Shown here: positions 1 through 64,000 of the stretch, in pieces | Layout of the letters: each line of letters starts with the position of its first letter | Position numbering within the stretch: position 1 is the stretch's first letter | DNA from: Primulina eburnea | Lineage: Eukaryota; Streptophyta; Magnoliopsida; Lamiales; Gesneriaceae | Direction: 5' to 3' | Assembly: GCF_022965805.1 (NCBI RefSeq) | Contig: NC_133114.1 | Location: forward strand, 9,692,261 to 9,756,260 | DNA length: 64,000 nucleotides | Notes under the pieces: generated by a model | What the model was told of the DNA's origin: nothing | What the model saw: only the letters and a program-made list of their open reading frames with translations | The model's database searches: none | Position numbers and translations under genes: made by a program

Positions 1-862
1 ATCTCCAACACCAAAAACTAAGAGATAACCAAACCAAAAGCTTACCTTAGTTTCCTTGATCCCAAAATAATATTGCTCTCAACACAAATAACTAACAAGA
101 AGCTTGGATTAAAGAAAAGAAAGGAGAGAAATTGGAACCCTAGTCTCCCAAGAGAAGAAGAAACGAAAAGGAGGAGTAGAAATGAGGAAAAATGAGACCA
201 ACTCTTGCATTTAATCATTTAAAATCCGAAAACACGTTTTTGGTACTGTGCCCGGCGCTCGGGCGGTCGAAAATTACCGCTCGGGCGCCAATGATTCTGC
301 CCGAAACCCAAGTTTCCAGAAGTAGTGGCGCTCGGGCTGCCATATATTACCGCTCGGGCGCCACTCTGCGCACTGCCACGTTAAAGATCGCTTCCGAAAC
401 GCCTCTTCCCTTCCGAATCAGAAAAAGTTGTAAACTACAAAGTTGTAGCCCTATGTCCTTTCTTGAATCCCTCCAAATTTTAGATCCTTTGGAGTTCTGA
501 GTAAAAGGTTATGCTAAATCTCCCAACATGTGTCACTGGAGGAACGACGAAACGCACGACACACTTCGGGGCTCTTTTGGCTTATCTTCCACAATGATTT
601 GAACGAAACTCAAAATAAGAAAGTTACACCTCTATGTCTTATCTAATCAGTACAATTGGCCTCATATCAATTGGCTCAACATACGAATTATCATGAATTT
701 AATCGGAACGCCGCTACAATAGCACTACACATCCTCTATAACCAACCATACTATAAATCCTAAATCGAAACTTAACATCCAAACTATACCTAAACTTGAC
801 CAAGTAGTCAATAAACTTACGAAATCTTAAACCGTACTGTTCACCAGGCTTGGCTATTACAA
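1..862 (-). mobile_element. Ty3/gypsy LTR, truncated by window start
   Basis: Read on the minus strand, this starts with TGTAATAGCCAAGCCTGG at 862, the TGTAAT start shared by other gypsy LTRs in this window. It then runs through a GC-rich palindromic array (about 254-363), an AT-rich TATA-like stretch near 200-240 and a CT-rich leader-like tract at about 100-185. That order (U3, array, promoter, R/U5) fits an LTR whose end lies outside the window. No coding region is supported; the 102-codon frame at 192-500 is array read in frame. The family is inferred from the terminus and layout only. Confidence 0.6.
254..363. repeat. GC-rich palindromic array in LTR
   Basis: Two units of about 37 bp, each made of GGCGCTCGGGC, an AT-rich middle and CCGCTCGGGCGCC. 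The two halves of a unit are imperfect inverted repeats of each other. The array lies upstream of the TATA-like region on the minus strand, as in the other LTR families here. Confidence 0.7.
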
Positions 863-1430
863 AAAACTTTTGAAATTGAGAGAAAAACTTACAAAACTTT
901 GTATAAACTTTAAATAATCTGAATAATAATGTTAAAATTTGTCCATATATGATTAAAAAACTAAAAGATAATAATCTTGATGTTTCTTGAATAAGTTGGA
1001 CTCTAATCTAGGAAATAAATCATTTTTTTCCAGTCAATGCGCACGTCACGTTCACGCGTGTGCGCTTAAGCTACTGTAATATGTCACCTTGGGCAGCAAG
1101 GGGCGCGTGGGTGAACTGGTGGTTCTGTCATGATGACACTTTTTTGTGTTTCGACCGTAAATGCGCGCTCGTAATGCGCGGTTGTTGATGTCTTTTTTAT
1201 CCTCTAGCACTTGAATTATGTTGCAATACCCTCAAAATTTGTTGTCATGCTCCCCAAACCCTTCTAATATGGACGTTTTGTTTGTAGGCCCTTCTTGTTA
1301 GCTCACCATGAGTCCTTGAAGTGTTTCCTTAAAATTCTTGTTTCGTTCTCTCATTATATGAAACGTCTATTACTAATTTTTCTTTAAAATATAGTAGATA
1401 AATTTTTTTTCTTTATGCTTTCGGTCGAAC
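863..1430. other. Unassigned intergenic or old-repeat sequence
   Basis: No credible coding frame. It is AT-rich except for a GC-rich patch at about 1035-1175 with CpG-rich near-palindromes (for example TTCACGCGTGTGCGC). That patch may be the remnant of another LTR promoter array. I cannot place it in a family. Confidence 0.3.
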
Positions 1431-3523
1431 TACAAGTATGTACATATATATAATTTTTTCCATTTAAAATAAACCAACCAACCTATTATTGTAAAATACA
1501 AAATAACTCGTTGCAAAACATAAAATTGTAAACCGTCAAACCAAACCTAAAACTAGTATTTTTCAAAATAAAGTATAATATCTTAGATCCTCTCAAAACC
1601 CCTCTCATAAGCTTCAAAAGTCATAAACATCATAAAATCTTTAAAATCATACTAATGCGGAAAAACTAACAAAGGTTCTCGGGTTATGTGCACTGTCAGT
1701 CCAGCTAGTTCAACCATCAAGTCTTCCATCATCAACGACATCATGCTCACCTGCATCGATCACACCTAGTGAATCTATTGACTCAACAAATCTTAACCAT
1801 GATAACAAGTATTACATATAAGTTCACAAGCAACATTGAAAGATGCTTTAAATATAATAGCTTTTCATGAATATGAATAACTTTAAACCTTTCATCATAA
1901 CATTTCCTTTCATCATATACGTAAACGTTTTCCCTTTTTCTTTTATTGAATTCAGATCGTTAATTGTGACTTTTGTATAAGTTGTAGTTCGATGGATCCA
2001 TCTACGTATAATCATGGTACCACGCTGCGAGGACATCAACGACACTCTCACCCGTCAACTGAGTCTTGACCTTACATATCATCATATCATTGTATTAGTG
2101 ACAATCAAGTCACCTCCTTCAATCCCTTCATTATTTTTATCACTTATAAAAATTCATGCATATATATATCATTTTTCTTTGAAACCAAGCATACAATACT
2201 TCTTTTAGCATTATCGTTTTTCATCATAAAATTTCATAAACTTTAAAAATAAACATTTTAACATTCATCACATCATTCAGGGCATTACCAGGACGTCTAA
2301 CATTTTCAGTGTAAAATGACTGTTTTCCCCCTGAAACCTTAACTTTCCCTATTTATCCTTAGACCTTAATACGACGACCCATATCCATCCAAACTTAATA
2401 TAAAACCTTAAAATACACCCATAAATATTTTTTAGACGTAAACTTACGCTCATCGACTAATTTCTCGGTTCGTTTTAAACTTTAGCACACATCCCTATTT
2501 CAACCCAAATCTACTCGAAACTTAACCAAACTTCACCAAACCATAGCTTATTAACGCCTAACTATACCCTATGCAACATAATTACAACCATTTAAGACCT
2601 TTAATCAAGCCTATAAGGCTGCTGAATTTTCTAAATTGAATTTTCGAAAACCCTAGCTTGTTCGAACCTTATGCCCCTTTGTTCCTATCCCTTAGCCAAC
2701 CCAACCAGCTCCTACGCCAAAACTTTAGGACCATATTCAACTCCTAGATACCCTGCTGGACCAAACTTAATGAGCCTAGAAGCCACAGCCCCCAAACCCG
2801 GTCGTTACAAGCCTAGCCCTTTCACCATCTGACCCTTAGCCTATCTATAACCATCATACCTTCCCCTTAGGTCTCCTGGACATAACCATATAGCAACTAA
2901 GAGCCGTGCCCCTCTAGGAACCCAAATCCAAACCCTAGTCCATGCAAATCAAATTTTCGTTCATGAAGGTGCACTATCTTGTCCAACCCTTAAACATGCA
3001 TCTCAGGACCCTTAAACATGTTGAAAAATGTCCCTTATAGTAACGTTGCCATCGCAGCCCCTTTGTGGATCATAATCATGAGTTTTAAAATATGAAAATT
3101 CTAGTTTCGTTCATGTTATGCCATAAAAGCAAAAATATAAGATAGTGTATCATATTTTTCATGCAAACATGTATCAATTCATATAATATGGTATGAACGA
3201 TCAGTGAAGGAAGATTAAGGCGTGTCTTTGCCTATTTCACACACGAAAAACAATCCTTGAAGCGAGGGACTTTGGTGGAGAGGCGGGAGAGCCTTGCTGC
3301 ATTTTTCCCTTCAAAATTCACGTGAAAGCCTTGAGGGGTGGGGAGAGAAAACCCTAGATTTCTTGTGTGATATAAAGTGTTTTCTGATTTAAAAACTCCT
3401 TAATTTGATATAAATAATTGGGTAGGAGTTTAAGCCCAATAACCTTATTACAATAGGCCCATTAAGCTCATTACAGTGTAGGTAAAATATTTCGTTTAGG
3501 AAAGTTTCAAAAATATTAGCTGA
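1431..3523 (-). mobile_element. LTR-like repeat R1, main part
   Basis: Closely matches 15320 to about 17570 in the same order and orientation, with many substitutions and indels; R2 has an extra segment near 15990-16110. On the minus strand it carries a TATA-like stretch and leader near 3330-3420 (TTTATATCAAATTAAGG type). It is split by the copia element at 3524 and resumes at 8693. I interpret it as a long minus-strand gypsy LTR, either a solo LTR or one of a pair with R2. The left edge is approximate, where similarity to R2 fades. Short frames inside do not look coding. Confidence 0.55.
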
Positions 3524-4914
3524 TGTTGGAAAATTTCATGTTCGCAATCTTAATTTTGATAATAACAAAACGTGTTTTTGTGTTTCTAATAATTCTACCT
3601 AAGTGTGCAGAAACTGAAACTGATCAGGACTCGAACTGATCAGTCATCAAACCAAAACTGAAGCTATCGAAACGCAAACTGAAAGGGCCAACTGATTGAT
3701 CTAACTGAACCAATATAAATGAAGTATCAAGAGCAGTTCAACTCATTGTCCAGTTGATAGGTGTTTCAGTAGAAGACCTTCAGAAGCCCGGGCAGCTGAT
3801 GAAGTGTTCAACTGATGAAGAGCCCAACTGGCCAGTTCAACTGAATCAGTGAAATCAGTTCAGATGATGAGTCAACTAATTTCAGCTCACCAGTTCAAGA
3901 CCAGTTTGACTGACCAGTTCAGAATATCAGTTAGGAGCGAACCAGTTTTAAAATGAGACAAGCTTAATCCAGCTGTGCACAAAGGTACAAAAGCTATTGT
4001 ACGATCAAGGTACAATAAGAGACGTTGCAGAAGCGCTTATATCCAAATGTTCCAGATATCTATTTAGGGGAACAAATTCTAACTGCAACAGATTCATTCA
4101 CTGAGTCTCACCCTACGTTCAGCCAGATGCCTATAAATAGAAGCCGAAGCTTAGTGAATAAAAAGATGAGAGTTGACGACTGAAAAGATAAAATACAGAG
4201 AGGGTACGCATAATGATTATCAGCTTTGAAGAAGCAATCATCCCAGAGGGAACACTTCAACGTGTTATCAGCTTATTTTTAGAAGCATATTTCCCTCATG
4301 TGTGAGAACACTTTCGGGTAACTTTCAGAGATCAGTTCATACACACACACACCACCACTCAAATTCCGTCTTGCACAACGACCTAAAACATGTGTATGTA
4401 GTCTTTTACACATAATCGTTAAACAAATGTTGGCTGGAAGATAATGCCTTCAGTCTAGACTAGGAGTTCAGTTAGGCAGTGGGTAAGTCCTAAGCTGGGT
4501 GGGTTTGTACAAGGTGTATAAATCAAAATCTTCTAGTGGATCCTATCTGAGGTGGTAGAAGGGGTGACGTAGAAGCAGTTGAAGTCTCCGAACATCCATA
4601 AACATATGTTATGTATTAATTTCTTAAATGTGTTTTAAACTAACTTGATCAGTTCAGCTTATATCAGTTCAGTTTTACCCGTAGCTGAACTGATAGAAGC
4701 CAGAACAGATTCCCCGTATTTTAGTCGGTCAGTTTATAGATGTCATTAGAGTCTAAAATCTTTCAGCTTTTCATACTTCGAGTGTTTTCCGCTTGGTTTG
4801 AAACCAAACTCGATCTAATTCATCGGTGTATGCATTCTTAAAACACGAGCTATTGCAGCTCATTGAGAATATTGTGTTTGAAGCACACTCGCAGGTGCCC
4901 CAACCGATCCATCA
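3524..4914 (+). repeat. Left LTR of non-autonomous copia element
   Basis: TG...CA bounded, 1391 bp. U3 (about 3600-3960) has roughly 20 CAGTT or AACTG motifs, upstream of a clear TATAAATA at 4132-4139. A (CA)n tract sits near 4343-4352. Confidence 0.85.
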
Positions 4915-4932
4915 ATTGGTATCAAAGCTAGC
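4915..4932 (+). other. Primer-binding site
   Basis: ATTGGTATCAAAGCTAGC directly after the left LTR resembles the initiator-methionine tRNA primer sites of plant copia elements (TGGTATCAGAGC type), with one change. Confidence 0.7.
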
Positions 4933-5907
4933 TTTTCTAAGAAGGATACTTGAAAACGGATATTCTTTTTAAAATTTGTTTTAAAATGGTTTTCAAAACC
5001 CTCTGATAATATTTTATTTGTTTTTTGTGCTATTTTGTTGTTTAGTTGTTTTTGCAGGGTTTTTGAGTCCAACTGACAGCAGGATAGCTAAACTGATCAG
5101 CGGACAAGATTTCAGTTGCCAGCTTACCAGTTCAACTGATCAACAGACGAAACCCAACTACCAACTGAAACCGATGAGTTAAGTGGAGCTTAATCATCAG
5201 AAGTGTCGTCGCTTCATTGCCATATCATATCCTAGTAGTTGATAATTGCGGTTCAGCATCAGTTGAGTCCAGTTTACATCAGTTAAACCAGTGATCTAGC
5301 ACAAAGATCAAGTTCAAGGCAATTAGCTGTTCTTATGGCAAAATAAACTCAAAATCGATGCAGCTTTCCAAGCAATCTAGGCGACCAATTTTTGGTACAT
5401 TCAGTTTTATTTTATATAAACTGACTGATACTTGATGTTATTTGATATTTGCTAAGTGTAGTAGCAATTTCCTTACATAAGATGGTGTGCTTTATATTAA
5501 CACAAGGGACGCGTAATGTATTAAAATAACATCATGTGTATCCAGTTAGTATGCATGTAACCGAACTGATTTTTCCAGTTTATATGTTGCCTTAACTGCT
5601 TGAGTCTTTGTTGTTTAAACTTCCTTTTAAAAAATCACGCAACTATTATATTTTTGAGTGGGAGTTTTTGATTCATTTCTTGAGAGGGAGATATTCTTTA
5701 AAACTAATTTTAAATTTGTTATCCCTCGAATTGAAATTTTTTTCGAATCGTTTTATTCAGTTGTTGAAGGGGAGCTTTTCTTTCTACTATCCTTCAACCT
5801 GGAAGTTCTTTTAATGTTTTTAAATTTCTTTTGTTCTCACAAAGAGATATAATTATTATATGTTTTATTCTAAAATCGTTTTAACTGTTCAAGTTTTGTG
5901 ATTATCA

Positions 5908-5920
5908 AAAAAGGGGAGAT
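5908..5920 (+). other. Polypurine tract
   Basis: AAAAAGGGGAGAT immediately upstream of the right LTR; the expected plus-strand primer position. Confidence 0.75.
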
Positions 5921-8692
5921 TGTTGGAACATTTCATAATCGCAATCTTGATTTCGATGATAACAAAACTTGTTATTGTGTTTTTAATAATTATACCTAAG
6001 TGTGCAGAAACTGAAACTGATCAGAACTCGAACTGATTAGTTATCAAACCAAAACTGAAGCTATCGAGACGCAAACTGAAAGTGTCAATTGGTTGATCGA
6101 ACTAAACCAATAAAACTGAAGTATCAAGAGCAGTTCAGCTGATTTTCCAGTTGATAGGTTGCTAGAACTTTTCAAGTTTGCAATCTTGATTTTGATGTTA
6201 ACAAAACTTGTTCCTAATGTGCAGAAGCTAGGATCAGTTACGAGTTGTCTAAATCGTAAACTAAAGACCCAACTGATCGCATAAACTAAATCAGTCGAAC
6301 TGATATGTCAAACGAGCAGTACAGGTGACTGCCCAGCTGATAGGTGGTTCAGCAGGAGAATCTCAGAAACCTGGCCAGCCAAAGGAGTGTTCAACTGATG
6401 AAGAGCCTAGCTGACAAGTTCAACTGAACAAGAATGAAATCAGTTCAACTGACGAGTTAACTGATTTCACCAGCCCGATTGAAGATTAGTTCAGCTGACT
6501 AGTTCGGATCATTAGTTAGAATCTCTCAATTTTAGATCAATACAAGCTCATGGTACAAATCAATTTTCAAGTCAATGGACAATAATGAACGTTGCATCAG
6601 AGCATTAAAGACAAACGTTCCAGAAAGGCAGTCGAAAATTCGAGACACAAAGTCCAAGGAATGAATTTAAAATGCAACAGATACAATAATTGAGTCTTAC
6701 TGTACAATCTAGCTTCGCGCCTATAAATAGAAGATGAAGATCAGTGAATACAAAATGAGATACACGAGAGAGTTTTTGGTAAAAGAAAGGGCACACTTAT
6801 TTACGTATCACCTTTCAAGAAGTATTCAGCCCAGAGGGAATACTCAAGTATTATCAGCTTAGTTTAGAAGCTCTCTTCCCTCAGTGTGTGAGAACACCTT
6901 TATGGTGTATTCATTGTTTAGTTCTCACACACAAACACACAACACCACTCAAATATTGTCTTGCACAAATACCTTAAACTTGTGTATGTAGTCTTTGACA
7001 CATAGACGTTAAAGAAGTGTTAGCTGGAAGGTGCTACCTTCAGTCTAGGCTAGGAGTTTAGTTGACGCAATATTGTAAGTCCTAAGCTGAGTGGGTTTGT
7101 ACAAGTAGTTGTATAAATCAAAGTTTTCTAGTGGATCCTATCCGAGGTGGTAGAAGAGGTGACGTAGGAGCAGTTGAAGTCTCGGAACATCCATAAACAT
7201 ATCTGTTGTACTTAACTGATGAACTGTTGTTTTCAAACTAACTTGATCAGTTAGAGCATCCATCAGTTCAGTTCTTACCATAACTAGACTAATATATGCG
7301 ACAACTGATTCTTTTCTTTTCAGTTATTCAGTTTGCATAAGATAAAATTTTTTCTAACTTAACAGGCTTCTTCACGAAGGATTACTTTGAGTTTCTTCAG
7401 CTTGTTTTAAACAAAACTTTATTTAATTCATCGATGTTAACATTCTTAGAACACAAGCTATTGCAGCTCTTGGAGAATATTTTGTTTGAAGCACCTCAAG
7501 GTTCCCAACAATCGATCCTTCACAGGTGGTTCAGTAGAAGACCTTCAGAAGCCCGGACAACTGATGAAGTTTTCAATTGATGAAGAGCACAACTGGCCAG
7601 TTCAACTTAATCAGTGAAATCAGTTCAGCTGACGAGTCAACTGATTTCATCTCACCAGTTCAAGACCAGTTCGACTAACCAGTTCAGAACATCAGTTAGG
7701 AGCGAACCAGTTTGCAGATACAACAAGCTTAATCTAGCTGTACACAAAGGTACAAAGGCTATTGTACGATCAAGGTACAATAAGAGACGTTGCAACAGCG
7801 CTTAAAGCCAAACGTTCCAGATATCTATTTGGGAGTACAAATTCAAACTGCAACAAATTCATTCACTGAGTCTCTTTGTACGTTCAACCAAACGCTTATA
7901 AATAGAAGCCAAAGCTCAGTGAAGAAAAAGATGAGAGTTTACGAGTGAAAAGATAAAATACATAAAGGGCACGCATAATGTTTATCAGCTTTGAAGAAGC
8001 AATCATCCTAGAGGGAACACTTTAACGTATCAGCTGCTTAGTTTTAGAAGCATATTTCCTTCAGTGTGTGAGAACACTTTCTGGTAGTTTTCAGAGATCA
8101 GTTATCACACACACACACACCACTCAAATTCCGTCTTGCACGAAGACGTAAAACATGTGTATGTAGTCTTTGACACATAGACGTTAAACAAGTGTTGGTT
8201 GGAAGGTAATGCCTTCAATCTAGACTAGGAGTTCAGTTAGGTAGTGGTTAAGTCTTAAGCTGAATGGGTTTGTACAAGGTGTTGTATAGATCAAAATCTT
8301 CTAGTGGATCCTACCCGATGTAGTAGAAGGGGTGACTTAGGAGTAGTTGAAGTCTCTGAACATCCATAAACATATCTTGTGTATTAACTACTTAACTCTG
8401 TTTTAAACTGACTTGATCAATTCAGCTGATGTCAGTTTAGTTCTAACCATAGCTGAACTGATAGAAGCCAGAAATGATTCCCCATATTTCAGTCGATCAT
8501 TTTACACAAGTCATTAGATTCTAAAATCTTTCAGTTTTTCTTAACAAAGGATTGCTTCGAATGTTTTCTGCTTGGTTGAAACCAAACTCGATCAAATTCA
8601 TCGGTGTATGCATTTTTAGAACATGAGCTATTGCAGCTCATTGAGAATATTGTGTTTGAATCACCCTCGCAGGTGCCTGAACCGATCCATCA
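5921..8692 (+). repeat. Right LTR of non-autonomous copia element (split)
   Basis: Matches the left LTR over 5921-6159 and about 7523-8692, about 1.4 kb in total once the nested insertion is removed. TATAAATA at 7897-7904. It diverges from the left LTR at many sites, so the insertion is not recent. Confidence 0.8.
6160..7522 (+). mobile_element. Solo copia LTR nested in the right LTR
   Basis: A 1363-bp TGCTAGAA...TTCA unit, related to but distinct from its host LTR, with its own TATA (CTATAAATAG, 6721-6730). It interrupts the host at the point matching 3760 in the left LTR. Flanks taggt/caggt look like a 5-bp target duplication with one mismatch. No internal region is present, so it is a solo LTR left by recombination between two LTRs. 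Confidence 0.8.
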
Positions 8693-9039
8693 GCCGAGTT
8701 CCCAAAAAATCATTATTTACGTCAAAAATTGATTACCGGTTTAAAATACAACTCGGCTCATAAAAATATCTTAAAAAGCCTGATTTTCAAAAATATAATT
8801 TAAATATATCATATATTAAATAATTAAAAATAATCATTGGTCCCCGGTCTCAGTTCCTCGATCGCATCTCGAATAACCCTTAAAAGATAATTTTATGCAT
8901 TCTAATATAAAAACCTATTCTAAACATTTAAACATGTCTAACTTATTTAATTAATGCAATTAAAAAAATTCTTAATCATTTTTTATTTTTCCTAGATTTG
9001 CATTAAGTTGGATTACGTCATCGTATTTTGGAGCTTACA
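8693..9039 (-). mobile_element. LTR-like repeat R1, remainder
   Basis: Continues R1 after the copia insertion and matches about 17590-17945. It ends in CTTACA, so on the minus strand it starts TGTAAG, like R2. The 5 bases gccga at 8693-8697 match gctga at 3519-3523 with one mismatch, so they are the target duplication of the copia insertion. Confidence 0.6.
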
Positions 9040-9097
9040 ATTCCTCCTCCCTTAAAGGCAAACAAAATGTGGGCCTATGATATGCTAAATACTCATC

Positions 9098-9571
9098 ATT
9101 CAATTTAGTTGGCTATTCAGATGGATATTATGCATGATGTAAGCTTGAACGTAAAAGCACCAGTAGATCATGTCAGTTTTAGGAGACAGACTGATTTCAT
9201 GGTTCAGCAAGAAGCAAACATCCATAGCAACTTCCACAACTGAAACATAATATCTAGCTGCTGGAAGCTGTTGCGTTCAACTATTCTGGATTCAACAACA
9301 ACTGAAAGATTATGGAGTCATTGCAGAAGAATCACCGATTTTCTTTGACAATACAAGCACAATTGCGATCATATATAATCCAGTTCTTCACTCCAGGACC
9401 AAACATATTGAAGTCATACATCACTTCATCAGAGACCATGCTCTAAAGAAGGCAATCAGGCTGGATTATATATCAACTGAACAACAAGCGGCTGACATCT
9501 TCACCAAACCATTACCCAAGATTAAGTTTTCTTACTTTCGTAATATTCTTGGTTTAATTGATTTGTATTAA
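9098..9571 (+). pseudogene. Ty1/copia polyprotein, RNase H end (broken)
   Basis: Translation in shifting frames gives the C-terminal landmarks of a copia polyprotein: a VGYSD-like start, an RKSTS-like motif, then FFDNTSTIAI, RTKHIEV and ADIFTKPLP. These belong to the RNase H domain, which degrades the RNA strand during reverse transcription. Stops near the start and at least one frameshift (about 9130-9310) break it. Everything upstream (gag, protease, integrase, RT) is missing because repeat R1 abuts at 9039. It is likely part of the same copia remnant as the 3' ORF and LTR at 11755-15319; the CACTA-like stretch lies between. Confidence 0.85.
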
Positions 9572-9752
9572 TCTCAGTTGCATTATTTTATGTCAGCTAG
9601 AACTGTCAATCAGTGGTTATTCATTTGTTACTAATTTTCATTCAGTTAGATTGCAGGAAAACAAAGCAGTAAAAATAATAGACAACATTGAACCAAATTA
9701 AAATTATATTGATAATACACTTAAAGAAATTTATTAATCAACAACACACATA
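9572..9752 (+). other. Copia sequence after pol
   Basis: AT-rich, no coding frame, with CAGTT motifs of the copia family. Sits between the RNase H remnant and the inserted repeat. Confidence 0.4.
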
Positions 9753-10752
9753 CGACAACGGTTTTCACTAAAACCATTGTTAAAAAGTGAAAACCGTTGT
9801 TAAAAACTTTTTAACAACAATTTTAGTGAAAACCGTTGTCATAGAGCCTTTTTTTAAGCAAAAGAGAACGATTTTATAAAATCGTTGTCTTTTGGGGGTA
9901 CCGTTGTCTTTTGGGGGTCAAAGACAACGATTTCTAGGGTCAATGACAATGGTTCTATAAAACCGTTGTCTTTGAGCGTTTATAACAACGGTTCTATGAA
10001 CAGTGGTCTATTAGCGTGTTTTTTTTGGACAATCGACAGTGGTAAACAACAACAGTTTGTGGAAGCTGTTGCCATATTAAAACCGTCGCTATTTCAAATT
10101 TGCGATGGTTTTGCTTAAAATTGTCGCTAAAATTTTAGCAAAACCGTCGTATTGTTTAACTTAGCGATGGTTTTACTACAACCGTTGTCAATTTTAGCGA
10201 CGGTTTTAGCCAGTTATCGCTAAATATAGCGACGGTTATAACATAGACCGTCGCAATATTTAAACTTTGAAAATGCTACCACAATTAGCGACTATTTTAT
10301 CAATATATGTTGCTATTAGCGAAGGTTTAACCAACAACAGTCGCAAATTGATTATAAATACCCGCACACTCAGTCCATTTTAACACACACCACTTCACTA
10401 CACTTAAAATTTTCTCTTTTACACGATTTTACCACTTCACAACACTTAACATTGTTCTTCTTACACCATTTTTGTTTCGATTTAGGGTAAATTTTTTCGC
10501 TTTAATTTTTGGTAAATTTTTAAGTGTTAGTTAAGATCATGAATATTGTTAGCCTATTCAAATTGTAAATTTTTTAGATTTATTAAATTATTAAAAGTAA
10601 TTTTTTTTTATTTTACTGAAAATATTAGCGACGAAAATCAAGAACTAATCGTCGCTAAAATTAGCGATGGAACTCATGAACCAACCGTCGCTAATGTTAG
10701 CGATGTTTTTACTCAACCATCACTAAAATTAGTGACGGCTTTATACAATAAT
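9753..10752. mobile_element. Non-autonomous DNA transposon, CACTA-like, dense subterminal repeats
   Basis: About 600 bp of alternating ACCGTTGTC/GACAACGG and then TAGCGACGG/CCGTCGCTA motifs in both orientations. A unique middle follows (about 10340-10615) with a TATA-like ATTATAAATA at 10351-10360, then a second short set of TAGCGACG repeats at 10625-10752. Arrays of TAGCGACGG-type motifs at both ends are typical of plant CACTA (En/Spm) elements. I could not find matching CACTA termini or a target duplication, so superfamily and edges are inferred. No transposase is encoded. Its right end supplies the stop of the antisense ORF next to it. Confidence 0.5.
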
Positions 10753-11138
10753 TAGCGGTTTAGTTCTATCTCTACTGCATTTATCCAATCAGATAACCAT
10801 AGGGACAACTCCTTGGAAATTCTTCTAAAATCTTCTGTGAAGACAATCTTGTCCAGAATCCTATACTCCTTGCTGAGCATCAGGTAGCATAGACCTTCAT
10901 CAGTTACAAGGTCTGACATATGAATAAAGGATAGACGCCACTTATACTTGATATCAGTTGCCTTCTGTTTATCAGTGGCAAATAATTTATCTCTCTGAAT
11001 AGTTTGAAAATCATGAATCTTTGTCCAGGTGGACATTACTTTATCAAAGACAAAATCTTCGATATCTTTCTTCCGAGTTTCCACGAATGAAAGCCTTTCT
11101 GCAGGATTAGGCTTCTTGGAACTTCTTGCTTTGACCAT
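10752..11138 (-). CDS. Antisense ORF of copia element, unknown function, probably 3'-truncated
   Basis: A 128-codon frame starting at ATG 11138-11136. The product starts with a basic segment (MVKARSSKKPNP), then is mixed helical and tryptophan-rich, with no signal peptide or membrane span. Its stop lies in the TTAGCGG of the CACTA-like repeat, so the original C-terminus was probably removed by that insertion. It points away from the plus-strand ORF at 11755, with about 600 bp between the starts. Antisense extra ORFs are known in some plant LTR retrotransposons; assignment to that class is inferred. I do not recognise a domain. Confidence 0.45.
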   Translation of the reverse strand: MVKARSSKKPNPAERLSFVETRKKDIEDFVFDKVMSTWTKIHDFQTIQRDKLFATDKQKATDIKYKWRLSFIHMSDLVTDEGLCYLMLSKEYRILDKIVFTEDFRRISKELSLWLSDWINAVEIELNR

Positions 11139-11754
11139 CTGCGCTTGACTAATATTATCTGTTAGAATATTTTGTATCTGATAAGTTTGATCTTATTCAT
11201 AGACATGTGTTAACTGAAGAAACAAAAAGAAGATGAAGATACATAAGTCAAACGAATGCAATTAACTCATCGAGGATGATGTTCTCTTACTCTTTTTTAT
11301 TTTTGTGCAATTATTTAGGAGGAAGTCGATTTTAAATTGGTTAACTAATAAGACAATTGTCAATTGGTCTTCAACTGAATTGATTCAGTTCTCAACTGAT
11401 CACTCAGTTATTGATTTAACGGATTTTGTCATATAGGTTAACTGAATATCGATAAAAATTCCACAATAACTGATGTGACTATTAAAATTACGCATTTAAT
11501 TGTGTCTTTCTTTGAAAAGTGATTGGTAACGTGGCCTCACGTAGTCCAACCAATTATCATTCACTCTTACACTACAAGTTTACACGTTTTTAACTCAATT
11601 AATCTTGGACTGACACATGTCCAAAAATTTGAACAGTCACCAACATAAGAAATGAACCCGCTTCATTTTAGTTTCTTTATGAGCATTTCAACTTTCGGAG
11701 CATATCAAACTACCAAAGCTTTTTCTCTTATGAAGATCCTAAAACAACTCAGAA
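11139..11754. promoter_or_regulatory. Spacer between divergent retroelement ORFs
   Basis: AT-rich, non-coding, with CAGTT/AACTG motifs and a CCAAT (11545-11555 region). By position it could hold a bidirectional promoter, but no clear TATA pair is visible, so this is a placement call only. Confidence 0.3.
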
Positions 11755-13971
11755 ATGGCAAGCCAAATTCTCGATTACATTCTAAATGCTATGGCCATTG
11801 ATTTTGATTAAGTCCTCTCTGTTAAGGATGAATCCATTCGGAGCATCTTTCTGAAGCTGGAAGCAGCTGGATTGAAGAAGTTTCTTGGGTCATCGACTCA
11901 GGAAATCTATTCTAAATAGATTCAAGAATTCTATGACAACGGCTATATCTCTGCTGAAGGGAAAATCACAACCATTGTCAGCAGTGAGTTGCTGGTTTTA
12001 GATGAAGAATCATCCAACACCTTTTTCCAACTGCCTTCGGATGGTCTTTCTCACTTCTATGAAGTCAAAGTTGCTGATGTTGAAGATATGTTGACAATTC
12101 TCTCTGATGATGGGAAGAAGATAAATGTATTCGATCCCAAGAAGGAGCTCAAATATGAATATCAGTTATTGGCAGACATAACGGCCAAGGGTGTTCTAAC
12201 CAAGGCAGGTTCTTTTACTGACCTAACCCTTGAGAAATTTCAAGTTATGGCTGCTGTGATAAATGGAGGAAACTGAACTGGTGGTTCAGTCAACCAAACA
12301 GTCCAAAGGCTATGTCGTGCCTATCATCTTGATCTTGAAGAGCTAAGATTTTGTGGATGAATCGACTGAGAAGTCATCCAAACACAAAGTCTTCACTGCT
12401 AAGAATGTTCAACCACCAAAGACAAAGCTGGACATCTCTCCCGAGCAGTTTTTGAAAGTCAAAAAGGAGATTGGGACGCAGGCAACTCCCAAATTAGTAA
12501 AGAAGACCAAGGACTTGACGAAGTCAAAGAAGGCAATCAAGAGGAAATTGACTGTTAGTGAAACTGAATCGGAGAAAACCCCTTCTCTGAAAATCTTGAA
12601 AAAGCCAAGGACCCAAAAAACCAAGCCTATTGCAGCTAAGGAAGCCATCCCAGTTGAGATATTGAAGCCAACTGGAGTTGGACAGCTCATAAGTGCAATA
12701 CCAATCAGCGCACTACTTATATGATCTGATGCGTGTCAAAAAGCTAGCTCAAGTCACAGCTCAGCTACGCAAGAACTATGATCCTACAAGTCTAACTGCC
12801 TTCAATGACAAAGCTGTTTTTGATCAGCTGGACATGAATCTTATATCATTGTAGATGAAGATCAAAGATTGGGAAAAGGGAAAAAATTGACTATTCCAGC
12901 TAATTCCAAAAGTCAATCATCAGAAGATCAGGCTTAACCCTCAACAGTTTCTGAACAATCTGAACAAGCAACTGATCTTTCTTTCAAGGATGCTCAGCCG
13001 TCATCTTCTTCTCTTCAATCTCCTCCAGCAGGTATTCAACTATACTGTGTAACTGAGCTGTCACTGGCAGATGTCGATGAAGTAATACAATCAATGCCAC
13101 TGACGTCCAGATGGATGCTAGAACTGATGAAGCAGTTGAAGACCTAATCAATACTGAACAATCAGCCTTAGAGGCTGTAATACCAGAAGTTGTAGAACCA
13201 GTTCAGTCGCCTGCCACGACTGAACAAGGAGTTCAAACTGAAGCTGACATGGTTAAGTTGCACTCAGAACCAACCGAAGAGCCAACTGAAATGTTAGCTG
13301 ACAAACCAACTGAAGAGCTTACCAGCTCTACTGTTGCTCAGACCTCCACACAACCTCAAGAACCTAAACAGGAGGTAGTTGAAGAAATTATTCCAGAAAT
13401 AGTTACAGCTATGACGGAATCAATAAATAGGGCCTTGGTAATTTTCAATGAAGAAGACAAGGGGCAAGAACCAGAATCATCTAAAGCCATGTCTTCTCAA
13501 ATACCAATGGCTACTGATACTATGATAGAAGATATTCAATCCAGTCTGCACAATTTCATTTCAACTATCTCTGATATGAATTCAACTCAATTGCTGCACA
13601 CATTGAAGATTGATTCTACAAAAGAGAATACCATGAAAAGCCTACACCAGGTTACTAAGGATATCACTTCCTTATTTCTTAAATTGGATCAGTTGAAAAA
13701 GGACAGAGTGACGGTTCCAGCACTTTTCCAGACTCGAGACATGTTGATCAATCAAATGGACTTTATACAAACCAGCATGACCAAGAGATTGGATCTGATG
13801 CAGGAACAGATGATAAATGCTATATCTATGGTCACCTCAGAGGTCCGCATATTATCTAGCAAGGTTGATGGGTTTGACAAAAAGGGTGAAGAACAACACC
13901 AGAAACAATTCAAAAAAATATCCAGTCAACCAACTGATCAAGGACCAGCTGATAAAAGAGCAAAGAAATGA
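11755..13971 (+). pseudogene. Copia 3' (envelope-position) extra ORF, broken
   Basis: Starts at ATG 11755 (MASQILDYILNAMAIDFD) and is interrupted by stops at 11809 and 11917, a stop at 12274 and frameshifts. It continues as coding-like sequence at 12353-12721 (lysine-rich, nuclear-signal-like) and 13111-13971 (286 codons). The first part is globular (residues about 1-170). The last part begins with an acidic Glu/Pro/Thr-rich segment followed by a Met/Gln/Leu-rich, probably coiled-coil segment with a basic tail. It lies after pol and before the 3' LTR, where sireviruses keep an envelope-like gene, but I see no signal peptide or membrane span. It resembles abundant retroelement ORFs I recall from Gesneriaceae. 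Function unknown. Confidence 0.6.
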
Positions 13972-14225
13972 AGAAGTCCAGATCAGTTAGAAGACTACCT
14001 CTTTATTCAGTTGAGAGTTTTGGCAGATTTTCAGTCAGTCAGTAGAAGATTATATTATTCTTCTATTCTTTTTACGAATATGTACTCTAAAAGAAGATCC
14101 TTTCATTCAGAAATTCTTTTATTCTTTTTAAAATCTGTACATTGAAAAAGTTATCAATAAAAGATTATATTATCTACAAGAGTTTATTTTGATCAGTTCA
14201 ATAATTCTAAGTTTTGTCAAACACC

Positions 14226-14240
14226 AAAAAGGGAGAAATT
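14226..14240 (+). other. Polypurine tract of copia element
   Basis: AAAAAGGGAGAAATT directly before the LTR start. Confidence 0.6.
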
Positions 14241-15319
14241 TTTGGAAACTAAATTTCAGAGTTTGACAAATTAAGCGTGAAAATATTGAACAACTGATAA
14301 AGAAAGCTGAAGTTAACTGACTGAAAATTCATAAACTGATAGTTGCCCGAACTGAAGATTAATGCGTACATAATTCTAGGCCACCGAACTAAGCGAAGCT
14401 AACTGGACTGTGTTGTCAGCTGAACGATCAGTTGATACTAATAAGTTACACAACAATCAATTGAGATTGATCAGTTACACGCTAATCAATTAATCCTATC
14501 GGCTAAAGAAGTCAACTGATTTTATCAGCTTTACACGTCATCGGGTAAGGACGTAGCCAACAATCGACAATTTGTACAGAAAAAGTGGGAAAGCCGCTTT
14601 TCAGAAAAGCTATAGTGTACGATTGTCAGAAGAATGTTGGTATGACTATTCAACGGATATAAAGATTCAAATGTATTCAATGTTAATGTTGGAATCAAAG
14701 CCTATAAATAGCTGAGAAGATCAGCTGAAAAATATACGAAGTTAACTGAGTTACCCAACTATCGAGCTATACAGTCAGTTTGAAATCTACAAATATTCTT
14801 TAAAAGCTCAGTTTTACAAAAGCTCACACATATTATACATATCCATAGCTTTCAGGCTATACTTTACGCTTCAAGCACAAACATTCATTGTTGTTTTATT
14901 CGATCTTTGTAAGATCAGTTGTGCTAAAAAATTACATTAGTTGAGTACTGATAAAAATTGTATTGATACTAAGAGTTTCAGTTTTGGCATTGTTAAGTCC
15001 AAACTGAAGTGGGTTTGTACAGAGCATTTTATATATCAAAGTCTTTTAGTAAATATCATATCCTCGAGATAGAAGGGGTGACGTAGGAGTGTTTGAAATC
15101 TCCGAACATCCACAAATCTTGTGTTGCTTATTATCAGTTTTATTATACTTGTCTTTTAGTTATTCCCTCACTTCTATTAAGTTAACTGATTGACATTGAC
15201 AACAAGATTCGTGAATTCACTTTATCAATAATTGATTCATCCATCGAAAAGTTGTGAAAATTGTCAAGTGTTTATTCAACCCCCTTCTAACACTTTATCA
15301 CACCCAAACGATCCTAACA
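14241..15319 (+). mobile_element. 3' LTR of copia element
   Basis: Begins TTTTGGAAAC (first bases decayed) after a purine tract and ends CGATCCTAACA at 15319. CTATAAATAG (14702-14711 region) lies downstream of a CAGTT/AACTG-rich U3. The end (TTCAACCCCCTTCTAACACT, then CGATCC) resembles sirevirus-type LTR ends. The following sequence is the left part of repeat R2, the apparent insertion target. Confidence 0.7.
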
Positions 15320-17945
15320 TATACTTTGCACCATTTAAAATAAACCAATCAACCTATTATTTAAAATCTAACAACGCAGTGTAATGCATGAAATTGTAAA
15401 TCGTCAAACCAAACCTAAAACTAGCATTTTTCAAAAATAGCTTAAATCTTAACTCCTTTCAAAACCACTCAAAATCATAAAATATTTAAAGTCATACCAA
15501 CGCGAAAAAACTAGGAAAGGTCCTTGGGTTATGTGCAAAAGCAGTTCATCCAGTTCAACCATCAAGTCCTCAAACATCAACAAAATCATGCTAATCTGCA
15601 TTGGTTACATCTAGTGAGTCTAATGACTCGGCAAAGCTTAACCATGATATTAAGTAATACATATACATTCACATGCAATAGTAACAATAATTTAATAAAA
15701 TAGCTTTTCATAAACTTGCATAAACTTTAAACATTTTTTCTTTCACCATATCATTTCCCTTTTATCATATACATATACATGTCCTTTAAGGTGAATTTTT
15801 TTCATTAATTGTGACCATCCTTTCATCCTTCGGTCGATTGATCAATCTCAGCTATAACCATGGTACTAGACGGCGAGGCAACTTTAACCACTTTTCCGTT
15901 ATTTTCCTTATCTTATAGTCGACGGGGACTTTAACAACACTCTCACCTGTCAACTGAGCCTTGGCCTTACATATCATTATATCTTTTTGAAGGAAATTCG
16001 GTCGTTGGGTTACCACGGGGCTTTGTCCCATAAACGGGTTCCAGTCGGGCTTCGTCCCTCACAAATCCTCATTTCCTTACCGTCACAATTAAATTACTTC
16101 CTTCCAAACATTTTTCCTCGTTTCCATCACTTTAATACAATACATGCAATGATATAATTTTTCTTTTAAACAAAGCATACAACACGTCTTTTATCATTAT
16201 TGTTTTTCATCATAAAATTCTATAATCGTCCAAAATAAACATTTTAACAATCATTACAGCATTCAGGACACTGCCAGGACATCAGACATTTTTCATGAGT
16301 AAAATGACTGTTTTGCCCCTGAAACCCTAACTTTCTCAATTTACCCTTAGATCTTAAAACGGTGGCCCAAATCCGTCCAAAATTAACATAACACCTTAAA
16401 ATACACCCATAAATATTTCTTAACATAAACTTAAGTTCCTCGACTAATTTCTCATTTCGTTTTAAAACTTGCACATATATCTCGGTTTTAACCCGAATCG
16501 ACACGAAACTTAACCAAACTTGAACCATATCTTACGAAAATCTAACCATACCCAATGAAACCCAATTCAAGCCATTTAGAACCTTTAAAGACACCTAGAA
16601 CCTTGCTGGAAATTCTGTACAATTTCAAAAACCCTAACTTAAACAAACCCTAAATTCCTTCTACCCTGGCCCTCGGTCGACCCAACCAGACCCTATGCAA
16701 CCTTCCTAGGATCTTGGCGGAACCCTTAGGACTCTACTAGATCAGCCCTGCATAGTCATGCAAGCGCAGCCACCCAACCTGCACTTTAAGACCCGCGTAT
16801 GACAATCCTTGCGCCCAAGGCACTCGGCTACTGCCCTCTACATTGCACCAGCCATCCCTTAGCATATATAGGACCATGACTCAACCCCTAGGGACCTTTG
16901 GACTTGCCCCAAGAGTAGTCCACAGCCATGCGCTTCTAGAACCCAAATTCGGACCCTAGTTTTACAAAAACCCAGGGAAACATGCAGCCCATCCTTCCTG
17001 TCCAGCCCTTAAACATGCATATAGGAGTCCCTCAACTTACTGAAATTATTTCCTTTTTATGCCCCTACCATGACATCCCCTTTGTGCAACATAAACATGG
17101 ATTTAAAAGCATAAAAACCAAGGTTTTGATCATGGATTGCCATAAAAACGAAAATATAAGAAGGGTATCATATTTTATATGCAAACATGATTAAACATAC
17201 ATAATATGGTATGAAAAATAACTGAAAGAAAGATTAAGGATTGCCTTTGCATATTTTAAGTACGAAAAACAATTTTTGACGCGAGAGCCATTGGCGGAGA
17301 GACGGGGAGGAAGCTTGCTGTATTTTCCTTCAACCTCAAGTGTATTTGCCTTCAAAAATGTGGGTGTGTGTCCGTGTGTTGTGGAAGAGGGGTGGGGACA
17401 GAAAACCCAATGTTTCTTATGTGATATGAAGTGTTTTGTGGTTTAGAAACTCCCTAATTTGATATAAATAATTGGGTAGGAGTTTAGGTCCAATAATCTT
17501 AGTATAATAGGCCTATTAAACCCATTATAGTGTAGGAAAGATATTTCGTTTAGAAAATATTTTGAAAATATTAACTAAACCTCCAAAAAGTTCATGTTTT
17601 TTTCAAAAATCGATTATTTGTTTAAAATACGACTCGGCACGTAAAAACACTTCAAAAAGCACAAATTTAGAAAATAATATATAAAATATGTCATATATTA
17701 AATAATTAAAAATAATAATTTAATAAAAATATTTTTCTTTTACGGTCCCTGGTCTCCGTTCCTCGATCGCGTCTTGAATAACCTTTAAAATACAGTTTTA
17801 TGCATCCTAATAGAAAACAATATTTTAAACATGTAAACATGCTTACCACTTTCAATAAATACAATTAAAATAATTTAATTATTCATTTTTTCTTTTTCTT
17901 AAATTTGAATGCAGTTGGATTATGTTATCGCATTTGGACCTTACA
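15320..17945 (-). mobile_element. LTR-like repeat R2
   Basis: Second copy of R1, same orientation, starting TGTAAGGTCC on the minus strand at 17945. A TATA-like stretch and a CT-rich leader lie on the minus strand near 17290-17480. With R1 it could be the LTR pair of one minus-strand element whose interior was replaced by the copia material, or the two may be independent solo LTRs. No coding frame is supported; the 94-codon and 70-codon frames inside look random. Confidence 0.55.
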
Positions 17946-18023
17946 GAAGATACAACGAAAGTCAAAGAATCTTACTGATACAATTTATTCGTCACTTGAG
18001 AAAGGGGGAATAAAACACGTATG
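17946..18023 (+). repeat. Athila-like element B, 5' LTR fragment 1
   Basis: ACAATTTATTCGTCACTT and the GGGGGAATAAAAC following it match the reverse complement of about 48209-48262 in the inverted Athila LTR. The LTR continues at 24348 after element A. The earlier part of the LTR is missing; repeat R2 abuts instead. Confidence 0.65.
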
Positions 18024-18149
18024 TGTAATGCCCGGAAATTAATCACTGTAATTGATGATTGATTGATTTATAATGTCATGTGATTATGAATGGACCAATC
18101 GGGATACCGAGAAGAGGATTTAAAATGAAAGTAGGGATTTTTGGTGCGA

Positions 18150-18312
18150 ACCAAGACCGCACCCGCGGTCCCTACGACACAGCACCCGCGGTGTAGATGA
18201 TGAAAAATGGATAGGATTGCCGTGGGGTGACCGCACCCGCGGTGCTTATGAGACCGCACCCGCGGTGCAGGACCGCACCCGCGGCGCAGCAACGACCGCA
18301 CCCGCGGTGTTG
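18150..18312. repeat. CACCCGCGGTG palindrome array
   Basis: Six copies of a unit close to ACCGCACCCGCGGTG, unevenly spaced, ending about 45 bp upstream of the TATA box. Very CpG-rich against an AT-rich background. Confidence 0.85.
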
Positions 18313-18839
18313 CGTGTTGCGCGGAAAATGAGCCACCTCTTAGCATGCATGCAAGGATATATATAAACCGTTCTTTCCTTCAAAATTAGTAGGAAAAGAA
18401 TAGGAAAGCTCAGGGGAGGTTTGCGAAATCCTTACGCCTTTATATTTCAATCCGTCCATCTGATTTTGATTCCGACTTCGGTATTGAGTTCCTAGCGACG
18501 TAGGCTACAACTTGACAAAGACTGTGAGTTCAGGATTCGACTGAGCCAGACACCGACGAAAGAAAGGTATAAGTCAATGTGGTATTGGGAGATGGACTTG
18601 AGTCGGTTTGGACTTGAGTTTCCCTAAATCACATACTTTACTTTATTGCATTGATATTTGCATTGAATTGATGATATACTTGTTCTCTTGATTTTAGATG
18701 ACAGGTATTAGACGAGTTATCTTGTGACAGAAGTGCCGGATAGTGGTGGTATCGCCACGGCACATTGCACGATGTCACAAGATAGGATGCTAGTGATAGA
18801 GCTACAGTCCTTGACGGTTAGGTCAGGACACTGGATGTT

Positions 18840-19028
18840 TGGTTATATCGAGTAATGGAATCTATTACGGAATTCGATATAGGAACACCATATTTGGTTA
18901 TATCGAGTAAAGGGTAGTGGAATTCTTCTATTACGGAATTCGATATAGGAATACCAGGGCACTGGTTATATCGAGTAATAGAGATTATGGTTCCATCCTT
19001 TACGGAATTCGATATAGGAATACCACAT
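18840..19028. repeat. Three-copy tandem repeat with stem-loop arms
   Basis: Units start at 18840, 18895 and 18963 (55-68 bp). Each has TGGTTATATCGAGTAA near the start and TTACGGAATTCGATATAG near the end, which pair as inverted arms. Element F has one related copy near 50868-50930. Confidence 0.75.
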
Positions 19029-19537
19029 CTGGAAACCGGGATCCCTAGACTAGGATTGAGTCTAGTCTGAATTATGATTGATGTCGACAGTTTGATTTGA
19101 TATTGTTTATGTTTCAGATTTTGATACATATTCATGTTACCTGATTACATGCTTTATATTGTTTATATGATTGCATGTTTCGTTGATTTATACTGGGATT
19201 TATTCTCACCGGAGTTATCCGGCTGTTGTCTTGTCTGTACGTGTACTTGACAACAGGTGGGACAGGATCAGGGTCCAGGAGATGAAGAGCTAGATCGTGA
19301 TTAGAGTGGTGGCACCGGACTTGGACTAGATGTAGGGTTAAACACTTGACTTTAGTTTTAAACCCTAGTTTGAATAAATGTTGAAATACAGGATTTGTAT
19401 TTTATATACTGATATGTATATATGTTGTATGTCACTACGTTCCGCAGTTTAAAAAAAAATTTAGACCCTGTTTTAATTGATTAATTAGTCCCAATGATGA
19501 TTAAGAACTTGATTAGCGTCCGGGTCCCCACAACAGG

Positions 19538-19550
19538 TGGTATCAGAGCG
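19538..19550 (+). other. Primer-binding site of element A
   Basis: TGGTATCAGAGCG, initiator-methionine tRNA type, six bases after the LTR end. Confidence 0.85.
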
Positions 19551-19793
19551 ATAGATCCTTGAGATTGAGATAGGAGCTAGTGAGCGGGGTAGAATGAGAT
19601 TTTCTTTCCTTACTTTTGATTGCTAGCATGATTTACTGCTTTATAATGCATGTTTATCTGTTTATCTGATTTGATTTGAAAACATGTATTATTGAGATTG
19701 AATCAGAACCGATTCTGGATCAACAGTAAGATGATCCGAGGAGGCTTGAAACAGGATTATTGTTGGAATTGCTAACCCTTTTGGTTATCAGAT

Positions 19794-22700
19794 ATGCCTC
19801 CGAGGAGAATGCCAGAACAGGGGAGTACCTCGAATCCTCCCATGGATGTGACACCTACAGCAATGGAGAAATTGCTGAAAAGGTTTCAGTCATTTCATCC
19901 ACCGACTTTGAAAGGAACGGAGAACTCCGTGGAATGTGAAAGTTGGTTGGACGACATTGAATCACTGTTTGAATCTTTGGAGTATACTGAGGAAAAGAGG
20001 GTGAAACTGATAATACACCAGTTGCATGACGTTGCTAAACACTGGTGGATCACGACTAAAAGGGCATTGGAACAGCGAGGTACGGCCATTACCTGGAATG
20101 TGTTCAAATCTGAATTTATCTACGGTTCTTTCCAGTTTCTTATAGGAAGGACAAGGGAGCCGAGTTTGCAAACCTGAAACAAGGCCAGTTGAACATTGAG
20201 GATTATGTGGCTAAGTTTTCGACATTGCTCCGATTTGCTCCCCACGTAGCTGAACATGATGAGGCCGTAGCAGATCAGTTCATAAATGGCCTAAATCCTG
20301 AGATTTTTACGCTGGTAAATACTGGGAGGCCCAACAACTTCACCGATGCCCTGAACAGAGCCAAGGGAGCCGAGACAGGCTTGATGAGGCAGAGAGAGGC
20401 TTCATTTGTGCTTCCAGCACCGGGACAGCAACAACCACCTCCTCGATTTGAAGGAGGCAGCAGCAGTAGTACCGGGAAGAAGGATTTCTTGAAGGCTAGA
20501 GGGAAGCAATTTAAGAAATCAGGGACTACTTCGTCCAGTTCGAGTGGCTCTAGACAGACCGGTCAGAGCCAAAGCTATGCAGGACCGTACTGTAGTACTT
20601 GTGGAGGGAGGCATTCCACAGATCAGTGCCGAGGAGTAGTTGGCAGCTGTCGTATCTGTAGACAGCAGGGACACTTTGCCCGAGTGTGTCCACAGCGAGG
20701 TGCCCAGGGATCCCAGGCAGCTGAGTCATCTGGATCAGTGGCTCAGGCAGGTAGACGACCATCTGCCGTTCATTCCTTTCAGCCAGTACCGTCTCCTCTG
20801 TCACAGCAGAGGCCAGGAGAGGGCCAGACAGCGAGCCAGCCTCCTAGACAGCAGGCCCGATTGTTTGCTTTGACTGAGGAGCAAGCACAGGATGCACCTG
20901 ATGATGTAGTTGCAGGTAACTGTTTTATTTCTGGTTATCCTGCATATGTACTGATTGATACTGGTGCATCACATACTTTTATGTCTGAGCGATTTGCTTT
21001 AATGCATGCATTGTCTGTTGAGTCCTTAGCTACTGTAGTATCTGTCACGTCTCCGTTAGGAACAGGTTTGATATCAGTGAAATCTGTGAAATCGTGTATA
21101 CTGCAGTACGACGGGCATACGATTGATTTAGACTGTATTGTTCTTGGTTTATCTGATTTTGATTGTATTGTCGGCATCGACATGTTGACCAAGTACCGAG
21201 CTACAGTCGATTGTTTCCACAAGATAGTTCGATTCAGACCTGAGATGGCTGAGGAGTGGAAATTTTATGGTAAGGGTTCTAGAGCTAGAATTCCTTTGAT
21301 ATCTGCCATAAATATGACTCGATTATTGCAGAAGGGAGCGGATGGATTCCTGGTATATTCAGTTGATTTACTGAAGACGAGCCCATCATTGGCGGACTTG
21401 CCAGTGGTGTGTGAGTTTGCTGATGTCTTTCCAGATGAGATTCCTGGATTGCCTCCGATTCGAGAGATAGACTTCGGCATTGAGTTAATGCCAGGAACAG
21501 TTCTGATTTCGAGAGCTCCTTACAGGATGGCACCGATCGAGTTGAAAGAGTTGAAAGAACAGTTGGAGGATTTATTGGCCAAGGGTTACATTAGACCTAG
21601 TGTATCTCCTTGGGGTGCTCCAGTACTGTTCGTGAGAAAGAAGGATGGGTCGATGAGACTTTGTATCGACTACAGGAAACTGAACAAGGCAACGGTAAAG
21701 AATAAATACCCCTTGCCTCGTATTGATGATTTATTTGATCAGTTGCAGGGTTCATCGGTATATTCCAAGATCGACTTGAGATCTGGATACCATCAATTGA
21801 GAGTCAGGGATTCTGATATCTCAAAGACAGCATTCAGAACCAGGTATGGACACTATGAGTTTATTGTCATGCCTTTTGGTTTGACGAATGCACCTGCGGT
21901 ATTTATGGGATTGATGAACCGCGTATTTCAGAAATACTTGGATGATTTTGTTATCATATTCATTGATGATATATTGATTTATTCAAAGAATATGATTGAG
22001 CATGCTAATCATCTGAGGACTGTGTGGAGAATTTTGAGTGCAGAGAAACTGTATGCTAAATTGTCGAAATGCGAGTTTTGGCTGAAACAGGTTGTGTTTT
22101 TGGGTCACATTATATCGGGAGACGGTATATCAGTTGATCCTAGTAAGGTTGAAGCCGTGATGAGTTGGCCGAGACCTATATCTGTACCAGAAATTCGCAG
22201 TTTTATGGGTTTGGCAGGATATTATCGACGATTTATTAAATATTTCTCGAGTATTGCCAAACCGATTACGCAGTTAACTCAGAAGAATGCTCCATTCGTG
22301 TGGACAGAAGACTGTGAATCCAGTTTTCTTGAATTGAAAAAGAGACTGACCAGTGCGCCTGTGTTGACGATTCCTTCAGGCACTGGTGGATTTGTTGTTT
22401 ATTGTGATGCATCTCACCGAGGATTGGGTTGTGTTTTGATGCAGCGAGGGCATGTGATTGCTTATGCCTCAAGACAGTTGAAACCCCATGAAACTCGTTA
22501 CCCAATTCATGATCTTGAATTGGTAGCCATAGTCTTTGCATTGAAGATATGGCGGCATTATCTGTATGGTGAAAAATTTGAGATATATTCTGATCACAAA
22601 AGCTTGAAATATCTGTTTTCGCAATCAGAGCTGAATATGAGACAGCGGAGATGGCTGGATTTACTAAAAGACTTTGATTGTGAGATTAAATATTATCCAG

Positions 22701-24289
22701 GGAAGTCCAATGCAGCAGCAGATGCGTTGAGTCGAAAGGTATGTGCACTATCCTTATCGACGATAGGTGTCTCGAATTTGATAGAAGACTGCTGTTTGTC
22801 TGGATTAGCTTTTGAGACGGATTGTCAGCCTCTAAGATTATATGCAATTCGAGCTGAACCAGAATTGATATTGAGAATCAAAGAGGCGCAGAAAATTGAT
22901 CAGAACGTACAGAATTCGATTGCGATGGTTAGATCTGGAAATCAATCGGAATATCAGGTTCGTGACAATGTCTTGTATGTGAATAATCGTCTTGTTGTGC
23001 CAAATGTTTCAGATTTGAGACAGCGGATATTGACAGAAGCGCACAACAGTCGTTTTAGCATTCATCCTGGTGGCAGGAAAATGTATAATGATTTAAAGAC
23101 ACAGTATTGGTGGAAACAAATGAAATCTGATGTGACTGAATTTGTAGCCAAGTGTCTGAATTGCCAACAGGTGAAGGCTGAAAGAAAGAAACCAGGAGGA
23201 TTGTTACAGAGTTTGTCCATTCCTGAATGGAAATGGGATCACATTTCCATGGATTTTGTGACACAGTTGCCGAGATCCTCCCGAGGTTGTGATGCGATTT
23301 GGGTCATGATTGATCGATTGACCAAATCTGCATGTTTTATTCCATACAGGATGACGTATAGATATGATCAGATGGCCGATATCTATGTCCGAGAAGTGAT
23401 TAGATTGCATGGAGTGCCGAAGTCGATTGTTTCAGATCGTGATCCTCGATTCACTTCGCATTTCTGGCAGAGTTTACAGCAGGCTCTAGGTACGAAGTTA
23501 CATCTGAGTACCGCATATCATCCACAGACCGATGGACAGTCAGAGCGGACTATCCAGACACTGGAGGATATGCTGAGAGCCGTAGTGCTCGATTTTAGCA
23601 CTAGCTGGCAAGATGCATTGCCACTTTGTGAATTTTTGTACAACAATAGTTATCAAACGAGTATTGAGATGGCACCATTTGAAGCGTTGTACGGAAAGAA
23701 GTGCAGATCCCCATTATATTGGGATGATATCTCTGAAGTTCCTGAGACTGGACCGGATATGATCAGAGATATGACCGAGAAAGTTAAATTGATTCAAAAG
23801 AAAATGAAGGCAGCTCAGGACAGACAAGCCAAATATGCCAACCTTCGACGACGACCGTTGGTATTTGAGACTGGAGACCGAGTATTCCTGAAGATTTCTC
23901 CTTTCAGAGGTGTTGTCAGATTTGGCAAGAAAGGAAAATTGTCTCCAAGATATGTAGGTCCATATGAGATTTTTGAAAAGATAGGAGATCGTGCCTATCG
24001 ACTAGCATTGCCGCCTTCATTATCTGGAATACATGATGTTTTTCATGTATCGATGCTGCGGAAATATCTCCCTGATGATTCACACGTGATTCAACCAGAT
24101 GAGACTGAGCTGGATGAGACATTGAGTTATGTCGAGAAACCGATCAGGATTATTGATCGTAAAGAAAAACAGCTCAGAACGAAAATGATTCCCCTGGTAA
24201 AAGTTCAATGGACTCGTCATGGCGTTGAAGAAGCCACTTGGGAGACTGAATCAGATATGAGACAGGAATTCCCAGCATTGTTCCACTGA
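19794..24289 (+). pseudogene. Gag-pol polyprotein of element A, one frameshift
   Basis: ATG at 19794 (MPPRRMPEQGST) opens gag. A frameshift near 20115-20160 splits it from the long frame that runs to 24289 without stops. Order: capsid-type gag; zinc knuckle [14 protein letters not shown] (about 20650-20695); aspartic protease [10 protein letters not shown] (about 20945); RT with FIDDILIY (about 21957); RNase H (about 22395-22740); integrase zinc domain (about 23045-23170); integrase core with Asp in SMDFV (about 23248), Asp in VSDRDPRF (about 23430) and Glu in QSERT (about 23537). The C-terminal segment [17 protein letters not shown] resembles the chromodomain-like tail of Tekay chromoviruses. 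It would copy and integrate the element; as read here, gag and pol are uncoupled. Confidence 0.9.
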
Positions 24290-24347
24290 GACAGGAATTC
24301 CCGATGATGATTAAGAACTTGATTAACGTCCGGGTCCCCACAGTATG

Positions 24348-24676
24348 TGTTCTTAGCCATTAAATAATAGGAATTCATGAAGTTAAATACAACCAGAAGA
24401 ATGATCGTAGAAACTTAGTGAAATCATTCCTCTAAATATTTTCTCTTATAGTTATTTCTCCAGTCGGTGATCAAATTAATTCAGTGTTTTCAATTAATTC
24501 GTTCAAACAAACCAATCTGTTATAGATTTTTCTAGATAAAGTCTTGACTATTTTAATTACAAGCATTTATATATATTTTATTTACACTCCTCGTGGGATC
24601 GACACTTGCACTAAAAAATACATTTTACTATAACTTGACGTCGTGCACTTGCGAGCAATCAAGAAAACACGCAACA
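24348..24676 (+). repeat. Athila-like element B, 5' LTR fragment 2
   Basis: Near-exact reverse-complement match to about 47886-48208 of the inverted LTR. Ends CACGCAACA at 24676, just before the tRNA-Asp-type primer site. Confidence 0.85.
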
Positions 24677-24682
24677 AGTTTT

Positions 24683-24697
24683 TGGCGCCGTTTTCGG
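24683..24697 (+). other. Primer-binding site of element B
   Basis: TGGCGCCGTTTTCGG, the tRNA-Asp-type primer site used by Athila/Tat lineages, with a decayed 3' half. Confidence 0.85.
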
Positions 24698-24921
24698 AGA
24701 GTGTCAAATTTGAATTTATATCAGTATTGTTACCAATTAGTCTAGATTTTAATTTAGACCTTTTGTTTTTTATTTTACTTTATATTGATTGAGTTTTTTT
24801 CATTTTTTCTGCTTGACAATGCATGCTAAGATCACAAAACTCTGACTCGCTTATATTTGATCCGGAGATTGAAAAAACTGCAAGAAGATTATGAAAAGAA
24901 AGAAGAGAACAGATACAAGCA

Positions 24922-27258
24922 ATGGCTGAACACAAAGAAAATGACAAACAAATCCCGCCAAAGGCTATTCCTTTCAGAGATCACTTCCGACCAGTGATCA
25001 ACAATCATTACTCTGGTATTGCAAGAGGGACCATCAACGCCAATAATTTCGAGTTGAAGCCTGCTCAAATCAATATGTTTCAGCAAAACCAGTTTGCTGG
25101 AACATCCACTTCTGATCCTCATGTTCATTTGAGGACCTTCTTGGAGATAACGGATACGCTAAAGATTAATAATGTTCCTGATGATATTATTAGACTGCGT
25201 TTGTTTCCGTTTTCTCTCAGGGATCAAGCAAGAGGATGGCTCCAATCGCTTCCCTTGGGAAGTATCACGACATGACAGGAGCTGGCGACGAAATTTCTGG
25301 CAAAGTACTTCCCCCCTGCAAAGTCTGCACAGTTGAGGATTGAGATTAGCACGTTCAGGCAGACTGATTTTGAGCAATTGTATGAGGCATGGGAAAGATA
25401 CAAGGAGCTGTTGAGGAAATGCCCGAACCATGGTTTTGAGGACTGGGTGCAAATTAAATTATTCTACAACGGTCTAAATGGGCAAACAAGAGGAACAGTG
25501 GATGCTGCAGCTGGTGGAATGATCTTTGCTAAATCTCCCGAGCAAGCTTATGACTTGCTTGAAAAGATGATGATAAATAGCTACCAGTGGCCATCTAAAA
25601 GGGCATGAGTAAAAAGGACAGCTGGATTTTATGCTGTAGATCCTATTATGTCACTCACTGCTCAGGTATCTGCATTGACCACTCAAATAGCAGCGATGAA
25701 TAAGGTGAGCACATCAGAGACTAAGAGTCCATCGACTGTTGCCGAAGAACAATCTATCCCTGAAGAAGCTCAGTACATCAACAACAGAAATTTTGGAGGA
25801 TTCAAAGGATATCGAGGTAACCCTCCCCCTAATACTTATCATCCAGGATTAAGAAATCGTCAAAATTTTTCTTATGAAAATAATAAAAATGTGTTGAATG
25901 CTCCACCGGGGTTCAATACATTAAAGGGGGAATGAAAACCTTCATTTGAAGATTTAGTGGGCCTTTTTGTTGCCGAGTCTGGTAAGAGAATGGCAAGGAC
26001 TGAGTCTCTTCTTGAAAACATGGAGACTCACATGGGAAATATGAGTGCCACAATGAAATTTTTGGAGACGCAAATCGGGAAGTTGGCCAATGCCTTGAGG
26101 GATCAAAACAGGGGTCAATTTCCAAGTAACACGGAGGTTAACCCTAAAGAGCCGTGCAAGGCAGTCACTTTAAGGAGTGGAAAGGAATTGGAGGTACAAA
26201 GTTCCAAAGAGAGAATGGACAAGGAGAAGACAGTTGAAGAAGAGGAAACTGAGGGATCCAAAGCTGAAGTTGAAGTTGAACAACCTCCAGTATTTAAGCC
26301 AACTCTTCCATACCCTTAGAGGTTCAAAAAGAAGAATTTGGATGATCAGTTTGCAAAATTCTTAGAGATTTTTAAGAAGATACACATCAACATACCATTT
26401 GCTGATGCTTTAGAGCAAATGCCGAATTATGCAAAGTTTATTAAAGATCTGATGTCTAAAAAGAGGAAGCTGCAGGAGTTTGAGACGGTGAAACTGACTG
26501 AAGAATGTAGCGCCATTCTGCAAAAGAAGCTACCACAAAAATTAAAAGATCCAAGGAGCTTCATTATTCCTTGTTTTATTGGTGGTTCTAAATGTAGTAA
26601 AGCTTTATATGATTTAGGAGCAAATATTAATTTGATGCAATTGTCTATTTACAGGGAATTGGAGCTTGGAGAGGTTAAACCAACTACTATCACCTTACAA
26701 CTTGCAGACAGAAGTCTCACATATCCACATGGGATAGTCGAGGATGTACTGGTAAAAGTAGATAAATTTATTTTTCTTACTGATTTTGTGATTTTATATA
26801 TGGAGGAAGATCATGATGCTCCACTAATCTTTGGGAGACTGTTCCTGGCGACTAGAAGGGCATTGATAGATTTGCATAAGGGTGAACTCACCTTAAGAGT
26901 TGGTGCAGAAGAAGTCATTTTTAATATCTATCAAGCCATGAGGGGATCAAATGAGGTAAGTACTTGTAAAAGCATCGATGTTATAGACTCATGTATATCT
27001 CTTGATTGTGTAGGAACTAGACATCCTCTGGAGAGCTGTTTGACAAGTTCTACAGGAAATGTTGATGAAGATGATTGGGAAGTGAAAGAGCAACTGGCGG
27101 CTCTTGATGGATCACAGAAATATAGAAAAACGGATGCACCGCTTGAGGAATTGGAGGTACATGAGCAAACAAAGGTAATACTTCCTTCCCCTGATTTGAA
27201 GGAGCTGCCAAGTCACCTTTGCTATGAATTTTTAGGTGAAAGTCGACATATCCAGTAA
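24922..27258 (+). pseudogene. Athila-like gag-protease of element B, broken
   Basis: Near-continuous gag reading from ATG 24922 (MAEHKENDKQIPPK) with stops at about 25273, 25606, 25933 and 26318, all in or close to one frame. Gag landmarks include FFLEI-like and LRLFPFSLRDQARGWLQSL; a TLRSGKEL segment precedes the protease. The protease part (about 26570-26900) reads ALYDLGANINLM, with DLG where most retropepsins have DTG or DSG, a variant I associate with Athila protease. Two stops fit decay of a Trp or Gln codon by C-to-T change. Upstream is the tRNA-Asp primer site; RT follows from 27300. Confidence 0.85.
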
Positions 27259-27299
27259 TCATCTATTCCTCTCTTACTTTTACTGAAAAAGATAAATTA

Positions 27300-29146
27300 T
27301 TGAGAGTATTGAGAAAATTTAAAATTGCTTTAGGATGGTCGATTTCTGATATTAGGGTGATTAGCCCCACTATATGCATGCATAAAATTTTGATGGAGGA
27401 GTCGTATACTCCTTATGTGGATCACCAGAGGAGGTTGAACCCAGCAATGAAAGAGGTTGTGAAAAACGAGGTACTGAAATTACTAAAGGCTGGTTTTAAT
27501 TTATGTTATTTCTGACAGTAGCTGGGTATCTCATGTACAACTTGTACCAAAAAAAGGGTGGAATAACTGTGGTTAAAAATGAAAATGATGAACTAATATC
27601 TACTCGTACTGTAACTGGCTGGCGAGTATGTATTGATTATCGAAAGTTAAACAATGTCACACGTAAAGATCATTTTCCTCTGCCTTTTATTGATCAAATG
27701 CTTGATAGACTTGCTGGTTATTGTCATTATTGTTTTTTATATGGTTATTCAGGTTATAACTAAATTGCTATAGCGCCAGAGGATCAGGAGAAGACTACTT
27801 TCACGTGTCTTTATGGCATGTTTGCTTTTATGAGAATGTCTTTTGGGCTATGCAATGCGCCTGCTACTTTTCAAAAGTGCATGATGGCCATATTCGTAGA
27901 CATGGTGGAGGAAAATCATGGAATTATTCATGGACGACTTCTCGGTATTTGGCTCTTCATTTGATCAGTGTTTACATAACATATCCCTGGTTTTGCAGAG
28001 ATGCCAAGAAAAAAACCTAGTTCTTAATTGGGAGAAATGTCTTTTATGGTCCAAGAGGGCATTGTTATCAGACGTATAGTATCTTCTCGGGGATTAGAGG
28101 TAGATAGAGCCAAGGTGGTTTCCATCGAAAAACTTCCCCCACCAAAGAACATCAAAGGAATAAGGAGCTTTCTAGGACATTCGGGGTTTTATCGTAGATT
28201 TATTAGAGATTTTTCTAAGATTACTAAACCCCTGTGTAACTTGCTTGAAAAAGAGTCGAATTTTATATTTGATGATGATTGTTTGTAGGCATTCGAGAAG
28301 ATCAAAATGGCATTGGTGACTGCACCGATCATGATAGTGCCGGACTGGAAGGAGCCCTTTGAGCTAATGTATGATGCAAGTGATAATGCAGTGGGCACTG
28401 TCTTAGGCCAAAGAATGGAAAAGATGTTTAGGGCGATTTACTACGCAAGCCGCATGATGGATGCTGCACAGCAAAATTACACTACGACCGAGAAGGAGAT
28501 GCTTGCAGTAGTATTTGCCTTCGACAAATTCAGACCTTATTTGATTGGCACAAAGGTAACCGTTTTCACTGACCATGCAGCTATTCGCTACTGTTCGCCA
28601 AGAAGGATGAAAAACCACGCTTGATAAGGTGGATTTTTCTATTACAAGAATTTGACTTTGAGGTCAAGGATAAAAAGGGTAGTGAGAATCAAGTAGCTGA
28701 CCACTTGTCGAGGCTTGAGCTGGAGGATAAGAAAGAAGAGGGAGCTATACAAGAAACATTCCCAGATAAGAAACTCTTTGAGGTAAACACTGTAATTCCT
28801 TGGATTACTGATATTGCAAATTTTTTGTCTTGTTGGACCCTTCCTCCAGATTTGAGCTATCATCAGAAGAAGAAGTTCATCCATGATCTCAAGTTCTTTT
28901 ATTGGGATGATCTATTTGTATAAGAGGTGTGCTGACCAAGTGATTAGAAGATGCGTGGAGGGTATCGAAGCACATCAAATTCTGGAGAAATGTCATTCTT
29001 CACCATATGTTGGACATTTTGGAGCATCACGAACAACAGCTAAGGTATTGCAATCTGGTTTTAATTGATCTAGTTTGTTTAAAGATAGTTATACCTTAGT
29101 AAAATCATGTGATATATGCCAGAGGTTAGGAAACATCTCCAGATTA
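27300..29146 (+). pseudogene. Athila-like RT, RNase H and integrase N-terminus of element B, broken
   Basis: Frames covering 27300-29146 give RT pieces ([39 protein letters not shown]), RNase H ([36 protein letters not shown]) and the integrase zinc domain ([19 protein letters not shown], then CDICQRLGNIS). Several frameshifts and stops are present and the RT active-site region is unreadable, so it is inactive. The frame breaks at 29146, where element D is inserted, and integrase resumes at 42791. Confidence 0.85.
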
Positions 29147-30066
29147 TGCGAACATGGACGGCCAAGCGATAAGGAAAGCATGGGATCCGTTGCAGTTTCC
29201 GGAAGGACCAGTCACGAGGGGTCGACTAAAGAAGTTCAAGGAGGCACTACAGGGAGTAATGAGCAGGCATGAAGGGGTCGTGATGCATAGGAGTATGTTG
29301 GAAGGCCAAAGGAATATGATTCAAGCATTAATTTCATCAGCCAAGTCTTCACGGACCTTGACACGGACCTGCACACGGGGTCCGTGCCCTATACAGCCTG
29401 AGATGCCCATTGACAGTGTCTACATGGACCCGACGACGGACCCAGGCACGGGGTCCGTGCCCTATTACATTGGCGAAGACAGTGTCTACACGGACCCGTA
29501 CACGGAGGTGAGCACGGGGTCTGTGTCCCTTGTTTCCAGCTGAAGCTTATTCCCGAGTGTACACGGACCCGGACACAGAGGGCTACACGGGGTCCGTGTC
29601 CTAGAGTTTTGGGCGAGAAAAATTACCTTCTTTAGAGTTTTATTTTGTTAGGAAACTAGATTTTAGTAATCTTTTTGATATGTAAACCATATTGGACGAA
29701 TTTTTACACACAATACACACATTATTTTGAGTTTTATCAAACTTGTGAGATTTTTCTCTCAACCTTTCAAGGCTTTAGCTTTGTTAAATCAAATCAAACT
29801 TATCAAAGTTTATAACTTTGTGGCGTTTGTCGATCGTGCTTGTGCGGATTGTCGTAAGCGTCGTTCTTCGAAGGTTCGTATCAAATTTCGATTGTTATCC
29901 TCGTGTTTATTTGTTGCTAAACTTCTATAGTTTAGAGGTGAATAACACATCAATTACTTGATTCAAAAGATCGGGCAAACACACGAGTCTTATTATCGTA
30001 ATTAAATAGAGGGTGCGATTGCGTTTTAATCGTGTTTGCTATTTATTCGTATCGAGATTCACATCA
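29147..30066 (+). repeat. 5' LTR of element D
   Basis: The first 400 bp are an open frame (29154-29543) encoding the C-terminal tail of the polyprotein as found in the LTR. The palindromic array lies partly inside this frame. Ends ACATCA before the primer site. Confidence 0.9.
29345..29603. repeat. CACGGACC/GGTCCGTG palindrome array
   Basis: Alternating CACGGACCC(G) and (G)GGGTCCGTG blocks that pair as inverted repeats, several times over. The same array is present in the 3' LTR at 35478-35520 and 42143-42326. Confidence 0.8.
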
Positions 30067-30068
30067 TT

Positions 30069-30085
30069 TGGTATCAGAGCATAGG
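30069..30085 (+). other. Primer-binding site of element D
   Basis: TGGTATCAGAGCATAGG, initiator-methionine tRNA type, two bases after the LTR. Confidence 0.85.
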
Positions 30086-30685
30086 TTAATTGAATTCAAG
30101 TAAGTATCTTGTTCTTTAATTTTCAGATCTGCATTTATCCTTTCGTTTGTCTGTCAGATCTGCGTCGTTTTATCGTTCTTCGTTTATTTTTTTCGTGAAT
30201 CTGTTATTCTCGAAAATTTTGGCTCTTATTTTTTTGGGATTTTCGAGTAGTACTCAAGCAAAAAAAAAAGGAGTACAAAAATTCCGAAAATTTACCATTA
30301 TTTCTTTTTTATATATTGTTCTATTTCCTTTAGAGAGTCATATTCAATTGCCTTTCACAGTCAAAAAAAAAATTAATATTTCATATAGTCGGATTTCTTG
30401 TCTACGCAGTCCAAGTGAGACGATCACATTTGTTCACAAGTTTCAACTTGATTGTTTGATAAACTCAAATACAAAGCTTGAACACACCTTCGAGAGAAGC
30501 ATCAAATTCGAGTGATCTACTTGAGTGCGAGTGACTTTTCTTTGGAGTGAACGGTGAGTATTTGTTGTGAGCAAACAAAATTGTGAGAAAAGACGAGTGA
30601 ATTTCTTTGGAGTGACCGTGAGCATTTGGGTGAGGATTATTTAATTTCTACTAACCTTTTCTTGCAGGTACAAATTTGAAATTAA
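30086..30685 (+). other. Leader of element D
   Basis: Non-coding, T-rich, between the primer site and the polyprotein start. The 122-codon frame at 30147 looks like chance reading of T-rich sequence. Confidence 0.5.
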
Positions 30686-33600
30686 ATGGAGAGGGAGGTA
30701 GGACATAGTTCTAATCCGGGGTTATCTAAGGTCCAAATGGAGGCGTTGACTGGACATTTTTCTAGGATGATAAATATTGAGATGGAGTCGTTACATGAGC
30801 GTTTGGATAGGATTGAAGTGAGTCCTAGTGGGGGTAAATCTAAGGTTAGAGACTTGGGTAGATGCGAAGATGAGGAATATGATTTGGGGGGAGAAGAGGA
30901 GAGTCAAAATGAAAGTTGGGGTAGGAATGGAAGAGGTAGAGGAGTTGGTAGAGGAAGAGGAGAAGCTATGAGGGGTAGATTTAATGATGGGCATAGAGAA
31001 GATGGTAACGTGGGTTGCATTAAGATGAAAATTCCTTCCTTCCATGGCAAATCTGACCCAAAGGCGTACTTAGAATGGGAAAAGAGGGTAGAATTTGTTT
31101 TTGAGTGTCACCACTACTCCGAACAAAAGAAGGTGAGATTGGCGGTGGTGGAATTCTTAGACTCTGCTCTCATTTGGTGGGATCAATTAGTGACCACTAG
31201 AAGGAGGTATAATGAGAGACCCATTGTTTCTTGGGATGAGATGAAGAGGGTAATGAGAAAGAGGTTTGTGCCCAATCACTATTATATGGAGATGTTTAAG
31301 AGGCTACAAACTTTGAGGCAAGGGTCAAAGAGTGTTGAGGACTACTATAAGGAGATGGAGGTAGTCATGATTAGGGCCAATATTGAGGAGGATAGTGAGG
31401 CAACCATGGCTCGTTTTCTTTGTGGCTTGAACAGGGAGATTCAAGATCAAGTGGAGCTTAGGCACTACTTGGACCTTGACGAGATGGTGCAAATGGCCAT
31501 AAAGGTGGAACAACAACTCAAAAGGCGTGGAGTTGGCCGCACCAACCAAACTGGAGGTACGTCTTCTTCTTGGCGACCAAATGTGGCAAAGCGTGATGAT
31601 AGCAAAGTGGTGACCAAGCCTAAGATTGAGACAAAGCAAGAGGCACCTAGACACGGAGTGCAAGGTAAAACTGAAATTCCTTCTACTTGTTATAGAGATA
31701 CTAAATGTTTTAGATGTCAAGGGTTGGGTCATATTGCTAATGAGTGTCCTAATAAGAGGGTAATGTTTTTGAATGAGTATGAGTCTCAAAGTGAGGGTAG
31801 TGATGATGATATGCCTGCGTTGGAGGATCCCGATGAGGGATATGGAGCGGTTAGCGGAGAAGCGCTAGTGACTAGGCGAATCATGAATGCCCAAGTCAAG
31901 GATGATGAGGCTAGCCAAAGGGAAAATTTGTTCCACACTAGATGTTTTGTGAATGGTAAGGTTTGCAATGTAATCATAGATGGGGGAAGTTACACTAATG
32001 TGGCCAGTGTTGAGATGGTGGAAAAATTGGGATTGCCTACAATAAAACACTCTCAACCATATAGGCTTCAATGGTTGAATGATTGTGCGGAGATGAAAGT
32101 AAATAGGCAAGTTCTAGTGTCCTTTTCTATTGGGGAGTATGTGGATGAGGTTTTGTGTGACGTGGTGCCCATGCATGCTTGTCATATTTTGTTGGGTAGA
32201 CCATGGCAATTTGATAGGCACGTTAATCATGATGGGTTCAAAAATCGTTATTCATTTGTTTTAAAGAAAGAATCCATTGTGTTGCTTCCTTTCTCCCCAA
32301 AGCAAGTATTGGAGGACCAATTGAAAAAGAAAAAGAGAGATGAGGCCGAAAAAAAGAGTGAATTAAAAAGTGAGATGGCCTCTGAAAGCAAAAATGAAGT
32401 GGCTGAAAAAAAGAGTGATCGAAAGAGTGAGATAGCCATAAAAACAAAAACAAAAAAGAGGAAAGAAAATGAGGGAAAAGAAAAGGAGAGGAAAGAGGCC
32501 AAAAAGAAATCATATATGGCCCAAAAAGGTGAGTTGAAACAATTGTTGCACACACATGAACCACTTGTGTTAATTCTTTACAAAGAGATCCTCCTTAACA
32601 CAAGTGATATAGCCGGATCCCTTCCGAGCGTTATTGTTTCACTATTGCAGGAATTTGACGATGTATTTCCGGAGGAGCTACCTCAAGGCTTACCACCATT
32701 GAGGGGGATTGAACACCAAATTGATTTGGTGCCCGGGAGTGCCTTGCCGAACCGTCCAGCTTATAGGAGCAATCCGGAGGAGACTAAGGAGCTGCAGCGA
32801 CAGGTAAGTGAGCTATTAGATAAAGGGTTTGTGCGTGAGTCCATGTCACCTTGTGCGGTGCCTGTTTTACTAGTCCCTAAGAAAGATGGCTCATGGCGTA
32901 TGTGTGTTGACTGTAGAGCAATCAATAATATAACCATTAAGTATAAGCATCACATACCTAGACTAGATGATATGTTAAATGAATTGCATGGTTCTTGCAT
33001 TTTTAGCAAAATTGATTTGAAAAGTGGGTATCACAAAATTAGGATGAGAGAAGGCGATGAGTGGAAAACTGTGTTTAAAACCAAATACGGGTTGTATGAG
33101 TGGATGGTTATGCCTTTTGGCTTAACTTATGCACCTAGCACCTTTATGAGGTTAATGAATCATGTTTTGCGTGCACACATAGGAATATTTGTTGTGGTCT
33201 ATTTTGATGATATCCTAGTGTATAGCAAAAACTTGGATGAGCATGTTAACCACTTGAGGCTTGTTCTAATCACATTAAGAGCTGAAAATTTATATGCTAA
33301 CTTGAAGAAGTGTGATTTTTGTACTAGCAAACTTGTCTTCCTTGGTTTTGTGATAAGTTCACAGGGCATACAAGTTGATGAAGACAAGGTAAGTGCTATT
33401 CGGGATTGGCCAACGCCTACTACTGTTGGCCAAGTTCGAAGCTTTCATGGTCTTGCAAGCTTCTATAGGAGGTTTGTCAAGGATTTCAGCACATTGGCGG
33501 CAGCGATGACGGCGGCGATCAAGAATAACGTTCCATTCTATTGGAGCGAGGAGCAAGAGAAGTCCTTTAATCTCATTAAGCAAAAATTGATTAATGATCC

Positions 33601-35548
33601 ATCACTTGTTTTACCCGATTTTGCTAACACCTTTGAAATTGAATGTGATGCTTCAGGTGTAGGTATTGGTGGCGTGTTAATGCAAGGAGGAAGGCCGCCG
33701 GTGGCGTACTTTAGTGAGAAGCTCAATGGGGCAGCGCTGAACTATCCCACGTATGACAAGGAGTTCTATGCACTTGTGAGGACTCTTGAGACGTGGCAGC
33801 AATACTTGAGGCCTAAAGAGTTTGTGATTCATACGGATCATGAGTCTCTAAAGCACCTCAAGGGGCAACAAAAGCTGAACAAGCGGCATGCTAAGTTGGT
33901 GGCTTTCATAGAGACATTCCCCTACATGATCAAGTATAAGCAAGGTAAGGAAAACGTAGTGGCTGACGCACTATCACGGAGGTATGTGTTTTTCTCTACT
34001 TTGGAATCTAAAATCTTGGGGTTTGAGCTTGTTAAAGAATTGTATGTGCTAGATGATGATTTTAAAGAAGTGTTTGAAACTTGTATGCATGGTCCACATG
34101 ATAAATTCTACTTGCATAAGGGTTTCTTTTTTAGAGAGGATAGATTGTGCATTCCTAAGTCATCAATTCGTGAACTACTTGTTAGGGAAGCACATGGGGG
34201 TGGTCTAATGGGACATTTTGGTGTGGCAAAAACTTTGAATGCTTTGCATGAAAATTTTTATTGGCCACACATGAAGCGTGATGTTGAGCGTATTTGTGAG
34301 AAGTGCATAACTTGTAGACAAGCTAAGTCTAGGACACTACCACATGGATTATATACACCACTTTCCGTCCCTAGTGAACCTTGGGTTGATATCTCTATGG
34401 ACTTTGTTTTGGGGTTGCCTAGGAAAAAGAAGGGGAGGGACTCTATATTTGTTGTTGTGGATAGATTTTCTAAGATGGCACACTTTATAGCTTGTCACAA
34501 AACTGATGATGCATCTAACATTGCGGATTTGTTCTTTAGAGAAGTCGTTAGGTTGCATGGCATGCCTAGGGCTATTGTTTCTGACCGTGATGTTAAATTC
34601 TTAAGTTACTTTTGGAAAACACTGTGGGCTACACTTGGCACTAAATTAATGTTCTCTACGACCTGTCATCCTCAAACTGATGGTCAAACTGAGGTAGTTA
34701 ATAGGACGCTAGGAACTTTATTACGTGCTATCCTTAAAAAGAACTTAAAGAATTGGGAAAATTGCTTGCCATTTGTTGAGTTTGCATATAATCGTTGCGT
34801 GCATTCTACTACTAAATATTCGCCATTTGAAATTGTGTATGGTTTTAATCCTTTAACTCCGTTAGATTTGATGTCTTTACCTGTGAGTGAAAGGTTAAAC
34901 ATGGATGGCAAAAAGAAGGCTGAATTTGTTAGGAGTTTGCATGAGAAGGCCAAAGCCAATGTTGAAAAGAGAAACGAACAATATGCTAAGCAAGCCAACA
35001 AGGGGAAGAAGAAGAAGGTGATATTTGAGAAAGGTGATTGGGTGTGGCTACACTTGAGGAAGGAGAGGTTTTCGGAGAAGCGACGCTCAAAGCTATTACC
35101 TAGAGGCGATGGGCCATTCCAAGTTCTTGAGACGATCAATGACAACGCCTACAAACTCGATCTGCCAGGTGAGTACAACGTAAGTTCTACATTTAATGTT
35201 AGTGATTTGTCGTTGTTTGATGTAGGTGATGAGCTAGATTTGAGGACAAATCCTCTTCAAGAAGGGGAGGATGATGCGAACATGGACGGCCAAGCGATAA
35301 GGACAGCATGGGATCCGTTGCAGTTGTCGGAAGGACCAGTCACGAGGGGTCGACTAAAGAAGTTCAAGGAGGCACTACAGAGAGTAATGAGCAGGCATGA
35401 AGGGGTCGTGATGCATAGGAGTATGTTGGAAGGCCAAAGGAATATGATTCAAGCATTAATTTCATCAGCCGAGTCTTCACGGACCTTGACACGGACCTGC
35501 ACACGAGGTCCGTGCCCTATACAGCCTGAGATGCCCTTTGACAGTTAA
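30686..35548 (+). CDS. Gag-pol polyprotein of element D (uninterrupted)
   Basis: 1620 codons from ATG 30686 with no stop. Residues about 110-290 are a retrotransposon gag domain; the zinc knuckle [14 protein letters not shown] is near 341; protease IIDGGSYTN near 430 has DGG for the usual DTG/DSG; a Lys/Glu-rich linker covers about 545-615. RT has [11 protein letters not shown] near 838; RNase H follows ([10 protein letters not shown]). The integrase zinc domain is near 1170-1215 and the core acidic residues lie near 1238 (SMDFV), 1299 (SDRDVKF) and 1335 (QTDGQTE). The frame passes the purine tract (35258-35274) and enters the 3' LTR; its present stop is TAA at 35546-35548, the first bases of inserted unit G. 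The RT wording and the LTR overlap fit the CRM lineage; I do not see a clear CR motif. Confidence 0.85.
35258..35274 (+). other. Polypurine tract of element D, inside the coding frame
   Basis: AAGAAGGGGAGGATGA immediately before the 3' LTR, translated as part of QEGEDD. Confidence 0.85.
35275..35545 (+). repeat. 3' LTR of element D, left part
   Basis: Matches 29147-29417 with about seven substitutions by eye. Broken by unit G after ACAGT (35541-35545). Confidence 0.9.
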
Positions 35549-35568
35549 TTTGTACACATAAAATTCAC

Positions 35569-38256
35569 TTGGAAGAAAATGCTAAAACGTATCAACAACC
35601 GCAAAGAAGGTTAAATCCACATATGAAAGAAGTTGTTAAGAATGAAGTATTAAAACTATTAGACGCTGGAATTATCTATCCAATCTCAGATAGTAAATGG
35701 GTAAGTCCAACACAAGTAGTACCTAAAAAGTCAGGCATCACTTTTATAAAAAATGAAAAAGGAGAGTTATTACAAACTAGGATTCCATCTAGTTGGCGTA
35801 TGTGTATTGATTATAGAAAATTAAATGATGCAACTAGAAAAGATCATTTCCCACTACCATTTTTAGATCAAATTTTAGAAAAAGTAGCAGGAAATTCTTA
35901 TTACTGTTTTCTTGATGGGTATTCGGGGTATTATCAAATACCTATATCATTAGAAGATCAAGAAAAAACTACTTTTACTTGTCCTTTCGGAACTTTTGCA
36001 TTTAAAAGAATGCCATTTGGTTTATGCAATGCTCCGGCTACTTTTCAAAGATGCATGTTAAGTATTTTCAGTGATATGATTGAAGAATATGTAGAAGTTT
36101 TTATGGATGATATAACTGTTTTTGGAAACTCATTTGAAAATTGTCTTAAAAATCTAGAAAAAGTATTAAAAAGATGTGAAGAAAAAAATCTTGTTTTAAA
36201 TTGGGAAAAATGTCATTATATGGTTAAATCTGGGATTGTCTTAGGACATGTGATATCTGAAAAAGGAATTGAAGTTGATAAAGCCAAAGTTGATGTTATT
36301 TCTAATTTAACATCACCAAAAACGGTCAAAGAAGTTCGATCATTCTTGGGTCATGCAGGATTTTATAGAAGGTTTATAAAAAATTTCAGCATAATATCTA
36401 AACCAATTTCAAATCTTTTAACAAAAGATACACAATTCGAATGGACTCAAAAATGTGAAAATTCTTTTAAAAAAATAATTAATCTTTTAATTACATCACC
36501 TATTTTACAACCTCCAGATTGGTCTTTACCATTTGAATTAATGTGTGATGCAAGTGATTATGCTATAGGAGCTGTGTTAGGACAAAGAAAAGAAGGAAAA
36601 CCTTATGCAATCTATTATGCTAGTAGAACCTTAAATAGTGCCCAAATAAATTATTCAACTACTGAAAAAGAATTACTTTCAGTAGTATTTGCATTAGATA
36701 AGTTTCGATCTTATTTAATTGGTTCTACTACTATTGTTTACACCGATCATTCTGCCATAAAATATTTATCAAATAAACAAGATGCTAAGCCAAGATTAAT
36801 ACGGTGGATTTTATTGTTACAAGAATTTGATATTATAATTAAAGATAAAAAAGGAAAAGAAAATGTTGTAGCCGATCATTTATCTAGAATAATGACTGAA
36901 TCATCTCATAATGAAATACCAATAAATGAAAATTTTCCAGATGATCAGTTGTTTTATGCTACTATTATGCCATGGTTTGCTAATATTGTAAATTTTCTTG
37001 TGACAAATAAAATGCCTTCTCATTGGAATTCACAGGATAAGAATAAATTCTTGATAGAAGTTAAAAAATTTTATTGGGATGATCCTTACTTATTTAAGTA
37101 TTGTCCTGACCAAATTTTTCGACGATGCATACCCGACAATGAAATAAGTAATGTTATTAAATTTTGTCATTCTGAAGCATGTGGAGGTCATTTTTCATCC
37201 AATAAAACAGCTACAAAAATCTTACAATGTGGATTTTATTGGCCTTCTTTATTCAAAGATACGCATTTATTTTGCAAATCTTGTGAAAATTGTCAGAAGA
37301 TGGGATCAATTTCAAAACGAAACATGATGCCTTTAAATCCAATCATAATTATTGAAATATTTGATAGTTGGGGGATAGATTTTATGGGTCCATTTCCATT
37401 ATCTTTTGGATATAAGTACATTTTAGTCGCTGTTGATTATGTTTCAAAATGGATTGAAGCGATTGCATGTAGAACTAATGATCATAAAGTTGTTATAAAA
37501 TTTTTAAAAGAAAATATTTTTAGTCGATTTGGAATACCTAGAGCAATAATTAGTGATGGGGGAAGTCATTTTATAAATAAATCATTTTCTTCTTTGTTAA
37601 GAAAATATGGCATTACACATAAAGTTTCTACCCCATATCATCCTCAAAGTAATGGTCAAGTTGAACTAGCAAATAGAGAAATAAAACAAATTTTAGAAAA
37701 AACAGTTAATCCAAATCGAAAAGATTGGTCTTTAAGATTAACTGATGCATTATGGGCATATAGAACTGCATTTAAAACATCATTAGGGATGTCACCATAT
37801 AGGTTAGTTTTTGGTAAGCATTGTCATTTACCGGTTGAACTAGAACATAAAGCTTATTGGGCAATTAAAGCATTTAATACTAATTTAGATGATGCATCTA
37901 AATTAAGAAAATTGCAAATAAATGAACTTGAAGAATTAAGAAATGATGCATATGAAAATTCAAAGATTTATAAAGATAAAACTAAAGCCTTTCATGATAA
38001 AAATATTATGAGAAAGTCATTTGAAATTGGACAAAAAGTTTTGCTTTATAATTCTCGTTTGCATTTATTTCCAGGTAAACTAAGATCGAGGTGGTCAGGA
38101 CCATTTATAGTCAAATTTGTTTATCCTCATGGTGCTGTTGATATTGAAAATCCTAAAAATAATGACGTGTTTAAAGTTAATGGGCAAAGACTTAAGCCTT
38201 TTATAGAAAATGAAATTCTTAATGATGAGTTTATGCCTTTATATGATCCACAATAG
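35569..38256 (+). CDS. Athila/Tat-like RT-RNase H-integrase of unit G, 5' truncated
   Basis: Uninterrupted frame of 895 codons; the coding sense already starts at the insertion edge (35546), so the first TTG/ATG is not the true start. Gag and protease are absent. Landmarks: [30 protein letters not shown] active site VFMDDITVF (about 36097), RNase [15 protein letters not shown] (about 36544), integrase zinc domain (about 37165-37300), core acidic residues in [10 protein letters not shown] (about 37378), IISDGGSHF (about 37555) and QVELANREI (about 37660), and a tail ending VNGQRLKPF. Very AT-rich codon use compared with B and D. All visible catalytic motifs are present, but the protein lacks its own gag and protease. 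Confidence 0.9.
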
Positions 38257-38387
38257 CTGTTTGATATTTTCATTTTGTTTTGCAGATTCTAGTTCATTTC
38301 CCGGTTAAGTGGCGGATAACGGTACTCCGTGACTGTTTAAGTCGGTTTCTTCAGTTTTCCCAAAATAATTGAAATATATATAATAAT

Positions 38388-38918
38388 ATGGATGTGTGTA
38401 TTATGAATCTTCGTAAATATTTTGCTTGTTTACCTGATAATGCGTTGAAAAAAATTTATAAAGCTAGATGTGAGCGGCTAAGGTTGATGATGTTATATGG
38501 CATACCGGATGATATCCGTTTGATAATTGAAGCAAAAGTCCGATTGGTTGGGGAAGCAAGTGAATTAATAATAAGACATATGCCAGGATTTGGTAAAAGC
38601 ACATATGCCAAAAAGCGAAGAGCTAAACGTATAGGTGGATGTCATAAATGTGCAAGGTGGACTTGTAAAGGAAATTGCAAAAATGTTGGAATGACATCAA
38701 TGAATAGAGAAGATAAAATTTTATTCATTAAGAATGGTCTGAGTAAAGATCCTTTGGATAATTTTCTAGAGGTTCTTGATACGCATTCTAGTGGGTACGT
38801 GCAAAATGAACTTCTTAAACTATGGTGGCAATTTCAACAGGAGGAATATCAATATGGACGGTGGAATCAGCCTTACAAAGATCCTACTGTAGTAACGCAT
38901 ATCTATTTAGATAAGTAA
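38388..38918 (+). CDS. Carlavirus-type nucleic-acid-binding-like ORF with C4 zinc finger
   Basis: 176 codons from ATG 38388 (alternative ATG 38403), 131 bp after pol. Residues 38-55 contain GIPDDIRLII, residues 69-81 GKSTYAKKRRAKR, then a four-cysteine finger C85-x2-C88-x4-C93-x3-C97 within GGCHKCARWTCKGNCKN. The arrangement (a GIP..-type hydrophobic segment, a GxSxYAxxRRA basic block, a CHxC finger) is that of the cysteine-rich nucleic-acid-binding proteins of carlaviruses and relatives, which bind RNA/DNA and act in silencing suppression or host gene control. Here the finger is shorter than theirs and the protein longer, with an aromatic C-terminal part (LWWQFQQEEYQYGRW). Same strand as pol, so it could be read from the same RNA. 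Homology rests on motif recognition only. Confidence 0.6.
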   Translation: MDVCIMNLRKYFACLPDNALKKIYKARCERLRLMMLYGIPDDIRLIIEAKVRLVGEASELIIRHMPGFGKSTYAKKRRAKRIGGCHKCARWTCKGNCKNVGMTSMNREDKILFIKNGLSKDPLDNFLEVLDTHSSGYVQNELLKLWWQFQQEEYQYGRWNQPYKDPTVVTHIYLDK

Positions 38919-39097
38919 AAATATACACAATTTCGTCTTGGGAATCTGACGTTAAAAGACCCTGTTTGCCAATTTATAAGAAAATTGGATGGGAAGCATA
39001 TCCTCGACTCATAGAAGGCGTTGAAGCCGTTACTGAATGTAAAATCAGAGGAAGATGTGAGCCACAATCACAACTACGCTGTATATATTTGTTTTAA
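38915..39097 (+). pseudogene. Possible frame-shifted C-terminal extension of the zinc-finger ORF
   Basis: One frame back from the ORF above, 60 codons are open to a stop at 39095-39097. They read protein-like, with SWESDVKRPCLPIYKKIGWE near the start and a Cys pair further on. The switch point is an A-run (GTAAAAATA, 38915-38923). It could be a former C-terminus lost by a one-base indel, or chance. Not matched to any family. Confidence 0.3.
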
Positions 39098-39219
39098 TTT
39101 TGTCATTTTTATTTTCTTTTAATAATAATAATTTCCTGTTCAAATATTGACTTTTGGCATGTTACGTTTATAAATTCATATGCTGTGATCTAACAATTAC
39201 AGAAAACATATTTCTCAAC

Positions 39220-39718
39220 ATGTCAACGTCCACGGTAAGTAAAATCAAAAATATTTGTGTATTTTGTGGATCTAGTGCAGGAAAAGATTCAATTTATATA
39301 GATGTAGCAGAAAAGCTTGGAATAACACTTGCTAAAAGAAAGATTCATTTGGTATATGGTGGTGGTGAAGTTGGCCTCATGGGAAAAGTTGCAAAAGCTG
39401 CGCATGCAGGTGGAAGTGAAGTCTTAGGCATTATTCCGATTACTTTAGCCAATCTTACAGGACCAACAATAGGAGAAGAAATGCAAGTGGACAACATGTA
39501 TGAACGAATTACTCAAATGATTGAACATTCAGATGCTTTCATTGCTCTGCCAGGAGGTTTCGGGATTTATTTCATTAGCTTCGCGAAGGATGTTAGTTTC
39601 TGCTACAAGTGAAGGTGAACTTATTGATTTACTGCAAGGATTTAGTCATGAACCAGATCCATTCTTATCTCAACTTAATTGGCCAACATCCAAGAGTAAG
39701 AAAAGAAAATTCATGTGA
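39220..39718 (+). pseudogene. LOG-like: LOG-like cytokinin phosphoribohydrolase, intronless, internally deleted
   Basis: From ATG 39220: ICVFCGSSAGK, YGGGEVGLMG, GGSEVLGIIP and DAFIALPGGFG are the ordered motifs of plant LOG enzymes, which release active cytokinin bases from their riboside monophosphates in the cytosol. Directly after LPGGFG (39564) the frame jumps: the C-terminal part (GFISLASRRMLVSATSEGEL, 39563-39715) is one frame away. About 45-50 residues between them are gone, including the GTxxE part of the catalytic PGGxGTxxE motif, so it cannot be an active LOG. The junction shares GGA. Plant LOG genes have several introns; none is present here, so this looks like a captured spliced mRNA. 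An in-frame TTG upstream (39154) is unlikely to be the start. Confidence 0.8.
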
Positions 39719-40440
39719 TGCTAAACTTGCGATTCAACGGTATGTTTTTAATGTTTTTTTTTAAGGTATGAATAATTTCTTCTTCTTCTTCTTCTTCTTC
39801 TCTTCTTAGTTTTTTTTATTATATAAAAAATAAAAATATGTAGTAATAATAATAATACTTTTTAGTTCAATGTCGAGTAAGGTGTCAGTAAAATGCACCT
39901 GAGACACATTAGTTAATAATTATCGGAAAATCGCAATACACTAGATTTTAATATTCATTATATTCAAATTACAGACTACAAGAAAAATTAGTTTTCATAT
40001 GTACCAATTTATATACATATATATTTTGATCAATTAATATAAAATATATAATAGATGTGTTTATTTATTTACATATATGTATATAATTGTGTGTGTTTTC
40101 AAATAAAATAATTTCTAAAATTTTTATGAGAATATAGTTAAAAGATATGGTTTGTATGGTTGTTAACATGTATAATTGAAAGAATTCTTTTGTAAAAGTA
40201 TAATATATACTCACACATCTTTTGTGAGTGAGTGGTGAGAAATGAGAAAATAATTAATAAACTTTTATTGATTATTAAAAAATGGTTTATTACAAGAATA
40301 TAAATCCCCTAAAAAAAAAATATTTATTGAAAAAAAAAAAGAGAAGTAAATAAATAACGGACTGCAAAATACTTTATTCAGTGTACATTTTTTTTTTAGA
40401 ACATTGATTTATGTTTTTAGAACACATTGATAGTACATCA
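39719..40440. other. AT-rich stretch between LOG-like ORF and inverted primer site
   Basis: Non-coding, with a (CTT)n tract at about 39778-39806 and A- or T-runs. The head-to-head junction between the plus-strand part and the minus-strand LTR-leader part of unit G must lie here, but I cannot place it exactly. Confidence 0.4.
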
Positions 40441-40459
40441 ATCCCCGGCAACGGCGCCA
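40441..40459 (-). other. Primer-binding site of unit G LTR
   Basis: On the minus strand TGGCGCCGTTGCCGGGGAT, the complete tRNA-Asp-type site of Athila/Tat elements, six bases after the LTR end. Confidence 0.9.
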
Positions 40460-40465
40460 AAACCT

Positions 40466-42137
40466 TGTTACTACTTAAATAATAATTCACCCAAGTGTAG
40501 GTTGTCTGCAAGTAATATATTTCGTAAGTACGAGATCGATCCACAGAGAGGTTATTTTGAGTTTAAATTTATTAATTTATAGATTACCAAATGCAAGACT
40601 GAAGTTTACAAATTATAAATATTGTCAAGGCTTGAGGATTTATTCTTGGTTTATGTAATATTGTTTAACTAAAAGTGAAACAAAAGAAACTACCATAAAT
40701 AATGGTTCCAAGAAAATTAAACACACACATAATCTAATATAGTTCCCACTATAGAAAATACCGAATTAACCGATATTTTATATATGGTACCTATGATTAT
40801 AATTATAACTATATAAATAAATAATTGCATAAATTAAATGTTAAATTAAATCATTATATTTCATTTAGAACAACCGGCAGAGCCACGCTATTGCCTAAAT
40901 GAAATATATTGATTTAATAAGTTAGTTGCGGTAAAGTAAAAGTTAGTTGCAATAAAGTAAATGTTAGTTGCGGAAAAGTAAAAGTTAGTTGCAAGAAAGT
41001 AAATGTTAGATGCGAAAAATAAAGTTAGTTGCGAAAAAGTAAATGTTAGATTGTTAGATGTTAGTATTAAGTCATAATATTTCATTTAGAACAACCGGCA
41101 GAGCCACGCTATCGCCTAAATGAAATATTATGATATTATTATATAAATATACATATATATATATCTATATATATATAATAATAAGTGATGAAATATTTAT
41201 TGTATCAAAATTAAACAACAAATCAAGATAACCACTTTAATGGTATCAAGCATTTGATGTAAATTGATAACAACAAATAATTCATTTTTATACCTACAAT
41301 AAAAATAAGTTAGCTAAATGAAAAGAGATAAAGAAATAATATACAAAATATAAACAATCTTACTTCACCAAGAATGCATCCTCTTCACCTTGACATAATA
41401 GATTTAGCTTGCCATGAACTTACTTTTGATCAACACTAAAATATCACTCATAGTTGAGAAAATGAAAGAAAATATATTTAAACTTAGAACTTTGATACAC
41501 ACTCACACTATATTTTACAATGAGATAGAATGATTCTCAAGCTAGCACAAGGCCTCTATTTATAGGCCAAATGAGAGAAAGAGTCAAAAATTCTATTAAT
41601 GCCATGTAGTTGTAATAGTATTCTTTGTCTCCTCAACTCCAATTCCATGTCCCTTCTTTCAATGCCTTGTTCCACGACTTTTCTCACCACTTTGACTCTG
41701 ATTAAGGCCACAAACATGTGGGGAATTTTGTGTAGATGAGTTTGGCCACTTGATTCACCTCATTTGGATAAATATTGAAATAGTTATGAATTTTTTACTA
41801 AATGATGGTCATAGTAAAAGTAAATGTGTCCTCCTTTTGATCTTTGCACAATTTGATCATCTTAATGAGCTTTTTAGGCAATCATGTCTTCTGCAAAGTT
41901 GTAAATAACTTCTCAAGGATTCCAACCATGTTTGATTCACCTCCATTTGAATTTTCTAGCTTGAGTTATCATTATTTTACCAACACGTAAAAAAACCTGA
42001 AAATAAAACAAATTTAGTAAGACATTTAAATATAAACAAACAATACTAAAATAACATAATTTATAATTTTAATGAAACTTAAAATTTTAAAATACAGGTT
42101 TTAACATATAATAAATTATTAATTTTAAGTTTCATCA
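40466..42137 (-). repeat. LTR of unit G (minus strand)
   Basis: 1672 bp, TGATGAAACTT... at 42137 to ...GTAACA at 40466. Minus-strand TATA box CTATAAATAG at about 41556-41565 with CT/AG-rich leader after it. Contains a tandem-repeat block flanked by hairpins (40850-41132). Unrelated in sequence to B's LTR. Confidence 0.8.
40850..41132. repeat. Tandem 20-bp repeats flanked by two copies of a hairpin
   Basis: About seven units near GTTAGTTGCGAAAAAGTAAA (40918-41056). On each side lies a near-identical block of about 58 bp (40850-40908; 41073-41132) with arms TATTTCATTTAG and CTAAATGAAATA around a GC-rich loop that includes GGCAGAGCCACGCTAT. Confidence 0.75.
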
Positions 42138-42142
42138 ACAGT

Positions 42143-42790
42143 GTCTACACGGACCCGACGACGGACCCAGGCACGGAGTCCGTACCCTATTACATTGGCG
42201 AAGACAGTGTCTACACGGACCCGTACACGGAGGTGATCACGGGGTCTGTGTCCCTTGTTTCCAGCTGAAGCTTATTCCCGAGTGTACACGGACCCGAACA
42301 CGGAGGGCTACACGGGGTCCGTGTCCTAGAGTTTTGGGCGAGAAAAATTACCTTCTTTAGAGTTTTATTTTGTTAGGAAACTAGATTTAGTAATCTTTTT
42401 GATATGTAAACCATATTGGACGAATTTTTACACACAATACACATATTATTTTGAGTTTTATCAAACTTGTGAGATTTGTCTCTCAACTTTTCAAGGCTTT
42501 AGCTTTGTTAAATAAACTCAAACTTATCAAAGTTTATAACTTTGTGGCGTTTGTCGATCGTGCTTGTGCAGATTTTCGTAGGCGTCGTTGTTCGAAGGTT
42601 CGTATCAAATTTCGATTGTTATCCTCGTGTTTATTTGTTGCTAAACTTTTATAGTTTAGAGGTGAATAACACATCAATTACTTGATTCAAAAGATCGGGC
42701 AAACACACGAGTCTTATTATCGTAATTAAATAGAGGGTGCGATTGTGTTTTAATCGTGTTTGCTATTTATTCGTATCGAGATTCACATCA
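42143..42790 (+). repeat. 3' LTR of element D, right part
   Basis: Continues the D LTR after the second ACAGT; matches 29419-30066. Ends ACATCA at 42790, followed by the resumed integrase of B. Confidence 0.9.
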
Positions 42791-43731
42791 CCAGGCGTCA
42801 CGAGTTACCACTGAAAAATGTCTTGGAACTGGAACTTTTTGACGTTTGGGGCATTGATTTCATGAGACCCTTTCCCCCTTCTTTTGGTAATTCTTATATT
42901 TTATTAGCTGTGGATTATGTTTTGAAATGGGTGGAAGCAATCGCCACCAATACTAATGACGCTCGTGTTGTAACTAAATTCGTGAATAAGAACATCTTCA
43001 CCATGTTTGTAACACCGAGAGCCATCATAAGTGACGAAGGTACGCACTTTTGCAATAGGATTTTCAACTCACTTTTGGATAAAGACAGTGTGAAGCACAA
43101 AGTGACACTAGCATATCATCTTCAGTCGAATGGACAAGCTGAAATATCCAACCGGGAAATTAAGCAAAATTTGGAAAAGACTGTCAACACCAACCGGAGG
43201 GATTGGGCCATTAAGTTGGATGATGCGTTATGGGCTTTTCGGACTGCATTAAAGACGCGTATTGGGATGTCTCCCTATAGGCTAGTATTTGGGAAAGCAT
43301 GCCATTTGTCGTTGAAGTTGGAGCATAGAGCATTTTGGGCTGTGAAGAAATTAAACTTTGACTTGCAAGCTTCGGGAGATGTTAGAAAACTGCAGTTAAG
43401 TGAGATGGATGAATTCCGACATGATGCTTATGAAAATGCCAAGATCTACAAAGAGCAGACTAAGAAGTGACATGACAAAATAATTGTCCGAAGGGTGCTC
43501 AAACCAGGACAACAAGTACTATTATTCAACTCTTGTCTGAAGTTATTTCCTGGTAAGCTGAAGTCGCGTTGGTCAAGGTCATTTGTTGTGGAAACAGTGT
43601 ATCCTTATGGGGCTATCGAGCTCAAGTGCAGTGATGGGAGAACCTTCAAGGTGAATGGACAGCGGGTTAAGCCTTACTATGGGACTGAATTAAGGAATAT
43701 CCACAGTGTCAAGTTGAGCGAACCAAACTGA
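42791..43731 (+). pseudogene. Athila-like integrase of element B, C-terminal part
   Basis: Resumes the frame broken at 29146: [25 protein letters not shown] and [13 protein letters not shown] are the integrase core with its three acidic residues (about 42850, 43030, 43141). It continues to VNGQRVKPY, with a stop near 43468 (CAC/TGA region) before the last 78 codons (43495-43731). Interrupted by D and point lesions, hence inactive. Confidence 0.85.
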
Positions 43732-44465
43732 AAAGATGGGTGACAGTCAAGCTGACGACGTTAAACCAAGCGTTGTGTGGGAGGCTACCCACAATGCATG
43801 TGTTTTGTTTATGTTATTTTGTTTTAATCTTTTATTTTTCAATTATAAATTTTCATTATTCGAATATTGATTCAATTGTCTTATTTTTGCAGGTTAAATC
43901 AGGTAGTGGGCATCGCGACAGAGAGGCGCGCGCGGCCGCGCAACATCACGTGCAACCGCGCGCGCTCAATTATTTCAGATGGACAGAGGCGCGCACACGG
44001 CCGCGCCACTTCATGCACGACTGCGCATACAGCGCACCAAAAAAAATAATAAATAAAATAAAAACCGCATATCAGCGCCCTCTTCCTTACTTCCTACATC
44101 ACAAACCCTACTCTCTTCCCTTACAAATCCTCTCCAACTCAAACACTCCACCCACTCCAACAATCCCAATACTCTCCATAACTCCTTCAATCTAACTCCT
44201 ACACTCCAACAAACACTCCTCCCTCATCAAACATTCACACCACCAACAACCACTATCACTGCCGCTCCACCCAGCAACAGCCGCCACAGCCGCCGCCTCT
44301 ACAACCTACTGCCGTCGAGTGTCTCCTTCAAGCTATTTTCTTCACTCAAGGTTACCATTTCTTCTACATTGTTACTTTTTGGGGATAATTTTCAGATTCA
44401 AGCAATTGTTGGTGGCATTGTGCTATATCTTTATTGACTATAAATGTGGATATTTTTTCGAAATT
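43732..44465 (+). promoter_or_regulatory. Possible splice acceptor, GC-rich array and CT-rich leader before B's 3' ORF
   Basis: TGTCTTATTTTTGCAG (43877-43892) looks like a 3' splice acceptor. After it comes a GCGCGCGGCCGCGC-type array (43924-44037) like that in B's LTR promoter, then an A-rich patch with a TATA-like AATAAATAAAATAA (44046-44060). A long CT-rich, leader-like stretch (44080-44340) with GTTACC...TTTTCAG (44347-44396), possibly a small intron, completes it. The order resembles a promoter with its 5' UTR. Function is inferred. Confidence 0.4.
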
Positions 44466-45447
44466 ATGCCGCCTACAAAGAGATCGAAAGATGTGGCTTC
44501 CTCTACTTGTTCCTACGATGCTAACAGACTTTGGAATGAGGAAGCCTTCAGAGTTTATGAGAGCACCCTGTATAGGTCAATTATAAAGAACGATGGTTAG
44601 ATCTGACTTACCCTGACTATGCAATAATAGAAGAGGTTGAGCAAAGGGGGTGGGTATATATAGCACAGCACCGCCAGATGCAGTTATATCTGTAGTCCGG
44701 GAATTTTATCCTAATCTGAGAATCAAACACGAGGACTACGGAGTTTTGATACGAGGGCAACTGGTCTATTTCTATTCGGCAACCATTAATGCTATCTATA
44801 ATCTGTCGAGTTTTGAAAATGACGAGTGTACTGCTTTGATTACTGGCATTGTGGATTACAATGAGATTATCAGAAACTTATGCATCGAGGGTGCAGAGTG
44901 GCGCTTGAATCAAGGCTCCCCAGTCACTCTGAAGAAATCTGACTTACGCCGTGACCCACGCAGTTGGGCATCTTTCATTCTATCACGAATCATGCCCTCA
45001 TCACATCAAACAGAAATTACAAAGGATAAAGTGGCGTTGATTTACGCCATAATGACTGGGAAGACCGTGGATCTTGGGAAGCTCATTAACAGTTTTATCA
45101 CACGTGCTGGTACGGGATTCATGACCGTCAGCCTCCCTTTTCCACATATTATCACTACACTATGTCTTCATGCCGGTGTGCAATGGGGCTCGGATGAACA
45201 AGTTTTGAAAGCCAAGGCCCCAATCACGGTATATGAAGCATACCGCTTGCGAGGAAGACGACAAGTAGAACGAGAAGAGGCTAGGGAAGATTACAACCAA
45301 AGGTCCAGAGAACGCCAACAGCCGCCACCACCATCGATCCTTCGAGCCAGTTTTCGAGACAGGATGTTCCGAATGGAACATGATACGCGGGCTCAGTGCC
45401 AAGAGTTGGCCGAACACCGACACACTACCAATACTTTCATGTCTTAG
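44466..45447 (+). pseudogene. Athila-type 3' ORF (envelope-position, plant transposon protein family), broken
   Basis: ATG 44466 gives MPPTKRSKDVASSTCS, ending at a stop at 44598. After a frameshift the main part (44650-45447, 265 codons) reads EFYPNLRIK, VLIRGQLVYFY, CIEGAEWRL, RPRSWASF-like, HQTEITKDKVALIYAI and GFMTVSLPFPHIITTLC. I recognise this as the protein found downstream of pol in Athila/Tat elements and in many plant 'putative transposon protein' entries. No signal peptide or membrane span is visible. The C-terminal part is Arg/Glu/Gln-rich and probably coiled. Function is unknown in the family. Confidence 0.7.
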
Positions 45448-45705
45448 ATGATGGACTTCACATTGGTGCTTGCCCAGCGTTTTCCACCCATGAGACCCGA
45501 GTATGCTCCCTTTCCACCACATCCAGCCTGGCCACCACAGTACCCACTACCAGATCTATCACCGCCGCAGCCCATGGACGATGATGCTGAAGATGCTGCG
45601 AACGATGAATCGAGCCCCGAGTTCTGACACTAGTGCGCGAGGTATGTGTTGTCGTGTTCTTTATTTCTATACATTGAGGACAATGCATACTTTAAGTTTG
45701 GGGGA

Positions 45706-45941
45706 TGAATTTGCTTGCTTGTTAAAATTATTATTATTATTTTTTATTGCTCAGTAGTTAAATTGATGTTTTTCTTTTCTTTTTATTTTATTTATTTATT
45801 TAGTGCATGCTAGATTTGTTGGTGAATTTGCTTGCTTGTTAAAATTATCATTATTATTATTATTATTTATTGCTCAGTAGTTAAATTGATGTTTTTCTTT
45901 TCTTTTTAGTTTTTTTTATTTATTTAGTGCATGCTAGATTT
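45706..45941 (+). repeat. Tandem duplication of about 118 bp
   Basis: GAATTTGCTTGCTTGTTAAA ... GTGCATGCTAGATTTGTT occurs twice in a row (about 45706-45821 and 45822-45941), differing mainly in ATT-repeat and T-run length. Confidence 0.85.
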
Positions 45942-45992
45942 GTTAAGAAGAGGCATGGATAAGTAAAATGTGTGGCCGATGATGAAAATTGG

Positions 45993-46084
45993 ATTGCGGT
46001 CCTGAAGTATAATTGTGTTCATGATAACTTAGGAGTCACAATTATACTTCAGGACCGCAATGATAACTTAGGAGTCACAATTAT
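45993..46084. repeat. Perfect 25-bp inverted repeat plus 24-bp direct repeat
   Basis: Arms 45993-46017 and 46037-46061 are exact reverse complements with a 19-nt loop. TGATAACTTAGGAGTCACAA (and four more bases) at 46022-46045 recurs at 46061-46084. Looks like a template-switch product. Confidence 0.9.
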
Positions 46085-47475
46085 TTTGTACTGTCGTGTT
46101 TGTTGATACTATCATTGCTTAGATACAAGTTGCATGCATGTGATGCTAAATAGACGATGGAGATCTGATTCTTGGCAATCCTTGCATGACATTGATTGAC
46201 ACTTTTGCAATCATAGAAATGATCTAGGCAATTTTTCACAATATCTTTGGGCATGTTTTCTTTGTTTATTGTCAATTGTAGCCTTTTGAGCTTTGAGTAA
46301 TTGAGATGCTTAAATTTTCTTCGTGCACCTATTTCATATATCATTTTGACTGAAAATTACATGTGAATGGTTTGTATGAATTGACTAATGGATTGACGGA
46401 AGTCTAGAACTTGTTTGAACACTTTTCGAGGCAAAATATGGATAATATGTGACATAGGAATGGTTTAGGCGATCTTTAGAGCTGTTTTGTGCCTTCGAGC
46501 CTACCAAATGAAAATGAAATATCCCTAGTCTCCCATTTTGAGCCTACTAAAGAATCAAGTAGTGTGTGTCAATGACACATAATAGCCCCCACTTGTATCT
46601 ATTCTACACTCCCACAACAACTACCTAATGAAGCTTATACACTTATTGTCCTACCTAATTTTGAGAGAAATAAGTTCATGGGTGTTGTAATTATTCAAAC
46701 ACTCCTTGAAAAAAAAAAGAAAAATTGAAGTGTGCAAAAAAAAGAGTTGAAAATAGACAAAAAGAAGGAAAAGAGATCAAAGGAATGAATAAACAAAAGT
46801 GGTGAAAAAAAAAATTGGAAAGTGGAGGATATGATTTAGAAGAAAACAATAAAGTTATGGTGAATGAAATGATAGTGAAAATGATGAAGATTTGATTATT
46901 TCTCTCAAATTTTGATTTCCATTCCCTTTATTGTAGCCGTGAGCCGTGGCCTAACGTTACAAGCCTACAAAACCTATTAACCTTGTCACATTTATCCAAT
47001 ATACTAGTGGAGAAAAGTTGTTCAAGTCAAGCTTATGGATACCTGAAAAACATTGTCAACACGGATAGACTTTAATCACTTGCTTGCAAGCATCTCATTG
47101 TGTGCTTTCATCTTTGGCATACTTATGTTGACTATCTTTCGAGCCAAATAATCACCGATAAAGTCCTATATGATCTGTGAATGTGAATTTATATTTTAAT
47201 GAAGTGTGAGCTGCACTGAGCTGATGATCTCTTGAGCTTATAAGACTAGTGGGTGTTGTAAACTTATTTGAGCACTTGATTGGGTAAATGAACGTTGACA
47301 TATCACATACACACGTGACTCTTGAGTAATTATGAATTACATAAAAATGGATTAGTCGGAGGCCAAGATCAAAAGTTGCATATCCATGACTATAGTCGTT
47401 AGCGTTAACTTTTCCTTGATTATTTGCTTTTATTTTATTTTTCTCGGACTAGCAAAAGTTCAAGTTTGGGGGGTT

Positions 47476-47875
47476 TGATAAGTGCAGGATTTGCACTTAA
47501 TTTATATTAGGATCCATTTGAATTATGCTTGTTTCATACAGAATTATGCGTTTTTGGTTTGTTTTGACTGTCATTTCAGGAATGGAAAAATAAGTAAACA
47601 CGAAACCAAGAGGACCAATAAAACAGAACCGAGCCGCGAGTACAACTATTGCCAAGACAAGAAGGGCGCGCGTGGTCGCGTCACTTCACGCGCAGCCGTG
47701 CACGCATACTTGAAAGAACTCGGCAGGGACTTGCGTGCGGCCGCGCCACATCACGTGCGACTGCGTGCGCGCACAGATGAAGTTCACGAGCAGCATCTTG
47801 CGCGCGGCCGTGCCATTTCACGCGCAACCGCACGCGCATGGATATAGCTCACCAACCAGAAGCTTGCGCGCGGCC
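47476..47875 (+). repeat. 3' LTR of element B, truncated
   Basis: Starts TGATAAGTGCAGG directly after the purine tract and includes the GCGCGCGGCCGCGC-type array (47665-47875). It breaks off inside the array and is followed by a 10-base filler and an inverted full LTR. Confidence 0.85.
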
Positions 47876-47885
47876 GACGTCAAGT

Positions 47886-49208
47886 TGTTGCGTATTTTCT
47901 TGATTGCTCGCAAGCGCACGACGTCAAGTTATAGTAAAATGTATTTTTGTGTGCAAGTGTCGATCCCACGAGGAGTGTAAATAAAATATATATCAATGCT
48001 TGTAATTAAAATAGTCAAGACTTTATCTTAGAAAAATCAATAACCAGATTGGTTTGTTTGAACGAATTAATTGAAAACAATGAATTAATTTGATCACCGA
48101 CTGGAGAAATAACTATGAGAGAAAATATCTAGAGGAATGATTTCACTAAGTTTCTACGATAATTATTCTGGTTGTATTTAACTTCATGAATTCCTATTAT
48201 TTAATGGCTAAGAACACTTACATGTTTTATTCCCCCTTCCAAAGTGACGAATAAATTGTATCAATCAAACTTCGATTCAATTATTCCTAATAAAAATCTA
48301 AGTTTGATTGATAAATGCAAACAATGTTCTTACCTAAGCCTCGCTAAAGTTATACGCCTTCCGAACGATATAAACATTCAACGATGTGCCCCTAATGATC
48401 TATAATCCTAGTACATCTTCCGAGTTGTACAATTAATCAGAGAACACACAATTTATGGCCAGTAAATTGCAGTGAAATAAATGTAGAGAACACAATTAAA
48501 CAAAAACGGAATTCAATCATCAAAATATCCACGTCAAATAATCGTATAGACAAAGCTATGTCAACCTCAAGAATGGAAATTTAGTTCATCACGGAATCCA
48601 AGCGAAGACAAGACATATTCAAAGTTTTAAACATCGCTACACAATAAAATAAAGAAGCGAAGGAAAAGATAACAAATCCAAAGTGTCGTCTCTGTCCCCA
48701 GATCCGTCGTTCTTCATATTTGTGATTGTTCTTCGCACTCTGAATCTTCGTCCCGTGTGTGCTTTTGGTTTCTCGCGTCTTTTTCTCCAATGACGGCTCT
48801 GCTTATTTCTGACCTAGCGGTGCGCGTTTTATAAATTTTTTGGATGCTACGCGCGCGGTTGCGCATGAAGTCACGCGGCCGCGCGCAAGCTTATGGTTGG
48901 TGAGCTATATCCACGCGCGTGTGATTGCGCGTGAAGTGTCGCGGCCGCGCGCAAGTCCCTGCCGAGTTCTTTCATGTATGCGTGCGCGGCTGCGCGATAA
49001 GTGGCGCGACCGCGCGCGCCCTCTTGTCTTGGCAATAGCTGTACTCGCGGATCGGTTCTGTTTTCTTGGTCCACTTGGTTTTGTGTTCACTTATTTTTCC
49101 ATTCTTGAAATGGCAGTCAAAACAAACCAAAAACGCATAATTCTGTTCGAAACAAGCATAATTCAAATGGATCCTAATATAAATTAAGTGCAAATCCTGC
49201 ACTTATCA
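47886..49208 (-). mobile_element. Complete Athila-like LTR in inverted orientation
   Basis: 1323 bp, TGATAAGTGCAGG at 49208 to ACGCAACA at 47886 on the minus strand. The same family as B's LTRs: it matches 24348-24676 and 47476-47875 as reverse complement. Minus-strand TATA (TTTATAAAA, about 48828-48837) lies just downstream of the CpG-rich array (about 48845-49020). No target duplication on either side (caagt, cttga) and no primer site next to it. Confidence 0.85.
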
Positions 49209-49596
49209 CTTGATGCGGTTGAACATTTATATTCCTAATACATGAATTGATTTTTCAATCAAATAATAGGTATTTTGTAAGATGGTCTCTTGGATCTTTT
49301 TCCGCGATACAGGTCAAACTGATTAATATTTAAAGTGAGAAGTAATATTTTAAGCAATTTTTCATTAATCAAATCGAGTTTGATATTCGTTTCACAAAAT
49401 TAATACATGAGATTGTCTTACCTGAGTTTTTGTGATGAAATATTAGAGTTTCACATAATCTTATAATTTTTTAGGGGACCAGAGACTAGCCTCTAGAATA
49501 CTAAATAGAGCAGATTATTTGGAGCCCTTATTCTGGATATTAATTTATTTCTTTTTTTGAGTTAGCTCCAAATTAAGACATTTCATACAACATAGA
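49209..49596. other. AT-rich spacer with probable small inverted-repeat transposon
   Basis: The only stretch in the second half of the window not clearly in an LTR element. About 49278-49425 has GTAAGATGGTCTCTTGGATC near one end and GAGATTGTCTTAC near the other, an imperfect inverted repeat. The GTAAGA(C/T)GGTCTC motif with a following TTTTTCCG...GACAGGTCAA-like part is common in plant MITE-like repeats. Low-confidence call. Confidence 0.35.
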
Positions 49597-49998
49597 TGTA
49601 ATGCCCGAGATTTATATAATGTTAATCCGAAATTATTGATTATGAGTTGATGTGATTGTAGAAGGAGCACTCCGTGGCAAGATATGAGATAGCATGTGAT
49701 ATCGTATGTGCAAGGGCAGAAGGTCTCGCGCACATGCGCGACATGAGCCGTGCATATGCGTGAGATGGGCAGAGAACCTCGCGCATATGCGCGAAGAGAG
49801 TGTGCGCATATGCGCGAGTATGTGCGAGGAATAATTGCGGAGATATTAGGTCTCGCGCATATGCGCGAGAAGAGAATGTGTTATGTGCTGAGACCAGTAT
49901 GTCTCGGGCATATGCGCCGAGGGAGATCGCGCATATGCGCGAGACGTGCAGCAAGAATATGAAGCCACTTGTGCTTTCCCTTGAAATATATATATATA

Positions 49999-50046
<48 letters not shown>

Positions 50047-51443
50047 TGTGTGTGTGTGTGTAAATATCATTCCTTCCCTCAGAATCAGAAAGAACTTATG
50101 AAAGCTTCCGAGAGTTTCAAACTTTTCCTTTTAGAGAATTTGTATTTTATTGCAAGATCCGACCGTCTAATTTTCGATCCGAGCTTAGTACCGTGATCCT
50201 CTCGACAAAGGCTTCGACAAGACGTAAGTTTTCTTATGTTTTGAAAATATGACGTTGAAAAAATCATGTTATAATTGATATGATCTGTTCTTGAGATATT
50301 AGACATTGTATAATCGAAACCGGATTGAAGAATGGATACCGTATGGAATTGTTATGATTTTCAGAATTGATTTGATTGAAATTATACATATTTGGTATCA
50401 GATTGTATTTTTTATTGATTATGGGTTATTGGGATTGGTATATACTGATTTTGTATTACCGGTATTTCTAGATTGCAATGTTATGCCGTCGAGAACAGAA
50501 TTAGATTGAATTCTAATTATATCTGGTATTGATTGGGGTATATGTTGATATTGTACTACTCGAATATGTCATTCTAGATTGATATTAAAGACTTCAAAGA
50601 CAGAACATAGCCAAACCCTGATAAAAGAAAGGTATAAATCAAATTTGAACCGAGATATACGACTCGAGTTAGATTTGACTTGAGTTTTCCAAAACCACAT
50701 ACTTGTTTGTTATTGTTTTAATACATTTGTATTACTTGAATCTATATGCTTATTCTATTGATTTATAAAAAAACGCATAGAATAAAAGATATATGTCGAG
50801 AACGAGTCATTGGCAGAGATGCCAAGTCTTGGGCAGAGGTGCCTAGACATTGGATGTTTGGCTATATCGATATTGCTTAGGAGTAGATCGACTTCTATTG
50901 CTGAGATTCGATATAATATACCAACGTCCGGGAACCGGGATCCCTAGACTAGACTAGATCAGAGTCGAGTCAGAGAGTTGAGTTTGATTTGCAGTTTTAT
51001 CTCATTTCATGTTTTCAGATTTGATACATGTTATTGATAACTGTTATATGCTTTTGTATATCTTTATATGATTGCATGTATATGTTGTTTATATTGGGAA
51101 TATTATTCTCATCGGAGTTATCCGTCTGTTGTTGTGTTTGTATGTGTGCATGACAACATGTGGGACAAGATCAGGGTCAAGACGAGGATGAGAGATCAAA
51201 ATTAGCGTGGAGGTCCGGACCCAGAAGTAGAATAGGTTTCAACACTTGATGTGTAGTGATTGAACCCTAGTGTGACTTTCATGTAATTGTACAAGACTTG
51301 TACTTTTATGTTGATGTTTATATCAGACTCATTCTATTATGTTCCACCCTTGTATTTTAAAAAAATTAGGCCCAATTTATTTATTTGATCCAATTATTCC
51401 AAAAAATGATTAAAAAATTGAATTACCGTCCGGGTCCCCACAG
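49597..51443 (+). repeat. 5' LTR of element F
   Basis: TGTAATGCCCGAG...CCCCACA, 1847 bp, alignable in its ends and much of its body with the LTR of A. Contains the CATATG palindrome array, an (AT)n and (TG)n tract at 49985-50058 that includes the probable TATA, and one copy of the A-type stem-loop repeat (about 50868-50930). Confidence 0.9.
49727..49952. repeat. CTCGCGCATATGCGCGAG palindrome array (5' LTR of F)
   Basis: Seven recognisable units, some perfect 18-bp palindromes, others with one to three changes, at irregular spacing, about 130-355 bp into the LTR and just before the AT-rich promoter stretch. Confidence 0.9.
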
Positions 51444-51448
51444 CAAGT

Positions 51449-51461
51449 GGTATCAGAGCAG
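51449..51461 (+). other. Primer-binding site of element F
   Basis: TGGTATCAGAGCA, initiator-methionine tRNA type, five bases after the LTR. Confidence 0.85.
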
Positions 51462-51700
51462 TAGGTTCCTTAGACTGAGATAAAAGTTAGTGAGCGGGGT
51501 AGATTGAGTTTTCTTCCTTGCTTTTGATTGCTAGCATGCTTTACTGCTTTAATACATGTTTACCTGATTATCTGATTTGATTGAAAATATGTATTGTTTG
51601 AGAATGAATCAGAATCGATTCTTGATCAGAGGTAAGATGATCAGAAGGGGACTGAGACAGATTTGTCAAATTTGATTGATAAACCCTTTGATAATCAGAT

Positions 51701-52950
51701 ATGCCTCCTCGACGAATCCCAGAACAGGGCAGTACCTCAGCTAATCCGATGGATGTTACAGCAACAACGATGGAAACATTGCTGAAGAGGTTTCAGTCGT
51801 TTAAACCGTCGACTCTGAAAGGCACTGAGACTTTTGTTGCTTGTGAGAGTTGGTTAGATGACATAGAGATGTTGTTTAATTCATTGGATTACACTGATGA
51901 GCACCGAGTCAGACTGATTGGGCACCAGTTGCATGATGTTGCGAAGAATTGGTGGCTCACGACCAAGAGAGCGTTGGAGCATCGAGGTACGACTATTACC
52001 TGGAATATCTTTAAGACTGAATTTTATCAAAGATTTTTCCCAGTGTCGTACAGGAAAGACAAGGGAGCAGAGTTTGCTAATCTGAGACAGGGTCAACTGA
52101 ACATTGAAGAGTATGTGGCCAAGTTCTCTACCTTGTTGCGATTTGCTCCACATGTTGCTGAGAATGACGAAGATGCTGCTGATCAGTTGATCAATGTGCT
52201 GAATCCTGAGATATTTACATTGGTGAACACTGGGAGATCGAATAATTTTGCTGATGCCCTGAATAGAGCCAAAGGACAGAAGCGGGTCTGATGAGACAGA
52301 AAAGAGCTTCGTATGTTGCACCAGAACCGAGATCCAAGCAAGCATCTACTACTCAGTTCCATCAAACCCCTCTCAGATTTGAGAGTGGTAGTAGTAGCAG
52401 TGGTGGAAAGAAAGATCAGTTGAAAGCTAGAGGAAAACAGTTTCAAAAGTCTGGCAGTATTTTTTCTAGCTCCAGTTGTTCCAGACAGAGTTATACATGG
52501 GCTTATTGCAGAACTTGCGGAGGAAGACATCCCACAGAGCAGTGTCAAGGAGTGTTTGGTAGTTGCAATATCTGCAAACAGCAGGGACACTTTGCTAGAG
52601 TTTGTCCACAGAGAGGTTCCCAAAGATCCCAGGGAGCAAAATAATCTGGATCAGTGGCACAGCCTGATAGACGATCATCTGCTGTTCACACATTCCAGCC
52701 AGTACCATCCCAGTCACAGCTAAGGCCAGGAGGAAGCCAGACAGTTAGCCAGCCTCCGAGACAGCAGGCCAGGGAATTTTTTTGACTGAAGAACAGGCTC
52801 AGTAAGCATCAGATGATGTTGTTGCTGGTAACTGTTCTCTTTGTGGTTACCCTGCTTATGTATTGATTGATACAGGTGCTTACCATACATTTATTTTTGA
52901 ACTATTTGCATTGATTCATGCATTGCCTATTGAGTCTTTATCTGATGTAG
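51701..52950 (+). pseudogene. Gag and protease start of element F, broken
   Basis: ATG 51701 (MPPRRIPEQGSTSANP) gives 196 codons of gag very like A's. A frameshift near 52268 moves the reading to 52291-52644 with the zinc knuckle [14 protein letters not shown] (about 52565-52606). A stop at 52642 and another frameshift near 52770 precede the protease motif LIDTGAYHTFI (about 52861-52893). The frame then ends at the insertion point of E (52950) and picks up again at about 59896. Confidence 0.85.
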
Positions 52951-54125
52951 TGTAGTGACCCGTTCCAGAATCACCTACTAATCAGAACTTAAGCATGCAA
53001 AATTTATCATTTTAACTGAATCAGGTAAACAGCGGAAAAACAGTAATACAACCCAATCGAATCTGTAAGTACAAAATACTTAAACAACCAGATCGAACTA
53101 AATACCAAGAACAAATACCAACAACTACAGGTCAACCTCTGCCAGCTCCCTGTCCACTCCCTCCTGGACCGTCCAACCTGAGACCTGCCCCATCGAATAG
53201 GGAGTCCAAAACAGAGATAAACCGAGGACGTGAGCATAAAACGCTCAGCACCGAAAGCATGAGTATACAAGACTATGACATGCATGTATGCAAAATGTAC
53301 TGGATACCAGGATCTGGGTATATCGAAATACTGCTCAGGTAAATGACGTCAAGGTATGTAGCACTCTGCGCCGTCGCACCAGGAGGTGGCTCCCATACCA
53401 AAATAAACCTGTGGATATACCGGTGACCTGACCACCGTCGGCCAACGGGGTCCAACCATCCACAACAAACGAGGGCTGAGCACCCTCTCAACAGGCTATC
53501 TCAAAAATAGTCAGGCTCAACATGATTATGCAAATGCCGCATAATAAACCATGCATCATATGACAGATAATAATGCAACATATAAACATGCAACACATAG
53601 TAAAGCATACTCAATCCTGCTATCTCGGATAGTACTTTCGTACCTCAAACTAGTAGATCCTAGCAATCAGTCCTAGAATCAAGTCTGCGTCCGTAGTCAG
53701 CCCACTGATGCCGCTAGCTCCCAACTAGAGCACAGCTCCGCTACAAAACCAGTAGCTCCCCGCTAGTGCCTAAACCTCGGGAAAAAACTAGAAACCCATC
53801 AGAAACGACCAAAACGCTCTGGAACACTCGGAATTGGCGAGTAACAAATGAAGCCTCGCGCCTCTATTTATAGACAACGATCGGACGATCCGATCCACTT
53901 CGGACGATCCGATCCACTGTACACTTCGGACCTTCCGAACCCTTATCGGACGATCCGAACCCTGCATGTCTTCCACGTGTCCAGACACCTGTCTTCGGAC
54001 GATTCGAACCCTCTTCGGACGATCCGAACCCGCTTCGGACGATCCGAACTCTGTTCGGTCCTTCCGATCCCACCGAAATATAATTAATCCAATAATTAAC
54101 TCAAATTAGGCATCGGGATACTACA
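52951..54125 (-). repeat. 3' LTR of element E
   Basis: TGTAGTATCCCGATGCC at 54125 to CGGGTCACTACA at 52951 on the minus strand. TATAAATA at 53865-53872 (minus), immediately downstream of the TCGGACGATCCGA array (53878-54072). Confidence 0.9.
53878..54072. repeat. TTCGGACGATCCGAAC palindrome array (element E LTRs)
   Basis: Eight units of TTCGGACGATCCGAAC type, including two variants with CTTCC in place of GATCC, ending within about 10 bp of the TATA box. Repeated in the other LTR at about 59712-59894. Confidence 0.9.
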
Positions 54126-54150
54126 TTCCCCCCCCCCCCCCCTAAAAAGG
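54126..54150 (-). other. Polypurine tract of element E
   Basis: On the minus strand CCTTTTTAG followed by 15 G and AA, directly before the LTR; the C-run is 54128-54142. Confidence 0.9.
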
Positions 54151-54270
54151 ATTTCGTCCGCGAAATCGAGTCTGAAGAATGACAATTCTGAACAACAATA
54201 CATTCAACTTAAGAATGAATTACAACTGAAAGTACAACTGAAATTACAATCATTACTGAAAATACTACAA

Positions 54271-57200
54271 CTAGAACAACTCTGGATGCTCTGACCGCAT
54301 GCGACTCTCTAGTTCCCAAGTAGCTTCTTCAGTACCTCGGCGCTGCCACTGCACTAAGACAAGAGGAATAGTCTTATTCCGCAGTACCTTATCCTTCCGG
54401 TCTAAGATCGAAACCGGTCTTTCCACAAAAGACAAATCCGGATTCAGTTGAACTTCTGTCGGATGCAAAACATGAGACTCATCCGATACGTATCGTCTCA
54501 ACAAGGACACATGAAACACATTGTGAACACTAGACAGATACGGTGGCAAAGCTAATCTATAGGCCAAATCTCCCACACATTCTAAGATCTCAAAAGGACC
54601 AATGAATCTCGGAGATAGCTTACCCTTGAGTCCAAATCTCAGAATCCTCCGAAAAGGTGATACCTTGAGAAACACTTTCTCGCCTGCATCAAAATGAAGA
54701 GGTCTGCGCTTGGAGTTCGCATAACTCGCTTGTCGATCCTGAGCAGTCTTAATCCGCTGTTTGATCACAAGAACTTTGTCCATGGCCTGCTGAATCAATT
54801 CTGGACCCTCGACTTGTCGTTCTCCGACTTCTTCCCAGAACAGAGGAGTACGACAACGTCGACCATACAATGCTTCAAATGGAGACATACCAATACTCCT
54901 ATGAAAACTGTTGTTGTATGCAAACTCTATCAGCGGCAGATGATCCTGCCAAGCTGGCCCGAAATCCATCACACAAGATCTCAACATATCCTCAAGAGTA
55001 CGAATCGTCCTCTCTGACTGACCGTCAGTCTCTGGGTGATATGCAGTACTCAAACTCAAGGTAGTGCCCAAAGCTTGCTGAAAGCTGCCCCAAAATCTAG
55101 ATGTAAATCGAGGATCTCTGTCACTAACGATACTCACGGGCACACCATGAAACCGTACAATCTCCTGAATGTACAACCGTGCCATCCGATCGAAAGTGAA
55201 ATCTCTGTTATACGGAAGAAAATGGGCAGACTTAGTAAGCCGATCCACTACCACCCAGATAGCATCTCTATTCCCCACAGACATAGGCAAGTGAGTCACG
55301 AAGTCCATCGTGATATGCTCCCACTTCCACTCCAGAATAGGAAGATTCTGTAACAAACCTCCGGGTCGTCGATACTCAGCCTTCACCTGCTGACAGACAA
55401 GGCACTTGGAGACATACTGATAAACATTACGTTTCATACCTTTCCACCAAAATCGAGTCCTCAAATCCTTATACATCTTGTTGCTCCCTGGATGAACACT
55501 CAACTTGCTACGATGAGCCTGGGACAAAATCTCTTCCCTCAAAGTGTCATCTTCCGGTACAACAACACGACCAGATAAGCACAAAAGACCCTCGGACTGA
55601 TAGTGGAAACCAGAAGTATTATCTCCATCAGCCAACCGAGCTAATTTCTGAATCTTAGAATCAGACATCTGAGCGTCTCTAATCCGAGAATACAAAACTG
55701 GCTCGGACAAAATAGTAGCTATACGGATACTCTCTGTTCCCTTCCGATGCTTACAATTGAATCCCATCGAACAGAAATCCTGAATAATCCCAGATACAGC
55801 ACAAGTCTGAAGAGCAGATAACCTCACCTTGCGACTAAGAGCATCGGCCGTGAGATTCGCAGATCCTGGATGATACTTGATCTCACAATCGTAATCTTTG
55901 AGTAAAACCATCCAACGACGCTGACGCATGTTCAACTCAGCCTGAGTGAACAGATACTTCAAACTCTTATGATCGGTGAAAATCTCAAATCGCTCACCAT
56001 ACAGATAATGGCGCCAGATTTTCAAAGCAAAAACGATCGCTGCTAATTCCAGATCATGAACAGGATAGTTTTCCTCATGAGGCTTCAACTGTCTCGATGC
56101 ATAAGCAATCACATGCTCATTCTGCATCAGAACACACCCTAGTCCCTGCAAGGAGGCATCGGTGTAAACACTGAAACCACCAGATCCAGACGGTAAAGCC
56201 AAAACAGGCGCAGATGTCAAACGTCTGCGAAGTTCCAAGAAATTCTCTTCGCACTCTGATGTCCACTCAAATGAAACATCTTTCCGAGTGAGCTGAGTGA
56301 GTGGCTTAGCAATCTGAGAGAAGTTGACAATGAAACGGCGATAATACCCAGCCAATCCCAGAAAACTGCGGATCTCGGCTACTGTCGTCGGACGCGACCA
56401 GTTCAATACCGCTTCCACCTTACTTGGATCAACTGAAACTCCCTCGCTAGAAATGACATGACCAAGGAATACAACCCTGTCAATCCAAAACTCACATTTA
56501 CTCAACTTCGCATAAAGCTGATTCTCGCGAAGTGTCTGTAAAATAATCCTTAAGTGTTGTACGTGTTCTTGCTGATCATGCGAATAGATTAAGATATCAT
56601 CTATAAACACCATAACAAACTTATCCAAGAATTCCCGAAAAACCCGATTCATCAGATCCATAAAAACTGCTGGTGCATTCGTCACCCCAAAAGGCATAAC
56701 CAGAAACTCATAATGCCCATACCGGGTCCTGAATGCAGTCTTCGATATATCTCCCTGATGAACCCAAAGCTGATGATAACCAGACCTTAAATCAATCTTG
56801 GAATACACAGAGGTACCTTGCAGTTGATCAAATAAATCATCAATCCGTGGCAACGGATACTTATTCTTTATCGTCGCACGATTCAACTGCCGTTAATCTA
56901 TGCAGAGCCGCATAGAACCATCCTTCTTTTTGACAAAAAGAACTGGTGCTCCCCACGGGGACACACTGGGTCGAATATACCCCTTGTCAAGAAGATCCTG
57001 CAACTGCTGTTTCAATTCTTGCATCTCCGATGGAGCTAAACGATAAGGAGCTCTAGAGATTGGTGTCGTGCCTGGCTCTAAATCAATGCCGAAATCCACA
57101 TCCCGAACGGGAGGAAAACCAGGAATCTCCTCGGGAAAAACATCCGGAAAATCGCAAACTACTGGGATGTCACTGATACCAACACTATCTGCGGACGAAT

Positions 57201-58698
57201 CAATAGCATAGATAAGGTAGCCTTCCCCGCCCGACTCTAAAGCACGACAGGCTTTCAGAGCAGAAACCACAGGCATCGGGGGTCGCGCTCCCTCTCCATA
57301 GAAAAACCAACTGTCGCCCTCAACTGGACGAAACTGCACAAACTTCTGATAACAGTCCACAGTAGCTCTAAACACAGTCAGCACATCTATTCCCAGAATG
57401 CAATCAAAATCCTCCATCACAAGAATCATCAAATTAGCAGTTAAAACATTACCCTCAAACTCTAGAGGACAACCCAAAACTAGACGTTTAGCTAGCACCG
57501 AATGACCCATCGGTGTGGAAACAGATACCACAACGTCCAAAGAAGTGAAAGGTAATGCATGACGCTTAGCAAATCTCGCAGATATGAATGAATGAGATGC
57601 ACCAGTGTCAATGAGAACGTAAGCAGGTAATCCACATAATAAAAATAAACCTGCGATAACTCTCTCGTTCTCCTCAGCAGCCTGATCTTGGTTAAGAGCA
57701 AAGACCTGCCCTTGAGTACGCGGTCGGAGGTTAGAACCCTGAGTAGACTGTCTCTGTTGTGGCCTCTGATGAACTGAAGCCTGAGAACCAGATCCTGATC
57801 CTCCGCCCGTCTGTGGACAATCTCTCTTCATGTGGCCCATCTCACCGCACTTGTAACAAGCACCCGCAACCTTGCGACAACGCTCCGTCGGATGATCCTT
57901 CCCGCAATGCTGACACGGGCCCTTCTTCTTCCCAAAATGGTAAATTCCTCCAGATCCAGAGGAAGAAGAAGTAGATCCAGCCTTCTTGAATGCTTGGGCG
58001 CGGGGACCCAAAGAACTAGTAGGACGAGCAGACTGCATGGCTCGACCTCTCAGCAAACTGCCCTCAGCCTGGCGACAACGATTCACAAGGCCCTCATACG
58101 ATGTCGGATCATCGCAGACAACAACCCGATCATAAATCTCCTGATTGAGGCCCTGAAGAAAATGGTTATACTTGGCACTAGCATTGTCACTGACATGCGG
58201 AACATACGGAAGCAACTCAAAGAACTTCTGCTGATACTCATCAACAGACAAACTTCCCTGCTTCAGATTGATCAACTCAATCGCCTTTGTCTGCAGAAGA
58301 GCTGGCGGAAAGTAAAGCAGCATGAAAGCGGCTCGGAAATCGGCCCAAAGAACTCGACCCTGTCGCTGAACTATCGGTGCAGAGGTAGACCTCCACCACT
58401 TGCGCGCACCACCCTCCAGCAAGAAATCAAGGGTATCAATCTGCTGCTCCGCCGAGCACTGAAAAGTCTTGAAGCAGCTCTCCATCCTCTCAAGCCAGTT
58501 CTCCGCAACATCCGGGGTCTCACCGCCTGAAAGAGGTTTCGGCCCCATCTGCAAGAACCGATGCATACTAAAACTCCGAGGCTCATCACGACGGTGTTGA
58601 CGACGTTCTCGATGCTCTCGACGACGCTCCCGATCGTCGCGGTCTCCCCAGCGTCCAACGCTGCCATGACTACTAGCATCGTCGTCAAAACCAGACAT
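54271..58698 (-). pseudogene. Gag-pol polyprotein of element E, single in-frame stop
   Basis: ATG 58698 (MSGFDDDASSHGSVGRWG) opens a 601-codon frame: Arg-rich N-terminus, gag domain, zinc knuckle CYKCGEMGHMKRDC (about 57835), protease [12 protein letters not shown] (about 57610) and the start of RT. A TAA at 56893-56895, inside the RT motif after MRLCID, is the only interruption. The same frame continues 871 codons: RT active site FIDDILIYS (about 56590), RNase [15 protein letters not shown], integrase zinc domain, core acidic residues in [17 protein letters not shown] and TDGQSERTI, and the tail [17 protein letters not shown], chromodomain-like as in Tekay elements. It would make the replication proteins; the stop blocks RT and integrase unless read through. 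Confidence 0.9.
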
Positions 58699-58764
58699 CT
58701 CTTAGCTACAAAAGTTACCAGAGATTAAACCCAAAAGAACAGTTCTAAATCCCAAAATCTTAAT

Positions 58765-58780
58765 GCATGCTCTGATACCA
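58765..58780 (-). other. Primer-binding site of element E
   Basis: Minus strand TGGTATCAGAGCATGC, initiator-methionine tRNA type, four bases from the 5' LTR. Confidence 0.9.
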
Positions 58781-58784
58781 TAAA

Positions 58785-59894
58785 TGTAGTGACCCGTTCC
58801 AGAATCACCTACTAATCAGAACTTAAGCATGCAAAATTTATCATTTAAACTGAATCAGGTAAACAGCGGAAAAACAGTAATACAACCCAATCGAATCTGT
58901 AAGTACAAAATACTTAAACAACCAGATCGAACTAAATACCAAGAACAAATACCAACAACTACAGGTCAACCTCTGCCAGCTCCATGTCCACTCCCTCCTG
59001 GACCGTCCAACCTGAGACCTGCCCCATCGAATAGGGAGTCCAAAACAGAGATAAACCGAGGACGTGAGCATAAAACGCTCAGCACCGAAAGCATGAGTAT
59101 ACAAGACTATGACATGCATGTATGCAAAATGTACTGGATACCAGGATCTGGGTATATCGAAATACTGCTCAGGTAAATGACGTCAAGGTATGTAGCACTC
59201 TGCGCCGTCGCACCAGGAGGTGGCTCCCATACCAAAATAAACCTGTGGATATACCGGTGACCTGACCACCGTCGGCCAACGGGGTCCAACCATCCACAAC
59301 AAACGAGGGCTGAGCACCCTCTCAACAGGCTATCTCAAAAATAGTCAGGCTCAACATGATTATGCAAATGCCGCATAATAAACCATGCATCATATGACAG
59401 ATAATAATGCAACATATAAACATGCAACACATAGTAAAGCATACTCAATCCTGCTATCTCGGATAGTACTTTCGTACCTCAAACCAGTAGATCCTAGCAA
59501 TCAGTCCTAGAATCAAGTCTGCGTCCGTAGTCAGCCCACTGATGCCGCTAGCTCCCAACTAGAGCACAGCTCCGCTACAAAACCAGTAGCTCCCCGCTAG
59601 TGCCTAAACCTCGGGAAAAGACTAGAAACCCATCAGAAACGACCAAAACGCTCTGGAACACTCGGAATTGGCGAGTAACAAATGAAGCCTCACGCCTCTA
59701 TTTATAGACAACGATCGGACGATCCGATCCACTTCGGGCGATCCGATCCACTGTACACTTCGGACCTTCCGAACCCTTATCGGACGATCCGAACCCTGCA
59801 TGTCTTCCACGTGTCCAGACACCTGTCTTCGGACGATTCGAACCCTCTTCGGACGATCCGAACCCGCTTCGGACGATCCGAACTCTGTTCGGTC
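58785..59894 (-). repeat. 5' LTR of element E, outer end missing
   Basis: Nearly identical to 52951-54059. TATAAATA at 59699-59706 (minus). The palindrome array is kept, but the outer 65 bp or so containing the LTR terminus are absent. Confidence 0.9.
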
Positions 59895-59895
59895 T

Positions 59896-62800
59896 CTTCT
59901 CCTTTGGGGACATGTTTGATTTCAGTGCATTCTGCTAAACATTGTATACTACAGTATGACAGCCATGAGATTGAGTTAGATTGTATTGTACTTGGGTTGT
60001 CTGATTTTAATTGCATTATTGGTATCGATATGCTGACCAATTACAGAGCTACCGTAGATTGTTTCCATAAGATTGTGAGATTCAGACCTGAGATGGCTGA
60101 TGAATGAAAATTTTACGATAAGGGTTCTAGAGCTAGAATTTCTTTGATATCTGCGTTATCTATGATTCGATTATTAGAGAAAGGAGCAGAGGGATTCCTC
60201 GTGTATTCAATAGACGTACTGAAATCGAGCCCATCATTGGAAGATTTTCCAGTGGTATGCGAGTTTGCTGATGTCTTCCCAGATGAGATTCCGAGTTTGC
60301 CTCCAGTCAGAGAGATAAACTTCAGCATTGAACTAGTACCAAGTACAGTTCCTATTTCTAGAGCTCCATACAGAATGACACTGATTGAATTGAAAGAGTT
60401 GAAAGAGCAGTTAGAAGATTTACTGGCCAAGGGGTACATCAGACCGAGTGTTTCTCCTTGGGGTTCTTCAGTACTGTTTGTGAGAAAGAAGGACATTTCA
60501 ATGAGACTCTGTATTGACTACCGACAACTGAACAAGGCTACGGTAAAGAATAAATATCCCTTGCCTCGTATCGATGATTTATTTGATAAGTTGCAGGGTT
60601 CTTCTGTGTATTCCAAGATAGATCTGGATATCATCAGCTGAGAGTTAGAGATTCTGATATCCTGAAGACAGCTTTCAGAACCAGGTATGGCCATTATGAG
60701 TTTATAGTCATGTTGTTTGGTTTAACGAATGTTCTAGCTGTATTTATGGGTTTGTTGAACCGTGTGTTTTAGAAGTACCTTGATGAGTTTGTGATTATTT
60801 TCATTGATGATATTTTGATTTATTCAATGAATTTGAATGATCATGCTGAACATGTGAGAATTGTATTGTGAACTCTGAGGACTGAGAACTGTGGTTGAGA
60901 CAGGTTGTATTTCTGGGTCACATTATATCTGGAGATGGTATTTCTGTGGATCCCAGCAAAGTTGAGGTCGTGATCAGTTGGCCGAGACCAACATCAGTGC
61001 CAAAGATACGCAGCTTTACGGGTTTAGCAGGATATTATCGTCGATTTATCAAATATTTTTCTAGTATTGCTAAACCTATTACGCAATTGACTTAGAAGAA
61101 TGCTCTGTTTGTTTGGTCAGAGGAGTGTGAGTCCAGTTTCTTAGAGTTGAAGAAGAAGTTAACCAGTGCTCTGGTGTTGACTATCCCATCAAATACTAGT
61201 GATTTCGTTGTTTATTGTGACGCTTCTCACAGAGGATTGGGCTGTGTTCTGATGCAGCGGGGACATGTGATTGCTTATACCTCCAGACAACTGAAGCCAC
61301 ATGAGACTCGCTACCCAATTCATGATATTGAATTGGCGGCCATTGTTTTTGCACTGAAGATATGGCGGCATAACCTATACGGTGAGAAATTTGAGATTTA
61401 TTCTGATCATAAAAGCTTGAAATATTTGTTTTCACAGTCAGAGCTGAATATGAGACAACGAAGATGGCTTGATTTGCTTAAAGATTTTGATTGTGAAATC
61501 AAATACTATCCGGGAAATTCTAATGTAGCAGCTGATACACTAAGTCGAAAGGTATGTTCCTTGTCCTTATCGACTATTGGTGTTTCAAATTTGATTGAAG
61601 ATTGTTGTCTTTCTGGATTGTTATTTGAGACAGAATGTAAACCGCTGAGACTCTATGTTGTTCAAGTCGAACCAGAGCTGAATTTGAGAATTAAAGAAGC
61701 TCAGAAAGTTTATCAAAATGTGCAGAACTCGATTTTAATTGTCAGAGCATGGCATCAATCCGAGTATCAGGTTCGTGACAGTGTATTATATGTGAATAAT
61801 CGTCTTGTTGTGCCAGATGTTTCAAATTTAAAACGACTGATATTGTCAGAAGCGCACAGTAGTCGATTAAGTATTCATCCTGGTGACAGAAAAATGTACA
61901 CTGATTTGAAAAGACAATTCTGGTGGAAACAGATGAAAGCAGATATTGCTGAGTTTGTATCCAGATGTCTGAATTGTCAACAGGTAAAATCGGAAAGAAA
62001 GAAACCAGGAGGTCTGTTACACAGCTTGTCTATTCCTGAATGGAAATGGGATCGCATTTCTATGGATTTTGTAACGAAGTTATCACGTTCTTCCCGAGGT
62101 TGTGATGTGATTTGGGTTGTGATTGACAGATTGACCAAATCCGCATGTTTTATTCCGTACAAGATGACGTACAGACATGACCAGATGACAGAGATCTATG
62201 TCAGAGAAGTGGTCAGATTGCACGGAGTGCCGAAGTCTATTGTATCAGACCGTGAACCTCGGTTTACTTCGCACTTTTGGCATAGTTTACCGCAGGCTCT
62301 AGGTACGAAGTTACATCTGAGTACCGCATATCATCCACAGACAGATGAACAGTCATAGCGGACTATCCAGACATTGGAAGATATGCTTAGAGCTATAGTG
62401 CTAGATTTTGGCACTAGTTGGCAAGATTCTTTGCCACTTTGTGAATTTTCGTACAACAACAGCTATCAGACGAGTATAGAGATGGCACCGTTTGAAGCGT
62501 TGTACGGCAAGAGGTGCATATCCCCTCTTTATTGGGACGATCTTTCTGAGGTTCCTGAACTTGGACCTGATATGATTCGAGATATGACGAAGAAAGTGAA
62601 GCTGATTCAGAAGAGAATGAAAACAGCTCAAGACAGACAGGCCAAATATGCCAATGTCCGTCGACGACCGTTGGTATTTGAGGCAGGAGACAGAGTATTT
62701 CTGAAAATTTCTCCTTTCAGATGTGTTATCAGATTTGGCAAGAAAGGGATGTTTTCTCCACGATATATTGGGCCATACGAGATTCTAAAGAAGATAGGTG

Positions 62801-63102
62801 ATCGTGCCTATCGACTTGCCTTACCTCCATCTTTATCTGGAATACATGATGTCTTTCATGTATCTTTATTGCGGAAATATATTCTTGATGCTTCACATAT
62901 TCTTCAGCCAGACGAGGCAGAACTGGATGAGACACTGCGTTATTTCGAGAAGCCGATTCAGATTCTTGATTGTAAAGAAAAGCAACTCAGAACGAAGACT
63001 ATTCCGCTTGTGAAAGTTCAGTGGAGTCGTCATGGCATTGAAGAAGCTACATGGGAGACTGAATCAGATATGAGGCAGAAATTCCCAAAATTATTTCACT
63101 GA
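59896..63102 (+). pseudogene. Protease to chromodomain-like tail of element F, broken
   Basis: Continues F after [36 protein letters not shown] (protease end). RT follows from about 60340 ([37 protein letters not shown]). A stop sits at about 60105, an indel near 60630 breaks RT, and a stop at 61093 precedes RNase H. The frames 61147-62358 (RNase H, integrase zinc domain and core) and 62374-63102 (integrase end and [17 protein letters not shown] tail) are separated by a stop near 62356. Several stops fit C-to-T decay. Very similar to A's polyprotein throughout. Confidence 0.85.
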
Positions 63103-63186
63103 GGTGAGTTTTCTGTTTAGCTTCTGTTATACATTTCTTATTTAATATGATTTGACTGCCTGTGATTTCGGGGACGAAATCGTATC

Positions 63187-63202
63187 TTAGGGGGAGGATA
63201 AA
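63187..63202 (+). other. Polypurine tract of element F
   Basis: TTAGGGGGAGGATAAA immediately before the 3' LTR. Confidence 0.85.
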
Positions 63203-63652
63203 TGTAATGCCCGAGATTTATATCATGTTAATCCAAAATTATTGATTATGAGTTGATGTGATTGTAGAAGGACCACTCTGAGGCAAGATATGAGATAGCA
63301 TGTGATATCGTATGTGCGAGGGCAGAAGGTCTCGCGCATATGCGCGAACTGTCTCCGAAATTATTCCTTGCACATAATCGCGCATATGGGCAGAGAACCT
63401 CGCGCATGCGCACGATCCGCGTATATGCGCGAGATGGGCAGAGAACCTCGCTCATATGCGCGATTATGTGCAAGGAATAATTGCGGAGACAGTAGGTCTC
63501 GTGCATATGCGCGGGGTCAGGGCGCGCATATGCGCGAGCAGAGAATGTGTTATGTGTCGAGACCAGTAGGTCTCGCGCATATGCGCCGAGGGAGGTCGCG
63601 CATATGCGCGAGACGTGCAGCACGAATATGAAGCAACTTGTGCTTTCCCATG

Positions 63653-63743
<91 letters not shown>

Positions 63744-64000
63744 GTGAATATCATTCCTTCCCTCCGAATCAGCAAGAACCGAGGAAAGATTCTGAGAATT
63801 TCAAACTTTTTCTTTTAGAGAATTTGAATATTATTGCAAGATCCGACCATCTGATTTTTTATTCGAGCTTAGTACCGTGATCCTCTCGTCAAAAGTCTTC
63901 GACGAGACGTAAGTTTTCTAATGTTTTGATATGGTTTGAAAATATGACGTTGAAGAAATCATGTTATAATTGATATGATCTGTTATTGAATATTAGACAT
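63203..64000 (+). repeat. 3' LTR of element F (runs off the window)
   Basis: TGTAATGCCCGAG start. Array with nine units (63331-63612), an (AT)n tract at 63654-63741, and then the same leader as in the 5' LTR. Differs from the 5' LTR by many substitutions and by an inverted segment inside the array. Confidence 0.9.
63349..63492. repeat. 40-bp inverted repeat inside the F palindrome array
   Basis: Arms 63349-63388 and 63453-63492 are reverse complements with one mismatch. The 5' LTR has only the right-arm type of sequence, so one arm is a later inverted copy. Confidence 0.85.

What the first reader, a model, noticed from the sequence alone, without database searches (positions are those of the whole stretch)
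38388..38918. Carlavirus-like nucleic-acid-binding zinc-finger ORF carried by a retroelement
Seen: an intact 176-codon ORF directly after an uninterrupted integrase frame, with GIPDDIRLII, then GKSTYAKKRRAKR, then a C4 finger starting CHKC. Known: this order of motifs defines the small cysteine-rich nucleic-acid-binding proteins of carlaviruses and relatives, several of which suppress RNA silencing or alter host transcription. Inference: an LTR retrotransposon lineage acquired a viral-type protein in its envelope/3'-ORF position, which could counter host silencing. I know of no such description.
Basis: partly seen in the sequence, partly recalled or inferred. Interest (0 to 1): 0.9.

Follow-up and report, generated by a model that had tools for sequence, protein, structure and literature searches.

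The report
Retrotransposon with viral-type zinc-finger gene
A family of plant jumping genes carries, behind its copying enzymes, a small gene related to a protein that some plant RNA viruses use against RNA silencing, and in this plant also a gene for a cytokinin-activating enzyme; both look maintained by selection, but what they do for the element has not been tested.

Summary
The ORF is real and multi-copy. It matches Pfam Carla_C4 and Viral_NABP above their cut-offs; the match needs the finger as well as the basic block (block alone 12.8 bits, central 72 aa 33.9). The host genome holds at least 91 places of its subfamily and 150 of a second one. In 60 of 60 subfamily loci fetched, a LONELY GUY (LOG) gene lies downstream. 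In-frame dN/dS between subfamilies is about 0.15 (NABP) and 0.19 (LOG), against about 1 or more in the other frames. One copy has gag, near-identical LTRs and a 5-bp target duplication. A contig of other origin has integrase then NABP, no LOG. Named homologues come from 11 eudicot species. The window copy itself is truncated, ends in an inverted LTR and has a broken LOG. LOG in such elements is in print; I found no report of NABP in them in the library searched. Silencing suppression is inferred, the finger spacing differs from carlaviruses, and the direction of transfer is open.

The parts
35546..42137 (+). Nested insertion that carries the finding: a 5'-truncated Athila-type element fragment followed by an inverted LTR
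   Evidence: The LTR of the outer element is split here; 5-bp duplication ACAGT at 35541-35545 and 42138-42142
35569..38256 (+). pol frame: RT, RNase H, integrase (gag, protease and 5' LTR are missing in this copy)
   Evidence: Pfam matches; 62% identical over 226 aa to the integrase of an older Athila-type element in the window
38310..38334 (+). Invariant 25-nt non-coding block between pol and NABP
   Evidence: Exact in 56 of 61 NABP-bearing loci, including L001 of other origin
38388..38918 (+). NABP: 176-aa viral-type nucleic-acid-binding zinc-finger protein
   Evidence: Carla_C4 E 3.5e-7, Viral_NABP E 8.1e-6, both above cut-off; dN/dS 0.13-0.24
38592..38630 (+). Basic block GKSTYAKKRRAKR
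38640..38678 (+). C4 finger C-X2-C-X4-C-X3-C
   Evidence: The exact spacing is found in 108 of 121 proteins
38937..39080 (+). Second conserved block, behind the NABP stop in this subfamily (in other members it codes for the C-terminus and runs on past the stop)
   Evidence: 80-100% identical to L001 in the five 30-nt bins from 38930 to 39079
39220..39718 (+). Remnant of a LOG gene (cytokinin-activating phosphoribohydrolase type), broken here by an internal deletion with frameshift
   Evidence: Pfam Lysine_decarbox and LDcluster4; other copies are open over 209 aa
40442..40459 (-). Inverted primer-binding site (tRNA-Asp 3' end; tRNA identity recalled)
40466..42137 (-). Inverted LTR of the same family
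   Evidence: 99.5% (5' LTR plus primer site) and 99.2% (3' LTR) identical, minus strand, to the LTRs of copy L004

Best explanation
It is an accessory gene of a young, high-copy Athila-type LTR retrotransposon family, in the position where retroviruses keep envelope or accessory genes. The protein has a basic block and a compact C4 finger that are homologous to the nucleic-acid-binding proteins (NABP, also called cysteine-rich proteins) of flexiviruses. Shown: location, copy number, conservation, purifying selection, profile similarity. Inferred: the protein is made from element RNA, binds RNA or DNA through the basic block and finger, and most likely protects the element from host RNA silencing (or acts in the nucleus on host transcription), as the viral relatives do. 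In the two subfamilies of this host a LOG gene follows it; its product would release active cytokinin and so favour dividing cells, which could help new insertions to be inherited (inferred). I put identity and conservation at about 0.9 and silencing suppression or counter-defence at about 0.45.
For: Pfam above cut-offs for P0001; at E<=0.01, 110 of 119 family members match Viral_NABP and 109 of 119 Carla_C4. Top three BFVD matches of the family model include two proteins named RNA silencing suppressor, though none is significant. At least 91 places of subfamily 1 and 150 of subfamily 2; 145 of the 150 rows have no stop inside. NABP dN/dS 0.13-0.15 between subfamilies and 0.21-0.24 against L001, against about 1.0 and 1.75-1.86 in the other frames. 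LOG downstream in 60 of 60 subfamily loci; open over 209 aa in 25 of 30 and 212 aa in 26 of 30, each of these 51 with PGG.GT..E; LOG dN/dS 0.19. LTR pair, gag, 5-bp duplication and primer site in one copy. [quoted passage not shown] mandarivirus CRPs, with NLS and finger, raise pathogenicity and one suppresses silencing (PMC12172455, abstract and passages).
Against: No function was tested. With the 13-aa basic block masked no Pfam family matches (2 of 2 proteins), and with the finger masked only sub-threshold matches remain; the N-terminal 68 aa match no Pfam family. Finger spacing differs from the C-X2-C-X9-C-X4-C of PVH. No viral sequence could be retrieved for a direct alignment or tree. 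Structure comparison is not significant (best E 0.17 in BFVD, 9.5 in PDB). dS of 1.0-1.9 is near saturation. One viral relative, CVB p12, did not suppress locally induced silencing (PMC3689765 passage). Loci were the best matches and the within-subfamily tests used only open copies, so intactness is biased upward.
Confidence: 0.58

Rival explanations
1. The protein serves the element itself: an RNA chaperone, packaging or nuclear import/export factor that binds the element's own RNA, perhaps at the invariant blocks beside its gene, with no role against silencing.
For: Basic block plus finger suits RNA binding; a 25-nt block just upstream is exact in 56 of 61 loci and a second block lies at and behind the end of the ORF, although synonymous sites are near saturation.
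Against: The blocks have no stable fold (z -0.06 to -1.39) and no Rfam match; nothing links protein and blocks beyond their nearness; the older Athila-type element in the window has a different ORF (Transposase_32) in its 3' part.
Confidence: 0.25
2. It acts in the nucleus as a regulator of host transcription that promotes cell proliferation, in concert with LOG, rather than as a silencing suppressor.
For: [quoted passage not shown]). LOG in the same element is of the cytokinin-activating type and ends in a basic, NLS-like tail.
Against: No localisation or target data; L001 has NABP without LOG in the 986 bp behind it, so the two genes are not obligatory partners.
Confidence: 0.2
3. The likeness to viral NABPs is convergent: a basic stretch and a cysteine cluster that happen to suit the Pfam models.
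For: Masking the basic block removes the match; finger spacing differs; the N-terminal part is unmatched.
Against: Matches above two curated cut-offs, 33.9 bits for the centre against 12.8 for the basic block alone, the Viral_NABP alignment spans residues 39-127, and 109-110 of 119 members match.
Confidence: 0.1
4. A decaying relic of one past capture, carried along without function.
For: The window copy is truncated, rearranged and has a broken LOG.
Against: Hundreds of copies, many open, with in-frame dN/dS of 0.13-0.24 and homologues in many plants.
Confidence: 0.02

Closest known systems
Carlavirus / flexivirus nucleic-acid-binding proteins (CRP; Pfam PF01623 Carla_C4, PF05515 Viral_NABP)
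   Same: Basic block followed by a four-cysteine finger in the central part; profile matches above both cut-offs; 3'-most position behind the replication genes
   Different: Carried by a reverse-transcribing DNA-integrated element; finger C-X2-C-X4-C-X3-C against C-X2-C-X9-C-X4-C in PVH; usually 181-182 aa against 10.87 kDa in PVH; unmatched N-terminal helices
Extra ORFs of Athila-like and other plant Ty3/gypsy elements (Steinbauerova 2011, recalled and seen as cited; PMC7264820, passages)
   Same: Additional gene between pol and 3' LTR
   Different: Here the ORF has a recognisable viral-NABP domain; the screen of 121 angiosperm genomes in PMC9289625 (section 12 read) names several extra domains, NABP not among them
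LOG/YgdH-bearing Ty3/gypsy elements of Citrus and Populus (PMC9289625 section 12, citing Steinbauerova 2011)
   Same: LOG-type gene in an LTR retrotransposon; a Citrus protein joins an NABP-like part and a LOG part (P0096) with a tail like that of the copies here
   Different: Here LOG is a full-length open gene in dozens of copies of two subfamilies, under purifying selection, always behind NABP in the 60 loci examined
Tekay elements of sunflower with DRBM-like extra ORFs (PMC11728184, passages)
   Same: Plant LTR elements with an extra protein suggested to modulate RNA silencing
   Different: Other lineage and unrelated protein type
Orchid Ty3/gypsy elements with an AlkB RNA demethylase (PMC9289625)
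   Same: Acquired RNA-acting gene thought to counter host surveillance
   Different: Enzyme of cellular type found in two Phalaenopsis species, tested in vitro

Membership tests
Viral NABP (PF01623 / PF05515) | Profile match above the curated cut-off | tested here: met
   P0001: 30.5 bits (cut-off 20.9) and 26.4 bits (cut-off 23). Not every member passes: P0008 scores 20.4 for Carla_C4, just below, but 34.1 for Viral_NABP
Viral NABP (PF01623 / PF05515) | Basic motif directly followed by a four-cysteine finger | tested here: met
   Residues 69-81 and 85-97; conserved
Viral NABP (PF01623 / PF05515) | Carlavirus finger spacing C-X2-C-X9-C-X4-C | tested here: not met
   C-X2-C-X4-C-X3-C in 108 of 121 proteins; the viral spacing is from PMC3689765
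Viral NABP (PF01623 / PF05515) | Similarity beyond the basic block | tested here: met
   12.8 bits for the block alone, 33.9 for the central 72 aa; but nothing remains with the block masked
Viral NABP (PF01623 / PF05515) | Encoded at the 3' end of a flexivirus RNA genome | tested here: not met
   Lies in an LTR retrotransposon
Viral NABP (PF01623 / PF05515) | Nucleic acid binding; silencing suppression | not testable with these tools
   Needs the bench
Ty3/gypsy LTR retrotransposon, Athila type | LTRs, short target duplication, primer site, gag, pol in the order RT-RNaseH-INT | tested here: met
   Copy L004: LTR 1674 and 1678 bp, CTCAC on both sides, TG...CA ends, primer site, gag; pol order in the window copy. 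The pieces were examined apart
Ty3/gypsy LTR retrotransposon, Athila type | Placement in the Athila clade by RT phylogeny | not tested
   The lineage name rests on recalled sequence features; no reference set was at hand
LONELY GUY (LOG) enzymes | LOG fold family and PGGxGTxxE motif | tested here: met
   Copy L004: PDB 2a33 (At2g37210) E 2e-63; Lysine_decarbox 126.8 bits; TIGR00730 179.2 bits, cut-off 96.35; motif in 51 of 60 loci
LONELY GUY (LOG) enzymes | NCBIfam equivalog for cytokinin riboside 5'-monophosphate phosphoribohydrolase (NF058542) | tested here: not met
   121.2 bits, cut-off 300; the model is a prokaryote-annotation one
LONELY GUY (LOG) enzymes | Enzyme activity | not testable with these tools
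   Needs the bench

The most novel reading that the evidence does not exclude
A plant retrotransposon lineage carries a two-gene host-manipulation cassette, a virus-type silencing suppressor or nuclear regulator (NABP) and a cytokinin-activating enzyme (LOG): the first shields its RNA, the second enlarges the pool of dividing cells through which new insertions pass to the next generation. Further: the NABP gene has been in such elements long enough to diversify across rosids and asterids, so plant retroelements may have been the source of the flexivirus suppressor gene rather than its recipient.
Probability: 0.25. Interest if true: 0.92.

Novelty: new variant of a known kind. Interest (0 to 1): 0.72.

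Why it matters
If the protein suppresses silencing, it would be a case of a plant transposable element that carries the same class of counter-defence gene as RNA viruses, and it would tie together two fields (transposon control and viral suppressors). It gives a direct test: express one small protein and look at small RNAs. With LOG beside it, it also raises the question whether mobile elements alter host hormone state to be inherited better. The direction of gene flow between retroelements and flexiviruses becomes a question that a tree can answer.

Tried and rejected
Chance ORF: rejected by profile matches, homologues and the frame control. Match due to the basic block alone: rejected, with the caveat. 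Unrelated cellular zinc finger: among the 119 members scanned, other Pfam families at E<=0.01 were SHQ1 in 6, P2_N in 2 and C6_DPF in 1; no PDB sequence match up to E 10. Viral contigs: scans with P0001 and with A1 found no relative, and two exact patterns of the flanking blocks found none. Reaching viral NABPs by protein search: three searches listed the best 120 of 180, 408 and 340 matches; I recognised no viral protein in these lists, but matches beyond the lists were not seen. Splicing: acceptor-like sites precede NABP in 27 of 30 and 30 of 30 copies, but 491 of 1000 shuffles also hold one, and before LOG they occur in 0 of 28 and 26 of 27, so I do not claim it. Stop-codon readthrough behind NABP: the reading frame looked conserved past the stop by eye, but in subfamily 1 the block lies out of the ORF and stays conserved, so I read it as nucleotide-level. 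RNA structure of the blocks: none found. The first protein model was poor (pLDDT 64.2); the second is moderate (72.7, pTM 0.34). Host LOG genes with introns, for the origin of the element's LOG: not obtained (seven busy answers). One dN/dS run for NABP used a wrong frame and was redone. For subfamily 2 the integrase value with L035 includes a frame-disrupted tail, so I rely on the L011-L048 pair. The sub1/sub2 place lists were told apart by identity, not intersected by script.

Print: no paper on NABP in retroelements was found with the searches in the open-licence PMC library; most subscription papers are not in it and supplements could not be opened. Databases already carry automatic names such as 'Viral nucleic acid binding' for Parasponia and 'Carlavirus putative nucleic acid binding protein' for a JGI record.

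Full report
What is there. The ORF at 38388-38918 is as described: 176 aa, open, on the + strand, 131 nt after the stop of an RT-RNaseH-integrase frame. It matches Carla_C4 (30.5 bits, cut-off 20.9) and Viral_NABP (26.4 bits, cut-off 23). The basic block alone gives 12.8 bits, the central 72 aa 33.9, the N-terminal 68 aa nothing. Masking the basic block removes the match in both proteins tried; masking the finger leaves sub-threshold matches; one shuffled control gave none. So similarity lies in block plus finger together.

The copy in the window. It is nested: an older Athila-type element (gag- and protease-like frames at 24895-27258 by eye, integrase at 42754-43470, a Transposase_32 ORF at 44641-45447) was hit by a second Ty3/gypsy element, whose 3' LTR was in turn hit by the insertion at 35546-42137. 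That insertion starts inside RT, has ACAGT on both sides, and ends in an inverted LTR with its primer site. It looks like the product of aberrant reverse transcription (inference). Its LOG is broken by an internal deletion. The window copy is therefore not itself a complete element.

The family in this genome. With P0001, 150 places were scored of 1251 candidates and all matched; by my count 91 are at 74% identity or more (subfamily 1, fragments and copies with stops included) and 59 at 61-63% (subfamily 2). With P0008, 150 of 1374 candidates were scored, all at 71-73% identity, 145 of them without a stop inside. These are lower bounds. In 30 loci of each subfamily, NABP is open at its usual length in 27 (176 aa) and 29 (181 aa); LOG is detected in 60 of 60, open over 209 aa in 25 and 212 aa in 26, each of these 51 with PGG.GT..E. 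The loci are the best matches, so these fractions are optimistic. One copy (L004) has LTRs of 1674 and 1678 bp with 2 substitutions in 1674 aligned bases (99.64% including gaps), CTCAC on both sides, a primer site of the tRNA-Asp type and a gag frame (Retrotrans_gag E 2.8e-21). With recalled rates of 1.3e-8 or 7e-9 per site and year that is about 0.05-0.09 million years.

Selection. Nei-Gojobori dN/dS between subfamilies: NABP 0.128-0.148 in three pairs, LOG 0.188-0.197 in three pairs, integrase 0.064 for the clean pair. Against L001: NABP 0.24 (window) and 0.21 (L035), integrase 0.118 (window). In the two other frames of the same alignments the ratio is 0.96-1.00 and 1.75-2.39. dS is 1.0-1.9, near saturation, so the values are rough. 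The dS of LOG (about 1.25-1.28), NABP (1.7-1.9) and integrase (1.5) between subfamilies is of one order, which suggests that all three were in their common ancestor (inference). Within subfamilies, among open copies only, pN/pS is 0.39 and 0.22 for NABP and 0.54 and 0.25 for LOG.

Other plants. L001, a 3330-bp contig filed under a Nomurabacteria bin and read by me as plant contamination, has integrase, then NABP, and no LOG in the 986 bp that follow. Protein searches list named members from Orobanche gracilis, O. minor and O. hederae, Citrus x changshan-huyou, Gossypium barbadense, Populus x canadensis, Xanthoceras, Rhamnella, Acer, Parasponia and Striga; most listed members have no species name. 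A Citrus protein joins an NABP-like part to a LOG part, and a cotton one ends in a LOG-like piece (P0096, P0119); with the present library P0096 matches only the LOG side at E<=0.01. The element LOGs of this host and of Citrus share a C-terminal tail ending in a lysine-rich KLD or KFM motif that is absent from the two Arabidopsis LOGs aligned as far as those alignments run. In a tree of 18 sequences subfamily 1 groups with Citrus (support 0.81) and subfamily 2 with Orobanche (0.81), while Acer pairs with Xanthoceras and Striga with O. hederae (0.98 each): old diversity with some host-like grouping.

Unexplained. A 25-nt block upstream of NABP is exact in 56 of 61 NABP-bearing loci, L001 included, and a second block at and behind the end of the ORF is 80-100% identical to L001 in 30-nt bins, though synonymous sites are near saturation. 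I found no fold and no Rfam family. It may be a signal in the RNA.

How it may work. The flexivirus relatives bind nucleic acid; [quoted passage not shown] mandarivirus proteins raise pathogenicity and one is a suppressor (PMC12172455, abstract and passages). An LTR element faces the same silencing machinery, so I hold counter-defence to be the likeliest role, at about 0.45; a role for the element's own RNA and a nuclear regulatory role are the main rivals. LOG may add cytokinin-driven proliferation. All of this is inference.

Known or new. LOG/YgdH in Ty3/gypsy elements of Citrus and Populus is in print (PMC9289625, section 12 read, citing Steinbauerova 2011, whose abstract I only recall). 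That paper's text does not name NABP or Carla_C4 among its extra domains, nor do the passages searched in PMC7264820, PMC11963269 and PMC11728184 contain 'carla'. The survey of RNA-virus sequences in plant genomes reports one betaflexivirus replicase-like sequence in cucumber (PMC3136472, passages). My ten paper searches found no report of an NABP gene in a retroelement. I rate it a new variant of a known kind.

Noticed in passing
38310-38334 and 38937-39080: Two near-invariant nucleotide blocks flank the NABP ORF; the second lies behind the stop in subfamily 1 and is still conserved. Function unknown.
   Followed up: partly
35546-42137: Insertion with a 5-bp target duplication whose right end is an inverted LTR plus primer site, with a short fold-back overlap near 40388-40443: an aberrant reverse-transcription product (inference).
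   Followed up: partly
40845-40918 and 41066-41139: Two hairpin-forming 74-nt repeats, 91% alike, inside the LTR, with a 21/42-bp tandem array between them.
   Followed up: no
44641-45447: An older Athila-type element in the window has an ORF of the Transposase_32 family in its 3' part, where the other family has NABP.
   Followed up: no
L001 1-3330: A retrotransposon contig of plant type is filed under a Candidatus Nomurabacteria bin; a homologue in a Clostridioides difficile record (P0266) is probably contamination too.
   Followed up: no
LOG C-termini in L004, L035 and P0096: Element LOGs of this host and of Citrus share a basic, NLS-like C-terminal tail.
   Followed up: partly
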